Of a DNA stretch of 64,000 bases, positions 1 to 64,000 are shown piece by piece. A program made the translations under genes and the position numbers. Below the pieces are notes generated by a model, which made no database searches, was not told where the DNA came from, and worked only from the letters and a program-made list of their open reading frames with translations. Position 1 is the first letter of the stretch. The number at the start of each line of letters is the position of its first letter. The stretch spans positions 62,001 through 126,000 of the forward strand of contig QCJC01000004.1 in NCBI GenBank assembly GCA_003216275.1, written 5' to 3'. Origin of the DNA: Prochlorococcus sp. AG-402-P18. GTDB taxonomy: Bacteria; Cyanobacteriota; Cyanobacteriia; PCC-6307; Cyanobiaceae.

Positions 1-2116
1 ATTTATCCATACTCTGATTAACTCCAAAAACATGAAGACCAGTTCTTATCTGGGCATTCTTAATTTCACATAAATAACTCTCTGCATCATCTATTAGTTC
101 CTGTAGAATTAAAGTTTCTTTTTCTGCTTTTAATTTTTTTGATTCAATACCTGGCCATGAATTTTTAATTAAAAGATCTAGTATCTTTTTTTCTAATAAT
201 TCATTTCTATTATCATTAATTAGTTTAGATTCATAATATTCATCAATTAGATTCTCAATTATTAGTAGGTCATTAAAACTACCGGCATGAGATAGTGGGG
301 GGGTTAAATGATCTATAATTATTGCATGCGTTCTTCTTTTTGCTTGGGAGCCTTCGCCAGGATCATTTACAATAAATGGATATATATTTGGAATAGGTGG
401 ACAAAGAATAAATGGGAAACAATTATGACTTAAACCAACACCTTTACCAGGTAACCATTCCAAGCTTCCATGTTTACCCAGATGTACAATTGCATTCGCT
501 TTAAATGTATTATATAGCCAACAATATTGTGCAATATATTTATGTGTAGGAGGTAAGTCCGGCGAGTGTAAATCAGATAAATTATCGCTCTCATAACCCC
601 TATTTGACTGAATTAAAATTGTTATATTTCCAAAGTGTATTCCATTAATGGGAAATCCAGACTTTTCTAATTGAAAAGAATCAAGTGGGTGTCCCCATCG
701 ATTTGATACCTTTTCTTTAACGTTTGATTCGAGGTCTTTCCAATAAGTTAAATAATCTTGAATATTTAAATATGATTGAGGTACATTTGAGATTGTCTCT
801 TCAGAATTAGTCCTATGAGTTACTATCAGGTTAATTAATTCTTTACTATTAGCAGGAATATCTTCATTTCCTAGATTATATCCCTCGTCTTTAAGCCAGT
901 TTAAAATATTTAATAGGCTTTCGGGTGTATCTAATCCGACACCATTCGCAATTCTTGAGTCTTTTACTGGATAGTTTGCTACCACGAGCGCTATCTTTTT
1001 ATTTGAATTATTCGTTTGTTGTAGATAAGTCAGATTCTTTATATATTTGATGCACCATTCAATATGTTTTTCATATGGCTCTGTTTTATATACAGAAATT
1101 GATAATTCATTATCTGTATAAGTAAGGTTTTTAAATGCAACTGGAATTGTACAGATTCGACCATCCACTTCTGGTAAAACAACTTGAATTGATAAGTCAA
1201 TGGGGTTAAGACCTACCTTGGATTCATTCCACTCAGTTATAGATGAGCTAGATATAAGAAGTTGATATACTGGTATATCTAATCTATCCCACAAGTTATT
1301 CTTCACATCATCATCATGTTTATATTCAACTGATGAAAATGAGGTTGTTGTTATTATTGCTTTTATGTTCTCTTTTTCTAATAAACGTATAATTTGATTC
1401 TCAATATTTTTAGATTTAAAACTTGTAATCCATATTATTTTGGCATTTAAGTTGTATTTATTAGATATATCTTTTATTTTATCAGCTAACTCCGTATTAC
1501 CTGATTGTAAAAGTGATTTATAGAGAAATACGGCAATAGATGGACTATCATTGTTATTCCATTTCCATTTTATTAATTCATCATGATATTCAATTAAATC
1601 TGAGTTTAAATTAATTTCTTCAACATCAATTATTTTCTGTAAGGTTTGAAGCATATAATTAAAGTTTTTTATACCTCCTTGATTTAAAAGTGTTTGAATT
1701 AGATCAACTTTCTCTTGATTTAAGCTACTAATTTCTTGAACATCATTTGCTGTACTTTCAATTCCAGAGACTACTATCAGATGTCTATTTGGTTTCTCTA
1801 ATTGCCATAAACCTAATTGTTCAAATCCATAAGACCAGTAAGATCTTGACCCTAAAAACCTAACAAGAATAATTTCAGCTGTATTACATGTATTAGATAT
1901 ATAATGATCAATTGATGCATTTGAAGATAAATAACCTATAGGTAATGCTCTTATTTTATTTTTCCACTTATTATTATCAAGGAGCTTTAATACTGTAGAT
2001 AGACAGGTTATATCAGATGTAGCGCTAGTTAGGAAGATAACTGGAGCTGATGGCTGTTCGACAAATGTATTTTCTTCTTGAGGTTCATTCCCCGGAAGGG
2101 TGGAAATTCTATGCAT
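1..2116 (-). CDS. cobN: Cobaltochelatase subunit CobN, N-terminal part (cut by window edge)
   Basis: This is the large ATP-dependent subunit that inserts cobalt into the corrin ring during aerobic-type B12 synthesis. About 705 codons are visible; full-length CobN is usually around 1,200-1,300 residues, so the C-terminal part lies beyond the left edge. The reading frame starts at the ATG at 2116 with MHRISTLPGN, a typical CobN start; the ATG at 2120 hits a stop after three codons. The conserved HLGKHGSLEWLPGK motif sits near residue 545. It is divergent from ilvE with a 71-base spacer that must hold both promoters. The same motif appears in the related chlH gene in this window. Family identity is very secure. 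Confidence 0.95.
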   Translation of the reverse strand, partial: MHRISTLPGNEPQEENTFVEQPSAPVIFLTSATSDITCLSTVLKLLDNNKWKNKIRALPIGYLSSNASIDHYISNTCNTAEIILVRFLGSRSYWSYGFEQLGLWQLEKPNRHLIVVSGIESTANDVQEISSLNQEKVDLIQTLLNQGGIKNFNYMLQTLQKIIDVEEINLNSDLIEYHDELIKWKWNNNDSPSIAVFLYKSLLQSGNTELADKIKDISNKYNLNAKIIWITSFKSKNIENQIIRLLEKENIKAIITTTSFSSVEYKHDDDVKNNLWDRLDIPVYQLLISSSSITEWNESKVGLNPIDLSIQVVLPEVDGRICTIPVAFKNLTYTDNELSISVYKTEPYEKHIEWCIKYIKNLTYLQQTNNSNKKIALVVANYPVKDSRIANGVGLDTPESLLNILNWLKDEGYNLGNEDIPANSKELINLIVTHRTNSEETISNVPQSYLNIQDYLTYWKDLESNVKEKVSNRWGHPLDSFQLEKSGFPINGIHFGNITILIQSNRGYESDNLSDLHSPDLPPTHKYIAQYCWLYNTFKANAIVHLGKHGSLEWLPGKGVGLSHNCFPFILCPPIPNIYPFIVNDPGEGSQAKRRTHAIIIDHLTPPLSHAGSFNDLLIIENLIDEYYESKLINDNRNELLEKKILDLLIKNSWPGIESKKLKAEKETLILQELIDDAESYLCEIKNAQIRTGLHVFGVNQSMDK

Positions 2117-2187
2117 TCATTTATTATGTGTAATAAGAGCAGTAAAAACTGAAATGCTGATTGTTTTCATCTTAGCTGGAACTAATA

Positions 2188-3102
2188 ATGCATAATTTTC
2201 TTCCATTCGCTTGGTTTGAAGGCCAATGTATCCCATTTAATGAGGCGAAGCTATCTATAGCTACTCATGCACTTCATTATGGAACTGCAGCTTTTGGAGG
2301 AATGAGGGCTATTCCTGATCCAAGTAATAGAAAATCATTTTTATTATTTAGAGCAGACAAACACGCAAAAAGATTATGTCAAAGTGCTAGATTTTTGATG
2401 ACTGAATTAGATGAGGATTTTGTATTAAAGTCTCTTGAAACATTTCTTGTTAAAAACAAACCGACTCAACCTGTATACATCAGACCATTTGTATATACTA
2501 GTGACTTAGGAATTGCACCAAGGTTACATAATATAGAAACTAATTTCTTTATTTATGGAATAGAACTAGGTGATTATCTATCACCTGATGGGGTTACTTG
2601 TCGCGTTAGTAGCTGGACTCGTCAGCAAGACAACTCCCTTCCATTGAGAGGAAAAATTAGTGGAGCTTATATCACTAGCTCGTTAGCCAAAACTGAGGCA
2701 GTAAAAAGTGGATTTGATGAAGCACTATTATTAAATAGTCAAGGAAAAGTTAGTGAAGCTAGTGGTATGAACATTTTTATAGTCCGTAATGGTGAATTAA
2801 TTACACCTGGTGTTGATCAAGATATTCTTGAAGGTATAACTCGTTCAAGTGTTATAGAACTGGCAAAAAGAGATGGTTTAAAAGTTATTGAAAGACCAGT
2901 AGATAAAACAGAATTATTTATATCTGATGAAGTATTCCTTACAGGAACCGCGGCAAAAATTACCCCTATAAAAATGATTGAAACTACATCAATGAGCAAA
3001 GATATGCCAATAATGAATTCATTAAGAAAGAAGTTGACTAAAATTACAGAAGGTTTAGTTCCTGAATATGAAAATTGGGTTAAACGTGTACACATAGATT
3101 AA
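2188..3102 (+). CDS. ilvE: Branched-chain amino acid aminotransferase
   Basis: A class IV PLP-dependent aminotransferase of 304 residues, the usual length. It performs the last step of leucine, isoleucine and valine synthesis in the cytosol. The PLP lysine is Lys156 in LRGKISGAY, and the cofactor-contacting VSEASGMN segment follows near residue 188. The family N-terminal signature HALHYGTAAFGGMR is at 27-40. It starts at ATG 2188, divergent from cobN, and is followed after 63 bases by metH in the same direction. The spacer to metH holds an 8-bp inverted repeat (TAACTTAT / ATAAGTTA), which could be a weak terminator. Confidence 0.96.
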   Translation: MHNFLPFAWFEGQCIPFNEAKLSIATHALHYGTAAFGGMRAIPDPSNRKSFLLFRADKHAKRLCQSARFLMTELDEDFVLKSLETFLVKNKPTQPVYIRPFVYTSDLGIAPRLHNIETNFFIYGIELGDYLSPDGVTCRVSSWTRQQDNSLPLRGKISGAYITSSLAKTEAVKSGFDEALLLNSQGKVSEASGMNIFIVRNGELITPGVDQDILEGITRSSVIELAKRDGLKVIERPVDKTELFISDEVFLTGTAAKITPIKMIETTSMSKDMPIMNSLRKKLTKITEGLVPEYENWVKRVHID

Positions 3103-3165
3103 AATAAGACTATATAACTTATTTAAACTAATGATTTTCATTTTTATAAGTTAAATATATAATTT

Positions 3166-6100
3166 ATGACTGATTTTTTAGGCTATCTCAACTCTGAAAA
3201 TAGACCGATATTAGTCTTTGATGGCGCTACCGGCACGTCTCTGCAAGATCAACAACTTAATGCAGATGACTATGGCGGAGCTTCATTAGAAGGTTGTAAT
3301 GAAAACCTTGTATTGACATCAGTCTCCAGCGTCGAAAAAGTACATGAATCATTTTTAAATGCAGGTTGTGATGTAATCGAAACAAATACATTTGGTGCTA
3401 CTTCAATTGTTCTAGATGAATATGGAATTGGTAATAAAGCTTATGAGATCAATTTAAAAGCAGCACAAATTGCAAGGAATGTTGCAAATAAATATCAATC
3501 AGCGGAAAAACCAAGATTTGTAGCTGGATCTATTGGACCAACAACCAAGCTACCAACCCTAGGTCATATCAGTTTTGATGAGCTAAAAAATTCTTATCTT
3601 GAGCAAGCTAAAGCACTTATTGAAGGTGGAATTGATCTTTTTATTATTGAAACTTGCCAAGATGTCCTTCAAATCAAGGCTGCTCTGCAAAGCGTAAATG
3701 AAGCTATTGGTTCTGGAAAGAGAATTCCATTAATGGTGTCGGTAACAATGGAAACTACCGGCCAGATGCTTATTGGTAGTGATATTTCTTCTATTACAAC
3801 AATACTGGAGCCATTTAATATTGATATTTTGGGACTTAATTGTGCAACTGGCCCGGAAGAAATGAAAGATCATATTAAATATTTATCACAACATTCACCA
3901 TTTCATATAAGTTGTATACCAAATGCAGGACTTCCAGAGAATGTAGGTGGCAAGGCTCATTATCGATTAACTCCAATGGAACTTAAGTTCCAACTTAGTC
4001 ATTTTATTAATGATTTAGGAGTTCAACTAATTGGAGGTTGTTGTGGAACTAGACCGGAACATATTAAGCAACTTTCAGATTTATCTAAGGAGCTTTTATC
4101 TTCTGAGCAAAGATTGGATGCTCTTTCAAAAAAAAGATCGATAATTCCTGCTGCATCATCAATATATGAGTCTATTCCGTATGTGCAAGATAACTCTTTC
4201 TTGATCGTAGGTGAGAGATTAAATGCTAGTGGATCTAAAAAAGTAAGAGAACTCCTAAACGATGAGGATTGGGACGGACTTGTTGGAATTGCAAAATCTC
4301 AATTGAAGGAAAATGCTCATGTTTTAGATGTAAATGTAGATTTTGTTGGAAGAAATGGGATCGAAGATATGTCTATGTTAGTCAAAAGGCTTGTTAATAA
4401 TATTAATTTGCCTTTGATGCTTGATTCAACTGATTATGAAAAAATGGAGAGTGGGCTAAAACATGCTGGCGGAAAATGTATTTTAAATTCTACTAATTAT
4501 GAGGATGGACCAGGCAGATTCTATAAAGTAATTGATCTTGCTAAACGATACGGGTCAGCGGTCGTAATTGGAACAATTGACGAAGATGGAATGGCTAGAT
4601 CTGCTGATAAAAAAGCAGAAATAGCAACCAGAGCCTACAAGGATGCGACTGACTCAGGATTAAAACCTTATGAACTTTTTTATGATCCTCTAGCATTACC
4701 TATCTCAACAGGATTAGAAGAAGATAGAAAGAATGGTTTAGAAACTATAAAAGCAATTAAGTTAATAAAAGATCAACATCCAGAAGTTCATTTAATCCTA
4801 GGAATTTCAAATGTAAGTTTTGGTTTATCTTCTAGTGCAAGAATTGTTCTTAATTCTATTTTTCTTAATGAAGCAATTAAGGCCGGTCTTGATTCTGCAA
4901 TTGTTTCTCCCTCCAAGATTTTGCCTCTAAACAAAATAAGTGAAGAAGAGATAAAAATTTGCATTGATCTTATTTATGATAGAAGAATATTTGAAAATAA
5001 AGTATGCATATATGATCCTTTAACAACCTTAACTAGTTATTTCGATGATTCAAAGACACTTTTACACAAAAGTAGAAATAATGATGATATTAAATTACCA
5101 ATAGAAGAAAAACTAAAGAATCATATTATTGATGGTGAAAAAACTAATTTACATTCAAATCTTGATTCCGCTTTAAAGAAATATAAACCTTTGATAATAA
5201 TTAATGAATTTTTATTAGATGGAATGAAAGTAGTTGGTGAATTATTTGGGTCGGGTCAAATGCAATTACCCTTTGTTCTCCAATCTGCGGAAACAATGAA
5301 ATTTGCTGTTTCATATTTAGAGGGTTTTATGGATAAATCTGAGGTTAATCAATCAAAAGGAAAATTTATCATCGCTACAGTTAAGGGTGATGTACACGAT
5401 ATTGGCAAAAATCTAGTAGATATAATTTTATCAAATAATGGTTATGAAGTTATTAACTTAGGAATTAAACAAGAAGTCAATTCAATAATTAATGCTCAGA
5501 AAGAGCATAACGCTGATTGTATTGCCATGAGTGGTCTACTAGTTAAATCAACTGCATTTATGAAAGATAATCTTAAAGCATTAAATGAAGAAGGTATATC
5601 TGTGCCTATTATTCTTGGTGGTGCAGCACTCACTCCAAAATTTGTTAATCAAGATTGTGCAAGTGTTTATAGAGGGAAAGTTATTTACGGTAAAGATGCT
5701 TTTACAGATTTGAAATTTATGGATTCATATATGAAAGCAAAGGAATTAAATAACTGGGATAATATATCAGGCTTTAAAGAAGGTGCTCCTGAAGGTATCA
5801 CAATAGGTAATTATAAAAATACCAATAACGATAATAAAATTAATATCAAAAAATTAAAAGAAAAGCCTATTGAAGATACCTCAAGATCAAAAGATATATC
5901 TCAAATAGATCCTATAAAACCACCATTTATAGGTTCAAGATTTTTATTAGAAAAAGATATAGAAATAACTAAGGTTTATAAATTCTTAGATCGTAATGCT
6001 TTATTTGCAGGCCAATGGCAAATGAAACGTTCCAAGCAGATGTCTGCATCTGATTATAAGGACTTTTTACTTAAGAAGGCAGAACCGAAGTTAGATTACT

Positions 6101-6714
6101 GGATGAACAAAATAATAAATGAAAAGCTTATTAATCCATCATTAGTATATGGATATTTTCCATGTGGTAGAGTTGGTAATAATTTAAAAGTATATGATAA
6201 AGATCACCAAAGCCTTTTAGGCGATTTTTTATTACCTCGGCAAAGATCTGGAAAAAGATTTTGTATTGCAGATTTTTATAATGACTTAAATAACAATCAG
6301 CCGATAGATTATTTGCCAATGCAGGCTGTAACAATGGGACAATCAGCTAGTGAATATTCACATAAACTTTTTAGTCAAGATTCATATTCAGATTATTTAT
6401 TCTTCCATGGTTTAACTGTTCAACTAGCTGAAGCACTTGCTGAATATATTCATTCTATAATTAGAATTGAATGTGGATTTGAATCTCAAGAACCTGAAAA
6501 TATAAAAGATATCTTAGATGTTAAATATCGTGGATGTCGTTATTCTTTTGGTTATCCTGCTTGTCCTGAAGTCTCAGATTCTAGAAAACAATTAAAGTGG
6601 CTTAATGCAGAAAGAATAAACATTACAATGGATGAAAGTGAACAGTTACATCCCGAACAAAGTACAACAGCAATAGTCTCTCTTCATCCAGTCGCTAAAT
6701 ACTTCGGTATTTGA
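3166..6714 (+). CDS. metH: Cobalamin-dependent methionine synthase
   Basis: A 1,182-residue multidomain enzyme that transfers a methyl group from methyltetrahydrofolate to homocysteine through cobalamin. The domains run in the canonical order: homocysteine-binding barrel (about 1-310) with the zinc motif GGCCGTRPEH near 288; pterin-binding barrel (about 345-600); cobalamin cap and Rossmann domains with the lower-ligand motif DVHDIGKN near residue 742; and a C-terminal SAM-dependent reactivation domain (about 930-1182) with RGCRYSFGYPACPE near 1121. No B12-independent metE is seen in the window, and cobN and cobU are present, which fits an organism that makes its own (pseudo)cobalamin. No riboswitch-sized leader fits in the 63-base upstream gap. 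Confidence 0.97.
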   Translation: MTDFLGYLNSENRPILVFDGATGTSLQDQQLNADDYGGASLEGCNENLVLTSVSSVEKVHESFLNAGCDVIETNTFGATSIVLDEYGIGNKAYEINLKAAQIARNVANKYQSAEKPRFVAGSIGPTTKLPTLGHISFDELKNSYLEQAKALIEGGIDLFIIETCQDVLQIKAALQSVNEAIGSGKRIPLMVSVTMETTGQMLIGSDISSITTILEPFNIDILGLNCATGPEEMKDHIKYLSQHSPFHISCIPNAGLPENVGGKAHYRLTPMELKFQLSHFINDLGVQLIGGCCGTRPEHIKQLSDLSKELLSSEQRLDALSKKRSIIPAASSIYESIPYVQDNSFLIVGERLNASGSKKVRELLNDEDWDGLVGIAKSQLKENAHVLDVNVDFVGRNGIEDMSMLVKRLVNNINLPLMLDSTDYEKMESGLKHAGGKCILNSTNYEDGPGRFYKVIDLAKRYGSAVVIGTIDEDGMARSADKKAEIATRAYKDATDSGLKPYELFYDPLALPISTGLEEDRKNGLETIKAIKLIKDQHPEVHLILGISNVSFGLSSSARIVLNSIFLNEAIKAGLDSAIVSPSKILPLNKISEEEIKICIDLIYDRRIFENKVCIYDPLTTLTSYFDDSKTLLHKSRNNDDIKLPIEEKLKNHIIDGEKTNLHSNLDSALKKYKPLIIINEFLLDGMKVVGELFGSGQMQLPFVLQSAETMKFAVSYLEGFMDKSEVNQSKGKFIIATVKGDVHDIGKNLVDIILSNNGYEVINLGIKQEVNSIINAQKEHNADCIAMSGLLVKSTAFMKDNLKALNEEGISVPIILGGAALTPKFVNQDCASVYRGKVIYGKDAFTDLKFMDSYMKAKELNNWDNISGFKEGAPEGITIGNYKNTNNDNKINIKKLKEKPIEDTSRSKDISQIDPIKPPFIGSRFLLEKDIEITKVYKFLDRNALFAGQWQMKRSKQMSASDYKDFLLKKAEPKLDYWMNKIINEKLINPSLVYGYFPCGRVGNNLKVYDKDHQSLLGDFLLPRQRSGKRFCIADFYNDLNNNQPIDYLPMQAVTMGQSASEYSHKLFSQDSYSDYLFFHGLTVQLAEALAEYIHSIIRIECGFESQEPENIKDILDVKYRGCRYSFGYPACPEVSDSRKQLKWLNAERINITMDESEQLHPEQSTTAIVSLHPVAKYFGI
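6697..6712 (+). terminator. TTCG-capped hairpin at the metH stop codon
   Basis: AAATAC (6697-6702), a TTCG loop, and GTATTT (6707-6712) form a perfect 6-bp hairpin ending inside the metH stop codon. It is followed by GATTTAATTTTCTT. The TTCG tetraloop and trailing T-rich tract fit an intrinsic terminator, though the stem is A/T-rich and short. metH converges here with the minus-strand gene ending at 6747. Confidence 0.45.
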
Positions 6715-6746
6715 TTTAATTTTCTTATTGTGTACTAAGAATAAAA

Positions 6747-6974
6747 TTAATTATTTATTTCTTGCATAGATTCTAAAACCTGAATCTGAAATTCAGCCAT
6801 TGATACAGAGTCACTTAAATCAATTCCTTCTCCTGCTGCATTTTGAGTTAATTCCTGAAAGTGAAAGGCACCTTCTCCAGTTGCTAAAAATTCCATAGGA
6901 GATTGTTCGCCGCTCTCTAGAAAGGCATCACATAGAGCTTTGAAAGCTCCGTCTTCAGAAAAGTCCCAATTCAT
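6747..6974 (-). CDS. Small acidic conserved-type hypothetical protein
   Basis: A 75-residue acidic protein starting MNWDFSEDGAFKALCDAF; I do not recognise a named domain. I place the start at 6974 rather than at an ATG 29 codons further upstream. This ATG overlaps the stop of the preceding gene as ATGA, the usual arrangement for translational coupling, and the longer N-terminal extension is just the other gene read in a second frame. No membrane segment is evident. It is likely the second gene of a two-gene unit with the ORF at 6971-7186. Confidence 0.65.
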   Translation of the reverse strand: MNWDFSEDGAFKALCDAFLESGEQSPMEFLATGEGAFHFQELTQNAAGEGIDLSDSVSMAEFQIQVLESMQEINN

Positions 6975-7186
6975 CGAGGACACATTGCTGAATGAGGTTT
7001 TACCTCCTTCCCCCCTGCTTTCGTCAACCTTATTTGCCAATAATCGGAAACTATTTTGCAAATTGATAAATTTGACATTTCATCAATTGTCTTAGAACCA
7101 TTCCAGCGCAATGGATATGGGCAATAGCAGGATTTAATTATTAATTCATGTTTTGGTTGATATTTTTTAGCATTCTTGTATTTCAT
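6971..7186 (-). CDS. Small hypothetical protein, coupled upstream partner
   Basis: A 71-residue frame starting MKYKNAKKYQPKHELII, with two cysteines in KSCYCPYP (about residues 19-26). It is basic near the start and has no obvious membrane helix. Its TGA stop overlaps the ATG of the next gene (ATGA), which supports both being real. It could also be the 5' part of one ancestral gene split by a frameshift, but the overlap is of the usual coupling type. Function unknown. Confidence 0.5.
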   Translation of the reverse strand: MKYKNAKKYQPKHELIIKSCYCPYPLRWNGSKTIDEMSNLSICKIVSDYWQIRLTKAGGKEVKPHSAMCPR

Positions 7187-7487
7187 GTTTTTTTTTAAAA
7201 GAATTTTTTGTTCATAAATTTAAAATTACTTAAAAGCGATCAAATAGTCTGAATGAGCCCTTAGATCGTCTCTAGAGCGTCAAACCCATTCGAGTCACAT
7301 ATAGATTCATTTTAGATAAACAAGGCATATCAGACGAATTTTCAAGATCTATGAGGATGTAGAAATGTTTCTTGGTGCTCTATTAAGTTCACGATCATTG
7401 CTTAGTTAATAATTTTTGATTTAAAAGTTTATGTTTTAGTTTATTAACTATGTAATATATAAATTATTTATTAAAGGTCTATTAAAG
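7187..7487. other. Intergenic stretch, no gene seen
   Basis: About 300 AT-rich bases between divergently transcribed units. It should hold the promoters for the small minus-strand pair and for the Ap4A phosphorylase. I see no open frame, tRNA or strong hairpin. Confidence 0.6.
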
Positions 7488-8342
7488 GTGAAGAGGGAAT
7501 TGATATGGTCAAAAGCGCTTGAGACTAGTCAAAAAGCTATAGAATGTGGAGCTGTAATTCCATTAATTACCACAAAATATAAATCTAATGACTATTTTTG
7601 TGATTATGAACTTCGTTTTCTTAAGAGTCCAATACCAAAGCATTTAATTGAATATGGCCCAAAACTAAATCCATTTATTCCCTGGGATGGAAGACTTGAG
7701 ATTCTACCTATATTTGATAAACACACATTAATATTAAATAAATATCCAGTACAATTAGGCCATATGTTATTAATAACAAACAGTTGGAAAGCGCAAAATG
7801 GTTGGCTTAATGTAGAGGACTTTGAAGCTATAGTAAACGTTGATAATGATACAACCGGTTTATGGTTTTTTAATAGCAGCAAAGAGGCAGGAGCTAGTCA
7901 GCCTCATCGACATTTTCAATTACTACCTAGACATAAAAATGAGATAATATGTCCTAGATATGAATGGTTTTGTTCATTATTAAATAATAAAAAAGATCTC
8001 GCTTCTGATATATCACATTGTATTTCAATTAAACCTCGCGTTAAAAACTCTAATTCAAATATTAATGATCTATTTAGCTCATACAGGACTATGGTCAAAG
8101 AGATGAATCTAGGTGAGATTGATTATACTGATAAACCTCTAAAACCCTATAATTTACTTATAACCTCTGAATGGATTGCTTTAATAACTCGAGAAACAGA
8201 TAGATCAAATGGTTTTAGCATAAATGCTCTTGGTTTCGCGGGATATTTTCTTGGAACAGGCAAATCTGATATAGAAATTCTTGTTAAATTTGGTCCAGAA
8301 GAAATCCTAAAGAATGTAATTGAACAAGTTAATACAATCTAA
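7488..8342 (+). CDS. ATP adenylyltransferase / Ap4A phosphorylase (Apa-type)
   Basis: A 284-residue protein of the Apa1/Apa2-like branch of the HIT superfamily. These enzymes split diadenosine tetraphosphate and related dinucleotides by phosphorolysis in the cytosol. The histidine-triad-like motif GASQPHRHFQLLP lies near residues 132-144 and contains the nucleotidylated histidine. The C-terminal part (PYNLLITSEWIALITRE) matches the family's second conserved block. The start is GTG at 7488. It is followed by a convergent small gene with only one base between them. Confidence 0.85.
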   Translation: MKRELIWSKALETSQKAIECGAVIPLITTKYKSNDYFCDYELRFLKSPIPKHLIEYGPKLNPFIPWDGRLEILPIFDKHTLILNKYPVQLGHMLLITNSWKAQNGWLNVEDFEAIVNVDNDTTGLWFFNSSKEAGASQPHRHFQLLPRHKNEIICPRYEWFCSLLNNKKDLASDISHCISIKPRVKNSNSNINDLFSSYRTMVKEMNLGEIDYTDKPLKPYNLLITSEWIALITRETDRSNGFSINALGFAGYFLGTGKSDIEILVKFGPEEILKNVIEQVNTI

Positions 8343-8343
8343 C

Positions 8344-8523
8344 CTAATTTTCAGTATTTGTATTATCTAAATTCATTTGTTCTTCTAGTTTTGAAATTGA
8401 TGCTGTTATGGCAGCAAGTTTTCTCTCATATGATTCTTTTAAGGAAATTAAGAAATTTAACTTCCTTGATTGGAAATTCTTTTTTCTTTCAGCCCAGCTT
8501 TGAGATGATCTGCAAATGCTCAT
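8344..8523 (-). CDS. Small coiled-coil-type hypothetical protein (59 aa)
   Basis: A 59-residue frame starting MSICRSSQSWAERKKNF and ending in an acidic, Asn-rich tail after SISKLEEQMNL. The body is helical with charged heptad-like spacing (SLKESYERKLAAITASISKL), so a short coiled coil is likely. An in-frame TAA lies nine codons upstream of this ATG, so the start is well bounded. It converges with the Ap4A phosphorylase gene. A plus-strand frame over the same bases has a poor composition and is regarded as a shadow. Function unknown. Confidence 0.6.
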   Translation of the reverse strand: MSICRSSQSWAERKKNFQSRKLNFLISLKESYERKLAAITASISKLEEQMNLDNTNTEN

Positions 8524-8680
8524 TTCTGAATAGTACTTGTTTAACTGTTAATAATATACAAAAATATTGAACAATGTTGATATAACATAATTATTTAAAA
8601 AAAATCCAAATTGAAATAAATGTCCTAATTATATAAATTCAAAGCTAAATGTGTGTTGAATATAAAAAGCCTATTAATAT

Positions 8681-9739
8681 GTGCATAGTTATTTGGTTAT
8701 TGTGGCGGAAGGAGAAGACAAAGACGTTAAGAGAATTTCGATTGATTTACCAATTGAACTAATTGACGGTGTAGATCGACTTCGTAAAGAGTGGGGAGTA
8801 AGAAGAAGAGGACAAGTATTTGAAAGATTATTACAGGTTATTTTATCAAATGATATAGATGAGGAAATTATCGAAAATGAACAAAACGTATTTAATGAAA
8901 AGAGTAACCTAGATTCTATAACTAATGAAGAAGGACTAGATAATAGTAAAAAGGAAGAAAAAGCACTTGTTATCGTTGGTAATAAGAATATTGAAATTAA
9001 AAATGTTGCTGTCAAGGATAGAAAACATGATGAAGAACAACTAAATCAAAAAGATATTGTTTCTACAGGTATTGAATTACCAGGTTTCATAAGAAAACAA
9101 ACTACAAATCTTAAAAGAAGTCTGAGTAAGAATAGAACGTTTAAAAATATGGAAGACACCTCAATCACCACGATCAACATAGATGATTTATTACAAGCAA
9201 AAGATGCTGCCGAAAAACATTGGATATATCTTTATGGTCAAAAACCAACTGATAGTGTAATTGAAGCCTCGATGATTTGGCTTGCTAGAGATATATGGCC
9301 TAATGTCGATGGAACTGAAAATATACCGTTTACTTGGAATGCTGCCTGTAGAATGCTTAATTCCTATTGCAATGATTGGAAAATAGACGCGTTAACTTTC
9401 GATCATGTTGTTATTCTTGCAGGTGCATTAGAAGATCCTTTTTCGACTAGAAACCTAAGAAGTAGAATACCAACTCTCATTCGTAGGTTTGTTAATAAAT
9501 TTAAGCGTAGTCAAAATGTAACATCCTTCCAAACCCTTGAGTCAACAATGACTGTTCATGGAGCCTTAAAGTTGTTGGGTTTACCAACTAAGGCAGGTTC
9601 CTCTCTAACTCTTTCTTTTATTAGGGAGGCTTATAAAGAAAAAGCACTTTCTAACCATCCTGATGCAGGCGGATCAAACGAAACGATGAGAAAGCTAAAT
9701 GAGGCTTATCAACTATTAAAAGATCTATATAAAAACTAA
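8681..9739 (+). CDS. DnaJ-domain protein with ribbon-helix-helix-like N-terminus
   Basis: A 352-residue protein. The C-terminal 60 residues are a J domain with the HPD signature at 326-328 (SNHPDAGGSNETMRKLNEAYQ split around it). The J domain stimulates Hsp70 (DnaK) ATPase. The N-terminus (ISIDLPIELIDGVDRLRKEW) resembles a short ribbon-helix-helix DNA-binding or dimerisation segment, followed by a charged low-complexity linker (about 60-145) and a helical domain of unknown type (about 165-285). It is not a canonical DnaJ: there is no Gly/Phe region and no zinc fingers. The start is GTG at 8681; an alternative GTG at 8702 would remove seven residues. Confidence 0.75.
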   Translation: MHSYLVIVAEGEDKDVKRISIDLPIELIDGVDRLRKEWGVRRRGQVFERLLQVILSNDIDEEIIENEQNVFNEKSNLDSITNEEGLDNSKKEEKALVIVGNKNIEIKNVAVKDRKHDEEQLNQKDIVSTGIELPGFIRKQTTNLKRSLSKNRTFKNMEDTSITTINIDDLLQAKDAAEKHWIYLYGQKPTDSVIEASMIWLARDIWPNVDGTENIPFTWNAACRMLNSYCNDWKIDALTFDHVVILAGALEDPFSTRNLRSRIPTLIRRFVNKFKRSQNVTSFQTLESTMTVHGALKLLGLPTKAGSSLTLSFIREAYKEKALSNHPDAGGSNETMRKLNEAYQLLKDLYKN

Positions 9740-10448
9740 TTCTAAATCATCTCAGCTGAGTCTACTAGTAGGTCTAGGATGTAGTCTCATATGCAACCTT
9801 GTGGACGGTTTCTTGGGATTTTAGCAATTATTCTTTTTTGATTTTTTAAATACACAATTTCAATCTAACGATTCGTGCGCAGTAAAACATTTAATCAAAA
9901 AATAATCAGATTAAATAATAGTCATTTAGTACAAATTAAAATGCGTATTAATTCATTTTTCCAAGGAATAGCTCAAAGATAATTTTGATTCCTAATAAGA
10001 GGTATTAAAGTGTCCATCTAATGTCCAATTATGTTTATAGCTCGCAAGTCTATTGCAAATAATAGCTTTTCAAGCCTGCATAACTGCTTTATAGACAGTT
10101 ATGCAGTATCATCAGTCTTGGAAATCTATGGGATATGAATTAACTAGGAATTGGATCAAGAATTATCATTAAAACGTTTCTCATAAATCTAGCATGAGAC
10201 TATTATGGGTCTAGTTATGATTCCTTTTTAGGACTGATAAGACTATTTCACTGTGATTTAAGTAAATATTTACCGAGACTAGCGTTATACGCTGTTCATC
10301 CAAAAATGAGTCTAAGTAAAATCAACAATCAAATTGTTCAATTAATAATCTGAGTTTATTTATTATTCTTGGGAAAGATATCATCTAGCTAGTCCAGTCT
10401 TGGTCTTGAAGTAGGACTTGCGATGAGTCGCATCTTAGACTAAGTAGA
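9740..10448. other. 709-base non-coding gap with several hairpins
   Basis: I find no convincing open frame on either strand. The stretch is less AT-extreme than other spacers and carries several inverted repeats: a 10-base palindrome CTCAGCTGAG (9751-9760), an 11-bp stem at 10076-10106, AGCGT-TAT-ACGCT at 10281-10293, and a nested hairpin running into the pheT stop. It lies between the 3' ends of two convergent genes, so promoters are not needed here. A non-coding RNA is a reasonable guess but is not shown by the sequence. Confidence 0.5.
10076..10106. repeat. Perfect 11-bp inverted repeat (stem-loop)
   Basis: CTGCATAACTG (10076-10086) and CAGTTATGCAG (10096-10106) are exact reverse complements around a 9-base loop. 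There is no T-run on either side, so it is not a standard intrinsic terminator. It is the strongest secondary-structure element in the pheT-dnaJ gap. Confidence 0.7.
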
Positions 10449-10454
10449 CTAGCT
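10387..10454 (-). terminator. Nested imperfect hairpin over the pheT 3' end
   Basis: AGCTAGTC (10387-10394) pairs with GACTAGCT (10447-10454), AGTCT (10396-10400) with AGACT (10437-10441), and TGCGA with TCGCA around a TGAG loop at about 10419-10432. The outer stem includes the pheT stop codon. It is probably a terminator or 3'-end stabiliser for pheT; it has no long T-run after it. Confidence 0.4.
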
Positions 10455-12923
10455 TCTGAGGTCTGCATTTATTTTTTCTTTAAGAGCAGCTCTTATTTTT
10501 TCGTGTATTGGATTTATATCTTCTTCTACTAGTGTTTTTTTAGGATCTCTATATTTTATTCTAAAAGCCTGGCTAATAGAATCCTCGGGAATAGAAGATC
10601 CCTCGTAGCGGTCTATCAATTCCACTTTCTCTAAAAGTGGTCTACCAGATTTCTTAATTAGATTTATTATTTCTAAGGAACTATATTTTCTTGAATGAAT
10701 AAGCGCAATATCCCTTTCCATGTAAGGAACAGTGGGGTAATCCTTGTAAATTCTTGTCCAATTTGTTTTCCTTGTCGCGGCCTTAATCAATGAATCAAAC
10801 TCTAGGTTAAATAAGTATGTTTCTTTAATTAGATCATATTTCTCGGAGAGAGAAGGGTGTATTTGTCCGAAGAAGCCGATACTTTTTCCTTCAACAAATA
10901 ATTCAGAAGTTCGACCCGGATGCATCAAATCTTTTTCGCTATGTTGTTTATCAATAAGTTCAATTCCGAGAACTTCAAGGGATTGCTTAAGTTTTCCTCG
11001 TGCTTCAAAATAATCTAAAGATATTTGTTTTGATGCTGAGCCCCACTTCCTAAATCGTTTATTACCAGTCAAAGCTCCTGCTAATAAATTTGTTTCAACA
11101 AAGCTATCTTTATCTTTTTTGTATATCTTTGCTATTTCAAAGATCCAACACCCTTCAGCTCCAAATGATACATTTCTCTGAAGAATTTTAAGATGTTCAT
11201 CCCATACATTAGTTCTTAATCTACTAGTCTCTGATAGCAATGGATTTTTGATTATTACAGCATTTCCATCAGTGTTATCAGGACCAACAAGTGATGAAGT
11301 AACTACTTCTTGAAAACCATTATGGATAAAGGAATTTCGTAAACGTCTTTCAATCACATTTTCTGGTGTTAGTACTCCTGGCTCTAGAGGATCAGGCATA
11401 TTTGAATCAAAATTATCATATCCAATTAGTCTTGCTATCTCTTCTATTAAATCGATTTCTCTAGTTAAATCAGATGATCTGTAAGGAGGAATTACTACAT
11501 CCCAACCATTAGAAGTTGACGTAAGTAGGCAGCCGAGTTTTGTTAGAAGAGGCTCAATCTCATCCTTTTTAAGATAACGGAATGTATTAGAACTTTTATC
11601 TAATTGATTATTATCTATGCAACACAATTTACCTAGAATCTTGTTTATTTTCTCTATTCTAAGATTGACACTAATATCTTTTCTAATAAATTCACTATTA
11701 ACATGAGTCGATTTAATATTACCACCTAATTCTACCGAAATAAGATCACTAGCTCTTAGAGAAACAGCAGTTGTCATGTTAGGTGATATACCTTTTTCGT
11801 ATCTACTACTTGCATCAGTTCTAAGCCCTATTTCTCTACTACTATTTCTAACTGATGTAGGAGTAAATACAGCCGCTTCCAACCAAACTCTTTTAGTTTT
11901 AGCACTTACGGAACTGTTATTTGCTCCTATAACTCCAGCTATTGCAATTGGAAAATCGCCGCATGTAATTACCTTTATATTTTCATTTAATTTATATTCT
12001 TTTTTATCGAGTGCTATAAATGATTCGCCTTCTCTGCCATTTCTAATACCAAAATCATTTGGCATAACAATTCTACCAACTATATTATCTAATAGATCTG
12101 CATCAAAGGCATGTAGTGGCTGGCCTTGCTCAAGCATTAAAAAATTTGTTATGTCTACAACAGGATTTATACAATTTTGTCTTAATGACTTTAATTTATT
12201 AGATACAGATTTATTTATCTTTCCAGTATTGTCTATATTATCTATATACGTAAGTGAGTAAATAAAGTCTGATCCTATCGTTTCTTTTTCTCTTATTTGT
12301 GGCTCAAATTTTTCAAAGTCTTTATTGAAATTTAAAGTTGGTAATGTTAATTTTGTATTAGTTATGGTTGATATTTCTCGTGCTATACCAGCCATAGACA
12401 TACCATCAGGTCTGTTAGCAGTAATAGCTAATTCAATTATGGTGTCATTCAAGCCAAGATAATCAGCAGCCTTTGAACCAATTGGTGGGATATTTGTCTC
12501 ACTTTCTTCAAGAATTTCTATACCGTCATTACTACTTTCAATCCCTAATTCATCCAATGAACAAATCATTCCTGCGCTTTCTACGCCTCGTAAATTAGAT
12601 AATTTTATTTTTAATGACTTTGCAGATAAATATGCTCCAACCTTCGCCACAAGGACGTGATATCCTGCTTTTACGTTTGGTGCACCACAAACAATACTTA
12701 GCTTTTTGGGTAAACCAACATCTACGGAACAAACTTTGAGCTTTTCGGCATTTGGATGTGGTGTGATTTCGTCAACATAACCAATAACAACATTCTTTGC
12801 TTGGGCTGATAAGTCTTCTAATGATTCAACTTCAAAGCCTGTCATTGAAAGCTTTTCAGCCAATTCATCAATATCATTGTTAAATTCGACAAGATCTTTT
12901 AGCCAAGAAACTGATACCTTCAT
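10449..12923 (-). CDS. pheT: Phenylalanine-tRNA ligase beta subunit
   Basis: 824 residues, the normal bacterial length. The beta subunit pairs with PheS (not in this window) to charge tRNA-Phe. An EMAP-like tRNA-binding domain occupies about 40-150, B3/B4 editing and B5 domains fill the middle (IDLIEEIARLIGYDNF near 485), and the C-terminal ferredoxin-like anticodon-binding domain is about 733-824 (YPTVPYMERDIALI). The ATG at 12923 begins MKVSVSWLKDLVEF, the standard PheT start. It is divergent from rpmG with about 115 bases between. Confidence 0.97.
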   Translation of the reverse strand: MKVSVSWLKDLVEFNNDIDELAEKLSMTGFEVESLEDLSAQAKNVVIGYVDEITPHPNAEKLKVCSVDVGLPKKLSIVCGAPNVKAGYHVLVAKVGAYLSAKSLKIKLSNLRGVESAGMICSLDELGIESSNDGIEILEESETNIPPIGSKAADYLGLNDTIIELAITANRPDGMSMAGIAREISTITNTKLTLPTLNFNKDFEKFEPQIREKETIGSDFIYSLTYIDNIDNTGKINKSVSNKLKSLRQNCINPVVDITNFLMLEQGQPLHAFDADLLDNIVGRIVMPNDFGIRNGREGESFIALDKKEYKLNENIKVITCGDFPIAIAGVIGANNSSVSAKTKRVWLEAAVFTPTSVRNSSREIGLRTDASSRYEKGISPNMTTAVSLRASDLISVELGGNIKSTHVNSEFIRKDISVNLRIEKINKILGKLCCIDNNQLDKSSNTFRYLKKDEIEPLLTKLGCLLTSTSNGWDVVIPPYRSSDLTREIDLIEEIARLIGYDNFDSNMPDPLEPGVLTPENVIERRLRNSFIHNGFQEVVTSSLVGPDNTDGNAVIIKNPLLSETSRLRTNVWDEHLKILQRNVSFGAEGCWIFEIAKIYKKDKDSFVETNLLAGALTGNKRFRKWGSASKQISLDYFEARGKLKQSLEVLGIELIDKQHSEKDLMHPGRTSELFVEGKSIGFFGQIHPSLSEKYDLIKETYLFNLEFDSLIKAATRKTNWTRIYKDYPTVPYMERDIALIHSRKYSSLEIINLIKKSGRPLLEKVELIDRYEGSSIPEDSISQAFRIKYRDPKKTLVEEDINPIHEKIRAALKEKINADLRS

Positions 12924-13039
12924 GATTTGCTCTTGCAGGAGTTAAACATAGGTGCTCAAATGAATTTATAAAAAAGGGTGCTTAGCCTAGTAAGATTGTA
13001 CTTTGTTCCATAGACTCACAAAAGTTGAGCTAAGTTCAT

Positions 13040-13237
13040 ATGGCTAAAAAAGGTACCAGAATAGTGGTCACTTTAGAATGTACTGAGTCTAGATCTGTAC
13101 CTAGCTCAGAAAAGCGTTCTGCAGGAGTATCTAGATACACCACCGAAAAAAATCGAAGGAACACTACTGAGAGACTTGAACTTAAAAAATTCTGTCCTGA
13201 ATTAAATAAGATGACTATTCATAGAGAAATCAAATAA
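13040..13237 (+). CDS. rpmG: 50S ribosomal protein L33
   Basis: 65 residues starting [18 protein letters not shown], typical of cyanobacterial L33. Zinc-binding L33 carries two CxxC pairs; here each pair has only one cysteine (ECTES and FCPEL), so this is a zinc-free (C-minus) form. It is followed after 27 bases by rpsR, the usual cyanobacterial rpmG-rpsR order, and then by an RNase II family gene. Confidence 0.96.
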
Positions 13238-13264
13238 TCATTTCCTTTTATCCACCTTTTAAAA

Positions 13265-13486
13265 ATGACTAATTCACTATTCAAACAAAAGCTCTCTCCC
13301 ATAAAACCTGGCGATCCTATTGACTATAAGGACGTAGAATTATTGAAGAAGTTTATTACAGATAGAGGAAAAATTTTACCTAGAAGACTTACTGGATTAA
13401 CAGCTAAGCAACAAAGAGATTTAACTACAGCAGTTAAAAGAGCACGAATTATTGCCTTACTTCCCTTTGTTAACCCAGAAGGGTAA
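13265..13486 (+). CDS. rpsR: 30S ribosomal protein S18
   Basis: 73 residues with the S18 core [20 protein letters not shown] and the [22 protein letters not shown] block. It binds 16S rRNA with S6 in the platform of the small subunit. It lies in one direction with rpmG upstream and an RNB-domain gene 23 bases downstream, so the three are probably co-transcribed. Confidence 0.97.
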
Positions 13487-13509
13487 ATTAATATTCTATT
13501 AATAATAGA

Positions 13510-14790
13510 ATGTGCAATAAATTAATAGATAATGAAGTTAAAAATATAATTTCTAGATTTAAGCAAACAAGTAATATCAATACTTCAGTTAAAGACCTTA
13601 CGCATCTTAAAACGTATTCAATAGATGATTCTAAAACGTTAGAAATAGATGATGCTATTTCTTTAGAAAAAATAGCATATCAGCATAAGTTATGGATCCA
13701 TATTGCATCCCCTACATCATATTTTGAATATCAATCAGCTATTGATAAGAAGGCAAGGAAGCTTATTTCAACTGTTTATTTATCAACTAATACATATTAT
13801 ATGCTTCCTGAAATTTTAATAAATGATGTGTTTAGTCTAAGTGATAAAGAAAAGAGAGAATCATTAAGTTTAGGTGTTATTTTTAATGAAGACGGTAGTG
13901 TTGGCTCTACAGAAATAGTCCAGAGTATTATTAAAGTAGACTTCAGGTTAAATTATACAGAAGCTGATGAACTAATAGATTATGCGCCAAAAGAAGAAGA
14001 AGATTTAAGTATCATCTCTAAAATTTTACAAAGTAGAAAATGTTGGAGAATGAATTCAGGTGCTATGGAAATATTAGAATCATTTGGAAAGATCATTGTA
14101 GAAGATAACAATCCCACCCTTAAGATAATAGATCCAACGTTATCGAGACAATTAATAAGTGAAGCAATGATCTTGTATGGTAATCTAATTTCAAATTTTA
14201 CTAAAGTCAATAGCATTCCTGTTCCATATAGAGTCCAACAAAGTATAGATAAAGTTTGTAATGATAATATTCAAGATTCTGATAATACAATTTTATATAA
14301 TTTTATGCTTAAGAAAACTATGGGTAAGTCATATTATTCTATAAATCCAATGCCTCACATGAGTTTAGGATTAACATCTTATCTACATGCTACATCACCG
14401 ATAAGAAGATATGCTGACTTGTTGGTTAACTACCAACTAAACAGATATCTAAATAATAAAGATCTTATATCTAAAGAAGATGTTGAAAAAATGACTCTTG
14501 ACATTAATAATCAAGGAAGACAAAATATTATGAGATATAGAGAGGATCAAAAATATTGGCTAATTAAATGGTTTAAAAGAAATTCCTTTATTGAATATAA
14601 TGTGATTTTACTAAATTGGGTAAACAAATATAAAAATATTTGTATTTTATACTTTATAGAATATCATTTTTCTACTATATGTAATCTAAAATCAAAAAAG
14701 AACTTAAATATCGGCCAGAGCTTTAACGTTCAATATATAGTCAATAATAATGATATAATATATTTTGAATTAATTTCATTTTCAAAATAA
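13510..14790 (+). CDS. RNase II/R-family exoribonuclease, minimal form
   Basis: 426 residues carrying essentially only the RNB catalytic domain. The catalytic aspartate motif TYSIDDSKTLEIDDAI is at 35-50, and the C-terminal RNB signature HATSPIRRYADLLVNYQL lies near 292-309, so the 3'-to-5' hydrolytic centre appears intact. The N-terminal cold-shock domains of RNase II/R are absent and the C-terminal S1 region is short and diverged, ending in a hydrophobic, AT-coded tail. Its place directly after rpsR is common for this gene in cyanobacteria. Compare the Zam-like gene at 31690, which has the accessory domains but lacks the active site. Confidence 0.88.
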   Translation: MCNKLIDNEVKNIISRFKQTSNINTSVKDLTHLKTYSIDDSKTLEIDDAISLEKIAYQHKLWIHIASPTSYFEYQSAIDKKARKLISTVYLSTNTYYMLPEILINDVFSLSDKEKRESLSLGVIFNEDGSVGSTEIVQSIIKVDFRLNYTEADELIDYAPKEEEDLSIISKILQSRKCWRMNSGAMEILESFGKIIVEDNNPTLKIIDPTLSRQLISEAMILYGNLISNFTKVNSIPVPYRVQQSIDKVCNDNIQDSDNTILYNFMLKKTMGKSYYSINPMPHMSLGLTSYLHATSPIRRYADLLVNYQLNRYLNNKDLISKEDVEKMTLDINNQGRQNIMRYREDQKYWLIKWFKRNSFIEYNVILLNWVNKYKNICILYFIEYHFSTICNLKSKKNLNIGQSFNVQYIVNNNDIIYFELISFSK

Positions 14791-14845
14791 GCGTTCATCA
14801 TAGGTGTGCAAGAGTTTTAAAAATACAATATAATAATTAGAATAT

Positions 14846-16399
14846 ATGATTAATATGAAATACACAATTACAACACCACTATATTATGTTAATGACAAGC
14901 CTCATCTAGGTAGTTCTTATACAACAATCGCTTGTGATGCAATTGCTCGATTTCAAAGACTAAATGGAAATACGGTACTTTTTCTTACTGGTGTTGACGA
15001 GCATGGTCAAAAAATAGAGCGAACCGCAGAAAGTAAAAACCTTCAACCCCAACTACATTGTGATGAAATCACAGAAAAGTATAAGTATTTATGGCATAAA
15101 TTAAATATTAGTTATGATCGTTTTGTAAGAACAACCTCTGAAGATCACACATCATTAGTTCATCAATTTTATTCCAAAGTTTTGAAATCTGATGATGTCT
15201 ATATGGGTAGACAAAGTGGTTGGTATTGTGTTGGATGTGAGGAATATAAGGATGTAAACGAGGATGATAAAAGGCCAATATGTTCTATTCATAAAAAGGA
15301 ATTAGAATGGAGAGATGAAGAGAATTTATTTTTTAAATTGTCAAAATATCAAGAGCAAATTGAAAAATTAATTCAAATTGATGGTTTTATTTCTCCTAAA
15401 AGTAGAAAAAATGAAATTATCAATTTTGTCTCAAAAGGGTTAAGGGATTTCTCAATTTCTAGAGTAAACTTAAAATGGGGTATAAATGTTCCTGGAAACA
15501 ACGATCACACTTTTTATGTATGGTTCGATGCTTTATTAGGTTATGTTAGTGGATCTCTTCATGATCAAAAATCTCCTGAACTCACCGAGGAATCGTTATG
15601 TAATTGGCCTGCAAATATACATGTAATTGGAAAGGATATACTCAGATTTCATGCAGTTTATTGGCCAGCAATGCTACTTTCTGCTGGTATGAAACCACCT
15701 AGAAGTGTTTTTGGTCACGGGTTTTTAACACGAGAAGGGCAAAAAATGGGTAAATCATTAGGTAACGTGCTTGACCCCATTGAACTATTGGAATATGGGG
15801 GTGTAGATGCGATGAGATGGTATCTTTTAAGAGATATTGAATTTGGTGAAGATGGTGATTTTCAAATGAGAAGATTTGTGGATATTGTTAATAGTGATTT
15901 AAGTAATACCATTGGTAATTTGTTAAACAGAACAATTACAATGTCTAAAAAATGGTTTAATGACAAAATTCCAATAGATAATTCTTTATTACCTGAATCT
16001 CCTCTTAAGGTTCAATCTGAGATAAAAATAAATGAATATATGCAATCATTTAATGATAGCAATTTTAAAAATTCTGCTAATGCAATTATAGACCTTGCTA
16101 ATAGTGCAAATCTTTACCTAAATGATCGTGCACCATGGAAACTAATTAAAGATATAACAAATAAAGATATTGTTGCTCTTGATATATATTCTGTACTTGA
16201 ATCATGCCGAATTATTGGTATATTGCTTTATCCTTTTGTTCCCAATTTAAGTAGTAGAATATTAAACCAATTAAAAATTGATTCTTCAGCTATCAATTTT
16301 CAAAAATCATTACATTGGGGTTTGCTAGATCCTGAAAATGGACTACAAGATCCTTGTCCTGTAATGGAAAAAATAGATTTTACTGAGAATCCCGTCTAG
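14846..16399 (+). CDS. metG: Methionine-tRNA ligase
   Basis: 517 residues. Class I synthetase motifs are present: HLGS (the HIGH equivalent) at 20-23 and KMGKS (the KMSKS equivalent) near 301. A zinc-knuckle-like set of cysteines and a histidine is at about 127-150 (CVGC then CSIH). There is no C-terminal tRNA-binding extension, so this is the short form. The ATG at 14846 (MINMKYTITTPLYYVN) has a second in-frame ATG three codons later. Its TAG stop shares one base with the GTG of the next gene, which suggests coupling. Confidence 0.97.
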   Translation: MINMKYTITTPLYYVNDKPHLGSSYTTIACDAIARFQRLNGNTVLFLTGVDEHGQKIERTAESKNLQPQLHCDEITEKYKYLWHKLNISYDRFVRTTSEDHTSLVHQFYSKVLKSDDVYMGRQSGWYCVGCEEYKDVNEDDKRPICSIHKKELEWRDEENLFFKLSKYQEQIEKLIQIDGFISPKSRKNEIINFVSKGLRDFSISRVNLKWGINVPGNNDHTFYVWFDALLGYVSGSLHDQKSPELTEESLCNWPANIHVIGKDILRFHAVYWPAMLLSAGMKPPRSVFGHGFLTREGQKMGKSLGNVLDPIELLEYGGVDAMRWYLLRDIEFGEDGDFQMRRFVDIVNSDLSNTIGNLLNRTITMSKKWFNDKIPIDNSLLPESPLKVQSEIKINEYMQSFNDSNFKNSANAIIDLANSANLYLNDRAPWKLIKDITNKDIVALDIYSVLESCRIIGILLYPFVPNLSSRILNQLKIDSSAINFQKSLHWGLLDPENGLQDPCPVMEKIDFTENPV

Positions 16400-17058
16400 T
16401 GAATAATTTACCAAGTCATTTTCTACTAATAATTACTATATTACCGCTATTTGGCTGTCAACAATTAAACAAATCTGCTACTCAGGTTGATAATAAAAGC
16501 TATATTAATAATTTTGAACTACTTCAAGAAAATCCTAATAATCAAACTAGCATAAAAATTACTAGTCCTAAAGTCATCATTGATCCTACAAATAATGATA
16601 TAGAAATATTTGAAAGCTCAATTGAATTATTTAATAAAAATGGTCAAGACTTTCGAGTTGAATCTGGTAATTCTACTTTAAATAATTTAACTAATTCTAT
16701 TACAGTTTTTAACAGTGTAAATGTATCATTTCTAGACAATAAAGATTACTATATCACTACTAATTCATTTAATTGGGATTTAAATAACTCTATTATAGAA
16801 ATAAATAATCCACTTATAATAAATTTTGATAATACAAAGATAAATGCAACGAATGGATTGTATAATATTGGTACAAGCCAACTAAAAATAGACAATAGTG
16901 AATTCAATAGATATATATATAATTCAAAAGGTGAAGAGCAATATCAGGTAAAAATTAACTCTAACTTTGCAAAATGGTATAAAAAAGATAATACTTTAGA
17001 ATTTATATCTAATGTGAAACAGGTAGAAACAACTATTAACTTTCTACTTACTGAGTAG
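16399..17058 (+). CDS. lptC: LptC-like lipopolysaccharide transport lipoprotein
   Basis: 219 residues with an N-terminal hydrophobic segment and a lipobox-like LFGC (Cys20), so a signal peptide II lipoprotein is likely. The rest is beta-rich, with the repeated short strands of the LptC/OstA fold (ITSPKVIIDPTNNDIEIFES, FRVESGNSTLNNLTNS). LptC bridges the inner-membrane LptB2FG pump to the periplasmic bridge of LPS export. The start is GTG overlapping the metG stop. The composition is Asn-rich. Its last 15 bases overlap the convergent gene ending at 17044. The assignment rests on fold pattern, so the symbol is tentative. Confidence 0.7.
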   Translation: MNNLPSHFLLIITILPLFGCQQLNKSATQVDNKSYINNFELLQENPNNQTSIKITSPKVIIDPTNNDIEIFESSIELFNKNGQDFRVESGNSTLNNLTNSITVFNSVNVSFLDNKDYYITTNSFNWDLNNSIIEINNPLIINFDNTKINATNGLYNIGTSQLKIDNSEFNRYIYNSKGEEQYQVKINSNFAKWYKKDNTLEFISNVKQVETTINFLLTE

Positions 17059-17661
17059 TACGTATAACTTATCAGACCATCCTGATATCCATTTTTCATC
17101 TGAATTAGTGAATGATCTCTTTGACCAACCCCCAACTATTGTAAGGCCTCTCTTTTCAAGAGGATAAACAATCACTGCAGGTAAATTATTCAAAACGCCA
17201 TCAAACTCATCTCTTCCTGGAAATAATTCAGTATTAACCAATGAGATTAATCGGTTTTGATTAATTGATCTTTTACATATGTCACCAGGTTCAAATATTT
17301 TTTCAGAAATCAAACCTCTTCTAAGTATTACTTTATTATCCCAATATATTAATATTGTACTAGCTGCTGTTGCAGTAAGTATTTGCTGACTTCCCCAAGC
17401 CAATTCATTTCTTTGATCGTCAGTTAATTCATTACAAAGTTCAAAACCCTCCTTTCCAACCAATCTAGCTTTAGAAGGTTGTTTAGGTTTAATTTCAGTC
17501 CAGAGATAACCTATAGTTATTAAAGCTATTGATGCAATTCCTGATATTGTCTCTGCTCTTAGTAATGTTGGATTAACCTGTATAGCAGTTGCAATATTTA
17601 TAATTGATAAAATCAATAAAAACAATCCAAATATTATAACTAAGCTAGAAATTTTATACAT
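17044..17661 (-). CDS. Cofactor assembly of complex C subunit B family protein
   Basis: 205 residues with two N-terminal membrane helices (about 6-28 and 37-56) followed by a soluble domain (LTATAASTILIYWDNKVILRRG and a C-terminal SDEKWISGWSDKLYVLLS). This matches the CCB2/CCB4-like family that helps attach the covalent heme c(i) to cytochrome b6 in oxygenic phototrophs. The gene converges with the LptC-like gene and is divergent from cobU. Family recognition is from pattern memory, not a search. Confidence 0.75.
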   Translation of the reverse strand: MYKISSLVIIFGLFLLILSIINIATAIQVNPTLLRAETISGIASIALITIGYLWTEIKPKQPSKARLVGKEGFELCNELTDDQRNELAWGSQQILTATAASTILIYWDNKVILRRGLISEKIFEPGDICKRSINQNRLISLVNTELFPGRDEFDGVLNNLPAVIVYPLEKRGLTIVGGWSKRSFTNSDEKWISGWSDKLYVLLSK

Positions 17662-17794
17662 TTATCATTCAATTAAGTTTAAATAAATATATTGATTCTT
17701 TATTATACATATCAATGCCTACCTTTAATTTTTAAACTATGTCGATATAATATATAAAAAACACTATTAATAGATTTATCCAATAGCTCAGTAT

Positions 17795-18352
17795 ATGATC
17801 ACCCCAATAGCCAAGAATTATAAAGGACTCATATCAATTACTGGACCGACAAGAAGTGGAAAAAGTAAATTAGCTGAATTTTTAATAATGGAGCAAGATC
17901 CAGTCACTTACATAGCCACATCAAAACCAAGACCATATGATCCAGATTGGCAAAAAAGAATCGACCTTCACAGGAAAAGAAGACCTGATATTTGGACGCT
18001 CATTGAACATCCAAAAGACATCTGCAAAGCAATTGAATTGATTAAACGAAATGAGTCAATATTAATAGACTCATTAGGTGGCTTAGTGGAGCAGCACTTA
18101 ATAGAAGATGATGATCAATGGAATAATTTCCAAATTAAATTTCTTAATTGCCTATCAGAAGATAATTTATGCATTGTTGTTGTTTCTGAGGAAATTGGCT
18201 GGGGAATTGTTCCTACCACACCAATAGGTCATTTATTTCGTGAACGACATAGCACCCTAAACTCATTGATAAGTCGTCAATCAAAAAAAAGATGGCTTGC
18301 TGTAAATGGGACTGCAATTGACTTAGATAAAATTGGTCATCTCATACCATGA
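17795..18352 (+). CDS. cobU: Adenosylcobinamide kinase / guanylyltransferase
   Basis: 185 residues with the P-loop GPTRSGKS at 17-24 and the family motifs SILIDSLGGLVEQHL (about 89-103) and VVVSEEIGWGIVPTTP (about 128-143). CobU phosphorylates adenosylcobinamide and then attaches GMP in the nucleotide-loop step of B12 synthesis. The ATGA overlap with the next gene suggests co-translation. It is the second B12 gene in the window after cobN. Confidence 0.95.
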   Translation: MITPIAKNYKGLISITGPTRSGKSKLAEFLIMEQDPVTYIATSKPRPYDPDWQKRIDLHRKRRPDIWTLIEHPKDICKAIELIKRNESILIDSLGGLVEQHLIEDDDQWNNFQIKFLNCLSEDNLCIVVVSEEIGWGIVPTTPIGHLFRERHSTLNSLISRQSKKRWLAVNGTAIDLDKIGHLIP

Positions 18353-18849
18353 ATTCATTAAATAGTTCTAGACCAAGAGTCGCATTATTTGAACCAAGAA
18401 TTCCTCAGAATACTGGAACAATTGGTAGATCATGTCTTGCTTTTGAATTATCATTAGACATAATCAAACCTACTGGCTTTAGTTTTGATGACAAATATTT
18501 AAGAAGAGCTGGCTTAGATTACTGGTCAAGTGTTGATGTTAACTTATTCGAATCATTTGAGGAATATAAAAGTCAATTTAAGAAATCCAGGATTATTGCT
18601 TTAACAAAAAAAAGTGAGACTTCGATCTCAACTATTTCATACAAAAAAACAGATATTCTTTTATTCGGTAGAGAAGATACAGGCTTACCAAATCATATAA
18701 TGAGTGAATGTGAAATAGTCGCTGGTATTCCGATGCCAGGAGGATCAAATAATAAAAAATCTGGTGGTGTTAGAAGTCTAAATTTGTCAGTTGCATGTGG
18801 AATAGTTTGTTATACAGCATGTCATCAACTAAATATATTGAGCACATAG
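18349..18849 (+). CDS. trmL: tRNA (cytidine/uridine-34 2'-O)-methyltransferase, SPOUT family
   Basis: 166 residues, the compact TrmL length without an RNA-binding extension. It begins RVALFEPRIPQNTGTIGRSC, the standard motif 1, and ends with the SPOUT knot region ILLFGREDTGLP and IPMPGGSNN followed by RSLNLSVACGIVCY. It 2'-O-methylates the wobble base of leucine tRNAs. Coupled to cobU through ATGA. Very secure at family level. Confidence 0.93.
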   Translation: MNSLNSSRPRVALFEPRIPQNTGTIGRSCLAFELSLDIIKPTGFSFDDKYLRRAGLDYWSSVDVNLFESFEEYKSQFKKSRIIALTKKSETSISTISYKKTDILLFGREDTGLPNHIMSECEIVAGIPMPGGSNNKKSGGVRSLNLSVACGIVCYTACHQLNILST

Positions 18850-18867
18850 CTTAATGATATTAATATT

Positions 18868-19053
18868 TTATCCAAGATAATTACAATACAAAACACCATC
18901 GCTCATGAGATTACTTTCATCTAACTCGAACCACTCTCTATATTCCTCATAAAGTGATTCTCTATTCAAGCCACTCAAATCATCAAGTCGTATAAGCGAT
19001 CTGTTAAGCATAACCTCAATTGCTTGTAGAGCACCAGAATGTCTTGAAGACAT
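18868..19053 (-). CDS. Small hypothetical protein (61 aa)
   Basis: 61 residues, MSSRHSGALQAIEVMLNRSL followed by a helical acidic segment (EEYREWFELDESNLMSDG). No membrane segment. It converges with trmL, leaving an 18-base gap. The even amino-acid composition and lack of low complexity argue for a real gene of the small conserved picocyanobacterial type. Function unknown. Confidence 0.65.
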   Translation of the reverse strand: MSSRHSGALQAIEVMLNRSLIRLDDLSGLNRESLYEEYREWFELDESNLMSDGVLYCNYLG

Positions 19054-19754
19054 ATTTGAAACTTGATTAAATTTATATTAGTTCATGATTGCCTTTATTT
19101 CCGTTTCATTTATTACATAAATATTCAATTTATATTATATATTAAAAAGATTAAGGAAAGTGCTAAAAGACGTTTTAATGTTACATATAATAGTATGGTA
19201 AATGCATTACATTTTACTAAAATACTCAAGAAAATTTATTTACTTCGGTACTTAATGAATTAAGGATGGGGTTAAATCTGGATAAATTGTAGTCTCATCA
19301 ATCATTCTTTTAGGATTAACTCTATCGAAATTTTTAGTACGTTAAAGATGATGAGGAATGTAATAAAAATTCGAAAAAATCTAGATGTATCAGGTATAAA
19401 TCGCATTGAATACCTTCGCTTCCATAATCTGAAAGGAATAAAGCAGTTGCTAGACTGAACATTAATATTATTTAGGGATGTCCAAAATAACCAACAAACA
19501 TTTGAAACGTGAATAAATTTTTTCCTCTATTTAAGGTTAAATATCATTTTAATAATATTAAGTTTGTATTTATAGTAAATTCCTTTATAGAAATTACGAT
19601 ATTATTTCCCTATAGAATATGAAGTTCTATTTATATTCATAATATTATTTTCAATCTGTGAGTTTTAAAATAAGTATATGCAATTTAATAACTAACTATT
19701 TCCGAAATATCCTTTACTTTACTATAATTTCTAGTAAAATCAAAAAATGTAGGA
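19054..19754. other. AT-rich spacer with possible gene remnants
   Basis: About 700 bases with no gene that I would defend. A minus-strand frame from about 19347 down to a TAA at 19252 reads like protein (NFDRVNPKRMIDETTIYPDL and on), but its only ATG leaves 17 codons. A plus-strand frame 19348-19458 (36 codons) abuts it. Both may be remnants of one lost gene. The 3' half (about 19480-19740) is very AT-rich and presumably holds the promoter of the gene at 19755. Confidence 0.4.
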
Positions 19755-19979
19755 ATGACCATGAAATCAATATTGACTAACATTAAAAATCTGCTTCCTT
19801 ATTTTCTGCTTATTGGAATATATTTCTTTTTTGTTAATATTGAGGCAAGGAAGGATCTTGAGGAAAACCAAAATAAGAAAACGGGTATTATTGATACTAA
19901 AGATGAAGATCAAACTAAAACTATCATTAATGATAGTGGTCAACGAATTTCTATTCCTGTTGTTCCATATAATCAATAA
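19755..19979 (+). CDS. Small single-span membrane protein, hypothetical
   Basis: 74 residues with a second possible start at codon 3. One membrane helix (about 13-27, LLPYFLLIGIYFFFVNI) is followed by a charged hydrophilic tail ending ISIPVVPYNQ. The helix-plus-charged-tail layout and ordered C-terminus suggest a genuine small membrane protein. It converges with the 37-residue gene at 19981 with one base between stops. Function unknown. Confidence 0.65.
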   Translation: MTMKSILTNIKNLLPYFLLIGIYFFFVNIEARKDLEENQNKKTGIIDTKDEDQTKTIINDSGQRISIPVVPYNQ

Positions 19980-19980
19980 A

Positions 19981-20094
19981 TTATTTTCTGATCATCAATT
20001 TTGTATTCCTTGCTTTGAACAAATCAGCTTGGTGTCGTTCAGCTCTATCTAGCTGCTTTCTTGTCTCTACGCAGTGTTGGCAATTACATGTCAT
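19981..20094 (-). CDS. Micro-protein with CxCxxC motif (37 aa)
   Basis: A 37-residue frame starting MTCNCQHCVETRKQLDRAER and ending in a basic stretch LFKARNTKLMIRK. The three cysteines at 3, 5 and 8 (CNCQHC) could bind a metal, and the rest looks like one amphipathic, highly charged helix. The composition is clearly protein-like compared with the surrounding AT-rich spacer. The plus-strand frames over this stretch lack such features. Function unknown; a small metal- or RNA-binding role is only a guess. Confidence 0.55.
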   Translation of the reverse strand: MTCNCQHCVETRKQLDRAERHQADLFKARNTKLMIRK

Positions 20095-20728
20095 TTTCAG
20101 GTTCAAAAGGATTAATAATGTGTGATTTCACATTAGGACTGTAAGCAATATTAGGGATTTTGCACGAAATGGAATAGAGTTAATATGTATTTAAATTAGC
20201 AAATTAAAAAAAATTATCAAGTCATGCGGATTTTATTATCTTACTTTGCTCAATAGAAAGTTTTCCTACTCATTAATAGGGAATGAATCCCTTTAATTAT
20301 TTTGTTAGGCTTCAATATTTTATGTTAGTTTAACTAATCAAAGATATTCAAGATTACTTTTTTATTATCCTTTTAAAAAGATAACTGTATGTATTTCTTT
20401 TCCCCTAATTAATTAATTTAATATAATTAATTTTGTTATTTTATAATTTTTATTTATATGTAATTTTTTAGAGGTTCATATATATAAGAGTACCTTTATT
20501 TCTGTATCTACATTTAGGTTAATAAAATCTTATATTTTTATCCCTTTTAAAAATTAAGTATACTTTAACAATTTATATATTTATATTTTTTTATTAGTCA
20601 ATACAAAATACCATTTACTCACAAAGCTTCGTTTATTGATATTAATATAAGTATTGATTTCTATCGTCGATATGTATATGTATATGTATTACATTTAAAA
20701 TATTAATAATCATATATTTCGTGCTCTT
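20095..20728. other. Very AT-rich spacer
   Basis: More than 600 bases without a supportable gene. It includes a short inverted repeat AATGTG-TGATTT-CACATT around 20127-20144 and a short TATATG tandem repeat near 20671-20689. The 3' end should carry the promoter of the gene at 20729. Confidence 0.5.
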
Positions 20729-20920
20729 ATGTCTAGAAAGTTATTTCAGCTAAATAAGAAAGGTAAGTTTTCATTTTTGGAACTGGATAAGAAAGCAGCT
20801 ATGGCAATACAAAATCATTTTAAATTAACAAACTATCAAATGCTTGTTCTGAGCTGGGTTAAAGGTGTATGGACAGGAATTTTATTATCCCTTATATTGC
20901 ATTATTTTTTTGATCACTAA
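20729..20920 (+). CDS. Small single-span membrane protein, hypothetical
   Basis: 63 residues, MSRKLFQLNKKGKFSFLELD then a predicted C-terminal membrane helix (about 40-60, LVLSWVKGVWTGILLSLILHYF). The N-terminal half is soluble and basic. It starts at ATG 20729 after a long AT-rich spacer and stands alone. No family recognised; protein-like composition supports a real gene. Confidence 0.6.
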   Translation: MSRKLFQLNKKGKFSFLELDKKAAMAIQNHFKLTNYQMLVLSWVKGVWTGILLSLILHYFFDH

Positions 20921-21107
20921 ATTATTAATATAAATGCTCAAATACTTGCTATTTCATTTTTTAAGATCGGAATAAACAATAACACTTTCATTATTAGCAT
21001 ATCATTTAATATGATATTTCAATGTTTGTTTATTTATAATTCTATAAATATTTAAAAATAAGTAATCATAAATGTTAAATTTATATAACATAGAAATAAT
21101 GATTATT

Positions 21108-21269
21108 TTAAGATAATTCGTTGTTAGTTTTTTCTATAACCTTTTGTGTTTCCGTTCTTGATAGAGTTGCTTCAATCTGAGCAAGCACTTGGTGAAGTTC
21201 AGCTGTCTTATTCAAGGATCTTTCAGCCATGAAACGAAGCTTTTGGAGTTCTTTAGACGCAGTTTTCAT
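21108..21269 (-). CDS. Small helical protein, paralogue of the gene at 22038
   Basis: 53 residues, MKTASKELQKLRFMAERSLN and ending EKTNNELS. It aligns without gaps to the 51-residue gene at 22038-22193, sharing LR at 11-12, SL at 18-19, LAQIEA at 29-34, and QKV-EKT near the end. This alignment fixes the start at 21269 rather than at the internal ATG at 21230. Mostly helical and charged, no membrane segment. A plus-strand frame starting at 21229 overlaps it and is rejected. Function unknown. Confidence 0.7.
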   Translation of the reverse strand: MKTASKELQKLRFMAERSLNKTAELHQVLAQIEATLSRTETQKVIEKTNNELS

Positions 21270-21485
21270 AGGGAAATTACGAAGAAATCATAAAAACCTA
21301 AATTACTTGAGTAATTTTGTTCAAGGGTTAAGTGATGACTTTGTAAATTTGGCGAAGTATTTTTTACATGTCAATAGCATAATCACATTTGTTTTGATAA
21401 TGCAGAATTCTTTTGCATTCTCTCTTTGGAATGGATAACACTTAACTACAGTAGCTTTTTAATTTTTTTATGATCTAATAAAAAT

Positions 21486-21776
21486 ATGAACAAATCAACT
21501 CATCGTATACTAATCAATATGATTCTCTCAGCATTGATTGCTGCAGGAACTAATGCTTTCCATGCTCGAAGTCAAATTGAGCAGGGTAAAATAATGTGTT
21601 CAGATCTTGTTGCCCAAAGTGAATTAAAGGTTTTTAGGAATCCTTTATTTAATGTCAACGGTATAAAATTTATTACATGTAGGGATTATGTTACCTTGCA
21701 TCCACTTTTTCCTATCAAAATCTGGTTATTACATTCTATTTTGATTTTTATATTTATAAAATCCTTAAAAAATTAA
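21486..21776 (+). CDS. Small membrane protein with two hydrophobic segments, hypothetical
   Basis: 96 residues. A hydrophobic N-terminal segment (about 8-24, ILINMILSALIAAGTNAF) could be a signal or membrane helix. A second helix is at the C-terminus (about 77-92, IWLLHSILIFIFIKSL). Two cysteines at about 38 and 65 lie in the loop between them and could form a disulfide if it is periplasmic. No family recognised. Stands alone among other small genes. Confidence 0.55.
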   Translation: MNKSTHRILINMILSALIAAGTNAFHARSQIEQGKIMCSDLVAQSELKVFRNPLFNVNGIKFITCRDYVTLHPLFPIKIWLLHSILIFIFIKSLKN

Positions 21777-22037
21777 AATTTGGCAAAAAATTATAATGAT
21801 AGTTGAATAACTTAGGCTTATTGATATGCTTTCTAGTATTAATATATCAAATCATTTTAAAGTAAATTCATCTTGAAGGTAATTAGGTCTCAATTCACTT
21901 CCCCTTCTTTTCCGAATCAACAGGTCTCACAGGCTTAGGTAATAGCATGATTAAAAAAACAAATCTATAACTTATTTATAGTCGATATTCAATATACGTA
22001 AAGTAGAATTTAATCTTTGAAACTTCTTTATTGACGA

Positions 22038-22193
22038 CTATTTTTTGGTTTTCTCCGTAACCTTTTGATTTTCCCTCATTGCTATAGCCGCTTCTATCTG
22101 AGCTAATATCTGTTGAGGTTCTGTCGATTTCTTAGTAAGAGAGGCTTTAGTGTTGGCTCTGAGAACTTTAACTTTGTTTTTTGAATTATTCAT
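22038..22193 (-). CDS. Small helical protein, paralogue of the gene at 21108
   Basis: 51 residues starting MNNSKNKVKVLRANTKASLT, containing ILAQIEAAIAMRENQKV near 28-44 and ending EKTKK. An ATG ten codons upstream exists, but the gapless alignment to the paralogue at 21108-21269 supports this start. The C-terminal half is the most conserved part of the pair, so it is probably the functional segment. Function unknown. Confidence 0.7.
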   Translation of the reverse strand: MNNSKNKVKVLRANTKASLTKKSTEPQQILAQIEAAIAMRENQKVTEKTKK

Positions 22194-22442
22194 AGCTATC
22201 AAAATTAGCACTCTGTCATCCATATGTCAGGTAAGTGCAAATTTGAAAACAGTTCTATTGGCTTTTCTCAATCACTTCAATGATGAAAAAAAATTTACAG
22301 TGAAATATACCTTATATATTTTGGAGGCTCCTATTGACTAAATAAAACAGATTTATTTCTTTTAATGTGATGAATTGCGCTTCAGCTAGCGAAAGGTAAG
22401 ATCAAAAGGTTATTTAATAAAGAATTTTGGGGAATTTATTTT

Positions 22443-22649
22443 ATGCCAGAAGAATGGAAACCAATTGACTCTCAAGTTTTAGTGGATGCATGGGAGGAAG
22501 TTAAAGACTGTGCAGAAGGAATACAAAAGGATCTTGCTTGTCCTGATGAAACTATTTCAAAAATGCTAAGATCCGTGGCAGAAACTTTTGATAACACAGT
22601 TGAGGAATTACTAGACAAGGAGGAAGAAGATTGGGAAGAGGCAAAATAG
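22443..22649 (+). CDS. Small acidic hypothetical protein
   Basis: 68 residues, MPEEWKPIDSQVLVDAWEEV to a strongly acidic end (LLDKEEEDWEEAK). Two cysteines flank the middle helix (about 19 and 29). It is predicted all-helical and soluble. It is followed 15 bases later by a small membrane protein in the same direction, so the two may share a transcript. No family name is known to me. Confidence 0.65.
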   Translation: MPEEWKPIDSQVLVDAWEEVKDCAEGIQKDLACPDETISKMLRSVAETFDNTVEELLDKEEEDWEEAK

Positions 22650-22664
22650 AGCTAGTATGAATAA

Positions 22665-22805
22665 ATGATTCCTGATTTCTTCTTATCTCCAGACCAATCA
22701 AGTCATTTTGGTATCTGGAAAATAGTAATTGGATTTTTAATCGTATTTATCGGAACATGTGTTGGTGTTGAAATTAGATTTGGAAATGATGACGAAGACA
22801 GATGA
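22665..22805 (+). CDS. Small single-span membrane protein (46 aa)
   Basis: 46 residues, MIPDFFLSPDQSSHFGIWKI, with a membrane helix at about 17-36 (IWKIVIGFLIVFIGTCVGVE) and an acidic C-terminus GNDDEDR. It starts at ATG 22665, 15 bases after the acidic gene at 22443. The layout (short N-terminus, one helix, acidic tail) is repeated in other micro-proteins of this window. Function unknown. Confidence 0.6.
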   Translation: MIPDFFLSPDQSSHFGIWKIVIGFLIVFIGTCVGVEIRFGNDDEDR

Positions 22806-23712
22806 TCTAACTGTTTGCAGCTCAATATTATTTAGATTAGTTGGAATTTAATTATAAAATAAAATTAATTAGTATGCATCACCTATACCTATATATAAAT
22901 ATATTTAGGCTAATTAGTTGAGGATAATGAAGCCTTCCAATATGCAAGCTTCAAAATATTCCGATCACCCTAACTGACTAATAGCATAATTAAGAGAAAT
23001 TGCAACAGGTTGACGATTTTCAATTAGTATCTTAAATAGTCCCTTTCAAAATACCTAAAAAATTTTAATATTTTCTAGAAAAGGAAATATTAAATATATA
23101 TTTATTTTAAAAAAATTAATTATAGTCTATGAATCTCCAAATTTAGACTAAAATAATTAATATTTGAGTTAGCCAATTACAACTAGTTTAGAATGGCACT
23201 TAGAATTATTTTTGACTCAATGTATTTATTTATGTTGTAGAGTGATTTTGAATTAAGTAATAAAATCTTATATTAGTACGATATAATAATTTTATATTTA
23301 CAACAATATAGTAATTTTAATGTAAATAGAATGATATACAATATACTAGATTATATACTCAGACTGAATTTGACGACTTTAAATCTTATTAAAACTAGTA
23401 AAAATTCTTATAAAATCTATCTACCAATTAATTGTATATTTAAAATAAATAAAAAAATGGAGTTCTAAACGAAATTAGTATAAATTAAAATATCTATTTA
23501 TGCTTGTGGTTTTATATGTCAATCTTCGAAAAAATAGGATTACCTAATTAAGACTTCTTCGAAAGTATAAAATTGATAAATTCCATCCTAGAGTTGCCGA
23601 GCCATACTTTTCTCGTGACAAAGTAGTTATGCATTATGACTCAGTTAATAACGATTCGAATATACTTTTCTAATAAATCCTCCGATATAGAGGATCCTGA
23701 ATTAAAATAGAT
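22806..23712. other. Long AT-rich spacer before the tRNA region
   Basis: About 900 bases with no supportable gene. Near 23516 a frame begins MSIFEKIGLPN, stops, and continues in frame with protein-like text for about 24 codons, which could be a decayed gene. A 6-bp hairpin ATCCTC-cgatata-GAGGAT lies at 23677-23695, just upstream of the tRNA-like element. Confidence 0.45.
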
Positions 23713-23784
23713 GTGATTGCTCTAGCTCAGTGGAGAAGCTTCTATTCAAGTACCGTTTACTTGAAACCAAAAGTTTTTAATCAC
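23713..23784 (+). pseudogene. tRNA-like element, probably a decayed tRNA gene
   Basis: 72 bases, the length of a tRNA. GTGATT (23713-23718) pairs with AATCAC (23779-23784) as an acceptor-like stem. The D-arm-like text TAGCTCAGTGGAGAAGC follows at the right distance. A perfect hairpin TTCAAGTA-CCGTT-TACTTGAA sits in the middle. There is no proper T-arm (no GGTTCGAATCC-like box), and the D-loop lacks the usual GGTA. It lies 19 bases before a real tRNA-Met. It could be a degenerate tRNA or a structured regulatory RNA. Confidence 0.35.
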
Positions 23785-23803
23785 CTGAGTCAGCGCAAGA
23801 ATC

Positions 23804-23877
23804 GTCAGTGTAGCTCAGCTGGTTAGAGCACAGCATTCATAACGCTGAGGTCGAGAGTTCAAGTCTCTCCACTGACA
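23804..23877 (+). tRNA. tRNA-Met (CAU), elongator type
   Basis: A complete cloverleaf: acceptor GTCAGTG/CACTGAC, D-arm GCTC-AGCTGGTTA-GAGC, anticodon arm CAGCA-TTCATAA-CGCTG with anticodon CAT, variable AGGTC, T-arm GAGAG-TTCAAGT-CTCTC, discriminator A. The last anticodon-stem pair is A:C rather than Watson-Crick. CCA is not encoded. The first acceptor pair is a normal G:C, unlike bacterial initiator tRNA, so it is elongator Met or an Ile tRNA with lysidine-modified CAU. A strong inverted repeat follows 58 bases downstream. Confidence 0.93.
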
Positions 23878-23935
23878 TTAAGTTGAAGGTTAATTTTCAT
23901 TTAATATTTTTTCACGTTTTCTTTAAAAAGAAAAG

Positions 23936-23978
23936 AATTAAGTTAACCTAATTTTTTTTAATTTAGGTTAACTTAATT
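23936..23978. terminator. Perfect 16-bp inverted repeat, bidirectional terminator
   Basis: AATTAAGTTAACCTAA (23936-23951) and its exact reverse complement (23963-23978) enclose an 11-base loop of mostly T. It lies between tRNA-Met on the plus strand and the convergent minus-strand gene at 24159. The length and symmetry suit a terminator for both, although the stem is A/T-rich. Confidence 0.6.
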
Positions 23979-24158
23979 GATATTTAATTATTTATTTTAT
24001 TAATATTACTATATAAGTTATTACCATATTTAAATGAATCAATAAATTAGCGTAAATGATATTTATTAATATTCATTTAAATTCTAACATCTTATTTTAA
24101 TTGAGAAAAAAATTAAAATTTATTGGCTATATTATTAATTAATAGACTTTAGATAAAA

Positions 24159-24677
24159 TCATTTCATATCTATTTGACTTAGCCTATCTTTAAATGATAG
24201 AGAATTGTCCTGACTAATATCATTATTATTTGCCTGTTTATCAGGTTTTATATTATTCTCATTTACGGATCTTACTTCTGACTTATTATTGTAGATACTA
24301 AAATTCTTTGAATTGTTAAATTTAATATTTGTTGTAATAAGAGTTTTATCAGTTGTATTTGCCTTATTATTTGTTTTATCATTTAATAATTCTGAATTTG
24401 AACCGGCAGGACTTGGAAAAATATTATGATTTGATTTATATATAGTTTTTGATTCATTTGGATTTTGATTAATATTATTTATTGAAGATGTTGTTAACTT
24501 ATTCGGGTTTATCGTATCTATATTATTTTTATGAGGTGATTCCTGTTCTATATTAGTCTTTGTTCTTTTTAATGGATACTTTTTAACTTCATTTCTCAAC
24601 TGATTTAGCAACTTACAGTGATTTGATGAACCAAACTTTTTTATAAGTGTTGGATCCCAACTTATTTGTTTCTGCAT
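24159..24677 (-). CDS. Asn-rich, mostly disordered hypothetical protein
   Basis: 172 residues. The N-terminal 45 residues look folded (MQKQISWDPTLIKKFGSSNH, then KLLNQLRNEVKKYPLKR). The middle (about 45-155) is very rich in Asn, Ser, Thr and Lys and is probably disordered. The end SLSFKDRLSQIDMK is again ordered-looking. This layout of conserved ends and a variable middle fits small conserved picocyanobacterial proteins. It is divergent from the peroxiredoxin gene. Function unknown. Confidence 0.7.
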   Translation of the reverse strand: MQKQISWDPTLIKKFGSSNHCKLLNQLRNEVKKYPLKRTKTNIEQESPHKNNIDTINPNKLTTSSINNINQNPNESKTIYKSNHNIFPSPAGSNSELLNDKTNNKANTTDKTLITTNIKFNNSKNFSIYNNKSEVRSVNENNIKPDKQANNNDISQDNSLSFKDRLSQIDMK

Positions 24678-24804
24678 TTTTATAACTTATGGTCGTCTAT
24701 ATGCACTAGAATAACATTCTATGGTCTTTACATGATAAATTATAATTATAGATAGGCGAAATGCTCCGCCCATTAAAACCTAATTAAAATACGCATCAAT
24801 TTCC

Positions 24805-25401
24805 ATGACGACAAATGAGAGCCTAAGGGTAGGTATGCAAGCTCCTGACTTTACTGCGACAGCAGTATTTGACCAGGAGTTCAAAGAAATCAAACTTTCT
24901 CAATATAGAGGTAAGTATGTTGTTCTATTTTTCTATCCTTTGGATTTTACATTCGTTTGTCCTACAGAGATAACAGCTTTTAGTGATAGGTATTCTGATT
25001 TCAGCAGCAAAAATACTGAGGTATTAGGTGTATCAGTTGATAGTAAATTCACTCATTTAGCTTGGATTCAAACCCCTAGAAATGAAGGTGGAATTGGTGA
25101 CATAAACTATCCACTTGTGTCTGATCTTAAGCGTGAGATCTGTCAGGCATATAATGTTTTAAATGAAGATGGTGAAGCTGATAGAGGTCTATTTATAATT
25201 AATCCTAATGGTGTCATCATGCACACAACAGTCAATAAGGCTCCTGTTGGTAGGAATATTGATGAAACTCTTCGAATTTTACAAGCGTACCAATATGTTG
25301 AATCTCATCCTGATGAGGTTTGTCCAGCCGGATGGACACCAGGAGATAAAACAATGAAGGAAGATCCTAAAGGAAGTAAAGAATACTTTTCATCACTTTA
25401 A
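24805..25401 (+). CDS. Typical 2-Cys peroxiredoxin
   Basis: 198 residues. The peroxidatic cysteine is Cys52 in DFTFVCPTE and the resolving cysteine is Cys173 in EVCPAGW. The C-terminal GG-F / Y-F type tail (KEYFSSL) is typical of Prx1/AhpC-like enzymes. It reduces hydrogen peroxide and organic peroxides with thioredoxin-derived electrons in the cytosol. It converges with the FtsH-like gene, with 18 bases between stops. Confidence 0.96.
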
Positions 25402-25419
25402 AATACTGATAAAAATGCA

Positions 25420-27147
25420 CTAACCTTTTTGATTAGGAATTTTTATTGAGTTAATAATATATTCAGCTTCAATAGATTCCTTATCAATTAACTCGTCAAC
25501 TAGTGAATGCATTAATGAAACCTTTGGAGTTAAAAGTTCAATAGCATAAGCTAGGGCTTTATTTGATATTGAAAGAATTTGTCTATCTATTTCTTTACTA
25601 GTCTGTTGAGAATATTCTTTACCCTTATTTCCTAAATCCCTTCCAAGAAAAACCATATCATTTTTGGATTCAAATGAAATCAGACCAAGCTCAGAAAAAC
25701 CATAGTTTTTTACCATTTTATTTGCCCAAAAATATACATTTTCAAGCTCACTTTGCGATCCTTGCGTTACTTCATTTTTTCCAAATACGATTGTCTCTGC
25801 AGCTCTGCCTCCTAAAGAAATGACGATTTTTTGATAAATATAGCTTCGTGATAATAATCCACTATCTATAGACTCTTCATCAGGTATAAAGTTGGTCATA
25901 CCTTGTAGGTTTTCCATATTATTAAATAACGATATTCTTTGCAATTTATCTGGTGTAGAAATCAAAAGAGCCACTAAAGTTCTTCCAATTATTTGGTAAG
26001 CAATTTGCCTTTTCTTAGTAATGTCGCTGAGAGTTTTTGATCGTAGACCAAAACTCAACTTTTCTAAAGCGAGATCAAGTGCGTACGGTGTAATTAAACT
26101 CTTACACTCTCTTGCCGTAAGAATTGCTGCTTCATTAAGTAGATTTTGTAAATCAGCGCCAGAAAAGCCAGGTGTCTTTGCAGCCAAGGTCTCTAGATTT
26201 ACCGAATCTGATAATGGCTTCGTTCTTGCATGAACTGACAAAATTTGAAATCTAGCTTTTCTATCTGGGAGATATAGATCAATTCTTCGATCAAATCTTC
26301 CTGGTCTAGTCAATGCCGAATCTAGAATATCTGGTCTGTTCGTGGCAGCCATAACAATAACTCCACTATTTGGAACAAAACCATCCATTTCAGTTAGTAA
26401 TTGGTTAAGTGTTTGCTCTCTTTCGTCATTACCTCCTCCGATCCCAGCTCCTCTTTGACGACCTATTGAATCAATTTCGTCTATGAAAATAATACATGGA
26501 GATTTCTTCTTTGCTGTATTAAAAAGATCCCTTACCCTGCCAGCACCTACTCCTACAAACATTTCAACGAATTCAGATGATGAAATTGAATAAAATGGAA
26601 CATTTGCTTCTCCAGCAATTGCCTTTGCTAATAATGTTTTACCTGTTCCAGGGGGGCCAACAAGTAAAATACCCTTAGGAGTTTTAGCACCAAGGTTCGT
26701 TAGGATTTGGGGACTTTTTAAGAAAGTAATAATTTCTCTTAATTCATCTGATGCCTCATTTAATCCTGCTACGTCGTCAAACGTCACTTTATCCATTTCA
26801 TCTGCATTGATCTGTGATGGGCGACGTGTAAACCCTTGCATATTATTTAGTAATTTTGAAGATCTCTTTATTAACAATGAAATAGATAAAACGAATATAA
26901 AAGCTAGCCCAATACCAGTAATTGCATTGGCTAACCTCTGTTCTGATCTAAGATCTCTGACTGTCAATGGAACTTTATACTCTTCTGAAATACGCAGTAT
27001 TTTCTGGTCATTATAAAATATCGGTACATATATTTTATTACCAGTTTTATACTCAACAATTACCTCTCGTCTATTTGGAATTAAAATAATAGAACTTATG
27101 TCACCATTTTCAATATCTTTTAATAATTGACTATAGCTTATATTCAT
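25420..27147 (-). CDS. FtsH-like AAA protein without the protease zinc site
   Basis: 575 residues. The AAA module is intact: Walker A GPPGTGKT near 163, Walker B IIFIDEID near 220, second region of homology [21 protein letters not shown] near 267. Where FtsH has HEAGH, this protein reads AYQIIGRT (about 381-388), and the third zinc ligand Asp appears as Glu in [11 protein letters not shown]. So it should unfold or bind but not cleave proteins. It has only one membrane helix (about 75-95); the usual first helix before the YSQLL segment is absent, and an in-frame TGA nine codons upstream excludes a longer start. This parallels the inactive FtsHi proteins of plastids. Confidence 0.92.
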
Positions 27148-27309
27148 TTTATTAATAAATTCAGTAATTCAAAAAGCGATTGTCTAACTATAGTCAATAT
27201 GAGTATTTTCTAAAAGTATCATAGATAAAAAAGCAAGATAAGAAATTCCCCTATTTATTTTTGAAACTGGAGCGTGGCGTTATAAAATAAAATGATAGTA
27301 TTTAAAAAA

Positions 27310-27489
27310 ATGGCAGTACCAAAGAAAAAGACATCTAAAGGGAAAAGAAATCAAAGACATGCAGTCTGGAAGGGAAAGGCAGCCATTGCAGCAGAGAAGG
27401 CATTGTCAATAGGAAAATCAGTTCTCACAGGAAGAGCTCAAGGATTTGTTTACCCTATGAATGAAGCATCTGAGGAAGAAACTGATTAG
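27310..27489 (+). CDS. rpmF: 50S ribosomal protein L32
   Basis: 59 residues starting [18 protein letters not shown], the standard L32 start. An ATG six codons upstream is in frame but less likely. The cysteines of zinc-binding L32 are absent, as in many cyanobacteria. It converges with the Ycf20 gene. Confidence 0.95.
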
Positions 27490-27498
27490 TACAAATAA

Positions 27499-27828
27499 TC
27501 AAGAACCAAGCTTGAATGCCTCTAGAATAAGTGCATAGGTTGAGCCAATTCTAAAATTATTAATCAACAGTACAGATAAAGTTAACTTAGAATAGTTTGA
27601 AAATAAAATAGATCGAATACTAAATTCCATTAATATTAGTATAAGTACTGAAAGGACTATAGTATTAATAGATTTATCTAGTAGGAAGGATATAAAACTA
27701 TTAGTTAAATAAAATCCAAATAATAATGATAGAATTAAAAGACTTCTTTTCTTCCATGAATCTGAAAGTAATGGTTGTATATTACTAAAAATTGATTCAA
27801 ATAAAATACGAAGTTTAGTTTTTTGCAT
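27499..27828 (-). CDS. Ycf20-like (DUF565) membrane protein
   Basis: 109 residues from the preferred start MQKTKLRILFESIFSN at 27828; an upstream ATG would overlap the phosphatase gene. Two or three membrane helices (about 33-50, 58-75, and a short third) match the Ycf20/DUF565 family of cyanobacteria and chloroplasts. Plastid relatives have been linked to non-photochemical quenching; the role in cyanobacteria is not settled. It lies four bases after the HAD phosphatase stop, likely one operon. Confidence 0.7.
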   Translation of the reverse strand: MQKTKLRILFESIFSNIQPLLSDSWKKRSLLILSLLFGFYLTNSFISFLLDKSINTIVLSVLILILMEFSIRSILFSNYSKLTLSVLLINNFRIGSTYALILEAFKLGS

Positions 27829-27832
27829 TAAA

Positions 27833-28585
27833 TTAATTAATAATTTTAGTAAGGTATTCAAAATCTACATAATCATTTACTAATGATTTACCATAAATAA
27901 GATTAGTATTTTCTTGAATATTTCCTAGACTATCAACACATGCATTTGCATTTTTGTTTATTGTATTATCTGATGAATGCCAAGGTGGAAGTGTCAAAAG
28001 GCAGTTTAAATTTGCTGCTTTGGCTGATTTCACACCTATATTAGAATCTTCAATAGCTATACAATGTTCAGGCGATTTATTACTTATTTTAATAGCTAGT
28101 TGGTATGCATCTGGATAGGGTTTGTGTTTAATGACATCTTCATAAGCTACATTTCCTGAAAAAATATGAAAATGCTTATTTAATGTAGTTTTTAAAAATG
28201 GAAGTAACGACTCTCTCCCACTTGTTGTTACTATGTATTGCTCTACATCCTTTAAATAAAGCTCTTCTATCAATCTTACGACTCCTGTTCTAGGTTTTAT
28301 TCTGCCCGATTCAACTAGTTCTTTATAAATAACGCGCTTTGTTGATTGAATTTGTGCACAAGTTTCATCACTCACATCTTCGTTTATAAGATTTCTATAA
28401 TGAATAATTCTGTTATATCCTCCTGAAATCCTAAGAAGATCTAAATAATTACGCTTATTCCATACCCAATCTAGTCCATGATTTTTAAATGAAAGATTAA
28501 AAGCTATTCTGTGACCATAAAGTTCTGTGTCTGCTAATGTGCCATCAACATCCCAAAATACAGCTAACAGTTTTTTGCATGACAT
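27833..28585 (-). CDS. HAD-superfamily phosphatase, CbbY-like
   Basis: About 250 residues from MSCKKLLAVFWDVDGTLADT; two other ATGs lie 2 and 5 codons upstream. HAD motif I is DVDGT near residues 11-15, motif II is the TTSGRES segment, and motif III/IV is HKPYPDAYQLA and CIAIEDSNIGVKSA. The helical cap is of the beta-phosphoglucomutase/CbbY type. CbbY degrades xylulose-1,5-bisphosphate, an inhibitor of Rubisco, but the substrate here cannot be fixed from sequence. It is divergent from recJ, with starts only about 20 bases apart. Confidence 0.82.
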   Translation of the reverse strand: MSCKKLLAVFWDVDGTLADTELYGHRIAFNLSFKNHGLDWVWNKRNYLDLLRISGGYNRIIHYRNLINEDVSDETCAQIQSTKRVIYKELVESGRIKPRTGVVRLIEELYLKDVEQYIVTTSGRESLLPFLKTTLNKHFHIFSGNVAYEDVIKHKPYPDAYQLAIKISNKSPEHCIAIEDSNIGVKSAKAANLNCLLTLPPWHSSDNTINKNANACVDSLGNIQENTNLIYGKSLVNDYVDFEYLTKIIN

Positions 28586-28606
28586 TTCCATATAATACAA
28601 ATATAA

Positions 28607-30526
28607 GTGTCACCAGTAAACAATCAATATAGGATTAAGGTATTGAAAACAGATTACACTTGTATATCAAAATGGTTACTGCCAGAACCTGTTATTTCTG
28701 AAAATATAGCTAATTGCTCATTAAACTTAACCTTGCAAAAAGTATTAATGAGAAGAAGATTAAAGTTTGATATGAATTTGGATGCTTTTATTAATCCATC
28801 ACAGTTACCAGAAATAGAAGATCATTTTCCTGAAATTGTAAAAGCAACTGAGAGAATCAAACTAGCTTGTGAAAGGAAAGAAAAGATCGCTATTTGTGGT
28901 GACTATGACGCTGATGGTATTACAAGTACAGTACTATTATTAGAACTGTTAAATTGCTTAGGAGCCAATGCAGTTCCCTATATTCCTTCAAGAAGTGAGG
29001 ATGGTTATGGTTTAAATAATAAAATGATAGAAAGAATATATAACAATGGAATTAGAGTTGCAATTACAGTTGATAACGGAATAGCAGCCTCACAGGCTAT
29101 TAATAAAGCTAGAAATTTGGATATTGACTTAATAATAACTGATCATCATAAAATACCTGATAAGCATGAAAGCGTATATGCATTAATTCATCCGGAAAAA
29201 GCTCCAAATGAGTCACCATATAAATATTTAGCTGGTGTAGGTATTGCCTATATGCTAGCAAAATTTATATCTAGAAAAACAAACTTTAATCTTGATAATG
29301 TTTCTGCAAAGGAATTATTTTGTATAGGAACAGTTGCTGATATGGCACCTCTACTTGGCGCTAATAGGATTTGGCTTAAAGAATTCCTTCCTAAAATTAA
29401 CTATACAAACAATAAAGGATTAAAGAACTTGCTAGAATTACTTAGACTAAATTATGCAATATCAACCGACGATATAGGTTATAAAATAGCTCCATTAATA
29501 AATGCAGTTGGTAGGATAGGAGATCCTAATTTAGTTATAGACCTATTTACTAATCAATCTGATCAGTATGTTAATGAGCTTTCTAAGGAATGTATAGCAA
29601 TTAATAATCAAAGAAGGAAGATGACAGAAACCATAGTTAAAGAAGCGATAGATATTGCTAATAATGAATTACATCCAAAACTTAGGTTTCTAGTGGTGGT
29701 AAAAAGTGATTGGCACCTTGGCATAATTGGCATCGTAGCAGCCCGTTTACTTGATAAATACAATATTCCTACTGCTATTATTTCTGAAGGAGGTGATGGA
29801 CTATTTAGAGGATCAATCAGATCTAACGAAAATTTAAAAGTTAATAATGTATTAAAGGAATGCAATGAATTACTAGAATCATATGGCGGACACGCGGCTG
29901 CTGCAGGGTTTACTGTAAAAAATGAAAACTTACAATTATTAAAAAACAAATTAAATCAAATCGCTTTAAGAGAACTTCCATCTATAGATTTCTCCAAAGT
30001 TATAAAGCCAGATGCAAATTTAGTAATTGGACAAATTAATAAATCTTTTTTTGAAGATTTAGAGATAATTGGACCTTTTGGGATGAAGAATCCAGCCCCA
30101 ATATTTTGGTCTAGAAAATGTAGAATTTGTCAGATTTTCAAACTTAAAGGAGGACATTCAAAACTAAAAATTGAGGATGATACAGGATCTATATATGGTA
30201 TAAAATGGAACAATAAAAATATATTAAATGTTAATGATTTAGTTGATATAGCTTTTTATATCGAATTAAATAAATGGAATAATAAAGATCAGTTACAATT
30301 GAACATTATTGATATAAAAAAATACTCAGAAATTTCATATATTCATGTACATAATAAGACATATAAATGTCATATTGATAATGACAATATTATAATAACT
30401 AATCAAGAAGGTAATACTGTTAGTTCAGAAAATATTAGCACTCTTTATCCTTTAAATACTAAAAAAGGTCTATTTGCTAGGAAAATGCTTTCTATTGCTG
30501 AAATAGCTTTAGGTAAAGCAGCTTGA
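28607..30526 (+). CDS. recJ: Single-stranded-DNA exonuclease RecJ
   Basis: 639 residues. DHH-family motifs are present: CGDYDADGIT near 97-106 (motif I), DNGIAA near 152, ITDHHK near 177 (motif III), then the DHHA1 domain with GGHAAAAGFTV near 426 and a C-terminal OB fold. RecJ degrades 5' ends in recombination and mismatch repair. The start is GTG at 28607. It converges with psb30, with four bases between stops. Confidence 0.93.
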   Translation: MSPVNNQYRIKVLKTDYTCISKWLLPEPVISENIANCSLNLTLQKVLMRRRLKFDMNLDAFINPSQLPEIEDHFPEIVKATERIKLACERKEKIAICGDYDADGITSTVLLLELLNCLGANAVPYIPSRSEDGYGLNNKMIERIYNNGIRVAITVDNGIAASQAINKARNLDIDLIITDHHKIPDKHESVYALIHPEKAPNESPYKYLAGVGIAYMLAKFISRKTNFNLDNVSAKELFCIGTVADMAPLLGANRIWLKEFLPKINYTNNKGLKNLLELLRLNYAISTDDIGYKIAPLINAVGRIGDPNLVIDLFTNQSDQYVNELSKECIAINNQRRKMTETIVKEAIDIANNELHPKLRFLVVVKSDWHLGIIGIVAARLLDKYNIPTAIISEGGDGLFRGSIRSNENLKVNNVLKECNELLESYGGHAAAAGFTVKNENLQLLKNKLNQIALRELPSIDFSKVIKPDANLVIGQINKSFFEDLEIIGPFGMKNPAPIFWSRKCRICQIFKLKGGHSKLKIEDDTGSIYGIKWNNKNILNVNDLVDIAFYIELNKWNNKDQLQLNIIDIKKYSEISYIHVHNKTYKCHIDNDNIIITNQEGNTVSSENISTLYPLNTKKGLFARKMLSIAEIALGKAA

Positions 30527-30530
30527 TTTT

Positions 30531-30614
30531 TTAGACACCACGTCTATAGAAAATCAAAGCAATGATAGCTGGGCCAGCAAGAAAGACTGCTACAAGAGGC
30601 AAAAGGTTTCCCAT
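30531..30614 (-). CDS. psb30: Photosystem II protein Psb30 (Ycf12)
   Basis: 27 residues, MGNLLPLVAVFLAGPAIIAL then IFYRRGV. A single membrane helix ending in the AGPAII....RRG signature is typical of Psb30/Ycf12, a peripheral low-mass subunit of photosystem II near cytochrome b559. The family is normally 30-46 residues, so this is a short version. It converges with recJ. Confidence 0.85.
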   Translation of the reverse strand: MGNLLPLVAVFLAGPAIIALIFYRRGV

Positions 30615-30945
30615 GATTAAAATAGAACTTTGAATATTCTACTAAATAAGCAGTCTGTAAAATATTCGTTCTTTAATGTTTCACAATAATTAAAGATTGT
30701 CCAGTCCTAAGGGATAAGTTTGAGTTTTTGTAAATCTAATGAATTATCCTTAGATGAAAATGCATCTATTTTCCTTCAGGCCACATACTATAATTAAAAA
30801 TTTTTGAGGTTATTTGTACATTTCATATTTAACATTAGAGTATATTTGAATAACAATCCTCGCTCGCTCGTATGCTTTAATTTTTTTATAGGATAGAATT
30901 GTATAACAAATTAAATACAAAGGACATACCTATCCATAACAAATA
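30615..30945. other. Intergenic region between divergent genes
   Basis: 331 bases that should hold promoters for psb30 (minus) and the GDT1 pair (plus). It contains an inverted repeat CTAAGGGATAA (30707-30717) / TTATCCTTAG (30744-30753) with one bulged G and a 26-base loop. No open frame of note. Confidence 0.5.
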
Positions 30946-31305
30946 ATGGGTCAGTCAAAAACAAAGTCCAAAGAAAATAAAAATGATTCAAATGACTCCT
31001 CAACCTTTTTTAGTGTATTAATAACTTCTTTTAGTACTATTTTTCTAGCTGAGTTAGGAGACAAAACTCAAATAGCTACTTTAATGTTATCTGCTCAGTC
31101 GGGTAGGCCAATAGTGATTTTTATTGGAGCCGCCCTAGCGCTTATTTTCACTAGCTTTCTAGGAGTGATTATTGGACAATGGATTGCAAACAATTTACCT
31201 AGGCAAAGATTTACATTAGGATCAGGAATACTCATGATAAGTTTGGGCTTATACCTAGCTATTCAAGGGGTGTTCGACTTATTAGAATTTGAAGGACTGA
31301 TCTAA
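30946..31305 (+). CDS. GDT1/TMEM165-type cation exporter, half-size subunit A
   Basis: 119 residues with a charged N-terminal tail, then three membrane helices. The family motif E-x-G-D-K-T is at 36-41 (AELGDKTQIATL). GDT1/Mnx proteins export Mn2+ (and Ca2+) and protect photosystem II assembly; most have two such motifs in one chain. Here the second motif is in the next gene, whose ATG overlaps this stop (TAATG). The two halves probably form a heterodimer. Confidence 0.85.
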   Translation: MGQSKTKSKENKNDSNDSSTFFSVLITSFSTIFLAELGDKTQIATLMLSAQSGRPIVIFIGAALALIFTSFLGVIIGQWIANNLPRQRFTLGSGILMISLGLYLAIQGVFDLLEFEGLI

Positions 31306-31598
31306 TGATACTGACCCTTTTGATAACAACATTTTTTACTGTGTTTCTTGCAGAGATGGGAGATAAAACTCAATTGACAACAATAACCTTGAGTAGTTCA
31401 ACTAATAAACCATTAGCTGTTTTTATTGGATCTTCAACAGCCCTTATATTGGCAACTTTATTAGGAGCATTGGCTGGTGGGTCAATTTCTAATCTGATTC
31501 CCGCATTCATACTAAAATTGCTTGCTGGAATAGTATTCTTATATATAGGAAGTACACTTATTGCCAAAACCAGGAATGACAATATTAATGAAATCTAG
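31305..31598 (+). CDS. GDT1/TMEM165-type cation exporter, half-size subunit B
   Basis: 97 residues, three membrane helices, with EMGDKT at 17-22. It starts at the ATG that overlaps the stop of subunit A. It lacks the charged N-terminal tail of its partner. The two half-proteins are similar in the motif and helix layout, reflecting the internal repeat of the full-length family. Likely membrane and role: manganese homeostasis in the plasma or thylakoid membrane. Confidence 0.85.
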   Translation: MILTLLITTFFTVFLAEMGDKTQLTTITLSSSTNKPLAVFIGSSTALILATLLGALAGGSISNLIPAFILKLLAGIVFLYIGSTLIAKTRNDNINEI

Positions 31599-31689
31599 AC
31601 TTTCAACTACTAAATTTTTTACCTAAATGATCAAAAATATACATCAAAAAGTTTATTAATCTTTTTAATTCTCACTAAATAAAACTGCT

Positions 31690-33990
31690 ATGACAAACGT
31701 TTCTAACATACTAGACAATTTAAACTCAGAGACTGGTCTTGAAGTTAATAAACTTGAAAAATCATTAAAGATCACAAAAAAGAAAGATAGAGATAATTTA
31801 GGGATTGCCCTCACAGCGTTAGAGAAAATAGGCATTTTAAAGACTATTGATAATGATAAAATCGTAGTTAATAAGGAGACAGATTTACTAAAAGGAAGAG
31901 TAAGATGCAGTAGCAAAGGATATTGTTTTGTTGTTAGGGAAGATGAAGGGGATGATATTTACATCAGAGAAGCTGACTTAAATAATGCATGGCATGGAGA
32001 CTATGTAATAGTAAAAGTAACAAAAGAGGCTCTAAGAAGAAGGGCTCCTGAGGGTTCAATCCAATGTGTTCTTAAAAGATACAATGATATTTTACTTACA
32101 AAGATTGATATAGATAAATCTGATGGCTTGCTAAAAGCGTATCCATTAGACGACAGAATTAACGCAATAATTGAAATCAAATCACCACATAAAGAATTCA
32201 TTGAATCTTCTAAAGAAGAAGCAATATATGAAATAAAAATTGAGAAGTATCCAATTGCTCAATATAATGCAATTGGGTCAATCATTAGAGAATTATCACT
32301 TAATGCCGGATCTGAAGGAGATGTTGAGATATTACTTTCCAAAAATAAAATATCAAAGACTCTTAATTTCCCAAAGGTATCTCCAAAAAAAATTACATCC
32401 AAAAATAGAGAAAATTTTACTTTACAGCCATCACTATTATTTACAAGTTGGGATAATAATAAAGCTCCTTGTCTCCCTGCACTTTTTGCTCAGCCACACG
32501 ATGGAGGTACAAGAGTTTGGCTTCATTCACCAACTATTTCAGAAAGATTAAATATTGGTGGAAAATTAGATGAAATTTTAAAGGAACAAGGTGAGGTAAT
32601 TTGTCTAGGTAATAATTGGCTAGACTATCTACCACAAACACTTAAATCTGCATCCGAGTTTAATGTCAATCAAGAATCAGATGCGTTAACCTTGGTTATA
32701 GATATCAATAGCACTGGAATTGTTACAGATTGGAGGTTCACATTAAGTCGTATTAAGCCCCATCAATTAGTAACAACTAAGCATATCCAAAAATTAATTA
32801 ATAGGAAACCTACATCCAAATCTATACCAATTGCCTTAAAGCCAATTAAGGATCATTTGGAGGCTATATATACAATTATTCATACTTCTAAATTGATAAA
32901 TAGTATTGATAATGGATCTATTGAATTAGATATTAATATACCAAATTTATCTCAAATAAGTGAATTACAAAAAAACTACCCCAGTAGAGATTTTAATGGA
33001 TGGATTAAATCCTATGATATTTCTGATCCACAATCAATACTTGATGTATTCATTAGATTGTCAAATAATATTCTCGCTAAGCATCTAACTGAATATGAAT
33101 TACCATATATTTATAAACAACATGATGATATAGATCAGTCATCAATAAATGAACTTTCAAAATCAGCTCTTGCATTAGACAAGAAAATAACGCTTAATAG
33201 TGATGGATCAATAACTACAGTTGATTTATTAAAATCTTTTGAATCTAGTTCTGAAAAGATGATTCTCCACAAACTAGTTAAGCATGTGATTCCTGGAATA
33301 AATTTGAAACTTTATTCTACTAATAATAATTATGTAGAAGAGGTTAGAGATAATTCTATTAGCATTGAAAGGATTGAAGCCCCATGGTGCTGTCCTTCAA
33401 CTAATTATTGGAATATTTCTAATCAATATATAATAAGCCTACTTTTAACAGAAGGTAAGAATAAATTAACTAGTAGAAGTAAAGAAATTATTGATTTAGG
33501 AAGGAAAGATAGTTGGAATCAAATTGATTGGCTTTTATTCTCACCTAAAGTAGAAGATTTAATTAAAAAACATTTTAATCTAAAATTAATTCAAAAACTC
33601 AATGAAATCCGTAAAAAGTCGAAGCAGTTTAGAAATAATATTATATCAATGGCTCAAGGAAGAGAAGCTCAAAAGATAATAGGTAAAGAAGTAAATGCAA
33701 TTATTACAGGAGTACAAAGTTATGGATTTTTTGCTGAAATTATTGATTTAACAGCCGAAGGTCTTGTTCATGTTAGTACCCTTGGTGATGATTGGTATGA
33801 ATATAGATCCAGGCAAAATTTACTAGTTGGTCGTAAAAACAAAAAAACATATCAACTAGCCCAAAAAATTAATGTTCGTGTATTAAAGGTTGATATATTA
33901 AAAAATCAAATAGATTTAGAATTAGTTAATAAAGATGAAGTAGAAACCAATGATAGTTTTGATAATCCAACAATGGATACTGACTGTTAA
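31690..33990 (+). CDS. zam: Zam-like RNB-family protein with degenerate active site
   Basis: 766 residues with RNase R layout: helical N-terminus, cold-shock domain near 68-115 (GRVRCSSKGYCFVVREDEGD), second cold-shock region, RNB-like region about 235-600, and a C-terminal S1 domain near 672-745. The catalytic aspartates (canonical ARDxDDA block) are missing: the equivalent region reads SWDNNKAPCLPALFA. The TSPIRRY block is also unrecognisable (APWCCPSTNYW). Cyanobacterial Zam, first found as conferring acetazolamide resistance, is such a member. It probably binds RNA rather than cutting it. ubiX begins directly after its stop. Confidence 0.82.
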   Translation: MTNVSNILDNLNSETGLEVNKLEKSLKITKKKDRDNLGIALTALEKIGILKTIDNDKIVVNKETDLLKGRVRCSSKGYCFVVREDEGDDIYIREADLNNAWHGDYVIVKVTKEALRRRAPEGSIQCVLKRYNDILLTKIDIDKSDGLLKAYPLDDRINAIIEIKSPHKEFIESSKEEAIYEIKIEKYPIAQYNAIGSIIRELSLNAGSEGDVEILLSKNKISKTLNFPKVSPKKITSKNRENFTLQPSLLFTSWDNNKAPCLPALFAQPHDGGTRVWLHSPTISERLNIGGKLDEILKEQGEVICLGNNWLDYLPQTLKSASEFNVNQESDALTLVIDINSTGIVTDWRFTLSRIKPHQLVTTKHIQKLINRKPTSKSIPIALKPIKDHLEAIYTIIHTSKLINSIDNGSIELDINIPNLSQISELQKNYPSRDFNGWIKSYDISDPQSILDVFIRLSNNILAKHLTEYELPYIYKQHDDIDQSSINELSKSALALDKKITLNSDGSITTVDLLKSFESSSEKMILHKLVKHVIPGINLKLYSTNNNYVEEVRDNSISIERIEAPWCCPSTNYWNISNQYIISLLLTEGKNKLTSRSKEIIDLGRKDSWNQIDWLLFSPKVEDLIKKHFNLKLIQKLNEIRKKSKQFRNNIISMAQGREAQKIIGKEVNAIITGVQSYGFFAEIIDLTAEGLVHVSTLGDDWYEYRSRQNLLVGRKNKKTYQLAQKINVRVLKVDILKNQIDLELVNKDEVETNDSFDNPTMDTDC

Positions 33991-34599
33991 ATGGATAATA
34001 TAGTACTTGCTATTACAGGGGCTTCAGCAATTCAATTAGGTGAAAGAGCTCTTCAATTATTATTGCAAAATAATTACAAAGTGGATCTTATACTTAGTAA
34101 AGGAGCATACCAAGTCGCTAAAAGCGAACGAAAAATAAACATACCCGTTGAACCTAATGCTCAAGAACTTTTCTGGAGAAAGACACTTTCTGTAGATTCG
34201 GGTAAATTAAATTGCTATCGATGGAACGATAATGCAGCTCCTATTGCAAGTGGAAGCCACAAAACAAAGGGAATGGTAATTCTTCCCTGTTCAATGGGAA
34301 CATTAGGAAGAATTGCATCTGGCTTTTCATTAGATCTAATAGAACGATGTGCAGATGTTCACCTGAAAGAGAAAAGACCTCTAATTATATCTCCAAGAGA
34401 AAGTCCCTTCAATTTAATACATTTAGAAAATCTTAAAAGTATTGCATTAGCAGGAGGTCAAATTGTTCCTCCCATACCAGCTTGGTATTCAAATCCTGAG
34501 ACAATAGATGATCTTATAGATTTTATTGTAGTTAGACTATTTGATTCATTTGGAGAAAATCTAGACAAAATTGAGAGATGGAAAGGTCCGAAGAAATGA
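33991..34599 (+). CDS. ubiX: Flavin prenyltransferase UbiX
   Basis: 202 residues. It begins LAITGASAIQLGERALQLLL, the family's flavin-binding start, and has the IPCSMGT-like block (VILPCSMGTLGRIASGFS near 91-108) and the RPLIISPRESPFNLIHLENL segment. UbiX prenylates FMN to make the cofactor of UbiD-type decarboxylases in quinone synthesis. It starts immediately after the Zam stop and its TGA overlaps the next ATG, so three genes are probably translated together. Confidence 0.93.
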   Translation: MDNIVLAITGASAIQLGERALQLLLQNNYKVDLILSKGAYQVAKSERKINIPVEPNAQELFWRKTLSVDSGKLNCYRWNDNAAPIASGSHKTKGMVILPCSMGTLGRIASGFSLDLIERCADVHLKEKRPLIISPRESPFNLIHLENLKSIALAGGQIVPPIPAWYSNPETIDDLIDFIVVRLFDSFGENLDKIERWKGPKK

Positions 34600-35150
34600 A
34601 ATCTAGTTTACTAGTCAAAACCTTGCCTTTTTTAACAACATTTATTTTATTAGTTTTAATAACTCTTTCAAATAGAAATCAAAATACAAAATTAAAAGTT
34701 TTGATTTGGAATACACCTAAATTATCATTGGGTACTTATATTGCTATATCCACTAGTTCAGGATTTATTATCTCTTATTTGATCATGAATAACTTAGCAG
34801 CCTTAGATAGACCAAAACTAACCTATGTTGCAAGACACGCTGTTGGAAATAATACAAACAAAAATATAAAGGATGCTGAACCTACGGTAAATCCAATTTT
34901 CGAAAATACACTTATAGAAAGAGATGTTCGAGATCCATCACCAACTATCAATGCAAACTTCAGAGTGATTGGCAAAATTAATAATGTAAATAATAATTCA
35001 ACAAATTTCGAGTCTAATGAGGCTTATGAATCTGAATTCTCCAGTAATAATAAAACTGAATATTATGAAGAACAAGAAATGAACCAAATGAATAAAATAA
35101 GTAATAAAGATATTGATGACTGGTATGATCAGTCATACTCAAACTGGTAA
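34596..35150 (+). CDS. Two-span membrane protein with long hydrophilic tail, hypothetical
   Basis: 184 residues from the ATG at 34596, which overlaps the ubiX stop as ATGA; an in-frame ATG six codons earlier lies inside ubiX. Two membrane helices (about 8-24 and 44-62) resemble the LapA-type layout. The remaining 120 residues are hydrophilic and Asn/Glu-rich, ending DDWYDQSYSNW. Function not recognised. Coupling to ubiX suggests shared expression, not necessarily a shared job. Confidence 0.65.
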   Translation: MKSSLLVKTLPFLTTFILLVLITLSNRNQNTKLKVLIWNTPKLSLGTYIAISTSSGFIISYLIMNNLAALDRPKLTYVARHAVGNNTNKNIKDAEPTVNPIFENTLIERDVRDPSPTINANFRVIGKINNVNNNSTNFESNEAYESEFSSNNKTEYYEEQEMNQMNKISNKDIDDWYDQSYSNW

Positions 35151-35215
35151 ATTAGTTTAGCTAGGTTTTTAATTATGCAAAATTAAAAGCATCTTTCTCT
35201 TACTTATAAATCAAA

Positions 35216-35671
35216 ATGGACAATCAAGCGTCACCAAAAGGATCTATTGACAAGAAGGAATTAAATAATACTGATGATCCTTCAATAGCCAAGAAACCAC
35301 CTAAGCCACCTAAAGTTGAGGAGAAACCTTTTAATGAGTTTATTAATAATCATTTTATCCCTGGGCTTAAAAAGGCAATACAAGATAAAGGTATCCAAGT
35401 TACAGAAATCAAACTACTTGATGGAGATAGGCCTGTTGTAGGTGGTAATTGTTGGATGGTTTTTTGTGAATTAACCGAACAAAGAAGATTTTGGCTTTGT
35501 TTTGATACTGATAAAATTACATCAGAAAAAACAATTCTTTTAGCTGAATCCAACACAAAACCCAGCATTTTAGAGTCTTTTTTGATAGATGAGAAAAAGA
35601 CAACATTAGCATTATTAATATCAAGAGTTCTACAACGTTTAAATGGGCAAAAATGGATCGGTGCTAATTAA
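35216..35671 (+). CDS. DUF2996-family cyanobacterial protein
   Basis: 151 residues. A Lys/Pro-rich N-terminus (IAKKPPKPPKVEEKPF) leads to the conserved domain (about 42-150) with LLDGDRPVVGGNCWMVFCEL and FWLCFDTDKITSEKTI. This matches the DUF2996 family found in cyanobacteria and plants. Soluble and of unknown function. It sits alone between ubiX-linked genes and tldD. Confidence 0.72.
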   Translation: MDNQASPKGSIDKKELNNTDDPSIAKKPPKPPKVEEKPFNEFINNHFIPGLKKAIQDKGIQVTEIKLLDGDRPVVGGNCWMVFCELTEQRRFWLCFDTDKITSEKTILLAESNTKPSILESFLIDEKKTTLALLISRVLQRLNGQKWIGAN

Positions 35672-35788
35672 TAAATTATTTAATTATTTTTAAACTCAAT
35701 AATATATTTAAACCATTACAATAATAAGTATATTATTATTTCCAAACGCAGTTAAGCCAATCAAATGCCATAATATTAAAAAAAAAAA

Positions 35789-37234
35789 TTGACTACCTCC
35801 TTATTGACCAATCAAAAAGATAAGCATTTATTTCATATTTTTGATGAAACCATCAAGTCTCAAATTGAAGAATTGTTGGCACTAGGTAAATCATCTGGTG
35901 CTGATTTAGTAGAAATTTTCCTCGAAAAGACAGATAACATCTCACTTCTCTCAGAACAAAGCTGCATATCAAATGTCAGTCCTTCATTCGGAATTGGCGC
36001 TGGTATTAGAGTTTTTCTTGGCAAGAAAGATGGTTTTGTAAGTACTAATGATCTTTCAAAAGGTGGTCTTTTATTCGCATTAACTCAGGCTTTGCGAATG
36101 TTAGGACTTGAAATTGATAGCCTTAACAAGGATTATTTTGAAGGTCTAAGCAACCTTAAGGACTTTGGTCTTAATAAAGATAGTTGGTTAAATGAATGTC
36201 CTGATCTGAATGAATCTAAATCAAAATTGATTAATGCTACAGATGCACTTTCAAGAGAAAATAAGAATCTTCAAGTAAGAAGAGCAAGCTATTCAAGGAA
36301 TTGGCAGGAAGTCTTAGTTGCTGCAACTGATGGAGTTTTTGCTAGAGACATACGTCTGCATCAAACTGTAGGAATAAATGTAATTGCTGAACAGGACAAA
36401 AACAGATCAACCTCAGCCAGAAGATATGGTAGTTCTGGAAACCCAAATGATTTAAGAGACTGGGATATAGAGAAAAGTTCATTTGAATTAAACCAAAGCG
36501 CACAAAATATGCTTTATGCAAAACACGTTGAAGCAGGGCAAATGCCGGTGGTTCTTGCTAACAAATTCGGCGGTGTAATTTTCCATGAAGCATGTGGTCA
36601 TCTATTAGAAACCACCCAATTAGAAAGAGGAACATCTCCCTTTCATGACAAGGTCAATCAAAAAATAGCCCATTCATCTGTCTCTGCAGTTGATGAAGGT
36701 ATTTCTAATTATGCATTTGGATCATTGTCAATGGATGATGAAGGGATGGAACCTCAAAATACGTTGCTGATCAAAGAAGGTATCTTAAAAAAATTCTTAT
36801 CAGATAGAGCCGGGTCATTAAGAACTGGCCATGCAAGAACGGGAAGTGGCAGAAGACAAAATTTCTCATTTGCTGCAGCAAGCCGTATGAGAAATACATA
36901 TATTAAGCAAGGTCAATACACACCTGAGCAACTAATAGAAAGTATCGACAATGGTCTTTATTGTAAATCCATGGGAGGTGGAAGTGTTGGACCTACAGGA
37001 CAATTCAATTTTTCAGTAGAAGAAGGTTATTTAATAAAGAATGGCAAACTTGATAAACCTGTAAAAGGAGCCACATTAATTGGTGAAGCAAAAGAAATAC
37101 TACCAAGAATATCAATGTGCGCTGATGACTTAGATCTCGCAGCAGGATTCTGTGGATCGGTAAGTGGTAGTGTCAATGTTACTGTTGGTCAACCGCATAT
37201 AAAAGTTGACTCAATTACAGTTGGGGGAAGATAG
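35789..37234 (+). CDS. tldD: TldD family metalloprotease
   Basis: 481 residues with the zinc motif HEACGH near 267-272 (GVIFHEACGHLLE), which marks TldD as the catalytic partner of the TldD/TldE complex. These proteins degrade or process small peptides inside a closed heterodimer. No ATG is available near the start of similarity; TTG at 35789 is used. The next gene, the non-catalytic partner, begins three bases after the stop. Confidence 0.93.
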   Translation: MTTSLLTNQKDKHLFHIFDETIKSQIEELLALGKSSGADLVEIFLEKTDNISLLSEQSCISNVSPSFGIGAGIRVFLGKKDGFVSTNDLSKGGLLFALTQALRMLGLEIDSLNKDYFEGLSNLKDFGLNKDSWLNECPDLNESKSKLINATDALSRENKNLQVRRASYSRNWQEVLVAATDGVFARDIRLHQTVGINVIAEQDKNRSTSARRYGSSGNPNDLRDWDIEKSSFELNQSAQNMLYAKHVEAGQMPVVLANKFGGVIFHEACGHLLETTQLERGTSPFHDKVNQKIAHSSVSAVDEGISNYAFGSLSMDDEGMEPQNTLLIKEGILKKFLSDRAGSLRTGHARTGSGRRQNFSFAAASRMRNTYIKQGQYTPEQLIESIDNGLYCKSMGGGSVGPTGQFNFSVEEGYLIKNGKLDKPVKGATLIGEAKEILPRISMCADDLDLAAGFCGSVSGSVNVTVGQPHIKVDSITVGGR

Positions 37235-37237
37235 ATA

Positions 37238-38626
37238 ATGAAAAATAATAGTTCTATTGAAAATATAGGAGAATTAAATCCTGCTTTACTGATCGAACTT
37301 TTAACTATATACAGTCAAGAATCAAATATTTTAAAATGGGATATGGGAGCATCGTCTAGTCAAGACATATCAGTTCAGGTTCAAAATGGTAATGCAAAGC
37401 AATTAAAAGGTTCTCAGAGAAATAACATTACTTTAAGAGTATGGAACAGCAAGAATAAAGTTGGAATAACTAGTACCTCTGACTTGACAAATCTAGGTAT
37501 AAAAAAGGCAGTAAAAGGTGCACTAGAAGCTAGTGAATTTGGAAATGAAAATGAATCTCCAGAGTTTTCTACCTTAGCGAAAGATCCTCTAAGCAAATCC
37601 ATCTCAATGGATAGCAAATCTCATGATATTGATTACCTCTTAAATATACTTAAAGACGCTGAAAGGAAACTAATAGATTCACATGAATCGATAGATTCAG
37701 TTCCTTACAATGGATTATCAGAATCTTCAATGGAAAGACTTTATATTAATAGTGATGGTGCAAATAGATATATGAAATTAGCCCAGTCTTCTATTTATTT
37801 GTATGCCAAAGCAGAGGAAGAAAATAAAAAGCCAAGAAGTGCAGGCAGTATAAGGCTAAGCAATGATTTAGATAAACTTGATATCAACTCATGCATAAAC
37901 GAAACCTCATCAAAACTTATTAGCCATCTAAAATATCAACCAATCAAAACAAATAAATACTTAGTTTGCTTTAAGCCAGACGCTTTTCTGCAATTAATTG
38001 CAGCATTTAGCTCAATGTTCAATGCACGTTCAATAATCGATGGTTTAAGTCTAATGAATGAAAATTCTATCGGTAAAAAAATAGCAGTATCAAACTTGAA
38101 TATTAGTGACGAAGGACTACATCCTAGGAATGTGGGGGCCTTTAATTTTGATGGTGAAGGGACACCAACACAGAATATTGAATTAATCAAATCTGGAGTT
38201 TTAACCAATTTGCTTCATTCAGAAGCAACTGCAAGAAAATTTGGAGTAAAGCCAACAGGTCATGCAGGATTAGGGGCAAAAGTATCTGTCTCCCCTGATT
38301 GGTTAGTTGTAAGTAAAAACAATGATTTTGAAGACAAAGAATCTGATCTGAATGTTTCATCAACAGATAAAGAATTCATATTAATTGATGAATTATCAGC
38401 TCTTCACTCTGGTGTTAAAGCCAGTCAAGGATCATTTTCATTACCCTTTGATGGCTGGATAGTAAATAATGGTAAAAAAATATCAATCGAAGCAGCAACT
38501 ATAGCTGGTGATATTTTAAAGGTATTTAATAACATAGTTAAAATTGAAGCAGAGCAAATCGCTACTCACCAAGGAATAAGCCCTCATGTATGGGTAGATG
38601 AAATATCAATAACAGGAGAAGCGTGA
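37238..38626 (+). CDS. pmbA: TldE/PmbA-type partner of TldD
   Basis: 462 residues of the same fold as TldD but without the HExxxH zinc site, as expected for TldE/PmbA. Conserved stretches include [20 protein letters not shown] and the C-terminal [16 protein letters not shown]. It follows tldD by three bases and its stop overlaps the GTG of fmt (GTGA), so tldD-pmbA-fmt form one unit. Confidence 0.92.
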
Positions 38627-39639
38627 AGATTGTTTTTTGGGGAACGCCTAAATATGCAGCTGAAAATCTATTAACCTTAATAAAAGCTGGTAATGAAATT
38701 TGTGCTGTAGTAACCCAGCCAGATAGAAGGCGTAGTCGAGGTAAGGTTTTATCTCCATCTCCAGTTAAGCAAGTAGCAATAGATTTTGATATTCCTGTTT
38801 ATAGTTCGGGCTCAATATCAAAAGATATTTATACTAAAAAATTACTAAGCAAGCTGAATGCAGATATTTATATAGTTGTAGCCTTCGGTCAAATCCTTTC
38901 AACGGACATATTGGAACAGCCTAAATTTGGGTGCTGGAATAGTCACGCATCATTATTACCAAAATGGCGTGGAGCGGCTCCGATACAGTGGAGCATCATT
39001 AACAATGACTTAATTACAGGAGTATGTATTATTGCGATGGAAAAAGGTCTGGACACTGGTCCAGTTGTTCTTCAAGAGTCTATTAATATTATTGATTCAG
39101 ATAATCTTGAGACACTCACTAATAAACTTTGCAAAATATCATCTCAATTATTAATTAAGTTAATAATGAAAATTAAATCTATAAAAGACCTTGACCACGA
39201 AGAAAGATTAAAAAAATTGAAGCTTATTGATCAATCAAAACTTAATGGCCAACCATCATATGCTAGACAAATTTTAAAAGAAGATTTCATAATAGATTGG
39301 AATCAAAAAGCTAAAAATATATACAAAAGAATACAAGGCCTATATCCTAACTCTTATACCTTATATAAAGGGAAAAGAATAAAGGTATATCAAGCTAATA
39401 TTATAAATAACAGTTTTATCAAAGAGAATCCTAATAATGGCTTAGAAGAGTTAATTAATAATAAAAATACCTATCCTGGAGAAATAGTATTTATATCAAA
39501 AAAACTAGGTTTTGCGGTATCAACTATTGATTATCCAATTTTAATTGAAGTAGCTCAATTAGAAGGTAAGCATAAATCTGATGCTTATACAATATCAATA
39601 CAGTCTAGGCTAACTATTCATGAGAAACTATGTAATTAA
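38623..39639 (+). CDS. fmt: Methionyl-tRNA formyltransferase
   Basis: 338 residues, slightly longer than typical. The formyl-transferase core has the signature [18 protein letters not shown] near 107-124, and the N-terminus reads [15 protein letters not shown]. The smaller C-terminal OB-like domain follows about residue 210. It formylates initiator Met-tRNA. The start is GTG at 38623, overlapping the pmbA stop. It works with metG of this window. It converges with the TerC gene, two bases apart. Confidence 0.95.
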
Positions 39640-39641
39640 AC

Positions 39642-40358
39642 TTAGAATGAATTTTCATTCTTAATTGAAAATCCCCATAAGAAAAGAAATAACATGATTA
39701 AAAAGAAAATATATTCTGGAATTATAAATTTATAAAAGATCAACTGTATAATTAGTTTAAAGCCTATTAACCCTACGGCTATATAACCGGCTTTTTCAAG
39801 GTTTAAATAAATCTCTAACCATTTAATAAAAAGTCCAGAAGTAAAACGCAATGCAATAACACCTATAATTGCACCAGTAATAACTAAAAGAAATTGATCA
39901 CTTATGGCTACAGCCGCTGTAATACTATCAATAGAAAAGGCTAAGTCAGTAATAGATAATAATAAAATTACTTTTAATAGATTTCTTTCACTATTAGAGT
40001 TATTAGTGCCTTTCTGCACATCTTGTTCTTTATTATTATTTATAAATAATTTAGAAAGAGACAATGATATCAAGTAAATACCACCTATCAATTTAACTGG
40101 CCAGAAATTTAATACAAATTGGGCAGTAAGTATAACAAATATCCTTAAAATCAAAGCAATTATGATTCCAATATTTAGAGCCTTCCTTTGTAAATCAATA
40201 CTGTTTAGACTTTTGGTTATCGAAGCAAGAGCTACTGCGTTATCTGCTGACAAAACCAGTTCAAGAGAGACTAATACAGGCAAGAGTGGGGCAAGTTCTA
40301 CCCATCTGTCGATACCATCGAGCAATGGAGTTAATGACCTTAGAGATGCTGAATCCAT
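39642..40358 (-). CDS. TerC-family integral membrane protein
   Basis: 238 residues, about seven membrane helices. The family motif ELVLSADNAVALA (about 32-44) with Asp in the membrane, and the second ITDLAFSIDSI motif (about 136-146), are both present. TerC relatives act in metal (Mn) export or in thylakoid protein insertion. The substrate here is unknown, though the GDT1 pair nearby also concerns Mn. It is divergent from the gene at 40444. Confidence 0.88.
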   Translation of the reverse strand: MDSASLRSLTPLLDGIDRWVELAPLLPVLVSLELVLSADNAVALASITKSLNSIDLQRKALNIGIIIALILRIFVILTAQFVLNFWPVKLIGGIYLISLSLSKLFINNNKEQDVQKGTNNSNSERNLLKVILLLSITDLAFSIDSITAAVAISDQFLLVITGAIIGVIALRFTSGLFIKWLEIYLNLEKAGYIAVGLIGFKLIIQLIFYKFIIPEYIFFLIMLFLFLWGFSIKNENSF

Positions 40359-40443
40359 TAAATACCAAAAGAAATTCTATGATTATTACCCATCTGGTAT
40401 ATGTTAACTCTAACAAATCTAATTAGTAGTGATTTAGAGGATC

Positions 40444-41127
40444 ATGAGACTTGAATCCGTTCTTTGTCATTCATCTGATAATAAGGCTGTTGTAAAGGTT
40501 GAGGGTTGGATAAATGATAAAAGCATTGGGAGTGCACTAGGTGAAGGCAAAACAGTTGAAATAGCTGAGGATAATGCAATATTCAGATTAAAAAAAAGAA
40601 TTATGACAGACAAATCAATTGATCAAGTTTCCAATAAAACTAACCAATCTAATTCTGAGAAAAAAACACAAGTCAATTTAGCAAATAATGAAACTAAAGC
40701 TCAGTTACCTTCCATTAATTCTGATCCTGAAGATTGGAGTAAGGAATTAATAGAAATTGAATTAGAAATTAATCGGCTAAAATGGACAAGAGATGAAGAA
40801 AATGAATATCTAGAAAAAAATCTTGGCTATAATAGTAGATCTCAAATAACAAAATATGCAGATATCATAAAGTATTTAAAAATGCTAAAAGATATACATG
40901 GAAATAATCTTAATCAAATAAATGAAATTGATACAAATAAACTTCTTAATGAATCAGAAAAAATATTAAAAGAATTATGCTGGGATTATCGAAAAGGTAG
41001 AGAATACTTGCAAAATGAATTTAAAGTATCAACAAGAAAAGCTCTAGACCCAAAACAACTTATTCAATTTGTCGATAAACTCAAATCAATTAGAGATAAA
41101 AATATACTTGATAATAATATGGATTAG
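40444..41127 (+). CDS. Hypothetical protein with dsRNA-binding-like N-terminus
   Basis: 227 residues. The N-terminal 55 residues read like a small alpha/beta unit: VVKVEGWINDKSIGSALGEG then TVEIAEDNAIFRLKKRI, recalling the last strands and helix of a double-stranded RNA-binding motif. A linker rich in Asn/Gln/Lys follows (55-95). The rest (95-227) is helical with repeats of the form E-x-L-x-x-x-L-G-Y/F-x-S-R. It lies 50 bases before mfd. The family is not recognised. Confidence 0.65.
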   Translation: MRLESVLCHSSDNKAVVKVEGWINDKSIGSALGEGKTVEIAEDNAIFRLKKRIMTDKSIDQVSNKTNQSNSEKKTQVNLANNETKAQLPSINSDPEDWSKELIEIELEINRLKWTRDEENEYLEKNLGYNSRSQITKYADIIKYLKMLKDIHGNNLNQINEIDTNKLLNESEKILKELCWDYRKGREYLQNEFKVSTRKALDPKQLIQFVDKLKSIRDKNILDNNMD

Positions 41128-41177
41128 ATTACTAACATAATGTTATAGTAAATTAAATAATATATATTACTAAAATA

Positions 41178-44100
41178 GTGTCACTGGAATCTATCGCATA
41201 CCAATTAGAAAACCATCCATTAACTAATGAATTAATTGATAGAACTAATAGAACAGATCGGTTAATATTAACAGGAGCATCTAGAACAGCTAAAGCTCTA
41301 ATCACAACATCCTTAGCGAAAAATGTTTCGAACAAATTATTGATAATTGTTCCAACCTTGGAAGATGCAACAAGGTGGCTACCTATAGTTAAAGATTGTG
41401 GCTGGACTAAAACATCCCTATATCCTACTAGTGAAGTTTCACCTTATGATTCGGTACGAGTTACTTCTGAAATTATATGGGGACAATTACAAGTACTAAG
41501 TGATATTTTAGAGATAACTGAAGATGACAATATAGCAATTATTGCTACTGAAAGAGCTCTTCAACCTCATCTTCCACCTTTAGAATTTATTAAGTCAAAA
41601 TGTATTAAATTGACAGTTGGTAATGAAATCGATTTAAGTGAACTTTCAAACAAATTAAGTCAATGTGGATATACAAAAAATCACAATATAGATCAGGAGG
41701 GTACATGGTCGCGTAGAGGAGATATATTAGATATATTTCCAGTTAGTAGTGAATTACCCATAAGAATAGAATTATTTGGAAATACTCTTGATAAAATTAA
41801 GGAATTTGATCCGATATCACAAAGATCTCTAGACAGGATTGATAATGTATGTATTACTCCGACTAGTTTTGATCCTTTAATTATAGATCAACTTTTATCT
41901 ATTACTGATCAAGATATTAGTACTTTATTTACAGATGAGGAATATGAAAAGCTTATAAATTTACGTTCTTGTCCATGTGCTAGAAAATACCTTGGAGTTG
42001 CATTTAAGACACCATCTTCCTTATTAGACTATTTAGATGAAAATACATTTATAGTTGCTGATGAACGCCAGCAAGGAATATCGCATGGGGATGCATGGTA
42101 CAAAATAGTAGAAGAAAGTTATCAGGAGATATACCATAAATTTATAAAATATAATAGTAAAAATATTATTTATAAACCAAATCTTCATTTGGGAATTAAT
42201 AAAATTTATAATCAATTAGACAAATATAAAGGAATTGATACAACAGAATTAGAGGAAACATCATATAAAGATAATGTATTTGATGTTTCTACTAAATATC
42301 ACAAATGGCTACCCAATCAATATGGTAAAATCAGCTTATGTATTAAAGAATTTCTTAAAAATAAATCTTCTATTTGGATTGTCTCTGCACAACCAAGTAG
42401 AGCTGTTGCTCTACTTGAAGAACATGATTGTTCAGTAAAATTTATCCCTAACAATAAAGATATAAATAGCATTATTGATGTTATTGAAGATAATCTACCT
42501 GTAGCAATTAAAAATGAAAATGAAGGAGAGATTGAAGGTTTCTTCTTGCCACCATGGAAAATAGCCGTCATTACTGATAAAGAATTTTTTGGACAATCTA
42601 ATATATTTAGGACTGGATATGTACGAAGAAGAAAGCAATCAACAAGTACTAGAATAGATCCCAATAAAATGAATCCTGGAGATTATGTTGTTCATAGAAA
42701 TCACGGTATTGGACTTTTTCAAAAAATTGAAAAAATTAATATTTATGGTGAATCAAGAGATTATTTAGTTATAAAATACCTTGATGGAAAACTCAGTGTT
42801 GCTGCAGATCAACTTGGCAGCCTAGGAAGATATCGTAATTCAAACTCCAAAACCCCCAAAATCAATAAACTTGGCGGAAAAAACTGGAATAAAATTAAAG
42901 AAAAAGCTAAGAAATCAGTAAAAAAGATAGCCATAGATCTTATTAAATTATATGCTCAAAGAAGTAAGGAAAAAGGATATAAATTTCCAGCCGACGGACC
43001 TTGGCAAAGTGAATTAGAAGATTCTTTCCCCTATGATTTAACTCCTGATCAAGCTAAGGCGACATGTCAAGTCAAATTAGATATGGAAAGTAATAAACCA
43101 ATGGATCGTTTAGTATGTGGTGACGTTGGTTTTGGTAAAACTGAAGTTGCTATTAGAGCAATATTCAAGGCTATTACTTCTGGTAAACAAATAGCATTAC
43201 TTGCTCCTACCACTATATTATCTCAGCAACATTGGAGGACTTTATCTGATAGATTTGCTCCTTACCCTATTAAGGTTTCATTATTAAATAGATTTAGAAC
43301 TACTAAAGAAAGAAAGGAAATACTAATAGGTTTAAGTGAAGGTAAAATAGATGCAGTTATAGGTACTCATCAGCTATTAAATAAACATTTAACCTATAAA
43401 AACTTAGGGCTTTTAGTAATAGATGAAGAACAAAGATTTGGAGTAAATCAAAAAGAAATGATTAAGGAATTAAAAAAAAGTGTTGATGTTTTAACTCTTT
43501 CTGCTACTCCAATTCCAAGAACGTTGTATATGAGTCTTTCAGGAGTCAGAGAGATGAGTTTAATAACAACACCACCCCCACTTCGGAGACCAATTAAAAC
43601 TCATTTATCACCTAAAGATAATGAAATAATAAGAAGTGCAATTTCACAAGAAATTGATAGAGGAGGACAGATCTTTTATGTTGTACCACGTATAAAAGGA
43701 ATAGAAGAAGTATCGGTAAAACTTAAAGAAATGATTCCTAGTTTAAAGTTAATTATTGCTCATGGACAAATGGAAGAAGGAGAGCTTGAGAATGCAATGC
43801 TTAGTTTTAATTCGGGTGAAGCAGACCTAATGTTATGCACAACAATAGTTGAGAGTGGATTAGATATTCCAAGAGTAAATACAATTTTAATTGAAGACTC
43901 TCATAAATTTGGATTATCACAACTCTATCAATTACGAGGAAGAGTTGGACGTAGTGGTGTTCAGGCTCATGCCTGGTTATTTTATCCGAATAAAGAAAAA
44001 TTAAATGATGCATCTAGACAAAGATTAAAAGCTATAAAGGAATTCACTGATCTAGGTAGTGGATATCAATTAGCTATGAGAGACATGGAAATTAGAGGTG

Positions 44101-44690
44101 TAGGAAATATTTTAGGTATTGAACAAAGCGGTCAGATGGAAACAATAGGGTTTGATTTATATATGGAGTTATTGCAAGAAACAATTGCTGAAATACAAGG
44201 ACAAGATATACCTAATGTTGATGATACGCAAATTGATCTTCCTATTACAGCCTTTATTCCCGGTGATTGGATAATTGATCCAGATGAAAAACTAAATGCT
44301 TATAGATCTGTGACTCAATGTCCCAATAATGACTCCTTAGTTCAACTCGCAGGAGACTGGGTCGATAGATATGGAACTCTCCCAAGAGCAGTTGAATCTT
44401 TAATCGAAGTTATGAAATTAAAATTAGTTGCTAAAAAATGTGGATTTTCAAGGATAAAAATGTCAAAGCCAAATATAGAGTTAGAAACAATTATGGATGA
44501 ACCTGCATTTAATCTACTTAGAAAGAACTTATCAAATCACTTACATGGAAGATTTATTTATAAAAAGGGAAATAGATCATCCACTATTACTATTAGAGGC
44601 ATTGCTGTATTAGATAGTGACAAGCTTTTATCGCAGTTAATTGAGTGGCTTTCAATTATGAGCAGTGACTTAAATTCTAATCAACTCTAG
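41178..44690 (+). CDS. mfd: Transcription-repair coupling factor Mfd
   Basis: 1,170 residues, normal length. UvrB-homology region at the N-terminus (about 20-350), a CarD-like RNA-polymerase-interacting domain near 498-560 (PGDYVVHRNHGIGLF), Walker A GDVGFGKTE near 650, DEEQ box VIDEEQRFG near 748, helicase motif VI QLRGRVGRSG near 917, and the TRG motif region after about 950. It removes stalled RNA polymerase and recruits UvrA. The start is GTG at 41178. Confidence 0.96.
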   Translation: MSLESIAYQLENHPLTNELIDRTNRTDRLILTGASRTAKALITTSLAKNVSNKLLIIVPTLEDATRWLPIVKDCGWTKTSLYPTSEVSPYDSVRVTSEIIWGQLQVLSDILEITEDDNIAIIATERALQPHLPPLEFIKSKCIKLTVGNEIDLSELSNKLSQCGYTKNHNIDQEGTWSRRGDILDIFPVSSELPIRIELFGNTLDKIKEFDPISQRSLDRIDNVCITPTSFDPLIIDQLLSITDQDISTLFTDEEYEKLINLRSCPCARKYLGVAFKTPSSLLDYLDENTFIVADERQQGISHGDAWYKIVEESYQEIYHKFIKYNSKNIIYKPNLHLGINKIYNQLDKYKGIDTTELEETSYKDNVFDVSTKYHKWLPNQYGKISLCIKEFLKNKSSIWIVSAQPSRAVALLEEHDCSVKFIPNNKDINSIIDVIEDNLPVAIKNENEGEIEGFFLPPWKIAVITDKEFFGQSNIFRTGYVRRRKQSTSTRIDPNKMNPGDYVVHRNHGIGLFQKIEKINIYGESRDYLVIKYLDGKLSVAADQLGSLGRYRNSNSKTPKINKLGGKNWNKIKEKAKKSVKKIAIDLIKLYAQRSKEKGYKFPADGPWQSELEDSFPYDLTPDQAKATCQVKLDMESNKPMDRLVCGDVGFGKTEVAIRAIFKAITSGKQIALLAPTTILSQQHWRTLSDRFAPYPIKVSLLNRFRTTKERKEILIGLSEGKIDAVIGTHQLLNKHLTYKNLGLLVIDEEQRFGVNQKEMIKELKKSVDVLTLSATPIPRTLYMSLSGVREMSLITTPPPLRRPIKTHLSPKDNEIIRSAISQEIDRGGQIFYVVPRIKGIEEVSVKLKEMIPSLKLIIAHGQMEEGELENAMLSFNSGEADLMLCTTIVESGLDIPRVNTILIEDSHKFGLSQLYQLRGRVGRSGVQAHAWLFYPNKEKLNDASRQRLKAIKEFTDLGSGYQLAMRDMEIRGVGNILGIEQSGQMETIGFDLYMELLQETIAEIQGQDIPNVDDTQIDLPITAFIPGDWIIDPDEKLNAYRSVTQCPNNDSLVQLAGDWVDRYGTLPRAVESLIEVMKLKLVAKKCGFSRIKMSKPNIELETIMDEPAFNLLRKNLSNHLHGRFIYKKGNRSSTITIRGIAVLDSDKLLSQLIEWLSIMSSDLNSNQL

Positions 44691-44792
44691 AACTCAGGTT
44701 AATAACTATAAAGTCAATCTTACAATTGGTTCATTAATGAGCGATAAAAGAAAAAATTTGCTAAAGTCTCCAAAATTTTTGATTTATTAACC

Positions 44793-44960
44793 TTGGGTGA
44801 AGTCGTTGAAATTAGTTCTAACCAATACGGACTCAGTCTTTTTAGTGGATTGATAAGTCTTATAGTCCTGGGCTTATACACCTTATTAACTATAGATACA
44901 GGAAATGACGATGATGATTCAGACTCAGGCAGTGGGGGGTTAATGCAACCTATAAGTTAA
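44793..44960 (+). CDS. Small single-span membrane protein with acidic tail (55 aa)
   Basis: 55 residues, start TTG, LGEVVEISSNQYGLSLFSGL then a helix (about 13-34) and an acidic, Ser/Gly-rich tail TGNDDDDSDSGSGGLMQPIS. There is no ATG or GTG in this frame; TTG at 44793 is the best start, so the exact N-terminus is uncertain. A 17-codon ATG frame overlaps upstream and is not supported. It converges with the thioredoxin-like gene, five bases apart. Function unknown. Confidence 0.55.
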   Translation: MGEVVEISSNQYGLSLFSGLISLIVLGLYTLLTIDTGNDDDDSDSGSGGLMQPIS

Positions 44961-44965
44961 TAAAA

Positions 44966-45274
44966 CTATTTTTTTAGTAATTTTTCTAGCCTTTCCCTAA
45001 ATTCGCCCTTAGCTATACCACCTTTCAACTCACCAATAATCTTAAAATCAGATTGTGGACTATCTACTAGTAGATAAGTTGGCCAGCCCATTCCTTCCTT
45101 CGTAGGATATTGTTTTAGTAAAATTGGTCTATATTTTCTATATACCATAGTGTCTTGAAGTTTTACATTTATGAATTCAATACCCAGCTCTTCTGAAACT
45201 TTAGAGTCAAAAAAACTCATTCTATGACAAGTACCACAATCTTCTGAACTAAATTTTATAAGAGAATAGGACAT
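44966..45274 (-). CDS. Thioredoxin-fold protein with CGTC active site
   Basis: 102 residues with the redox motif CGTC at 13-16 (SSEDCGTCHRM) and the cis-Pro segment WPTYLLVD near 69-76. It is shorter than typical thioredoxin and the active-site sequence differs from WCGPC, so this is a thioredoxin-like family member rather than TrxA. Cytosolic, no signal peptide. It is upstream of nothing on its strand, and its partner is unknown. Confidence 0.82.
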   Translation of the reverse strand: MSYSLIKFSSEDCGTCHRMSFFDSKVSEELGIEFINVKLQDTMVYRKYRPILLKQYPTKEGMGWPTYLLVDSPQSDFKIIGELKGGIAKGEFRERLEKLLKK

Positions 45275-45326
45275 AAAATTTTCTGGTTTTTTACATTTTA
45301 TATTTATTTGTATAAAGCATCATTAA

Positions 45327-45989
45327 TCAGTTATTAGACTTATTATTTTTTGCAACTAATGAGTAGAAAGGATCTCCAGGACTAGTTATCAAGCCTAATA
45401 GTTTATGATCATATGTTTTTTCCTTTAATATCTTATGCACCCGCCATCCGTTAGTGGATATAACATTTCTTACGTACTCTATCCTTTCATCCTCCGATGA
45501 ATAAGTCCATATATTCGGAGATTTAGTCCAGAACGCTCTATTAGTAAATGCAATAATTAATAACCCATTAGATTTTATAATGCGTGATAACTCTCTTGAA
45601 ACATATTCAGGGTATTGAAGATATTGCCAGCCTGCGACAATAAGTCCAATATCAATAGATGATTCCTCAATTGGTAAAGATTGATCATTCTTTTTATTCA
45701 AATCTTGAACCCAAAAGTGATCAAACCTTTTATTTGACTTTAATTCTGATGAATTAAGACCATGCCCTATTACTCTTTTATATTTTATATTTTCAGGCAG
45801 ATGACTAACCCAGCTACTCATTAAATCAAGAATTACATGATGAGGTTTTAAAAATTCTGAGTATAAAGCAGTTAATTTCTTTCTAAAGGAATTTCCAAGA
45901 TGATGAACATACCTTGGCTGCTGGTAGAAAAGTTCATCATCTGTATTATCAACTTTTCTTCTATCAAAAGAAGATAACATCATAAACAC
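45327..45989 (-). CDS. SAM-dependent methyltransferase-like protein
   Basis: 220 residues from the first ATG; the start may be at MLSSFDRRK three codons later. A Rossmann-like methyltransferase core is visible: VILDLMSSWVSHLP (motif I, without the classic GxGxG), VIGHGLNSSEL, then SIDIGLIVAGWQYLQYPE and IIKSNGLLIIAFTNRAF. It matches the class I type-11 methyltransferase layout. Target unknown. It lies 52 bases upstream of the thioredoxin-like gene. Confidence 0.75.
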   Translation of the reverse strand: MFMMLSSFDRRKVDNTDDELFYQQPRYVHHLGNSFRKKLTALYSEFLKPHHVILDLMSSWVSHLPENIKYKRVIGHGLNSSELKSNKRFDHFWVQDLNKKNDQSLPIEESSIDIGLIVAGWQYLQYPEYVSRELSRIIKSNGLLIIAFTNRAFWTKSPNIWTYSSEDERIEYVRNVISTNGWRVHKILKEKTYDHKLLGLITSPGDPFYSLVAKNNKSNN

Positions 45990-46400
45990 TTTTTACATTG
46001 CTCATATTTTACAATCTAAATAAATTATATGTGATTTTCTCATTAGAATGATAACTATTCCTAAATATATTAATTCTTTGGAAGTGATTTACTATTTAAG
46101 AATTATAACTTATCCTTTATATGATGGAAAAATATTCATTTTTTAATTATAAATTGATAGAAATAGTAAAGAAGATAGATTTATTGAAAACAACTTATAA
46201 TAACTCAATTAAATTTCTAAATGTAATTCTACATTAATACAATAAAATACAAGCTCTTATTAAAAATAATAGATAAATAATTAATAACTTAATATTTTAT
46301 TTTTTGAGTTTATAGTTAATTAAAAAGTAAAAAATGTCTTAATATAGCTTCTCTTTGTTGATTTGTTTATTATCATATAGATAAAATATATTTTATATCA
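45990..46400. other. AT-rich spacer, no gene seen
   Basis: About 410 bases of very AT-rich sequence between two minus-strand genes. A plus-strand frame 46121-46237 (38 codons) has a low-complexity, Lys/Ile/Asn-rich composition and is not convincing. Confidence 0.5.
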
Positions 46401-47000
46401 TTAGTTTTCAGATGACGTGCTTTCTATTTTATCAGTATTTAATAATTCAACATTTGAGATTGGTATGAATGTTAATAATGTGCCAACGATAGCAAACGAT
46501 GTTAATGCATATATAAATGAAAATAAATTGTTTTGCCTATATACATTTTTTGTTATATATCTTTTGGGATATGGTTTGTCAATATCTATATTCCATTTTA
46601 TATTAACTTGTTGATCATATCTTAATATATCAAGACAGCGAGTAAGATCAAAGAGCTCCGAGTCATCCAAAATAATTTCAAGAGGTTTAACATTTTTTTG
46701 TGTACTTTTTAAAAGTAATTTATGTTTTGATTCAAATGGTAATAACGAAACGATTTTTTCAGTTGATGTATATGATTTTTTTATACCAGAAATATATGAG
46801 CGTGAATAATTAACTATAACCTGCATCAAGTTCTCTAAGTGCTCCTTTTTTCCTTCTAATAATGGAAAACCGATAATTTTTAAAGTCCATGAAGATATTA
46901 TTCCTATAGTTTCGTTTGAATCACCTGAAGAAACATCAGGCATTCCCTCTAGTTCAAGTGAAGATGAATTTTGATCATAGCGACGAGATATATTCAGCAT
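46401..47000 (-). CDS. DUF4335-family cyanobacterial protein
   Basis: 199 residues. The N-terminal soluble part begins MLNISRRYDQNSSSLELEGM and contains FPLLEGKKEHLENLMQVIVN, characteristic of DUF4335. A single C-terminal membrane helix is at about 160-182 (LFSFIYALTSFAIVGTLLTF). It lies ten bases after the DUF3038 gene, a pairing kept in many cyanobacteria. Function unknown. Confidence 0.78.
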   Translation of the reverse strand: MLNISRRYDQNSSSLELEGMPDVSSGDSNETIGIISSWTLKIIGFPLLEGKKEHLENLMQVIVNYSRSYISGIKKSYTSTEKIVSLLPFESKHKLLLKSTQKNVKPLEIILDDSELFDLTRCLDILRYDQQVNIKWNIDIDKPYPKRYITKNVYRQNNLFSFIYALTSFAIVGTLLTFIPISNVELLNTDKIESTSSEN

Positions 47001-47010
47001 TTTAATTAAA

Positions 47011-47607
47011 CTAATTTTGATAATATAGTGAAGCTTTTAAACGACTATATCCTCCAGGACCTGAGGCTAAAGCAAGAATTACTAGCAATTCTCTAAAGAA
47101 AGCATTGCTCTTATCATTAACTAAAGTAGATATGTAGCATCTTTTTAAATTCATTCTATCTTTAATTAATGATTTAAGACGCGTGCTAAATAAGACCCAA
47201 CGTTCATCATTAAGTCCTTCTGGCTCCTTAGAAGAAAGCAATTGCCTTATAAGTGGATATAGACTCTCTGCCATAGTGGATATTAGTTTAACAAGTGCAT
47301 CAACCTGATTATTTGTAATCGGTACAAAAGTATGTGCCTTTCGCAATGGATTTGTACATCTGATTTTCCAGAATTCAACACGGCTGGAGTATTCAAACGG
47401 TAATCCAATATTCTTAGCTCTCAAAAAAAGGGCATCAGTAGCATTTATTTGAAGTGTTTCAATTACTAAAATCAAAAAATCTAGTTTTTTGGCAGCATCC
47501 TTTGCAATTTGACAGTTAGAGTATGTCTTATTGGCATAAGCATTCTCGGAATATAAATTTTCATTTACTCCTAATCTAATAGAGGACACTAAATTTGTTG
47601 ATATCAT
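47011..47607 (-). CDS. DUF3038-family cyanobacterial protein
   Basis: 198 residues, soluble and mainly helical: AKKLDFLILVIETLQINATD (about 40-60), then ELLVILALASGPGGYSRLKA near the end. This matches DUF3038. It is the upstream partner of the DUF4335 gene with a ten-base gap. It is divergent from apt. Function unknown; the fixed pairing suggests that the two proteins interact. Confidence 0.78.
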   Translation of the reverse strand: MISTNLVSSIRLGVNENLYSENAYANKTYSNCQIAKDAAKKLDFLILVIETLQINATDALFLRAKNIGLPFEYSSRVEFWKIRCTNPLRKAHTFVPITNNQVDALVKLISTMAESLYPLIRQLLSSKEPEGLNDERWVLFSTRLKSLIKDRMNLKRCYISTLVNDKSNAFFRELLVILALASGPGGYSRLKASLYYQN

Positions 47608-47688
47608 TTCTTAAATAATGACAGGTCTTGGGAAATTCGCTAGTTTTATTCTTGATTTTATAAAACTCACAACAGTATATTATTAGGA

Positions 47689-48207
47689 ATGGAAAAGCTA
47701 AAAAAATATATAACAGAAATAAAGGATTTCCCAACAAAGGGTATTTACTTTAAGGATTTAAATCCGATATATAGTAATCCATCAGTTTTTAAAGAACTAA
47801 CTGAGCCATTGGAAAAGTTAATTATTAAAACAAAGACTCAATTTTTAGCTGGTATTGAATCTAGAGGTTTTATAACCGCAGCTGCATTAGCTTATAAGCT
47901 TGAAATAGGTCTTATATTAGTAAGAAAAGCAAATAAATTACCAGGAAAAGTAATAGGATTAGATTACGAACTTGAGTATAATAGCGACAGATTAGAGATT
48001 CAGTTAGATGATATAAAGGAAAAAAGTAATGTTTTAGTTGTAGATGATTTGCTTGCCACTGGAGGAACAGCATCCGCAGCAGGTAAATTATTAAAAAATG
48101 CTGGAGCCAATTTAATTGGCTATGGATTTCTTGTAGAACTAACAAGTCTAAGAGGCAGAGAGATCCTAGATCAAAACTTACATATTGAAAGTGTTATACG
48201 GTATTAA
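47689..48207 (+). CDS. apt: Adenine phosphoribosyltransferase
   Basis: 172 residues, full length. The PRPP-binding motif VLVVDDLLATGGTA is near 116-129, and the N-terminal IKDFPTKGIYFKDLNPI is characteristic of Apt. It salvages adenine to AMP. Its last four bases overlap the convergent DUF2949 gene. Confidence 0.95.
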   Translation: MEKLKKYITEIKDFPTKGIYFKDLNPIYSNPSVFKELTEPLEKLIIKTKTQFLAGIESRGFITAAALAYKLEIGLILVRKANKLPGKVIGLDYELEYNSDRLEIQLDDIKEKSNVLVVDDLLATGGTASAAGKLLKNAGANLIGYGFLVELTSLRGREILDQNLHIESVIRY

Positions 48208-48413
48208 TTATTTTTTTCCCATGTAAGAATTTTATCTAATTGAGCAAGCGTTATCAGTCCATAACTCCACATCACCACGGGTAGTGGAGAGTTTTCAAGA
48301 GAGGCTCTTTTAATTCCAAGTTCTAATGCACTTTGGCTTATTCCAAGCTTATCAATTAAAAAATTACATAATTCATCAGTAGGAGGATTAATAGACTTAC
48401 TGGTATTAATCAT
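48204..48413 (-). CDS. DUF2949-family protein
   Basis: 69 residues, helical, LIDKLGISQSALELGIKRAS then PLPVVMWSYGLITLAQLDKI. This matches the DUF2949 family of cyanobacteria. It is adjacent to the UbiH-like gene upstream (six bases), suggesting an operon. Function unknown. Confidence 0.8.
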   Translation of the reverse strand: MINTSKSINPPTDELCNFLIDKLGISQSALELGIKRASLENSPLPVVMWSYGLITLAQLDKILTWEKNN

Positions 48414-48418
48414 ATTAA

Positions 48419-49531
48419 CTATATACCATTAGTCATTATATTAAGAATAAATCTTCTGACTAAAGATGACTTCTTTAGAATGAAGAAGATAAATGTTCTG
48501 GGAAAAAAGAAGACATTTATGTTACTTCTGGAGTATCTAACTAAGGAGTCAGTCAATATTGATATTGATACAATGTCAATAATTCGTATAAAAGAATAGA
48601 TCATCGGAACAAGAAAAGTATATTTTCTAAAGATTGGTAAAACAATGATATTAGAAAGATAGTCAACATCTCTCCAACATAAATTTAAGCCTTGACCACC
48701 AACTGGATGTAAAACATGTGCTGTCTCACCAAGGTAAATATATTTTCCACAATGCAATTTATAGTTCAATGAAAATTTTATAGGGAATTCCATTATATCT
48801 CCAATAATTGTATCTGGCTCGATCCCAATAGGTAAAACTGTTGATAAATAGTCTAAAAATAATGGTTTAGAAAGAGATAGATTATTAGAGCGAGCTACAA
48901 CCGATTGGCTGCATATTATTTGAAACATGTCTCCTCCAAGAGGTAGAATTGCTAATGGTCCTTCAGGAGTTAATATTTCAAATGCCTCATAGGATTCTAT
49001 GCCTCTTAAAAGAACTTTTAGGGTTATACAAACTTGATCATAATCAAAACCAAAGGATGGGGTTTTAAGTCTTTTTTTTGTTATAGAGTTTGACCCATCA
49101 GCAACAATAATAAGATCATAATTATTTGTATTACGTATTATTGATGTTGGTATTTTATTAATATTATCATTTTGAGATATAATATCTATAATTGTATTCA
49201 TCAATTTACTATGTTCAACAATCCAACCAATAGAGGAATATTTACGATCAACTAAATTTAAATCATTAATAATGAATTTAAACTTTCTGTTTATTGCATA
49301 GTCTATAACATTTAGATATTTAAAGGATATGAGGTTAGGAAGAATCTGATCCCAAATATTTAGTTTTTCTAAAATTCTTCTAGATGAATGAGTTAAAGCA
49401 TATGATCGATCCCTATTTACAAGTTCATCATCGGATAATCGTTCGTACAAATCAACTAGACAACCTTTCCTAGCAAGCGATATTGCGGCTAAAGAACCTG
49501 TTAATCCTGAACCTATAATAGCTATATTCAT
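48419..49531 (-). CDS. FAD-dependent monooxygenase, UbiH/UbiF-like
   Basis: 370 residues. N-terminal dinucleotide-binding loop IAIIGSGLTGSLAAISLARK (3-22), the middle IVADGS motif near 147-152, and the FAD-binding GETAHVLHPVGGQGLNLCWR near 271-290. These are the three motifs of aromatic-ring hydroxylases of the UbiH/Coq6 group. The substrate is not determined; a quinone-type ring is plausible because cyanobacteria make plastoquinone. It ends six bases before the DUF2949 gene. Confidence 0.85.
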   Translation of the reverse strand: MNIAIIGSGLTGSLAAISLARKGCLVDLYERLSDDELVNRDRSYALTHSSRRILEKLNIWDQILPNLISFKYLNVIDYAINRKFKFIINDLNLVDRKYSSIGWIVEHSKLMNTIIDIISQNDNINKIPTSIIRNTNNYDLIIVADGSNSITKKRLKTPSFGFDYDQVCITLKVLLRGIESYEAFEILTPEGPLAILPLGGDMFQIICSQSVVARSNNLSLSKPLFLDYLSTVLPIGIEPDTIIGDIMEFPIKFSLNYKLHCGKYIYLGETAHVLHPVGGQGLNLCWRDVDYLSNIIVLPIFRKYTFLVPMIYSFIRIIDIVSISILTDSLVRYSRSNINVFFFPRTFIFFILKKSSLVRRFILNIMTNGI

Positions 49532-49566
49532 AATTTAAATTATAACATTAATAAAAAAACTATGAT

Positions 49567-50214
49567 TTAATTTAAGACCCTCATATTAACAAATTCTTCG
49601 AATGCTGGACGAAGAAGATATGGATACGAACCTATCCATAAATTGACTTCTGGGCACCATGCATCGCTAATCGCTAAAATATTTCCAAAGTCTCTTCTAT
49701 TACTTAAAACTACACAATTGATCCGCATACCTTTTCTTAAAATATTGAACTTATTCTGAAGAGGAAAATTTATATTTGCCACGTATCCATCTTCGTCTTC
49801 AATATTAACTACGACCCATGATCTTCGCTTTTCTACTAATTCTAGCCTACCTTCCTTATTCGCCTGTTCTTGTTGATTCTCAACTCTATCCTCGACATAA
49901 ACATCTGATATATATCCATCTACTAATGCTGAAAAAGAATAACTTTTAAACTTTGAGTTCTTTCTACTAGCTTCAAGAATAGGACCCCATAATATATATA
50001 AAATGAATACAACCCCAAATACCAACCATAGAGAATAAAACTGACTTGTTACTTGACTTTGACTTATTAGTAGAGTGATCACTCCTCCAATGGCTGAAAT
50101 CATAATCCTTTGAAAAATCTTTTGAGGATTACCTAATGCAGAATTAAATTGTGGACCAGTTGCAACTGCAGGAATTAACTTGTTAATTTCATTTGTCTTA
50201 ATAGGTAATAACAT
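49567..50214 (-). CDS. Conserved-type cyanobacterial membrane protein
   Basis: 215 residues with two close membrane helices (about 38-54 and 61-78) and a soluble C-terminal domain (about 90-215) of beta-rich type (RRSWVVVNIEDEDGYVANIN, WIGSYPYLLRPAFEEFV). It starts nine bases after dapB, on the same strand. I do not recognise a functional name and give none; annotations calling relatives phosphate transport permeases should not be trusted from this sequence. Confidence 0.65.
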   Translation of the reverse strand: MLLPIKTNEINKLIPAVATGPQFNSALGNPQKIFQRIMISAIGGVITLLISQSQVTSQFYSLWLVFGVVFILYILWGPILEASRKNSKFKSYSFSALVDGYISDVYVEDRVENQQEQANKEGRLELVEKRRSWVVVNIEDEDGYVANINFPLQNKFNILRKGMRINCVVLSNRRDFGNILAISDAWCPEVNLWIGSYPYLLRPAFEEFVNMRVLN

Positions 50215-50223
50215 TGTTCTTAA

Positions 50224-51072
50224 TTATAAAATTTTCTCTAATCCATAAACTAACTTATTGAATGATCGAACTTTTTTTATAACCAATAGAACACCAGGCA
50301 TGTATGCAGACCTATCAATTGTGTTATGAGACAATTCATAAGTTTCACCATTTGAACCAAACATAACTTGTTGATGAGCCACTAGGCCAGGCAATCTTAT
50401 TGAATGAAGTCGCAAACCACTGGATCGAACTCCTCCACGAGATCCCTCAATAGATTCATCTTCATTAACAAGTGATTTATTAAATGATAAACGTTGCTCT
50501 TCAATTAGTTCTGCAGTTTTAATACATGTTCCACTTGGGGCATCAGCCTTTTTATTGTGGTGCATTTCAGTTAATTCAGCGAACTCATAAAAACGTGCTG
50601 CTGCTGCTGCTGCTTGTTGCAGCAAAACCATGCCAACAGAAAAGTTTGGAATAATAGCTGAACCAAGGCTGGCTTTTTCAGCAAATTTAGAAAGATCATC
50701 TAATTGATCTGATGTAATACCTGTAGTGCCAATAACTGGGTGAACCCCATATGCAATAGCTGTTCGAGTGTGTTTGTAAGCAACATTGGGATGTGTGAAA
50801 TCAACTAAAACCGCTCCACTATTACCTGACTCTCTTGGGACGTTTTGACTCGCAGCACACAAGGAACCTTCAAAATCACTTGAAAGAAAGACATCAAGAG
50901 ATCCTAATCCTATTAATGAGCCTATGTCTTGACCTTCTTTTTCCTTCTGATTATCAATTGCACCAACTAGTTTATAATCTTTAGTTGAATTAATTGCTTT
51001 AATAACCTCAGATCCCATTCGACCTAAAGCTCCTGCGACTAAAACTGGTATCGAATGATTAGCAGAGCTCAT
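50224..51072 (-). CDS. dapB: 4-Hydroxy-tetrahydrodipicolinate reductase
   Basis: 282 residues from [20 protein letters not shown]; a further 16-codon upstream extension is in frame but not typical. The NAD(P)-binding GALGRMG and the active-site segment [17 protein letters not shown] (about 183-199) are both clear. It reduces hydroxy-tetrahydrodipicolinate in lysine and diaminopimelate synthesis. It is divergent from chlH with about 115 bases between starts. Confidence 0.95.
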
Positions 51073-51186
51073 TGAATTTCTTTTTTTACAATCATATTTG
51101 ATATCCCTTGTAACAGGCATTAACTAAATAACACACTAAAGGACCACTGAACACTAGGCTTGGTCGAATTCCAATAGAAGAAAAAG

Positions 51187-54100
51187 ATGTTTACACAGGT
51201 TCGCTCAGCCAATCGCAGAGTTTCACCTGTCGAGAATCACAAGCATAAAGCAGTGATGAAGGCCGTTTATGTGGTTCTTGAGCCTCAATATCAAAATGCT
51301 CTTACACAAGCTGCAACCTCATTAAATTCTCAAAATGGTCCTATTGGAATTGAACTTAATGGATATTTAATTGAAGAACTTAGAAATACTGCGAATTATG
51401 AAAGCTTTAAAAAAGATATAGAAAATGCTGATTTATTTGTAGCTTCATTGATTTTCATAGAAGATTTGGCGCAAAAGGTTGTTGAAGCAGTCGAACCTCA
51501 TAAGGAAAATCTTAAGGCGGCAGTTGTATTTCCATCAATGCCAGAAGTGATGAGATTGAACAAATTGGGAACATTCTCTATGGCTCAGTTAGGCCAAAGC
51601 AAAAGCATAATTGGCGATTTTATGAAGAAAAGGAAAGAAGCAGGTGGTGCTGGCTTTCAAGATTCAATGTTGAAGCTTCTAAATACTCTTCCCTCAATTC
51701 TTAAGTATCTGCCGGTAGACAAGGCTCAAGACGCTCGTAGTTTTATGCTTAGTTTTCAATATTGGTTAGGTGGGACTCCTGATAATCTGAAAAACTTCCT
51801 ACTAATGCTTGGAGACAAATATGTATTTCCAGAACTAAATGTAGAAGAAGAGAAAATTGAAGTTGCAGAGCCAGAAGTTTTTCCAGATTTAGGGATTTGG
51901 CATCCTTTAGCGCCAATTATGTTTGAAGATAAAAAAGAATATCTAAATTGGACAGCTTCAAGAGATGATCTGTCTAATAAAGCTAAAGAAGGTCCAGTAA
52001 TTGGTCTTGTACTTCAAAGAAGTCATATTGTTACTGGAGATGATGCTCACTACGTCGCAGTAATTCAAGAACTGGAATACAGGGGGGCGACTGTCATACC
52101 AATCTTTTGTGGTGGATTAGACTTTTCTAAGCCAGTAAATGAATTTTATTACGATCCAATCAACCCTGAAAAGCCAATTGTAGATGGAGTTGTCTCTCTT
52201 ACAGGTTTTGCACTTGTAGGAGGTCCTGCAAGACAAGATCATCCAAAAGCAGTTGAAGCTTTAAAGAAACTGAATCGACCTTACATGGTTGCTCTCCCAC
52301 TAGTTTTCCAAACAACACAAGAGTGGGAAGGTAGTGATCTAGGTCTTCATCCAGTTCAAGTTGCGCTTCAAATTGCAATTCCTGAATTAGATGGTGCTAT
52401 AGAGCCCATAGTTTTATCTGGTCGAGATGATGCAACTGGCAAAGCTCATACACTCCAAGACAGAGTAGATGCAATTGCCGAAAGAGCTATTAGATGGTCA
52501 TCTCTAAGAATTAAAAAACGTGACCAGAAGAAATTAGCTATTACTGTATTTAGTTTTCCTCCTGATAAAGGAAATGTTGGTACAGCGGCCTACTTAGATG
52601 TCTTTGGCTCTATTTATAGAGTTTTAGAAGAAATGAAGGATAAAGGTTATGACATAAAAGATTTACCTAAGAATCCAAAAGAACTGATGGAGGCATTAAT
52701 AAATGATCCTGAAGCCTTACAAGGATCCCCAGAACTATCAATAGCTCATAGAATGAGCGTAAAAGAATATGAACAATTAACACCATATTCAGAGAGGCTT
52801 GAAGAGAACTGGGGAAAACCACCAGGAAATTTAAATAGTGACGGACAAAATCTCCTTATATATGGAAAAGAATTTGGAAATGTATTTGTTGGAGTACAGC
52901 CAACTTTTGGATATGAGGGCGATCCTATGAGATTGCTTTACTCCAGAAGCGCTAGTCCCCATCATGGTTTTGCAGCCTATTACACTTATTTAGAAAAAGT
53001 TTGGAAGGCAGATGCAGTTCTTCATTTTGGAACCCATGGATCTCTCGAATTCATGCCAGGGAAACAAATGGGTATGAGTGAGACTTGTTATCCCGATTCA
53101 CTAATTGGAGGTTTGCCTAATCTTTATTACTACGCAGCAAATAATCCTTCGGAAGCAACAATCGCAAAAAGAAGAGGATACGCATCAACAATTAGTTATT
53201 TAACTCCCCCTGCTGAAAATGCTGGCCTATACAAAGGACTAAAAGAGCTTGGAGAGCTAGTTGGTTCTTATCAACAATTACGAGAAAGTGGAAGAGGAAT
53301 TCAAATTGTTAACGCCATAGTCGAAACATCAAAGAAGTGTAATCTTGATGAAGATGTAAAACTACCAGAAAAAGATGCCTCCGAATTAGAACTAGAAGAA
53401 AGAGATTTGGTAGTAGGAAATGTTTATAAACAATTAATGGAAATTGAAAGTCGATTATTACCTTGCGGCTTACACACTATTGGAAAACCTGCCACTGCTG
53501 AAGAAGCTATTGCAACCTTAGTGAGTATCGCATCTATAGAGAGAGAAAATGATGGAATTAGATCTTTACCAGGTTTATTAGCTGAATCAAAAGGAAAAAC
53601 AATTGAGGAAGTCTACGAAGGAAATAACAAGGGCAAATTAGAAGATGTTGAACTTAATAAATTAATTACAGAAACAGCAAGAGACGCAGTTGGGTCAATG
53701 GTTAAGTCTCTAACAGGAAGAGATGGGAGAGTAAATATGAAGAAGAATATTTGGACCTTACTTGTTGAATTCTTGAGAGGAATTGGCTTCTCTATACCAT
53801 CACCATGGCAATCATCGGCAAGAAAAGCAGGTTTTGGGAATGTAAATACAAATTCACTAGATAAATTGTTTGATTATTTGAGATTTTGTTTAGAGCAAAT
53901 TTGTGCAGATAAAGAAATGGAAAGCCTTTTAAAAGCTTTAGACGGAGATTATGTTATCCCTGGCCCTGGTGGTGATCCAATAAGGAATCCTGGAGTATTG
54001 CCAAGCGGTAAAAATATTCATGCATTAGATCCCCAATCGATACCAACGGTAGCTGCTGTAGCTTCAGCTAAAGGGGTAGTTGACAAGCTTATTGAAAGAC

Positions 54101-55200
54101 AAAAAGAGGAGCAAGGTACATGGCCGGAAACTATTGCTTGCGTCCTTTGGGGTACTGACAACATTAAAACCTATGGAGAATCATTAGCTCAAATCCTTTG
54201 GTTTGTCGGTGTCAAACCAAAGCCGGATTCTGTAGGAAGGGTAAATAAATTAGAGCTCCTTACTCTTGAGGAGTTAGGAAGACCAAGAATTGATGTAGTA
54301 GTTAATTGTTCCGGTGTATTTAGGGATTTGTTTATTAACCAAATGGCATTAATTGACCAAGCAGTAAAAATGGCAGCAGAGGCAGATGAGCCCCTTGATC
54401 AAAACTTCGTAAGGAAACATGCCTTAGAACAAGCAGAAAAGGAAGGAAAAAGCATTAGGGAATCAGCAAGCAGGGTTTTTTCAAATGCGAGTGGAAGTTA
54501 TAGCTCGAATGTCAATCTAGCTGTAGAGAATTCAACATGGGAAGAAGAAAATGAGTTACAAGAAATGTACCTATCAAGAAAGACATATGCATTCAATGCT
54601 GATAATCCTGGAGAAATGAATCAGAACAGAGAAGTTTTTGAATCAGTTATGAAAACTGCTGATGTTACATTCCAAAATCTTGATTCTTCAGAAATATCAC
54701 TAACAGATGTAAGTCATTATTTTGATTCTGATCCAACGAATTTAATTAAAAACCTTAGAGATGATGGTAAAGCTCCAAGCAGTTTCATAGCAGACACAAC
54801 TACAGCCAATGCTCAGGTCAGATCATTAAGTGAAACTATTAGATTAGATTCAAGAACTAAATTACTTAACCCAAAATGGTATGAAGGAATGCTCAAATCT
54901 GGATATGAAGGAGTAAGGGAGGTCTCTAATAGACTAAATTACACACTAGGTTGGAGTGCAACTAGTGGACAAGTTGATAATTTCGTATATGAAGAGTCAA
55001 ATGAAACTTTTATAAATGATCCAGAGATGAGGAAAAGATTAATGGAATTGAATCCTCATAGTTTTAGAAGAATAGTTGGTACATTATTAGAAGTTAATGG
55101 GAGAGGATATTGGGAAACATCCGATGAAAATATTGAGCAATTAAAAGAGCTTTATCAAGAAGTAGAAGATAGAATTGAAGGAGTTAATACAGATGAATAG
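51187..55200 (+). CDS. chlH: Magnesium chelatase subunit H
   Basis: 1,337 residues, the usual length. ChlH binds protoporphyrin IX and, with ChlI and ChlD, inserts Mg2+ as the first committed step of chlorophyll synthesis. The CobN/ChlH signature [15 protein letters not shown] is near 614-628, and further conserved blocks are [20 protein letters not shown] near 277 and [20 protein letters not shown] near 923. It is a paralogue of the CobN fragment at the left edge. It converges with folP. Codon and base use are richer in G+C than in the small-gene region, as for a highly expressed gene. Confidence 0.98.
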
Positions 55201-55207
55201 TTAGTAA

Positions 55208-56059
55208 TTAAATTATTGACTTAGTCATCATTAAAACCTGATGAATCTCTCTAATATCGTGAACTCTTAGGAAATCAACCCCTGCAATAACACATCTAGA
55301 GGCAATAGCTGCCATACCAAATATTCTTTTATTAGGATCAGTTTCATTAAGAACTGATCCTATAAATCTTTTTCTTGAAGCACCAATTAATATTGGATAA
55401 GGCATTGAAATAAATTGTTCTAAATTTCTTAGTAAAAATAAGTTTTGATCTACAGTCTTTGCAAAACCTAAACCGGGATCAATAATGATTTGATTGCTAT
55501 TAATACCAATGGATAAAGCCGAGTCAATCTGCCTAATCAATTCATCTTTAACATCAATAACTAAATTTTGATATTGAGCTAGCGAATCCATTGTCTTACT
55601 ATTACCACGACTATGAGTTAAAATATATGGACATCCAAAATCTGCTACGACATTAAAAATATTAGGGTCATGACGGCCTCCACTAATATCATTAATCCAA
55701 TGTGCTCCGGCATCTAAAGCTGAAAATGCAACTTCATGATGAAACGTATCAATAGAAATAATTACCTCTGGGTGTAATAACTTTATTTCCTTAATTAAAG
55801 GTATTAGTCTTTTTATTTCCACTTCAGCTCCAACATCTGAAGCTCCTGGTCTAGTGCTTTGTGCTCCTAAATCAAGGATATGAGCACCTTGTTGAATACA
55901 AAAACAAACGCGATTAATAGCAGCTTTGAAATCTATAAAAAGTCCACCATCACTAAAGGAATCTTCAGTGATATTTACTATTGCCATTAGCTTGGTATCA
56001 CCTTCCCAATGGTTAGGAAAGTGGTGATTAGATTGTTTGGTAGTTAGCAATTCTGGCAA
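55208..56059 (-). CDS. folP: Dihydropteroate synthase
   Basis: 283 residues. DHPS signatures: [15 protein letters not shown] near 25-39, [12 protein letters not shown] near 61-72, [10 protein letters not shown] near 191-200, and GASRKRFIG near 224-232. It condenses pteridine diphosphate with p-aminobenzoate in folate synthesis. The start overlaps the end of tpiA by 32 bases, so the two are co-transcribed and perhaps co-translated. Confidence 0.95.
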
Positions 56060-56765
56060 AAGTCTTAGGATCTAATGAGGCACCGCCAACTAGTACACCA
56101 TCAATCTCTGTCATAGACATAATCTCATCAATATTATTTGATTTAACTGATCCTCCGTATTGAATAATAACGTCATCGAAACCAATCCATTTTCGAATAA
56201 GTCCACAAATTCTATTTGCCTCATTCGCTTCGCATGTTTTTCCTGTACCTATAGCCCAAATTGGTTCATATGCCACTATTAACCTATTTACATTTATGCC
56301 TTCTAGTCCTTGATCAATCTGCCTCCGAATAACCCTTTCCGCCTCTCCTAACTCCCTCTGTTGAAAAGTTTCTCCAACACAGACAATAGGAATCAAATTA
56401 TGATCCTGAGCAGATTGAGCTCTCTTATTAATTTGTTCATCACTTTCACTGAAGTATTTACGAGGCTCACTATGTCCAACGATTGCACATTTAACCGAAA
56501 GTTCATTAAGCATTAAAGGTGATACCTCTGCTGTATATGCTCCACTATCTTCCCAGTGAACATTTTGACTGGATAATGAAAGGTATTCGGTTGTATCTTT
56601 AATAAACTCAGACAGAGGGTAAAGAGCTGTAAAAGGCGGAGCTATAACTACTTCCCTATCTTTCGGTATATCTTTCAATAAGGGCATCAATACCTGCATG
56701 TACTCGATGGCTTCAGCACATGTCATATTCATCTTCCAATTACCTGCAATTACCGGTTTACGCAC
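56028..56765 (-). CDS. tpiA: Triosephosphate isomerase
   Basis: 245 residues. The catalytic lysine is in GNWKMN near residue 11, the catalytic histidine in [10 protein letters not shown] near 96-102, and the catalytic glutamate in [13 protein letters not shown] near 165-177; the phosphate-binding YGGSV block is near 206. It interconverts the Calvin cycle and glycolysis triose phosphates. It is preceded nine bases upstream by the S4 gene and overlaps folP. Confidence 0.97.
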
Positions 56766-56774
56766 GCTAGTTCC

Positions 56775-56993
56775 TCATTTTTCGCTTCTTGCCAACTTAC
56801 GGCCTAGAGGATCAGAATTTGGAACAATGTATGTTTCATTAGCAAAAATAATTTGATCTCCGTCAATTAATTTTCTTCCTCTCCTCAATTCAACCATGCC
56901 ATTTACTGTGATTTCTCCTGATCTAATAATCATTTTGGCTTCTCCTCCTGTCTGAGCTACGCCAATGAGCTTTAGAAATTGATCTAATTTCAT
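56775..56993 (-). CDS. S4-domain RNA-binding protein
   Basis: 72 residues, almost only an S4 domain: LDQFLKLIGVAQTGGEAKMI then SGEITVNGMVELRRGRKLID. Similar to the small YbcJ/YaaA-type proteins that bind structured RNA. It leads an S4-tpiA-folP unit and is divergent from the ABC exporter. Confidence 0.85.
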   Translation of the reverse strand: MKLDQFLKLIGVAQTGGEAKMIIRSGEITVNGMVELRRGRKLIDGDQIIFANETYIVPNSDPLGRKLARSEK

Positions 56994-57031
56994 TTACGTG
57001 CTTTTAAATTAAACATTGATAGTTTGATGGA

Positions 57032-58774
57032 ATGAATCAAAAAAACAAAATTAACTTTAATTACCTGCTAGGGAGACTGAGGGGTCATTTACCAGTATTG
57101 ATCCTTGGAGGTCTCAGCATGCTGGTTTACGTAAGTTGTTGGCCAATACTTGCATGGTTATCAGGAAAGCTTATTCCAGCAATTGGACAAGGAAATACAA
57201 ACGAAGTTCTAAAAGTTATATGTCTAGCCCTTTCCATTTTTGTAGTACAAAAAACAGCCCAATATCTTCAAGATAGCCTCTTGGCCAAACCCGCCCTGTC
57301 ATTAAGTCAAGATCTTAGAACAATACTTTTTAGTAAACTTCAAAAGACAAATGTTCTATATATAGAAAAGCTGTCGTCAGGAGATATTGCATACAGACTT
57401 ACAGAAGATGTAGATCGAGTAGGCGAGGTTATTTATAAGTCAATACAAGATACAACCCCATCAATATTTCAATTGTTAGCAGTATTTGGCTACATGATAT
57501 TTATAGATTGGAATTTATCACTCGCAACTATTATTCTGGCTCCGTTAATTGCATTATTAGTAAGTGATTTTGGTGGAAGAGTCTTAAAAGCAGCAGAACA
57601 AAGTCAAAACAAAATTAGTTCGTTGGCGGGGCTTCTATCTGAGGCTATTCAAGGGCTTCCAATGGTTAAGGCCTTTGCAGTTGAAGAATGGTTACAAAAA
57701 GATTTTGAAAGCCAGGTTGAAATGCACAAAAAAGCTAAATATAAAATGCTTAGACTTATTGCACTTCAACATCCAATAGTTGGTTTAATAGAAATAATTG
57801 GAATATTGACAATCCTGACAATTGGTACTTTTAGAATACAGGCAAATGGAATTTCAAACGAAGAGTTTGGAAGCTTTTTTACAGCTTTGATAATGTTAAT
57901 TGATCCAATAAGCCATATTACTACAAACTATAACGAGTTAAAGCAAGGACAAGCATCACTTAAAAGATTAAATGAAATAACAACTAACCCAACAGAAATA
58001 GTATCATTACAGAACGAAGTCTTTTCTAATAGAATCAACGGTAATATATTATTTAATAATGTATATTTTTCATATGATGATAACCGACAGGTGTTAAATA
58101 ATATTAATTTAGATATAGAAAGTGGGAAAATACTTGCACTAGTTGGTCCATCTGGTGCCGGCAAAAGTACAATCTTCTCATTAATATTAAAATTTATTCA
58201 ACCTAAAGGCGGATCTATATATATTGATGGCAATAACATAAATAATTTAAATACAAAATCATTAAGAAAAATAATTGCAATAGTACCTCAAAAAACATTT
58301 ATATTTTCAGGAACAATAAAAGATGCAATTAGATTTGGAAGAACAGCAAGTAAAGAACAGATTATTAAAGCCGCTAAAACAGCTAATGCTCATGAATTTA
58401 TTGAACAATTACCAGAAGGATATGAAACATTTATTGAAGAGAGAGGGGCTAATCTATCAGGAGGACAACTGCAAAGATTATCTATAGCTAGAGCTCTTGT
58501 AGGAGACCCTACAATATTGTTATTAGACGAAGCAACGAGTGCTCTAGACGCTGAAGCTGAGGAATCAGTACAAAAAGGACTTAAACAAGCAATGATAAAT
58601 CGAACGGTACTTGTAATAGCTCATAGACTTTCAACAGTTCAAAAGGCAGATAAAATTGCTGTAATAGATAAGGGTAGGATATGTGAGGTTGGTAACCATA
58701 ATGATTTAATTAAAAAGCAAGGAAGATATAAGGATTTCTGTGATAAGCAATTTATTTCGAGTTTTAAAAAATAG
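57032..58774 (+). CDS. ABC exporter, fused membrane and ATPase domains
   Basis: 580 residues. The N-terminal transmembrane domain has about six helices (1-310). The ATPase domain (about 330-580) has Walker A GPSGAGKS near 372, signature LSGGQ near 478 and Walker B ILLLDEATS near 500. This is the half-transporter type related to MsbA and multidrug or lipid exporters. The substrate is not predictable. Divergent from the S4 gene and followed 38 bases later by a small DUF6447 gene. Confidence 0.9.
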   Translation: MNQKNKINFNYLLGRLRGHLPVLILGGLSMLVYVSCWPILAWLSGKLIPAIGQGNTNEVLKVICLALSIFVVQKTAQYLQDSLLAKPALSLSQDLRTILFSKLQKTNVLYIEKLSSGDIAYRLTEDVDRVGEVIYKSIQDTTPSIFQLLAVFGYMIFIDWNLSLATIILAPLIALLVSDFGGRVLKAAEQSQNKISSLAGLLSEAIQGLPMVKAFAVEEWLQKDFESQVEMHKKAKYKMLRLIALQHPIVGLIEIIGILTILTIGTFRIQANGISNEEFGSFFTALIMLIDPISHITTNYNELKQGQASLKRLNEITTNPTEIVSLQNEVFSNRINGNILFNNVYFSYDDNRQVLNNINLDIESGKILALVGPSGAGKSTIFSLILKFIQPKGGSIYIDGNNINNLNTKSLRKIIAIVPQKTFIFSGTIKDAIRFGRTASKEQIIKAAKTANAHEFIEQLPEGYETFIEERGANLSGGQLQRLSIARALVGDPTILLLDEATSALDAEAEESVQKGLKQAMINRTVLVIAHRLSTVQKADKIAVIDKGRICEVGNHNDLIKKQGRYKDFCDKQFISSFKK

Positions 58775-58812
58775 GCTAGTGCTATTATTAGAAAAATATC
58801 AGCAGTAAATTA

Positions 58813-59040
58813 ATGGCTAATACACCATTAAATGATAAGGAAGCAATCCTTACATTTGAAGATAAGAAATATGATCTAAAAAATTTGCCTAAAGATATTC
58901 AAGAACTTATAAAAGGAATGCAGGTAGCAGATGCACAATTAAGGATGCATGAAGATACTTTAAAAGTGTTGGCAGTAGGTCGTCAACATCTAGTGATTCA
59001 ATTGAAAGCAAAGCTAGAATCAATTGATCCCATAAATTAA
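58813..59040 (+). CDS. DUF6447-type small protein
   Basis: 75 residues, MANTPLNDKEAILTFEDKKY then a helical body LPKDIQELIKGMQVADAQLR and ending AKLESIDPIN. It matches the small DUF6447-like proteins I recall from bacteria, with a conserved D-x-L-x-L-x-x-x-R core. It may share a transcript with the ABC exporter. Function unknown. Confidence 0.65.
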   Translation: MANTPLNDKEAILTFEDKKYDLKNLPKDIQELIKGMQVADAQLRMHEDTLKVLAVGRQHLVIQLKAKLESIDPIN

Positions 59041-59243
59041 ATAACTATAAATAAATAGATACTTATTGCTAATATAATTTTTTTAATTTTAATAAATACA
59101 TATACAATTGATTACAATAAAACTCCAAAAATATCATAAATATTAAAGGTATAATTACTTAATGTTTTTTTTTGATTAATTAATTTAGATTGAGCGCCAA
59201 ATGTCGTCGCGTGCATGAGAGAATATTAAGAAAGTATAAAGAG

Positions 59244-59534
59244 ATGACAGCAAAAGGCTATTGGCTAAAGCAAGCCAAAATCGAGAGCACAGCTCAGTTC
59301 ATAGAATATGTAAAAACGGTGGTTCCATGGCTGAGATCGGTAGGCGGAACAATTATTGCTAAAGATGTAAATCAGAATTCAGATTTAAATGAATGGGATG
59401 GTGGACAACTGGGAGTAATAGTTGAATTTGAATCAAAAGCAGCAGCTCAAAAAGCTTTTAATTCTTCAGAATTTCAAGAATACATAAAATATAGTGGTAT
59501 AGAGAATCAATTATCTCTCTCAATAATTGGCTAG
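59244..59534 (+). CDS. DUF1330-like dimeric alpha/beta barrel protein
   Basis: 96 residues starting MTAKGYWLKQAKIES, which aligns with the usual DUF1330 start (GYW followed by a strand). A longer frame opens with TTG at 59190 and would add 18 basic residues (AKCRRVHERILRKYKE) that look non-homologous. The middle GGQLGVIVEFESKAAAQKAF is the second strand-helix repeat. Small dimeric ferredoxin-like proteins; substrate unknown. Confidence 0.72.
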   Translation: MTAKGYWLKQAKIESTAQFIEYVKTVVPWLRSVGGTIIAKDVNQNSDLNEWDGGQLGVIVEFESKAAAQKAFNSSEFQEYIKYSGIENQLSLSIIG

Positions 59535-59569
59535 ATTCATCTTAATTAAATCTAATAAAAATAATAATT

Positions 59570-59797
59570 ATGATTAAGGATTCCACAACATTAACAAAAG
59601 GTCAAAGCCTAAGAATAGAAATAAACGAGGTTAAAGATCGTCTACCTCATAATATCCTTGAAATAATAAAAAGAGAGCCTATCGCTGAATTAGTTGGATA
59701 CAAGCTGGTAGATGGAAATCAATTTGGTCTGGTAGTCAAACTAAAAAATGGAGACATAAACTGGTTCTTCGAAAATGAGCTATCTGAGATTTTGTGA
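59570..59797 (+). CDS. PetP-like (DUF2862) cytochrome b6f associated protein
   Basis: 75 residues, KGQSLRIEINEVKDRLPHNI then AELVGYKLVDGNQFGLVVKL and ending NWFFENELSEIL. This resembles the SH3-like cyanobacterial protein PetP (DUF2862), a peripheral subunit of the cytochrome b6f complex. The assignment is from motif recall and the symbol is left open. It stands 35 bases after the DUF1330-like gene. Confidence 0.65.
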   Translation: MIKDSTTLTKGQSLRIEINEVKDRLPHNILEIIKREPIAELVGYKLVDGNQFGLVVKLKNGDINWFFENELSEIL

Positions 59798-59905
59798 TTT
59801 ATACCTATACATAACTTCTTATCCATCTATATATGACTAAAAGATACATAATAAGATAACATATGACTTATTAAAGTATATTTAAGACATACTCTTTTAA
59901 TTATT

Positions 59906-60028
59906 ATGGCTTACAATGAATCAACAGTAGTATTGGGTGGGCTCATGCATATACCAATTGTAATAATGTTTCTAAGATTTATTGAGAATAGATTCAATAA
60001 AAATGAAGCAAAATACCAAAACAACTAA
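59906..60028 (+). CDS. Small single-span membrane protein (40 aa)
   Basis: 40 residues, MAYNESTVVLGGLMHIPIVI then MFLRFIENRFNKNEAKYQNN. One membrane helix (about 8-24) and a basic C-terminal tail. It is a good-quality frame in an otherwise AT-rich spacer, with ATG at 59906. No family recognised. It could be a photosystem or cytochrome accessory subunit given its neighbours, but this is a guess. Confidence 0.55.
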   Translation: MAYNESTVVLGGLMHIPIVIMFLRFIENRFNKNEAKYQNN

Positions 60029-60106
60029 ATTCAAACTATTCCATATATAAAATAGTTTCATAAGTGAATAATGATAGCAAAAAAATAATACTTATAAATT
60101 AAATCG

Positions 60107-60709
60107 TTGAAAACTATTATAATTACCGGGCCATCTGGATCTGGAAAATCTATTCTGACTAACAAATTAGCCAAAGTATTTGATAATGTAATTACTATAC
60201 AAACAGATTCATTCTATAAAGATGATATATATATTAAATTATTATCTTGTATTAAGCATGACATTTATGATAGGAAATTTAGTATTAAAAGTAAGGAAAT
60301 AATAGAAACATTAAATTCATATTATAATAATACATCAGTCATATTATATAATTATGATTTTAAAATTAAAAAATCAACTAAATCATTACAGAACAGTAAG
60401 ACCTGTAATACTAATAGAATATTAATATTAGAAGGTATATTCGCACACAGGTTAGAATTAAATTATAAACAAACAATAAATATAATTTGCAAGGAAGAAA
60501 AAAACATCTGTTATCAAAGGAGACTAAAGAGAGATAAAAAAGAAAGAGGAAGAAAGAAAGAAGAAATCAAAAAAAGATTTAATAGTTCTTGGGATCTATA
60601 TTATAAAAATGTAGACAAATACCTTAAAAACAATGAGGTTATTGAAGTTAATACGGAAGATAAATTCTCTTATGAAGTATTAATATCTAAACTTCAAAAT
60701 ATTTGCTAA
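60107..60709 (+). CDS. Uridine-kinase-like P-loop protein
   Basis: 200 residues with the P-loop GPSGSGKS at 8-15 (TIIITGPSGSGKSILTNKLA), the QTDSFYKDD block near 34-42, and LILEGIFAH near 107-115, which together match the uridine kinase/phosphoribulokinase superfamily. RRLKRDKKERGRKKEEIKKR near 138-157 is the basic lid helix. It is strongly AT-biased in coding and likely diverged. The start is TTG at 60107. The nucleoside substrate is not certain. Confidence 0.75.
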   Translation: MKTIIITGPSGSGKSILTNKLAKVFDNVITIQTDSFYKDDIYIKLLSCIKHDIYDRKFSIKSKEIIETLNSYYNNTSVILYNYDFKIKKSTKSLQNSKTCNTNRILILEGIFAHRLELNYKQTINIICKEEKNICYQRRLKRDKKERGRKKEEIKKRFNSSWDLYYKNVDKYLKNNEVIEVNTEDKFSYEVLISKLQNIC

Positions 60710-60710
60710 A

Positions 60711-60752
60711 AATAACAAGACAAAATAAATTACATTATTTTGTCTTGTTATT
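60711..60752. terminator. Perfect 18-bp inverted repeat terminator
   Basis: AATAACAAGACAAAATAA (60711-60728) and its exact reverse complement (60735-60752) enclose a 6-base loop. It begins just after the uridine-kinase-like stop and lies 28 bases from the stop of the convergent 49-residue gene at 60781, so it can serve both. The T-run is weak but the stem is the longest in the window. Confidence 0.75.
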
Positions 60753-60780
60753 CCAAATTTTTAGTAAAAATAATATATTT

Positions 60781-60930
60781 TTACTTTTTAACCTCAGGTG
60801 CGTTCATCCCATCATAATCAGGGCCAACCATCAAACCAACTATTGCAAATAATGCAATAGAAGCAACCCCAACTAGCACTGCAGTAGGAGCTGGTGTGCT
60901 AGTTAAACCAGCAAATAATAAGTTTTCCAT
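60781..60930 (-). CDS. Small membrane protein, PAPTA family member 1 (49 aa)
   Basis: 49 residues, MENLLFAGLTSTPAPTAVLV then a single helix (about 15-36) and a soluble tail VGPDYDGMNAPEVKK. It aligns end to end with the gene at 61227-61376, which is the same length, sharing FAGL-STPAPTA, GVA--ALF-I and VGP-YDG-N-P. It is clearly a tandem duplication. I do not recognise the family; a thylakoid or photosystem accessory role is possible. A strong shared terminator lies just downstream. Confidence 0.78.
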   Translation of the reverse strand: MENLLFAGLTSTPAPTAVLVGVASIALFAIVGLMVGPDYDGMNAPEVKK

Positions 60931-61172
60931 GAAGGACGAATAAAGCTAGTTATAAATAGCAGAAAATCAAATCATTTAATTAATTAGTTACTTGGTTTAA
61001 ATCAAAAATATTATAAATTACTTTTTTATACACATATAAGAAACTAATGTATAGTTCAGATAAAGTATTCTATACATTACTACATATTAATATGTGTATT
61101 AAGCATTTTAGAAAAAGACTAATCAACAATTTATTTTTCTAATTCGTCAATTAAAAATTAAAATTAAAAAAA

Positions 61173-61203
61173 ATGAGCAAGTATGTCCAACATACCTACT
61201 CAT
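61173..61203 (-). terminator. Intrinsic terminator on the minus strand
   Basis: The minus strand reads ATGAGTAGGTATG, loop TTGGA, CATACTTGCTCAT, with two G-U pairs in the RNA stem. It is followed directly by a T-run (seven T, then AATTTT). This is a classic rho-independent terminator for the 49-residue gene ending at 61227. Confidence 0.85.
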
Positions 61204-61226
61204 CAACTTTAAGGTTTATCTACTAT

Positions 61227-61376
61227 TTATTTAGATGTATTGGGATCATTGAATCCATCGTAGTTAGGGCCAACAACGACAGCCATTATTCCAAATAGAG
61301 CCATAAATGCAACACCTATGATTGGTGCAGTAGGAGCTGGTGTACTTAGAAGTCCAGCGAAGGTTAAATCAAGCAT
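61227..61376 (-). CDS. Small membrane protein, PAPTA family member 2 (49 aa)
   Basis: 49 residues, MLDLTFAGLLSTPAPTAPII then a helix (about 16-36) and VVVGPNYDGFNDPNTSK. It is about half identical to member 1 at 60781-60930. Its own intrinsic terminator (61173-61203) separates it from member 1, so the two are separately transcribed. The ATG at 61376 is followed by no better upstream start. Function unknown. Confidence 0.78.
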   Translation of the reverse strand: MLDLTFAGLLSTPAPTAPIIGVAFMALFGIMAVVVGPNYDGFNDPNTSK

Positions 61377-61700
61377 GTTCTTTAGTAAGACTCAATATAA
61401 ATACCAGTCATCAGGGAATATGACCATTGTTATTTTACTTTGTAACATTTAATTCTTCATCAATTAAGCTATGACTAGCTTTAGGATGGCAATCATGAAG
61501 AAAGCTTAATAACAGACAAATCAATAGAAAGGGAAGTAAGCATAGCTTGCTGAGATGAATTGTAGGTAGAGGGTAAAAAATAAGAAAGGTTAGTAATTAT
61601 TTATTATGTTATTACTAATTAATTCTCATATTAATAAAGCATAGAAACTTGATTAATTTTATATTATAAAAGATAATTTAAAATACCTAAGAACTTTAAT
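61377..61700. other. Spacer with one start-less hydrophobic frame on the minus strand
   Basis: About 320 bases. A minus-strand frame ending at about 61436 reads LLPFLLICLLLSFLHDCHPK followed by ASHSLIDEELNVTK and stop. It looks like a signal or membrane segment plus a soluble tail but has only a TTG as possible start. I do not call it a gene. The rest is AT-rich and should contain the promoter of member 2 at 61376 and of the gene at 61701. Confidence 0.35.
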
Positions 61701-62090
61701 ATGCGTCCGATAACACCACTCGATCAATTTGAGGATGCCTGTATTAAGGCAAGGTTAAATACAAAAGAGCAAAAGATAATAGATCATATTAGATACGTTG
61801 GTGTCTTTACTCAACCCTCACTAACTAAGGATCTAAGATTAGATTCAAAACCTCCACTATTATCAATACTATGTGAAATATGTAGAAAAATAGGTCACCA
61901 TATGCCTGTTCATTTCGCAAATGTTAGAGAATGGTCAAAACAAATTAATGAGCATAAAGTTAAATGGGACGGAGAGCTCATCTGCTCACTTGCATGGAAT
62001 AAGGACGGTGAAAGACTATCACCAGAGAATGGAACCTGCCTTTACCATACATTTGCTGTCCACAAAGAATTATTCCAAGGATTAGATTAA
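61701..62090 (+). CDS. Conserved-type picocyanobacterial hypothetical protein
   Basis: 129 residues, soluble. MRPITPLDQFEDACIKARLN leads to a helical part and a region with several Cys and His (ILCEICRKIGHHMPVHFANV, about 56-75), then a beta-type end WDGELICSLAWNKDGERLSP. The Cys/His spacing is not a clean zinc motif. No family recognised, but the balanced composition and length support a real gene. It converges with the gene at 62111. Confidence 0.65.
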   Translation: MRPITPLDQFEDACIKARLNTKEQKIIDHIRYVGVFTQPSLTKDLRLDSKPPLLSILCEICRKIGHHMPVHFANVREWSKQINEHKVKWDGELICSLAWNKDGERLSPENGTCLYHTFAVHKELFQGLD

Positions 62091-62110
62091 AATAATAATA
62101 AAAAATATAT

Positions 62111-62311
62111 TTAACCTTGACTTAAGTATTCAAACAAAACATTATTAAAACCTAATTCTTCCGCCAAATATTCAAGCATAGTATTATCAGACTCAATCTG
62201 AGCACGATAAGATCTAACTTCATCAGATTCATCAGCAGATGCTGGAATGCCATCGACTACATCAAAGATAATGTTTTGACGATCCTTTTCAGCAAGAACT
62301 TCATTTGCCAT
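62111..62311 (-). CDS. Small acidic hypothetical protein
   Basis: 66 residues from MANEVLAEKDRQNIIFDVVD; an in-frame ATG six codons earlier is possible. Acidic, with EVRSYRAQIESDNTMLEYLA then EELGFNNVLFEYLSQG. Helical and probably soluble. No family known. It converges with the gene at 61701. Confidence 0.65.
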   Translation of the reverse strand: MANEVLAEKDRQNIIFDVVDGIPASADESDEVRSYRAQIESDNTMLEYLAEELGFNNVLFEYLSQG

Positions 62312-62388
62312 GATGATCAAATTAAGCACTAATCAATACATAGCCATAATCTAGAAACAGTAGAAGTAATTAAAACAATCCTTTACGA

Positions 62389-62508
62389 ATGAAAAGTAAA
62401 AAAAATAACCCACAAGCGAACAAAGCCGCTTTAAGGCAACCATCATCTCTTACATCAAGAAAAGCTCAACAACTTTACATAAATCCATCTATAATTTACA
62501 TTACTTAA
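62389..62508 (+). CDS. Small basic protein (39 aa)
   Basis: 39 residues, MKSKKNNPQANKAALRQPSS, then LTSRKAQQLYINPSIIYIT. Basic and Asn/Gln/Ser-rich at the start, more ordered toward the end. It ends ten bases before the GTG of the NmrA-like gene and could be translated with it. Small-frame chance cannot be excluded, but the composition is protein-like. Confidence 0.5.
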   Translation: MKSKKNNPQANKAALRQPSSLTSRKAQQLYINPSIIYIT

Positions 62509-62518
62509 CCATCGTATC

Positions 62519-63568
62519 GTGAACGTTCTTGATCAGACTGAAGTGGTAAATTCTAAAACAAAGATAAAACCTGTCGTAGCAGTAACTATGGCAACAAGTA
62601 GGCAAGGGATTGGTGTCGTTAAGGAGCTATCAAAGACCGACAAATATCAAATACGGGCAATTACTAGGAATACCAAAAGTGCAAAGGCGTTAGATCTTGT
62701 CAAGCTAAATAATGTAAGCCTAGTGACAGGCGATCTAATGTGCCCAAAATCACTTAATAAGGCTTTTGATGGAGCAGAGATAATTTTCGGGAACACTACA
62801 CCTACCAAAGGATGGAAAATATTTAGAGGCAGCATTGTAAGAAACTATGAAATTGAGCAAGGATTCAATTTAATAAATCAAGTAAAGATTGCCTATAAAA
62901 AAGGAACACTAAATCACTTTATATTTAGCTCTATAAGTAAACCAAAAGATCCTTTAAAAAGTGATCCTGCTCCTGGTCATTTTACAAGCAAATGGGATAT
63001 AGAAGAATATATTAAAAAACTAGGACTTAAAGAAATAACGACAATTTTACGACCAGTTAGTTATTTTGAAAATTTTGAAAATAAATTACCAGGATACACA
63101 ATTTCCAAATCGATCATTCCAGGAATAGTAGAGAAGAATGTTAAATGGCAAACAATTGCCGTTGAGGATATTGGTAAATGGGTAAAAGGTGTTTTATCTA
63201 AATCATATAAATATAAAAATCAATCCTTAAACATTGCTGGTGAAGAGTTAACAGGACAACAAATGGCGAAAATACTTCAAAGAATAGTCTCATCAGAAAG
63301 GTACAAAACCAACTACGTGATGATTCCAAGAATAGCTATAAAACTCTTGGAATATGACATAGGAGTGATGGCAGACTGGATTGAAAGAGCAGGATATGGA
63401 GCAAACATGAACGAACTTAAAAGGATTCAAAATGATTTAGACATAACACCTACTTCATTTGAGGATTGGCTTAAGTCAAAGTTAATAGCAGATAGGAATC
63501 AAAATAGATCATGGGCAAATAAATGGAAAAGCTCCCAATGGGAATTGCAATTGGATAACAATAGATAA
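62519..63568 (+). CDS. NmrA-like NAD(P)-binding protein (atypical short-chain reductase)
   Basis: 349 residues. The N-terminal nucleotide-binding fold reads VAVTMATSRQGIGVVKELSK, an NmrA-like Rossmann start with a modified glycine loop. The middle FIFSSISKPKDPLKSDPAPG and the YFENFENKLPGY block fit the NmrA/atypical-SDR family, which often acts as redox-sensing or isomerase proteins. No catalytic YxxxK is evident. The start is GTG at 62519. Confidence 0.75.
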   Translation: MNVLDQTEVVNSKTKIKPVVAVTMATSRQGIGVVKELSKTDKYQIRAITRNTKSAKALDLVKLNNVSLVTGDLMCPKSLNKAFDGAEIIFGNTTPTKGWKIFRGSIVRNYEIEQGFNLINQVKIAYKKGTLNHFIFSSISKPKDPLKSDPAPGHFTSKWDIEEYIKKLGLKEITTILRPVSYFENFENKLPGYTISKSIIPGIVEKNVKWQTIAVEDIGKWVKGVLSKSYKYKNQSLNIAGEELTGQQMAKILQRIVSSERYKTNYVMIPRIAIKLLEYDIGVMADWIERAGYGANMNELKRIQNDLDITPTSFEDWLKSKLIADRNQNRSWANKWKSSQWELQLDNNR

Positions 63569-63588
63569 CTAATCAATCAATTATTGAT

Positions 63589-63759
63589 TTACAAACCTTC
63601 TAATTCGATTGAATTTGCAATAGTTTTAAGCAGTTCAACTATTTCATTGTCATTACAAGCTGTATCTTCCTTAAGCTCAATACATAAATCTCTAATAGAT
63701 ACATATGTTGACCACCAAATCCCTGAGGTTTCAGAATCATCAAATTGAAACTTTGACAT
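63589..63759 (-). CDS. Small hypothetical protein
   Basis: 56 residues from MSKFQFDDSETSGIWWSTYV; a longer start four codons upstream exists. Acidic and helical, with two cysteines (LCIELKEDTACNDNEIVELL) spaced by nine residues. It lies about 23 bases after the stop of the gene at 63783 on the same strand. Function unknown. Confidence 0.6.
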   Translation of the reverse strand: MSKFQFDDSETSGIWWSTYVSIRDLCIELKEDTACNDNEIVELLKTIANSIELEGL

Positions 63760-63782
63760 AGGATTTATCAAAATATAAGAAC

Positions 63783-63989
63783 CTATGATAATTTATGAGG
63801 ATCTGTAGAAGAATTGTCCAAAGCTTTTAATTCCTCCGGCAATTCCAAATCTAAACCCTCCAAAAGATTCTTCAATAGTAATTTATTGGTTATTTCAGTT
63901 TTCGAGGGTCTGTAGTTGAAAAACAAATAAACAAGAATTCCTACAACAAGAGATGTAATAAAAAAATATAAATAGGGAACGTTGATCAT
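63783..63989 (-). CDS. Small membrane protein with acidic tail, hypothetical
   Basis: 68 residues, with an N-terminal membrane helix (about 6-24, YLYFFITSLVVGILVYLFF) and a charged soluble tail (KLLLKNLLEGLDLELPEELK). Starts at 63989, close to the window's right edge. Same orientation as the gene at 63589, likely one transcript. No family recognised. Confidence 0.6.
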   Translation of the reverse strand: MINVPYLYFFITSLVVGILVYLFFNYRPSKTEITNKLLLKNLLEGLDLELPEELKALDNSSTDPHKLS

Positions 63990-64000
63990 TCAAATAATTA

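Follow-up and report, generated by a model that had tools for sequence, protein, structure and literature searches.

The window, the whole stretch of 64,000 nucleotides that was analysed, contains two genes of 49 residues on the reverse strand, A and B. Their coordinates and those of the surrounding features are collected in Table 1. The two products match each other with 59% identity (E 9.6e-15, tblastn) and have the motifs FAGL(L/T)STPAPTA and VGP(N/D)YDG(F/M)N-P in common, as well as a hydrophobic stretch of 19 residues (17–35) with a mean Kyte-Doolittle value of 2.5–2.7. The reading frames, hydropathy and identity agree with an earlier, sequence-only reading of this DNA, which had placed two 49-residue frames with a shared helix and conserved ends here. 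Members of the family, which we call STPAPTA, have one helix, the signature 'STPAPTA...VGPxYDGxN' and 46–56 residues, so the equal length of A and B is not a family rule.

Table 1. Features at the A/B locus, in window coordinates.
Feature	Position	Strand	Basis
Gene A, STPAPTA family, 49 aa	61227..61376	-	ORF, dN/dS, AlphaFold2 helix 17–35
Gene B, 49 aa paralogue of A	60781..60930	-	ORF, dN/dS, tree
Promoter/5' leader of A, conserved, noncoding; CTGGTATTTATA about 20–30 nt before the ATG	61377..61430	-	conservation, pS close to pN
Promoter-like element of B (CTGCTATTTATA) and short leader	60931..60970	-	conservation
Intrinsic terminator of A	61172..61204	-	15-pair hairpin and T-run
Bidirectional hairpin serving as terminator for B (-) and for the convergent kinase gene (+)	60711..60752	.	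hairpin
Stand-alone MAYSE-anchor relative, 40 aa	59906..60028	+	homology to own PetH N-terminus
Uridine-kinase-like P-loop protein, between B and the MAYSE gene	60107..60709	+	PF00485, E 3e-16; conserved neighbour
Conserved protein, 129 aa, neighbour of A	61701..62090	+	no Pfam/NCBIfam match
NmrA-like NAD(P)-binding protein, conserved neighbour	62519..63568	+	PF05368, E 1.7e-35

Codon comparisons gave dN/dS ratios of 0.035 for A (28 distinct relatives) and 0.026 for B (32 distinct relatives), which indicates that both are under strong purifying selection; because of these ratios we regard them as real, translated and constrained genes. Most genomes of the genus have a counterpart of A with 83–96% identity. 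AlphaFold2 predicts a single helix of membrane-crossing length for A (residues 17–35), with a mean pLDDT of 73, and of 89 for residues 21–30. That A and B are small membrane proteins with one helix is a well-supported prediction. An extended, 73-residue reading of A, whose frame is open in most relatives, was rejected: in the upstream 72 nucleotides pS is close to pN, the window genome has an in-frame TGA and the upstream conservation is promoter-like.

Both genes are preceded by an element CTG(G/C)TATTTATA, conserved across the genus, of which the 3′ edge lies 19–20 nucleotides from the ATG. The DNA of the leader of A (61377–61430) is more conserved than the synonymous sites of A itself, perhaps beyond what a simple promoter needs. 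A terminator-like hairpin is located 3′ of A in 12 of 12 genomes examined, and a strong hairpin is found 3′ of B in most of 12. The earlier claim that each gene has its own strong terminator holds for A; for B it holds in most genomes, and in the window the hairpin is shared with the converging kinase gene. Separate transcription, which that reading also proposed and took as a hint that A and B may serve under different conditions, is borne out by sequence criteria, each gene having a promoter-like element and a terminator, and these elements support A and B as separate transcription units. No riboswitch or other known RNA reached significance when the locus was compared with Rfam.

The window genome (1.85 Mb in 35 contigs) contains four members of the family: A, B, C (G000:C2) and a divergent copy, D (G000:C3). 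Members are present in 41 of 41 genomes of the genus, and D-like copies in nearly all high-light-type genomes. Copy D occurs in nearly all Prochlorococcus, save the LLIV-like and a few other genera, the ecotype labels of genera (LLI, HL, LLIV) being putative ones drawn from genome size and relatives. When 291 genomes of the class were searched with a profile, members were found solely in Prochlorococcus-type genomes; outside Prochlorococcus this search gave no convincing member, and two weak partial matches contained stops. The family is absent from the genomes searched of Synechococcus, of the LLIV-like group and of several other genera of Cyanobiaceae. Relatives with a title (perhaps with the window's own record left out) are all from Prochlorococcus, mostly from single-cell genomes. 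In the collections searched, the family appears to be restricted to Prochlorococcus. A tblastn search of phage records and two scans of viral contigs revealed no relatives in phage or viral DNA; phage origin or phage copies were discarded as an explanation, the single tblastn match being spurious and the scans empty. The sequence-only reading had pointed to cyanobacteria and phages as places where the motif might recur; it does so in other Prochlorococcus, and not, in the collections searched, in Synechococcus, several other genera of Cyanobiaceae or phages. Frame-broken or decayed copies at L060:2811–3087 and L063:2812–2916 (genomes G001 and G004) suggest that the family has been both gained and lost.

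No curated family matched A or B at E ≤ 1 in Pfam, NCBIfam or PHROG, and no solved chain resembled them at E ≤ 10 in a profile search of 177,635 PDB sequences. The chlorophyll-binding motif ExxNGR is absent from both, and PF00504 was unmatched. The earlier reading had recognised no photosystem subunit in the pair and had allowed for a known photosystem or NDH subunit, or for absence from other picocyanobacteria; no named subunit of either kind was matched, and most members of the window's Prochlorococcus group have both genes in their genomes. No publication on the family was found among open papers, which were the extent of our literature coverage, subscription journals lying outside it.

Short, hydrophobic products with their own promoter and terminator, encoded in several copies, are what one would also expect of generic stress or envelope peptides, or of hydrophobic peptides like type I toxins, with no part in photosynthesis. 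We consider such a nature quite improbable for A and B, given dN/dS ratios of about 0.03 and the constraint on the polar tail, the spread of copy D through Prochlorococcus, the empty Rfam comparison at the locus and the joining of a family domain to ferredoxin-NADP reductase (FNR) in one genome, described below.

In a tree of 33 sequences, made from an alignment of 50 columns and resolving little else, A forms a supported group of its own (100/99), while B is placed not with A, but with genes of another Prochlorococcus genus (the G047 lineage), with weak support (90/79). At loci L220 and L221, A is present and B absent. Since B groups, if weakly, with the G047-lineage genes, the pair is probably old. 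A recent tandem duplication was rejected in view of the separate group of A, the placement of B with the other genus and the two genomes that have A alone.

The usual order of genes at the locus is NmrA-like, the 129-residue protein, A, B, kinase-like and MAYSE. The kinase-like protein (60107–60709) has a TTG start and diverges fast among relatives (E 2e-127 to 9e-28), its neighbours being well conserved. An NmrA-like homologue is also located near a family member in a high-light-type genome (L045). The last gene of the series, at 59906–60028, matches the amino-terminus of PetH from its own genome (52% over 31 residues, E 7.8e-6 in a single-sequence search) and has a dN/dS ratio of 0.11. Each of the 26 named loci that contain A together with B has such a MAYSE gene, 0.4–1.3 kb beyond B and on the opposite strand; two more loci have one near a single family copy. 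L217 and L273 likewise have a MAYSE gene close to a family member, so that the STPAPTA and MAYSE families seem to keep company.

The FNR (PetH) of most cyanobacteria has an amino-terminal CpcD domain, which binds the phycobilisome. In the Synechococcus-type genomes G053 and G060 the amino-termini of PetH are long, non-membrane and of the usual kind, which we take to be CpcD. Apart from the G047 protein described below, nearly all Prochlorococcus PetH sampled begins with a one-helix anchor, 'MAYSExxVxxGGLxHIP'. The start MAYSETKVV(L/I)GGLAHIPIIIGFFYLI... is found in 27 of 28 genomes of the genus, the remaining one being cut by the end of a contig. An anchor of the same type is present in 25 of 27 genomes from other small-genome groups (the exceptions are G047 and one broken frame), in two LLIV-like genomes and in G115. 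In Prochlorococcus PetH (G000:C3:79866–80996, L098, L248; loci L073–L129), the MAYSE helix and an Ala/Pro/Lys-rich linker of variable length take the place of CpcD. The anchor also opens longer, charged or coiled-coil proteins (L145:968–1813 and L146:2118–2960, the latter with a LysM-like carboxy-terminus), and the MAYSE proteins of high-light-type genomes (L157, L159, L161) have Lys/Glu-rich tails. Open papers yielded no publication in which a membrane anchor is described for Prochlorococcus FNR; as subscription journals were outside the coverage, this anchor may be known already.

In G047, a complete, single-contig genome of Prochlorococcus type, an STPAPTA domain opens an unbroken frame of 382 residues that continues as PetH. 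The NCBIfam model FNRPetHCyano matches residues 49–376 of this protein with E 7e-160, at profile positions 82–411 only, so that the CpcD part is replaced. The locus contains a MAYSE-plus-linker reading frame, a stop and then the STPAPTA-linker-FNR frame, and thus looks as if a family gene had been inserted in the linker of petH. No second, independent fusion was found in 11 genomes with PetH matches, the nearest relative included. That relative (G596, the nearest sampled, with an FNR 93% identical) has a PetH with the ordinary MAYSE anchor, so the fusion is, as far as sampled, a single and local event.

From this one fusion and from neighbouring genes (hli, psaJ, isiA and a CpcL-like linker) we infer a docking role for the stand-alone copies, and we likewise infer a thylakoid location with photosystem I (PSI) as the partner. 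The genes concerned lie at other copies and at relatives of the MAYSE gene. Copy C is convergent with a small hli gene in four of four genomes; two of the four also have, just upstream on the same strand, a cluster of hli genes and psaJ (PF01701, E 9e-11). In the window genome (L255:6440–8738, G000:C2), copy C is preceded by a cluster of five overlapping hli-type reading frames and by a psaJ-like gene, with the further, small hli gene convergent downstream. Genes of hli type are also close to family members in L166, L200 and L275. The isiA gene of marine Synechococcus has as its divergent neighbour, in four of four genomes, the gene of a MAYSE-like protein (MALSEFE...GGLTSIPV); in two of two, a MAYSE homologue is divergent from a CpcL-like linker (PF00427, with a hydrophobic or membrane segment at the carboxy-terminus). 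IsiA (PMC7214436) and CpcL-type linkers (PMC10322944) serve PSI. These adjacencies to photosynthesis genes were noticed post hoc, in a group where hli genes are numerous. Within the window there is no hli or psaJ gene near A and B, and no pcb gene at all.

Our preferred reading, held tentatively and at somewhat less than even odds, is that A and B are docking subunits of the photosynthetic membrane, most likely around PSI and its electron-acceptor side. The single helix (residues 17–35) would span the photosynthetic membrane and pack against PSI or its antenna. The STPAPTA amino-terminus would be lumenal and the VGPxYDGxN-P tail would lie at the cytoplasmic surface, because in the fusion FNR follows the domain and works in the cytoplasm. 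In the G047 lineage, the domain would keep FNR, itself a soluble enzyme of electron transfer, at the membrane; the stand-alone A and B may have the same complex as partner but carry no enzyme. Counted against the reading are the covalent joining in one genome only, the lack of hli and psaJ genes beside the pair and of pcb in the window, and the MAYSE start of the window genome's own PetH. A and B themselves end after 49 residues.

The same neighbours are open to another interpretation. Copy C adjoins hli genes, and a high-light-type copy adjoins a pcb fragment; together with the small size and single span, which suit low-molecular-mass subunits, this could make A and B Hli- or Psb-like small subunits, or assembly or photoprotection factors, of photosystem II or the Pcb antenna, unrelated to FNR and with the G047 helix serving as a generic anchor. 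The fragment in question (L048:2190–2675, G186) is pcb/CP43-like, with a frame of 162 residues, and looks truncated. We regard such a function as unlikely: there is no ExxNxR chlorophyll-binding motif, none of the models for Psb, Psa, Pet, Ndh or Hli proteins was matched, nor any solved chain, and within one and the same protein the STPAPTA domain has displaced a different FNR anchor from its site.

NDH-1, a complex with several one-helix subunits, is a further site of action of FNR and ferredoxin. On these general grounds A and B might serve cyclic electron flow as docking subunits of NDH-1 (or of a cytochrome b6f-NDH route) rather than of PSI. We judge this improbable, since no ndh gene was recognised beside the members examined and the neighbours point to PSI antenna genes.

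Extending the PSI docking reading, Prochlorococcus may have swapped the CpcD dock for two interchangeable one-helix families, MAYSE and STPAPTA, with A, B and the product of 59906–60028 as docks, competing or regulatory, that determine where FNR or other soluble partners are placed at PSI; to this wider scheme we attach a rather low probability. Few photosynthetic organisms are as abundant as Prochlorococcus, and FNR makes NADPH in photosynthesis. No description of where the FNR of Prochlorococcus is sited after the loss of the phycobilisome was found in open papers. Judged by sequence, Prochlorococcus FNR has a membrane helix that was exchanged once for one of the A/B family, and each of the two helix families is also encoded as small proteins that stand alone. 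Two anonymous small reading frames thereby become testable candidates for steering electrons after PSI.

When known systems are compared, the family resembles low-molecular-mass photosystem subunits and Hli proteins in size, in having one helix, in its several copies and in the neighbours of copy C; however, these proteins do not match A and B in sequence, and A and B have no chlorophyll-binding motif. The chloroplast tethers TROL and Tic62, larger proteins that are separate from FNR and hold it through a repeat motif, resemble the STPAPTA-FNR fusion, as far as their description goes, in recruiting FNR to a membrane. Closer at hand, the MAYSE anchor is, like the STPAPTA domain, a short one-helix module at the amino-terminus of PetH that also stands alone, beside A and B; it differs in that its helix starts right after seven residues and contains GGLxHIP, and in its basic tail, with neither STPAPTA nor VGPxYDG. 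FNR with a CpcD domain (FNR-L) has, like the G047 fusion, an amino-terminal addition at the same position of PetH that places FNR at a photosynthetic complex. While CpcD is soluble and binds the rods of the phycobilisome, the addition in Prochlorococcus, an organism without ordinary phycobilisomes, is one membrane helix.
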